Positions 1 to 7,155 of a DNA stretch of 7,155 bases are shown in pieces (within the stretch, counting starts at the first letter, position 1; each line of letters begins with the position of its first letter). Source of the stretch: an uncultured Streptomyces sp. (lineage in GTDB: Bacteria; Actinomycetota; Actinomycetes; Streptomycetales; Streptomycetaceae); the NCBI GenBank assembly GCA_946480485.1, contig CAMLJW010000274.1:1-7155 (forward strand). Reading direction: 5' to 3'. A program made the translations under genes and the position numbers. The notes under the pieces were generated by a model. That model saw only the letters and a list, made by a program, of their open reading frames with translations, had not been told where the DNA came from and did no database searches.

Positions 1-62
1 AGTTCGTGAAGGGTGGTGAAGGAGACAGTTATGTGGTCCTCGGCAGCGTTCTCACTCGGCAT
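1..62 (-). CDS. Partial gene start downstream of a WXG100 gene (possible WXG100 partner)
   Basis: An ATG at 62-60 (minus) opens a frame that runs off the window, reading MPSENAAEDHITVSFTTLHE. A good Shine-Dalgarno (AGGGGA) lies 4 nt before the ATG. The gap from the stop of the upstream WXG100-type gene is 57 bp on the same strand, so the two are probably co-transcribed. WXG100 (ESAT-6/CFP-10-like) proteins are often encoded as adjacent pairs that form a heterodimer secreted by a type VII system, so a WXG100 partner is a fair guess. However, the 20 visible residues contain no WxG motif and no diagnostic domain. The start call is supported by the ribosome-binding site and by position; the function is only inferred from context. 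Confidence 0.55.
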   Translation of the reverse strand, partial: MPSENAAEDHITVSFTTLHE

Positions 63-118
63 GGTTCCCCTGTGTGTCGAAGACTTCGTCATCGGATGTG
101 TACTCGTGACCGTGTCCG

Positions 119-550
119 TCAGAAGGAGTCGAGGCTGCTGCGGCGACGAGTCGATGGGGCGTCCGAACCGGCCTCGGGGTTCGGCGTCGACAGTTTGTCG
201 ACCTCGCTGTCGACGTCCACTTGGATCTGCCGCATCTGAGCGAGCACGTCGAGCTCCTGCTCGGTGAAGCCGTCCCGGCTCAGCCGTACTGCCTGCTCCA
301 ATTGCCGCATCACTTCGCGGATGCGTACGGCGTCCTCGGCCGCCGCCCGGTGGAACGCGCGGTACGCCTTTGCCGCCGGACCGCGCCATCCCGCCTCGAC
401 GCTGTCCACGACCGCGTCCATACGCTTGACCTGCTTTTCCAAGTGGTCCTGCATGTCGTCGAGATCGTCGGCCAGCTTCGTCAGGTCGCTGCCAAAGACG
501 CGGAGAACCGAGTGACCAGTCTGATTGCCTTGCGCTCCGGAAGCTCCCAT
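119..550 (-). CDS. WXG100 (ESAT-6-like) family protein
   Basis: This encodes a 143-residue, mostly helical, charged protein with the WXG100 signature: a first amphipathic helix (about residues 20-50), a W-x-G turn at Trp55-Arg56-Gly57 (GWRG), and a second long helix (about 58-118). WXG100 proteins are small helical-hairpin proteins that dimerise and are exported by type VII (ESX) secretion, often together with a partner. A C-terminal tail of about 25 residues after the second helix is polar, Ser/Arg-rich and probably disordered; it makes the protein longer than the usual 100 residues. The canonical YxxxD/E export motif is not obvious; F95xxxE99 is the nearest match. I chose the ATG at 550 because a purine-rich Shine-Dalgarno (GGGGTGAGAG) precedes it and similarity begins just after it; an in-frame ATG at 604 would add 18 unconvincing residues. 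No ESX ATPase or membrane component is in the window, so export is inferred from family alone. Confidence 0.75.
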   Translation of the reverse strand: MGASGAQGNQTGHSVLRVFGSDLTKLADDLDDMQDHLEKQVKRMDAVVDSVEAGWRGPAAKAYRAFHRAAAEDAVRIREVMRQLEQAVRLSRDGFTEQELDVLAQMRQIQVDVDSEVDKLSTPNPEAGSDAPSTRRRSSLDSF

Positions 551-602
551 GCGTCTCTCACCCCGTGGCTTTTGCTCTGGCACCTTCTTTGATCGCACAT
601 GC

Positions 603-608
603 ATCCTA
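603..608 (-). promoter_or_regulatory. Candidate -10 element for the WXG100 operon
   Basis: On the minus strand a TAGGAT hexamer, a typical actinobacterial -10 sequence, lies about 53 bp upstream of the chosen start of the WXG100 gene. No convincing -35 hexamer sits 16-18 bp further upstream, so the call rests on the -10 alone. If it is real, the in-frame ATG at 604 would lie at or before the transcription start, which supports the shorter gene start at 550. Confidence 0.3.
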
Positions 609-877
609 TGGGGGTATCAGCCCTTCACCGCCGTTGATTTGAGGTGGGTCGTGAGGTGCTGGAACCGTCCCCGGCCTGCGTGTCCTCACCGTCCCCCAGC
701 GGAGTGTGCACCGTGGCCTGTCCTGTGGCCCGAGTGGCGCCAGGCTGACCTCCACCGGTGGGGGTCCTGGTGATCACGGGCCGTCCAGGCGGTGGGCGTC
801 TCGCTTGTGGTCGTTGATGAGGCTCGACCGGACGCCGGCCTGGTGCTCTGAGCGCGTAACCGCCCTGGACGTACTGC
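609..877. other. Intergenic stretch with no convincing gene, between the WXG100 promoter and the rbsD remnant
   Basis: About 270 bp separate the WXG100 upstream region from the point where rbsD similarity stops. Open frames exist on both strands, as expected at this GC content, but none combines a ribosome-binding site, a recognisable domain and a plausible length. The frame of the rbsD remnant stays open to a stop at 686-688, but after about residue 24 it is arginine/serine/threonine-rich and unlike RbsD. A loose inverted repeat (CCGTCCAGGCGG at 781-792 and CCGCCCTGGACG at 860-871, one base out of register) lies close to the breakpoint. It may be a scar of whatever replaced the rest of rbsD. 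Confidence 0.5.
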
Positions 878-943
878 GTCGCCATGGCCCAACTCGGCCA
901 GAACGCCCGCGCGATGGCGGTCCAGGATGCCGGCCTTCTTCAC
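878..943 (-). pseudogene. rbsD: Truncated D-ribose pyranase (rbsD) remnant
   Basis: A GTG at 943-941 overlaps the ribokinase stop codon by four bases (GTGA), the usual sign of translational coupling. The frame begins VKKAGILDRHRAGVLAELGHGD, shown here only to residue 22, which matches the start of RbsD: the M/V-K-K-x-G-I-L-N/D opening and the LGHxD motif with the catalytic histidine at position 20. RbsD interconverts the pyranose and furanose forms of ribose before phosphorylation by RbsK and is normally about 130 residues. Here similarity ends at about residue 22-24. The following motif that should contain DAG-x-P-I-P is absent, as are the later His and Tyr active-site regions. The frame continues open to 686 with unrelated sequence, which would give an 85-residue product. 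I infer that the 3' four-fifths was lost by deletion or replacement. The family assignment comes from remembered motifs, not from an alignment. Confidence 0.65.
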
Positions 944-1845
944 CGGGCGGCGACCTCCTCGGCGTTGGGGAAGGAGGCCTGGGCGCCCTGCCGGGTGACG
1001 GCCGCGGCGCCCACGCGCGCCGCGTACGCGGCGGCTTGAGCGAGCGACTCCCCGAGCCCCAGCCGCCAGGCCAGGGCCGCGGTGAAGGAGTCGCCCGCAC
1101 CCGTCGTGTCCACGGCGTCGACCTTCACGGAGGGGACGTGGGCCACCTCGGTGGTGTCGGCGATGAGTGCGCCCTCTTCTCCCAGGGTGACGACCACCGA
1201 GCGCGGGCCCCGGGCGAGGAGTGTCTGGGCCCACTGGGCGGGGGTTTCGGCCGCGTCCGGGCCCAGGAGCACCCGCGCCTCGTGCTCGTTCACGATCAGC
1301 GGGTCGCAGGCGGCCAGCACGTCCTCCGGCAGCTGTCGGGGCGGCGAGGGGTTCAGTACGAAGCGGGTGTCGGGCCCCAGGTTCCGTACCACCTCCACGA
1401 TCGTCTCCAGCGGGATCTCCAGCTGTGCGGAGACCACCCTGGAGGCCGTGAGGAGCGCGGCGGCCGCTCGTACGTCCGCGGGCGTCAGGCGGGCGTTGGC
1501 GCCCGGCGACACCACGATGCTGTTGTCGCCGGACGGGTCCACCGTGATTAGCGCGACGCCGGTGGGCGCCCCGCCGACGAGGACGCCGGCCGTGTTGACA
1601 CCGGCCGCCCTCTGCGAGTCGAGCAGCAGGCGGCCGTGCGCGTCGTCACCGACGCGGGCCAGCAGCGCCGTACGGGCGCCGAGGCGGGCGGCGGCGACCG
1701 CCTGGTTCGCGCCCTTGCCGCCCGGATGGACGGCCAGATCGGAGCCGAGGACCGTCTCCCCGGGGCCGGGGCGGCGTTCGACACCGATCACCAGGTCGGC
1801 GTTGGCCGAACCGACGACCAGCAGGTCGTAGTCGTAGTCGTACAT
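940..1845 (-). CDS. rbsK: Ribokinase (PfkB family)
   Basis: This is a 301-residue sugar kinase, full length for the family, which phosphorylates ribose to ribose 5-phosphate in the cytoplasm using ATP. All landmark motifs are in order. GSANAD at 12-17 is the sugar-binding segment. GGKGANQAVAAARLG at 42-56 is the N-terminal PfkB signature. QLEIP at 141-145 is present, as is NEHE at 186-189 (the N-x-x-E metal/phosphate motif). DTTGAGDSF at 246-254 is the C-terminal signature with anion hole GAG and catalytic base Asp252. The ATG at 1845 follows a strong Shine-Dalgarno (AGGGAGA) by 5 nt, and the protein starts with a (Tyr-Asp)3 run. The downstream partner rbsD overlaps the stop but is truncated. 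Upstream, the right end of a TnpB element stops about 12 nt before the ATG, so the native promoter is displaced and expression probably depends on read-through from the element. No frameshift or missing catalytic residue is visible. Confidence 0.93.
   Translation of the reverse strand: MYDYDYDLLVVGSANADLVIGVERRPGPGETVLGSDLAVHPGGKGANQAVAAARLGARTALLARVGDDAHGRLLLDSQRAAGVNTAGVLVGGAPTGVALITVDPSGDNSIVVSPGANARLTPADVRAAAALLTASRVVSAQLEIPLETIVEVVRNLGPDTRFVLNPSPPRQLPEDVLAACDPLIVNEHEARVLLGPDAAETPAQWAQTLLARGPRSVVVTLGEEGALIADTTEVAHVPSVKVDAVDTTGAGDSFTAALAWRLGLGESLAQAAAYAARVGAAAVTRQGAQASFPNAEEVAAR
1825..1842 (-). repeat. Three tandem TACGAC hexamers at the rbsK 5' end
   Basis: Immediately after the rbsK ATG the minus strand reads TACGAC three times, encoding Tyr-Asp-Tyr-Asp-Tyr-Asp. 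The hexamer is in frame, so slippage would change the number of dipeptides without a frameshift. The first unit falls within the inferred guide of the adjacent omega RNA. Confidence 0.7.
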
Positions 1846-2010
1846 CAGTCTCTCCCTTTGACATCCTCCGCCTCTTAAGAGAGGGGGATTTCAACCCGTA
1901 TGGGCTGAGGTTCACGGACGCTCTTGGACCGCTTGGGCAGTGTCGTCCCTCCGGCACCGGCTGAGCGCCGGGGGCGGGGGATCCCGCCCTGTCCTGCCGC
2001 GACGTTGGTT
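1838..2010 (-). ncRNA. Inferred omega RNA (reRNA) of TnpB, with guide covering the rbsK start
   Basis: TnpB nucleases use a non-coding RNA that overlaps the 3' end of tnpB and ends at the element's right end; the next 16-20 nt of flanking DNA act as the guide. Here the minus strand shows the expected order: the tnpB 3' coding region, a terminal hairpin (1867-1888) with the tnpB stop codon at its loop edge, then GGAGGATGTCAA and the flank. The guide would be AGGGAGAGACTGATGTACGA (1857-1838), which contains the rbsK Shine-Dalgarno and ATG. The scaffold 5' boundary at about 2010 is a guess from the usual length of about 150 nt; only the right-end features are visible. The RNA may be processed from the tnpB transcript. 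Confidence 0.5.
1867..1888 (-). repeat. Right-end hairpin of the TnpB element
   Basis: On the minus strand the stem is TCC-C-CCTCT / AGAGG-C-GGA around a CTTA loop: nine positions with one internal C-C mismatch. It lies 6 nt before the TCAA cleavage motif. The last tnpB codons and the TAA stop are inside it, so coding and RNA-structural functions overlap. This is the standard place for the subterminal hairpin recognised by TnpA and forming the 3' stem of the omega RNA. Confidence 0.65.
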
Positions 2011-3206
2011 GCTGCATTGGTGTCCGCGTTGCAGGTGAAGCCGCAGGAGGAACAGACGAACTCGGCTTGGCTCTTGCGCGAGTTCTTGTCGATCCATCCG
2101 CAGGCACTGCACCGCAGACTCGTGTACGGGGCGGGAACGTCCTCGATGCGTCCGGGGGCCTTGTGCTCGGTGCGCTGCCGCAGAAGACCCCAGCCCTGGG
2201 CGAGGACGGCCCGGTTGAGGCCGGACTTCTGGGCGACGTTCTTGCCGGGCTGCTCGACGGTTCCCTTCGCCGAGCGGGTCATGTTCTTGATGTTCAGCTT
2301 CTCGAACCGCACCAGGTCGTAGGTGCGGGCGAGCATGGTGCTGGTCTTTTCGCACCAGTCCTTGCGCCGGCCGGCCTCACGCGCCTTGAGTTTGGCGACC
2401 TTGGCGCACTCGGCCGCTTTCTCGGGACTGCTCTTCTTCGCCCGTGCCGCGCGCCGCTCGTGTTTGCGGATGTGGGCGCGTTCCTTGACGGTGAGCTGCG
2501 GGCACATCAACGTGCGCCCGTCGGATAGGGCCGCCGTGATCGTCACGCCCCGGTCGATACCGATGACCTCGCCCGTGCCGGGCGCGGGGGTCGGCTCGGG
2601 GATGATGGCGAAGGCGATGTGCCACTGGCCGTTACGGAAGGTGACCCGGAACGTTTTCGCGTCGGGCAGCACCGCGCCCTTGCCCTTGACGCTGAGGCGG
2701 AAACGGACCCAGCCGCAGCCGGGGACCTTGACCTGCGCCCACCTGCGGTTGAGCTTGTGAACGACGACGGACCGGCCCATGACCTGCTTGCCGGTCTTGA
2801 CGTTCAGCTTCGGCGAGCCGTCCTCGTTGTACTCGGGCACGCGGTCGGTGCCGATGACCCGGAAGCCCTCGTGCCGGAACTTCTTGCGCCAGGTCGGCTC
2901 ACCGAACCCGGAGGCGAAGCGGGCGTTCTTGGCCTTGGCGAAGTCCTTCAGAGCCTGTTGCTGCACGTCCGCGTTCCCGGCGCCCAGCCACTCACTCTCC
3001 CGCCGAGCCTCGGTGAGTTGGCGGCACTGCTCGGCGAAACCCGGCGCGGACGTGCGCCACCGGCGCCAGTGCGCGTGCTGTTCGACGGCGAGGTTCCAGA
3101 CGTACCGGGCGTGCGCGCAGTGCATGAGCATCTGCTCTTCCTGCTCGTGCGTCGGGTACATCCGGAAACGTGACGTGCCGCCATGGTAGTGGCACCATGG
3201 CGGCAT
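1875..3206 (-). CDS. tnpB: RNA-guided endonuclease TnpB (IS200/IS605 OrfB)
   Basis: TnpB is the RuvC-type, omega-RNA-guided DNA endonuclease ancestral to Cas12. It cuts the empty donor site next to a TAM and so helps the element persist. The open frame from an upstream ATG at 3227 has 450 residues; in that numbering the N-terminal strand RFRMYPTHEQE is at 20-30. The RuvC triad is Asp225 (GIDRG), Glu309 (RFEKLNIKNM) and Asp402 (CNADTNAATN). The zinc ribbon has Cys373/376 (LRCSACG) and Cys392/395 (CSSCG). All key residues are present, so it should be catalytically competent. The start is uncertain. I give the ATG at 3206, whose codon interlocks with the divergent RHH start; ATG 3227 and ATG 3161 are alternatives, none with a clear Shine-Dalgarno. 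A candidate promoter (TTGACC-18-TACCAT) would start transcription near 3176, favouring 3161, but that start would remove the conserved RFR strand. The stop lies in the right-end hairpin. Confidence 0.92.
   Translation of the reverse strand: MPPWCHYHGGTSRFRMYPTHEQEEQMLMHCAHARYVWNLAVEQHAHWRRWRTSAPGFAEQCRQLTEARRESEWLGAGNADVQQQALKDFAKAKNARFASGFGEPTWRKKFRHEGFRVIGTDRVPEYNEDGSPKLNVKTGKQVMGRSVVVHKLNRRWAQVKVPGCGWVRFRLSVKGKGAVLPDAKTFRVTFRNGQWHIAFAIIPEPTPAPGTGEVIGIDRGVTITAALSDGRTLMCPQLTVKERAHIRKHERRAARAKKSSPEKAAECAKVAKLKAREAGRRKDWCEKTSTMLARTYDLVRFEKLNIKNMTRSAKGTVEQPGKNVAQKSGLNRAVLAQGWGLLRQRTEHKAPGRIEDVPAPYTSLRCSACGWIDKNSRKSQAEFVCSSCGFTCNADTNAATNVAAGQGGIPRPRRSAGAGGTTLPKRSKSVREPQPIRVEIPLS
3176..3205. promoter_or_regulatory. 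Perfect 12-bp-arm palindrome at the RHH/tnpB divergent starts (candidate operator)
   Basis: The arms TGCCGCCATGGT (3176-3187) and ACCATGGCGGCA (3194-3205) are exact reverse complements separated by 6 bp. The right arm ends on the A of the RHH ATG, and the palindrome covers the -10 and spacer of the candidate tnpB promoter. RHH repressors commonly bind palindromic operators overlapping their own promoter, so autoregulation plus tnpB control is a reasonable inference. It could instead be a left-end hairpin used by TnpA, or a structure in the tnpB mRNA (it would encode PPWCHYHGG if translated). Confidence 0.6.
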
Positions 3207-3212
3207 GGTCAA
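3183..3212 (-). promoter_or_regulatory. Candidate tnpB promoter
   Basis: On the minus strand TTGACC (3212-3207) and TACCAT (3188-3183) form a -35/-10 pair with an 18-bp spacer. Five of six -35 bases match TTGACA, and the -10 fits TAnnnT. Transcription would begin near 3176. The -35 lies at the 5' end of the RHH coding sequence, and the -10 is inside the 12-bp-arm palindrome, so a protein bound there would block RNA polymerase. Confidence 0.35.
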
Positions 3213-3354
3213 AGTCACGGTCCGCATCCCGGATGAGCTTCACGCCCGACTGGTCGCGCAAGCAGAAACCGACCGGCGGTCCCTCAACTCCGAGATCCTG
3301 CATCTGCTTGAAGTCGTCCTCACCACCGTGGAGCAAGACGACCAATCGCCCTGA
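3205..3354 (+). CDS. Small Arc-type ribbon-helix-helix DNA-binding protein
   Basis: This is a 49-residue protein beginning MVKVTVRIPDELHARLVAQA and continuing through ETDRRSLNSEILHLLE. It has the RHH layout: a short basic beta strand (VKVTVRIP, 2-9), helix A (DELHARLVAQAETD, 10-23), a turn with R-R-S-L-N (24-28), and helix B (SEILHLLEVVLTTVE, 29-43). RHH proteins dimerise through the strand, which reads DNA bases in the major groove, and often act as autoregulatory repressors. An in-frame TAG at 3187 excludes a longer N-terminus. No good Shine-Dalgarno is visible before the ATG, so expression may be weak or initiated unusually. The gene is divergent from tnpB and the two candidate start codons overlap on CATG (3204-3207). 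The CTT, CGA, CAA, GCA and GAA codons make it less GC-biased than the host genes, which fits a mobile origin. Its targets are not known; the adjacent palindrome is the obvious candidate. Confidence 0.75.
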   Translation: MVKVTVRIPDELHARLVAQAETDRRSLNSEILHLLEVVLTTVEQDDQSP

Positions 3355-3363
3355 AGGCGATTG
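3343..3363 (+). terminator. Hairpin overlapping the RHH stop codon (possible terminator or left-end structure)
   Basis: CAATCGCC (3343-3350) and GGCGATTG (3356-3363) form an 8-bp perfect stem with a CTGAA loop that contains the RHH stop codon. The sequence after it, CTCTTTCCC, is only weakly T-rich, so intrinsic termination is plausible but not certain. It may equally be the first of several left-end hairpins of the IS element. Confidence 0.4.
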
Positions 3364-3372
3364 CTCTTTCCC

Positions 3373-3432
3373 TGCCCCGCTACGCGGGAACGGGCATTCC
3401 CCCGGCCCTGAAGGACCGGGCACCCTGCCCGG
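3373..3432. repeat. Cluster of hairpins at the presumed left end of the TnpB element
   Basis: Three more stems follow the RHH hairpin. The first is TGCCC (3373-3377) with GGGCA (3392-3396), enclosing CCCGC/GCGGG (3376-3388). The second is CCCGGCCC (3401-3408) with GGACCGGG (3413-3420), which pairs fully only in minus-strand RNA thanks to one G-U pair. The third is CCGGGCA (3416-3422) with TGCCCGG (3426-3432). The second carries a TTCA loop on the minus strand, like many right-end hairpins of this element class. Such structure is expected in the single-stranded ends recognised by TnpA, which is why I place the element's left boundary near here. The exact cleavage point is not resolved. Confidence 0.45.
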
Positions 3433-3522
3433 AGAGATCGGTGGATCCCCGTAGGTCCCCTTAGATTCCCGTAGATCCCGTGGGTCCGCGTGCCGGTCGG
3501 TCGGCTCCGGGATGCTCGCCAT
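3433..3522 (-). other. Orphan ribosome-binding site and ATG leading into the element (possible interrupted gene start)
   Basis: On the minus strand a strong Shine-Dalgarno (GAGGAGGTGG) precedes an ATG at 3522-3520. The frame begins MASIPEPTDRHADPRDLRE and stays open across the left-end hairpins into tnpB (stop near 2992, in a frame different from tnpB). The first 30 residues are polar and low-complexity, partly encoded by the 10-bp repeats. The ribosome-binding site is better than those of tnpB or recD2. One reading is that this was the 5' end of a gene in the rbsK operon that the element separated from its body; another is chance. No family was recognised. Confidence 0.3.
3445..3484. repeat. 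Four degenerate 10-bp tandem repeats
   Basis: The consecutive units ATCCCCGTAG, GTCCCCTTAG, ATTCCCGTAG and ATCCCGTGGG differ from the first by 2, 1 and several bases. A 10-bp period equals about one helical turn, so the units would present the same DNA face. They lie just outside the presumed left end of the TnpB element, between the rbsK side and recD2. Function unknown. Confidence 0.55.
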
Positions 3523-3678
3523 CGCCGGACCACCTCCTCGTGCGTCCGCGGAGTCGATGACACGGAGGGTTGGAAATCGATCACCCCCAGCATGACAAGA
3601 CCTGGGACGGGATCGTGGCGAAGTTGTCCGCAGGCTCCGTTGTGCCCACAGCCTCCGCGCACTGTCGGACCCGGGCGG

Positions 3679-3684
3679 TAGCGT
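3679..3684 (+). promoter_or_regulatory. -10 element placed for a leaderless recD2 transcript
   Basis: TAGCGT fits the TAnnnT -10 pattern and occupies positions -12 to -7 relative to the A of the recD2 ATG. That is the spacing expected when transcription begins at the start codon itself. No Shine-Dalgarno precedes this ATG, which fits. The -35 region is poor. Apart from the 10-bp repeats and the orphan ATG on the other strand, nothing else was recognised in the 3485-3678 intergenic stretch. Confidence 0.4.
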
Positions 3685-3690
3685 CGGATC

Positions 3691-5973
3691 ATGTCCAATC
3701 AGGCGGCGAAGCAGGCGGGGAACCAGGCGGGTACCGGGGTGCGCAACCTCGCGGTTCTCGAGGGCGTGCTGGAGCGGATCACGTACGCCAACGAGGAGAA
3801 CGGCTACACGGTCGCCCGGGTGGACATCGGCCGTGGCGGCGGCGATCTGCTCACCGTCGTGGGCGCGCTGCTCGGTGCCCAGGTGGGGGAGTCCCTGCGC
3901 ATGGAGGGCCGCTGGGGCTCGCATCCCCAGTACGGCAAGCAGTTCACGGTGGAGAACTACACGACGGTGCTGCCGGCGACCGTCCAGGGCATCCGCCGCT
4001 ATCTGGGCTCCGGCCTGGTCAAGGGCATCGGCCCGGTCTTCGCGGACCGCATCACCCAGCACTTCGGGCTCGACACCCTCCAGATCATCGAGGAGGAGCC
4101 GAAGCGCCTGATCGAGGTGCCGGGGCTCGGCCCCAAGCGCACCAAGAAGATCGCCGACGCCTGGGAGGAGCAGAAGGCGATCAAGGAGGTCATGCTCTTC
4201 CTGCAGACCGTCGAGGTGTCCACGTCGATCGCGGTCCGTATCTACAAGAAGTACGGCGACGCGTCGATCTCGGTCGTCAAGAACCAGCCGTACCGCCTGG
4301 CGTCCGACGTCTGGGGAATCGGCTTCCTCACCGCCGACAGGATCGCCCAGTCCGTCGGCATCCCGCACGACAGCCCGGAGCGCGTCAAGGCCGGTCTTCA
4401 GTACGCCCTTTCGCAGTCCACCGACCAGGGCCACTGCTTCCTCCCGGAGGAGCAGCTGATCGCGGACGCGGTGAAGCTGCTCCAGGTGGACACCGGGCTG
4501 GTCATCGAGTGCCTGGGGGAGCTGGCGGCCCCCGAGGAGGAGGGCGCCGACCCCGGAGTCGTGCGGGAAAAGGTCCCCGGACATGACGGCGCCGACCCCG
4601 TGACGGCCGTCTACCTGGTCCCCTTCCACCGGGCCGAAATGTCCCTGTCCGCCCAGCTGTTGCGTCTCCTGCGCACGGGCGAGGACCGGATGCCGGGCTT
4701 CAGGGACGTGGCCTGGGACAAGGCGCTGGCCTGGCTCAAGGGGTGTACGGGCGCGGATCTCGCCCCCGAGCAGGAGCAGGCGGTCCGGCTCGCGCTCACG
4801 CAGAAGGTCGCCGTACTCACCGGAGGCCCGGGCTGCGGCAAGTCCTTCACGGTCCGCTCGGTCGTCGAGCTGGCCCGCGCCAAAAAGGCCAAGGTCGTGC
4901 TGGCCGCGCCCACCGGACGGGCCGCCAAGCGGCTCTCGGAGCTGACCGGCGCCGATGCCTCGACCGTGCACCGGCTGCTGGAGCTGAAGCCGGGCGGCGA
5001 CGCGGCGTACGACAAGGACCGGCCGCTCGATGCCGACCTGGTGGTGGTCGACGAGGCGTCGATGCTGGACCTGCTGCTCGCCAACAAGCTGGTCAAGGCG
5101 GTGCCTGCGGGGGCACACCTGCTGTTCGTGGGCGACGTCGACCAGCTGCCGAGCGTCGGCGCGGGGGAGGTCCTGCGCGATCTGCTCGCCGACGGCGGCC
5201 CGGTGCCCGCGGTCCGCCTCACCCAGGTCTTCCGCCAGGCCCAGCAGTCCGGCGTCGTCACCAACGCGCACCGCATCAACTCCGGGCGGCATCCGGTCAC
5301 CGACGGCATGAAGGACTTCTTCCTCTTCGTCGAGGACGACACGGAGGAGGCGGGCCGGCTCACGGTGGACGTGGCGGCCCGGCGCATCCCCGCGAAGTTC
5401 GGCCTCGATCCGCGCCGTGACGTCCAGGTCCTCGCCCCCATGCACCGTGGCCCGGCGGGCGCCGGCAACCTCAACGGGCTGCTCCAGCAGGCGATCACCC
5501 CCGCCCGCCCCGACCTGGCCGAGAAGCGTTTCGGCGGCCGTGTCTTTCGCGCCGGAGACAAGGTCACGCAGATCCGCAACAATTATGAGAAGGGCAAGAA
5601 CGGTGTCTTCAACGGCACCGTAGGCGTAGTCACCTCGCTCAATCTGGACGACCAGCGTCTGACGGTGCTGACGGACGAGGACGAGGAGGTGCCGTACGAG
5701 TTCGACGAGCTCGACGAACTGGCGCACGCGTACGCGGTGACGATCCACCGTTCCCAGGGCAGTGAGTACCCGGCGGTGGTGATCCCGGTGACCACCGGGG
5801 CCTGGATGATGCTCCAGCGCAACCTGCTCTACACGGCGGTCACCCGAGCCAAGAAGCTCGTCGTGCTGGTCGGTTCACGCAAAGCCGTAGGTCAGGCGGT
5901 GCGCACGGTGTCGGCGGGACGGCGCCGTACCGCCCTCGACTTCAGGCTCTCACCCCGGCCTCTCGGCACGTGA
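3691..5973 (+). CDS. recD2: RecD2-type 5'-3' DNA helicase (SF1B, ATP-dependent)
   Basis: This 760-residue protein has the full RecD2 architecture. The N-terminal part includes LEGVLERITYANEENGYTVA (about 18-37), a marker of RecD2/RecD-like proteins absent from RecBCD RecD. Tandem helix-hairpin-helix motifs lie at about 105-160 (VKGIGP 110-115; VPGLGPKRTKKIA 143-155). Helicase motifs follow: Walker A GGPGCGKS 378-385, Walker B VVDEAS 452-457, motif III GDVDQLPS 481-488, motif IV TQVFRQ 511-516, motif V TIHRSQGSE 684-692, and motif VI YTAVTRA 714-720. RecD2 enzymes unwind DNA 5' to 3' outside RecBCD and are linked to replication-fork maintenance and mismatch or recombination repair. An acidic, low-complexity loop with two GADP copies (about 280-303) lies before the motor domains. 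The ATG at 3691 lacks a Shine-Dalgarno and is probably leaderless. The gene is complete and is followed by a 209-bp gap to citrate synthase on the same strand; co-transcription is unlikely given the palindromes between them. Confidence 0.93.
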   Translation: MSNQAAKQAGNQAGTGVRNLAVLEGVLERITYANEENGYTVARVDIGRGGGDLLTVVGALLGAQVGESLRMEGRWGSHPQYGKQFTVENYTTVLPATVQGIRRYLGSGLVKGIGPVFADRITQHFGLDTLQIIEEEPKRLIEVPGLGPKRTKKIADAWEEQKAIKEVMLFLQTVEVSTSIAVRIYKKYGDASISVVKNQPYRLASDVWGIGFLTADRIAQSVGIPHDSPERVKAGLQYALSQSTDQGHCFLPEEQLIADAVKLLQVDTGLVIECLGELAAPEEEGADPGVVREKVPGHDGADPVTAVYLVPFHRAEMSLSAQLLRLLRTGEDRMPGFRDVAWDKALAWLKGCTGADLAPEQEQAVRLALTQKVAVLTGGPGCGKSFTVRSVVELARAKKAKVVLAAPTGRAAKRLSELTGADASTVHRLLELKPGGDAAYDKDRPLDADLVVVDEASMLDLLLANKLVKAVPAGAHLLFVGDVDQLPSVGAGEVLRDLLADGGPVPAVRLTQVFRQAQQSGVVTNAHRINSGRHPVTDGMKDFFLFVEDDTEEAGRLTVDVAARRIPAKFGLDPRRDVQVLAPMHRGPAGAGNLNGLLQQAITPARPDLAEKRFGGRVFRAGDKVTQIRNNYEKGKNGVFNGTVGVVTSLNLDDQRLTVLTDEDEEVPYEFDELDELAHAYAVTIHRSQGSEYPAVVIPVTTGAWMMLQRNLLYTAVTRAKKLVVLVGSRKAVGQAVRTVSAGRRRTALDFRLSPRPLGT

Positions 5974-5979
5974 GCCAAA

Positions 5980-5995
5980 ATTTGATCGATCAAAT
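5980..5995. promoter_or_regulatory. 16-bp perfect palindrome upstream of citrate synthase (candidate operator)
   Basis: ATTTGATCGATCAAAT is an uninterrupted 16-bp palindrome, 7 bp after the recD2 stop and about 190 bp before the citrate synthase start. It is conspicuously AT-rich against its surroundings. It cannot form a good hairpin without a loop and has no T-tract, so a protein-binding site is more likely than a terminator. The binding factor is not identified from the sequence. Confidence 0.55.
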
Positions 5996-6055
5996 GCGTC
6001 ACAAAGCTCACAGAGCACTTCCGGAACACGAGCGAAGGGGGGCAGGATGAGCGGG

Positions 6056-6076
6056 TGGCGGCACTGAGTGCCGCCA
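6056..6076. promoter_or_regulatory. Palindrome with 10-bp arms upstream of citrate synthase (operator or recD2 terminator)
   Basis: TGGCGGCACT and AGTGCCGCCA are exact reverse complements around a single G. In RNA this could fold as an 8-bp GC-rich stem with a CTGAG loop, so it could end recD2 transcription, although no U-run follows. Its inner half-site (GCACT/AGTGC) recurs 31 bp downstream in GAGTGCACTC, which favours a protein-binding role in the citrate synthase promoter region. Confidence 0.55.
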
Positions 6077-6097
6077 ACAGGCCCAACGGCCGACCCC

Positions 6098-6107
6098 GAG
6101 TGCACTC
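6098..6107. promoter_or_regulatory. 10-bp palindrome sharing half-sites with the 6056-6076 palindrome
   Basis: GAGTGCACTC is a perfect palindrome built from the same AGTGC/GCACT half-sites as the larger palindrome upstream, in reversed order. It lies just upstream of TAGAGA (6130-6135), a weak candidate -10 for citrate synthase, so it would overlap or flank the -35 position. A 10-bp palindrome alone is not rare; the shared half-site is the reason to list it. Confidence 0.3.
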
Positions 6108-6182
6108 TCCTGCGCCAAACGGGGGATGGTAGAGACAGTCAGGGCGCCTCGAAGAAGAGGCACAACGTCGGTGAGGGATGAC

Positions 6183-7155
6183 GTGAGCGACAACTCTGTA
6201 GTACTGCGGTATGGCGACGGCGAGTACACCTACCCGGTGATCGACAGCACCGTCGGCGACAAGGGCTTCGACATCGGCAAGCTCCGCGCCCAGACCGGTC
6301 TGGTGACGCTCGACAGTGGTTACGGCAACACCGCCGCGTATAAATCCGCCATCACCTATCTCGACGGTGAGCAGGGCATTCTCCGGTACCGCGGCTACCC
6401 GATCGAGCAGTTGGCGGAGCGGTCCACCTTCCTCGAGGTGGCCTACCTGCTGATCAACGGTGAGCTGCCGACGGTCGACGAGCTCTCCACCTTCAAGGGC
6501 GACATCACCCAGCACACCATGCTGCATGAGGACGTCAAGAACTTCTACCGTGGCTTCCCGCGCGACGCCCACCCGATGGCGATGCTGTCGTCGGTGGTCT
6601 CCGCGCTGTCGACGTTCTACCAGGACAGCCACAACCCGTTCGACGAGAGGCAGCGCAACCTCTCCACGATCCGTCTGCTCGCCAAGCTCCCGACGATCGC
6701 GGCGTACGCGTACAAGAAGTCGATCGGCCACCCGTTCGTCTACCCGCGCAACGACCTCGGTTACGTCGAGAACTTCCTGCGTATGACCTTCTCGGTCCCG
6801 GCGCAGGAGTACGAGCTGGACCCGGTCGTCGTCTCCGCGCTCGACAAGCTGCTGATCCTGCACGCGGACCACGAGCAGAACTGTTCCACGTCCACGGTTC
6901 GCCTGGTCGGCTCCTCGCAGGCGAACATGTTCGCCTCGGTCTCCGCCGGCATCTCCGCCCTGTGGGGCCCGCTGCACGGCGGCGCCAACCAGTCCGTCCT
7001 GGAGATGCTGGAGGGCATCCAGGCGAGTGACGGCGACGTGGACTCCTTCATCCGCAAGGTGAAGAACAAGGAGGACGGTGTCCGCCTGATGGGCTTCGGT
7101 CACCGGGTGTACAAGTCCTTCGACCCGCGCGCCAAGATCATCAAGGCCGCCGCGC
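6183..7155 (+). CDS. gltA: Citrate synthase, type II (GltA/CitA), 3' end beyond the window
   Basis: Citrate synthase condenses acetyl-CoA with oxaloacetate to citrate, the entry step of the TCA cycle, in the cytoplasm. The 324 visible codons show the type II enzyme in order: DSGYGNTAAYKSAITYLDGE (about 43-62), ILRYRGYPIEQLAERS, LHADHEQNCSTSTVR (H227 and H230, active-site histidine region), WGPLHGGANQ (H265), and GFGHRVYKSFDPR (304-316), the family signature with the catalytic aspartate at 314. The family is usually about 430 residues, so about 100 C-terminal residues lie outside. The GTG at 6183 is preceded by GAGGG with a 5-nt gap. The long 5' region carries palindromes that could serve regulation. 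No break or missing catalytic residue is seen. The name citA is also used for this gene in Streptomyces. Confidence 0.95.
   Translation, partial: MSDNSVVLRYGDGEYTYPVIDSTVGDKGFDIGKLRAQTGLVTLDSGYGNTAAYKSAITYLDGEQGILRYRGYPIEQLAERSTFLEVAYLLINGELPTVDELSTFKGDITQHTMLHEDVKNFYRGFPRDAHPMAMLSSVVSALSTFYQDSHNPFDERQRNLSTIRLLAKLPTIAAYAYKKSIGHPFVYPRNDLGYVENFLRMTFSVPAQEYELDPVVVSALDKLLILHADHEQNCSTSTVRLVGSSQANMFASVSAGISALWGPLHGGANQSVLEMLEGIQASDGDVDSFIRKVKNKEDGVRLMGFGHRVYKSFDPRAKIIKAAA

Follow-up and report, generated by a model that had tools for sequence, protein, structure and literature searches.

An element of the IS200/IS605 type, carrying tnpB and the region of an omega RNA, very likely entered the leader of the ribokinase gene rbsK on the 3' side of a CCAC motif and is probably held there by guided cutting of the empty allele. 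The best reading of the data is a system of a known kind that is retained selfishly, and our analysis supports the sequence-only reading, made earlier of the same DNA, in its preference for this as the simpler explanation. The right boundary of the element, the CCAC motif, the empty sites of other copies, the RNA fold and the catalytic triad together indicate that the guide is very probably AGGGAGAGACTGATGTACGA. The copies compared here define a Streptomyces TnpB family with defined ends, CCAC as its likely target-adjacent motif (TAM) and a supported RNA fold, all of which can be tested in vitro.

The window (the whole 7,155-nucleotide stretch of DNA that was analyzed) reads on its minus strand, in order, recD2-side DNA, an rbsR remnant (3522 to 3511), 70 nt, the TnpB element (3440 to 1858), a 12-nt leader and rbsK (1845 to 940). 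Its features, with the basis of each in parentheses, are as follows.

1858 to 3440, minus strand: IS200/IS605-type element with tnpB (right end conserved in relatives; left end from alignment to relatives)
3441 to 3444, minus strand: likely TAM and target motif CCAC, ATCCAC in the window, directly outside the left end (relatives' left ends)
1875 to 3227, minus strand: tnpB, 450 aa as listed, true start possibly further in (NF040570, PF01385, PF07282, PF12323)
1858 to 1987, minus strand: putative scaffold of the omega RNA, 3' part, which overlaps the 3' end of tnpB (consensus fold with covariation)
1838 to 1857, minus strand: inferred guide AGGGAGAGACTGATGTACGA, which takes in the ribosome-binding site of rbsK, its start codon and the bases that follow (rule in the available text of PMC8612924 and PMC10278001)
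940 to 1845, minus strand: rbsK, ribokinase, 301 aa (TIGR02152, PF00294)
3205 to 3354, plus strand: ribbon-helix-helix gene (Arc/HicB/FitA-like), 49 aa, within the element and divergent to tnpB (PF22513, PF03869, PF05534)
3176 to 3205, no strand: candidate operator between the divergent genes, a perfect inverted repeat of 12 bp (TGCCGCCATGGT, 6 nt, ACCATGGCGGCA)
3511 to 3522, minus strand: rbsR remnant ATG GCG AGC ATC, after which the window diverges from relatives (local alignments)
3441 to 3510, minus strand: 70 nt from the rbs deletion breakpoint to the element, perhaps the native rbsK leader (weak similarity to relatives' leaders)

Elsewhere in the window, positions 119 to 604 of the minus strand encode a WXG100-like protein of 161 aa that scored above the Pfam cut-off and slightly under the NCBIfam cut-off.

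Proposed mechanism

The TnpB guide rule and the retention model are those of PMC8612924 and PMC10278001 as given in the available text of both, the former proposing that TnpB cuts the joint left by excision and that repair restores the element. In ISDra2 of Deinococcus radiodurans, also of the IS200/IS605 type, the available text of PMC8612924 describes an reRNA from the tnpB 3' end and the right end, a guide taken from the DNA directly past the right end and a TAM that equals the insertion motif; in the available text of PMC10278001, the first 12 nt of the ISDra2 guide are those that matter. By analogy with such relatives, the TnpB of the window would bind the RNA made from its own 3' end, the omega RNA of this copy being predicted to end in AGGGAGAGACTG, and the next 16 to 20 nt would serve as the guide. 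The nuclease would then cut a chromosome in which CCAC is joined directly to the guide, that is, the allele that lost the element, and repair from the sister copy would restore the element. The occupied allele, in which the guide follows TGTCAA instead of CCAC, should escape cutting, and an rbsK leader of the same species that lacks the element is predicted to read CCAC followed directly by AGGGAGAGACTGATG. The window element would thus resemble the ISDra2 system, as far as the latter is covered by the source, in protein family, RNA origin, guide position and a TAM that equals the insertion motif, its activity being predicted. It differs in its motif, CCAC in the window and TTGAT in ISDra2, in that no tnpA was found in it, and in its divergent ribbon-helix-helix gene.

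Right end of the element and position of the guide

Searching genome contigs with the TnpB protein gave 126 relatives, the best 80 of which were taken as loci. The right end of the window element, GGAGGATGTCAA (minus strand, 1869 to 1858), was found with at most one mismatch after tnpB in 77 of these 80 loci; the exceptions are L027 and L070, which break off close to the end of tnpB, and L040, whose right end differs. The first 20 nt past the right end were specific to each copy save in three locus pairs, two with identical right flanks (L001/L026 and L058/L066) and one with three differences (L049/L077), and these shared flanks point to the same insertion site or to shared descent. A conserved end followed by copy-specific DNA in 77 of the 80 loci demonstrates that the boundary at 1858/1857 is real. 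A sharp drop in conservation is also the criterion by which the available text of PMC10278001 sets the boundary between scaffold and guide, and it places the window boundary at 1858/1857 and the guide at 1857 to 1838.

From this boundary to the rbsK ATG (1845 to 1843) is exactly 12 nt (1857 to 1846), in agreement with the distance of about 12 nt given in the sequence-only reading. That reading had also positioned the right end correctly, except that the end it gave, 1868, is one base short of 1869. Its proposal that under the TnpB rule the guide is the rbsK ribosome-binding site and start was borne out as well, since 1857 to 1838 reads AGGGAGAGACTGATGTACGA, made up of AGGGAG as ribosome-binding site, a short spacer, the ATG and the bases after it. 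In one relative, L065, the right end (near 5291 to 5340) is tandemly repeated, with two copies of GGAGGATGTCAA and a third, degenerate copy.

Left end, CCAC motif and empty sites

When the 77 loci were aligned with the left-end core, from which the motif had been left out, 37 were scorable (score of at least 70), while the left ends of the other 40 scored too low to judge for CCAC. Of the 37 scorable relatives, 31 had CCAC in the 12 nt that precede the core, compared to 76 of 1,258 background 12-mers, and TCCAC preceded the core in 24 of the 37; six of the 37 lacked CCAC, so the motif is not universal. In the window, ATCCAC ends at 3441, outside the left end.

Empty sites were sought for three other copies by joining their flanks after CCAC and querying 199 Streptomyces genomes. 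For L041 and L053, all 20 loci fetched (1 and 19, respectively, among the matches listed) pass from CCAC into the guide without a gap. For L080, judged from the search matches alone and among those listed, matches in two genomes (G218 and G134) extend across the junction for the same length to either side. At all three empty sites the joined stretch contains an open frame, and in the genome of L053 itself (G038) the match splits at the junction, as an occupied site should. The junction check that had been suggested for empty sites therefore came out, for these three copies, with CCAC running directly into the guide. Other copies' left ends and empty sites point to insertion 3' of a fixed motif with no target duplication, and CCAC is the likely TAM.

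Loss of the ribose operon genes

The flanks of the window element may never have formed one empty site: recombination between two copies, or a deletion started at the element, might have removed the ribose operon, in which case the guide would correspond to an older site, one that lay between rbsB and rbsK. The joined flanks were queried against 40 TnpB-carrying genomes, in 25 of which rbsK and the recD2-side piece were on one contig; the distance between the two pieces was about 4.6 to 4.8 kb in 24 of these 25 genomes and 1.2 kb in the other (G034). In relatives, a LacI-type regulator and transporter genes lie between the recD2-side piece and rbsK, and from their start sequences we take these to be rbsR, rbsA and rbsC/B. 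A 24-aa LacI-type N-terminus matched RbsR models. The similarity of the window to four relatives (L162, L163, L165 and L167) stops after rbsR codon 4, indicating that regulator and transporter are gone from the window, a loss that had escaped the sequence-only reading; the best alignment to L164 (genome G034) lies elsewhere. L164 was without the transporter genes only.

The absence of rbsR, rbsA and rbsC/B from the window and the spacing of the flank pieces in 24 of 25 genomes are what such a recombination or deletion would leave, but about 70 nt separate the element from the breakpoint, which follows codon 4 of rbsR, and the element is complete at both ends. The 70 nt also bear a weak likeness to a few of the 57 rbsK leaders compared from relatives (z against shuffles 5.2 at best, for L111, and 1.4 for the 15th best), which again speaks against this history. 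We consider it rather unlikely, and the rbs deletion is taken as an event separate from the insertion of the element.

The omega RNA fold and the TnpB protein

From an alignment of the terminal 130 nt of the window copy and of 34 others hand-chosen from the 77 loci (35 in all), RNAalifold gave a consensus of 38 pairs. In a 32-pair version, 97.6% of cells were paired and 10 pairs had two-sided changes, neither value being matched in any of 500 shuffles, while the number of pair types was reached by 1 of 500 shuffles, and sliding the partners cut pairing to 33 to 55%; because the sequences scored are those that gave the fold, and because relatedness can lift sequences above shuffles, both controls lean towards the fold. 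The clearest covarying pairs exchange A-U for G-C (19 and 16 sequences) and G-C for C-G (19 and 14). When folded with the guide, the window RNA had a z of -2.29 versus shuffles, with 3 of 200 shuffles equally stable. Covariation in the 35 sequences thus points to a structured RNA at the 3' end that ends at the right end of the element. A sigma-70 scan of 1800 to 3600, of a kind that covers Streptomyces promoters poorly, gave a single promoter-like site (3212 to 3183, minus strand) and none near 1858 or inside the right end. A scan of the window against Rfam (E up to 1) gave a single match, under its gathering score and outside the omega RNA.

The TnpB protein scored 185.3 bits with NF040570 (cut-off 100) and was also over the cut-offs of PF01385, PF07282 and PF12323. 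It scored 66.5 bits with an IS607-type TnpB model (cut-off 350) and 125.5 bits with the narrow IS200-type model NF038281 (cut-off 425), which is of the 'exception' type with a high cut-off, so that this miss does not exclude the IS200-type family. By sequence it matched the solved chain 8bf8, presumably the ISDra2 TnpB, at 55 bits. The RuvC motif residues are D225, E309 and D402, which we take to be the catalytic positions of TnpB; they lie in motifs that align to PDB chains 9j09 and 9yyg, and the triad looks intact, as had been claimed. CxxC motifs start at 373 and 392. Against five chosen relatives, tnpB had dN/dS values of 0.37 (L001), 0.21 (L004), 0.17 (L005), 0.23 (L008) and 0.23 (L012), that for L001, the closest copy, being the weakest sign of constraint.

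A silent relic with neither an active TnpB nor an omega RNA would fit the lack of any tnpA found in the element, where no transposase domain was detected and 10 further open reading frames in or across the element had no Pfam family. Elsewhere in the genome, the Y1 transposase family PF01797 was present in 13 of 18 related genomes searched and had no match in 5. Together with the missing tnpA, these 5 genomes suggest that mobility may need a partner or be lost, and an autonomous IS605 element with tnpA was rejected for want of a transposase domain in the element. The full-length reading frame, the triad motifs, the whole ends, the RNA fold and dN/dS values below 0.4 against five relatives make a silent relic decidedly unlikely.

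The target of the guide and the rbsK leader

The rbsK product scored 299.8 bits with TIGR02152 (cut-off 299.65) and contains PF00294, and it was under the cut-off of NF008353; in relatives the gene adjoins a LacI-type regulator and transporter-like genes, which supports its identity as a ribokinase. The TAM plus guide (24 nt, at most 3 mismatches) matched in 1 of 392 Streptomyces genomes. Among these 392, all of other species, none had it at rbsK, the frame at the single match (starting MYDVRTTDS) being a different one, so the expectation that related strains would carry TAM and guide at their rbsK start failed. The nuclease would thus threaten mainly empty alleles of the same lineage. The proposed threat to chromosomes that lack the insertion stands for that lineage at most and falls for the rbsK starts of related strains generally.

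Sixty-nine rbsK loci were examined, 65 of them with a recognizable start. AGGGAGA was present no more than 22 nt from the start in 19 of the 65, with GCAC directly before it in 8 and CCAC in 1 (L107); L113 and L162 belong to one genome, and counted by genome the motif was present in 18 of 64, with GCAC in 7. The nearest of the 392 genomes (G273, 95% identity over 315 nt before and into the citrate synthase gene) has GCAC followed by AGGGAGACAGTTCATG at its rbsK site. This leader and the others indicate that the position exists in relatives and that the guide there differs.

With the end of the scaffold 12 nt upstream of the ATG and on the rbsK strand, messages of rbsK with an ordinary leader would include the omega RNA. 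The window RNA is like those of TnpB orthologs that process their own mRNA, described in the available text of PMC10278001, in that the putative omega RNA overlaps the tnpB 3' end, and the same boundary method applies; unlike theirs, as far as that text goes, it continues directly into the ribosome-binding site of a host gene. The element could accordingly have been co-opted, with TnpB lowering ribokinase expression from the leader of the rbsK message or from the DNA of the rbsK start. The geometry read from the sequence would allow this, the ribosome-binding site being the guide, and AmaTnpB still cleaves DNA when its guide is followed by extra sequence (PMC10278001, available text). The same arrangement, an RNA guide over an expression signal of a host gene in a protein of the TnpB family, recalls the TldRs, the nuclease-dead TnpB-like repressors of PMC13418256 (available text). 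Unlike in the TldRs described there, the triad motifs of the window TnpB are intact, which disfavors TldR-like repression and led us to reject identity as a TldR, and its guide is the DNA adjacent to the element and was not found at rbsK in other species. The position at rbsK is confined to the window copy (0 of 77 other copies, with no match to rbsK within up to 1200 nt beyond their right ends), and a conserved link between this TnpB family and rbsK was rejected on these grounds. In a crude scan of the first 17 nt of the flank, a start codon and ribosome-binding site occurred in 3 of 78 copies, one of them L065, where they fall inside the repeated right end. Co-option is very unlikely under this evidence; under selfish retention, the overlap of the guide with the rbsK ribosome-binding site and start codon would be no more than a consequence of where the element landed.

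There is a slim chance that the rbsK message is itself the omega RNA and that TnpB, binding in cis, hides the ribosome-binding site and makes ribokinase expression TnpB dependent, which would be a translational switch built from a selfish element. Because the guide and the host ribosome-binding site are the same nucleotides, any cis effect of TnpB binding on translation could be measured. No description of a guide that is a ribosome-binding site was found among the literature titles and abstract openings retrieved.

The divergent ribbon-helix-helix gene

The retrieved titles and abstract openings likewise gave no description of a ribbon-helix-helix gene in a TnpB element. A homologous open reading frame was present in 40 of the 80 loci, always antisense to tnpB, and 9 of the 40 stretches between it and tnpB contained exact inverted arms of at least 8 bp. 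The occurrence of this gene in 40 of the 80 copies sampled points to control of TnpB, its product being a possible repressor of tnpB.
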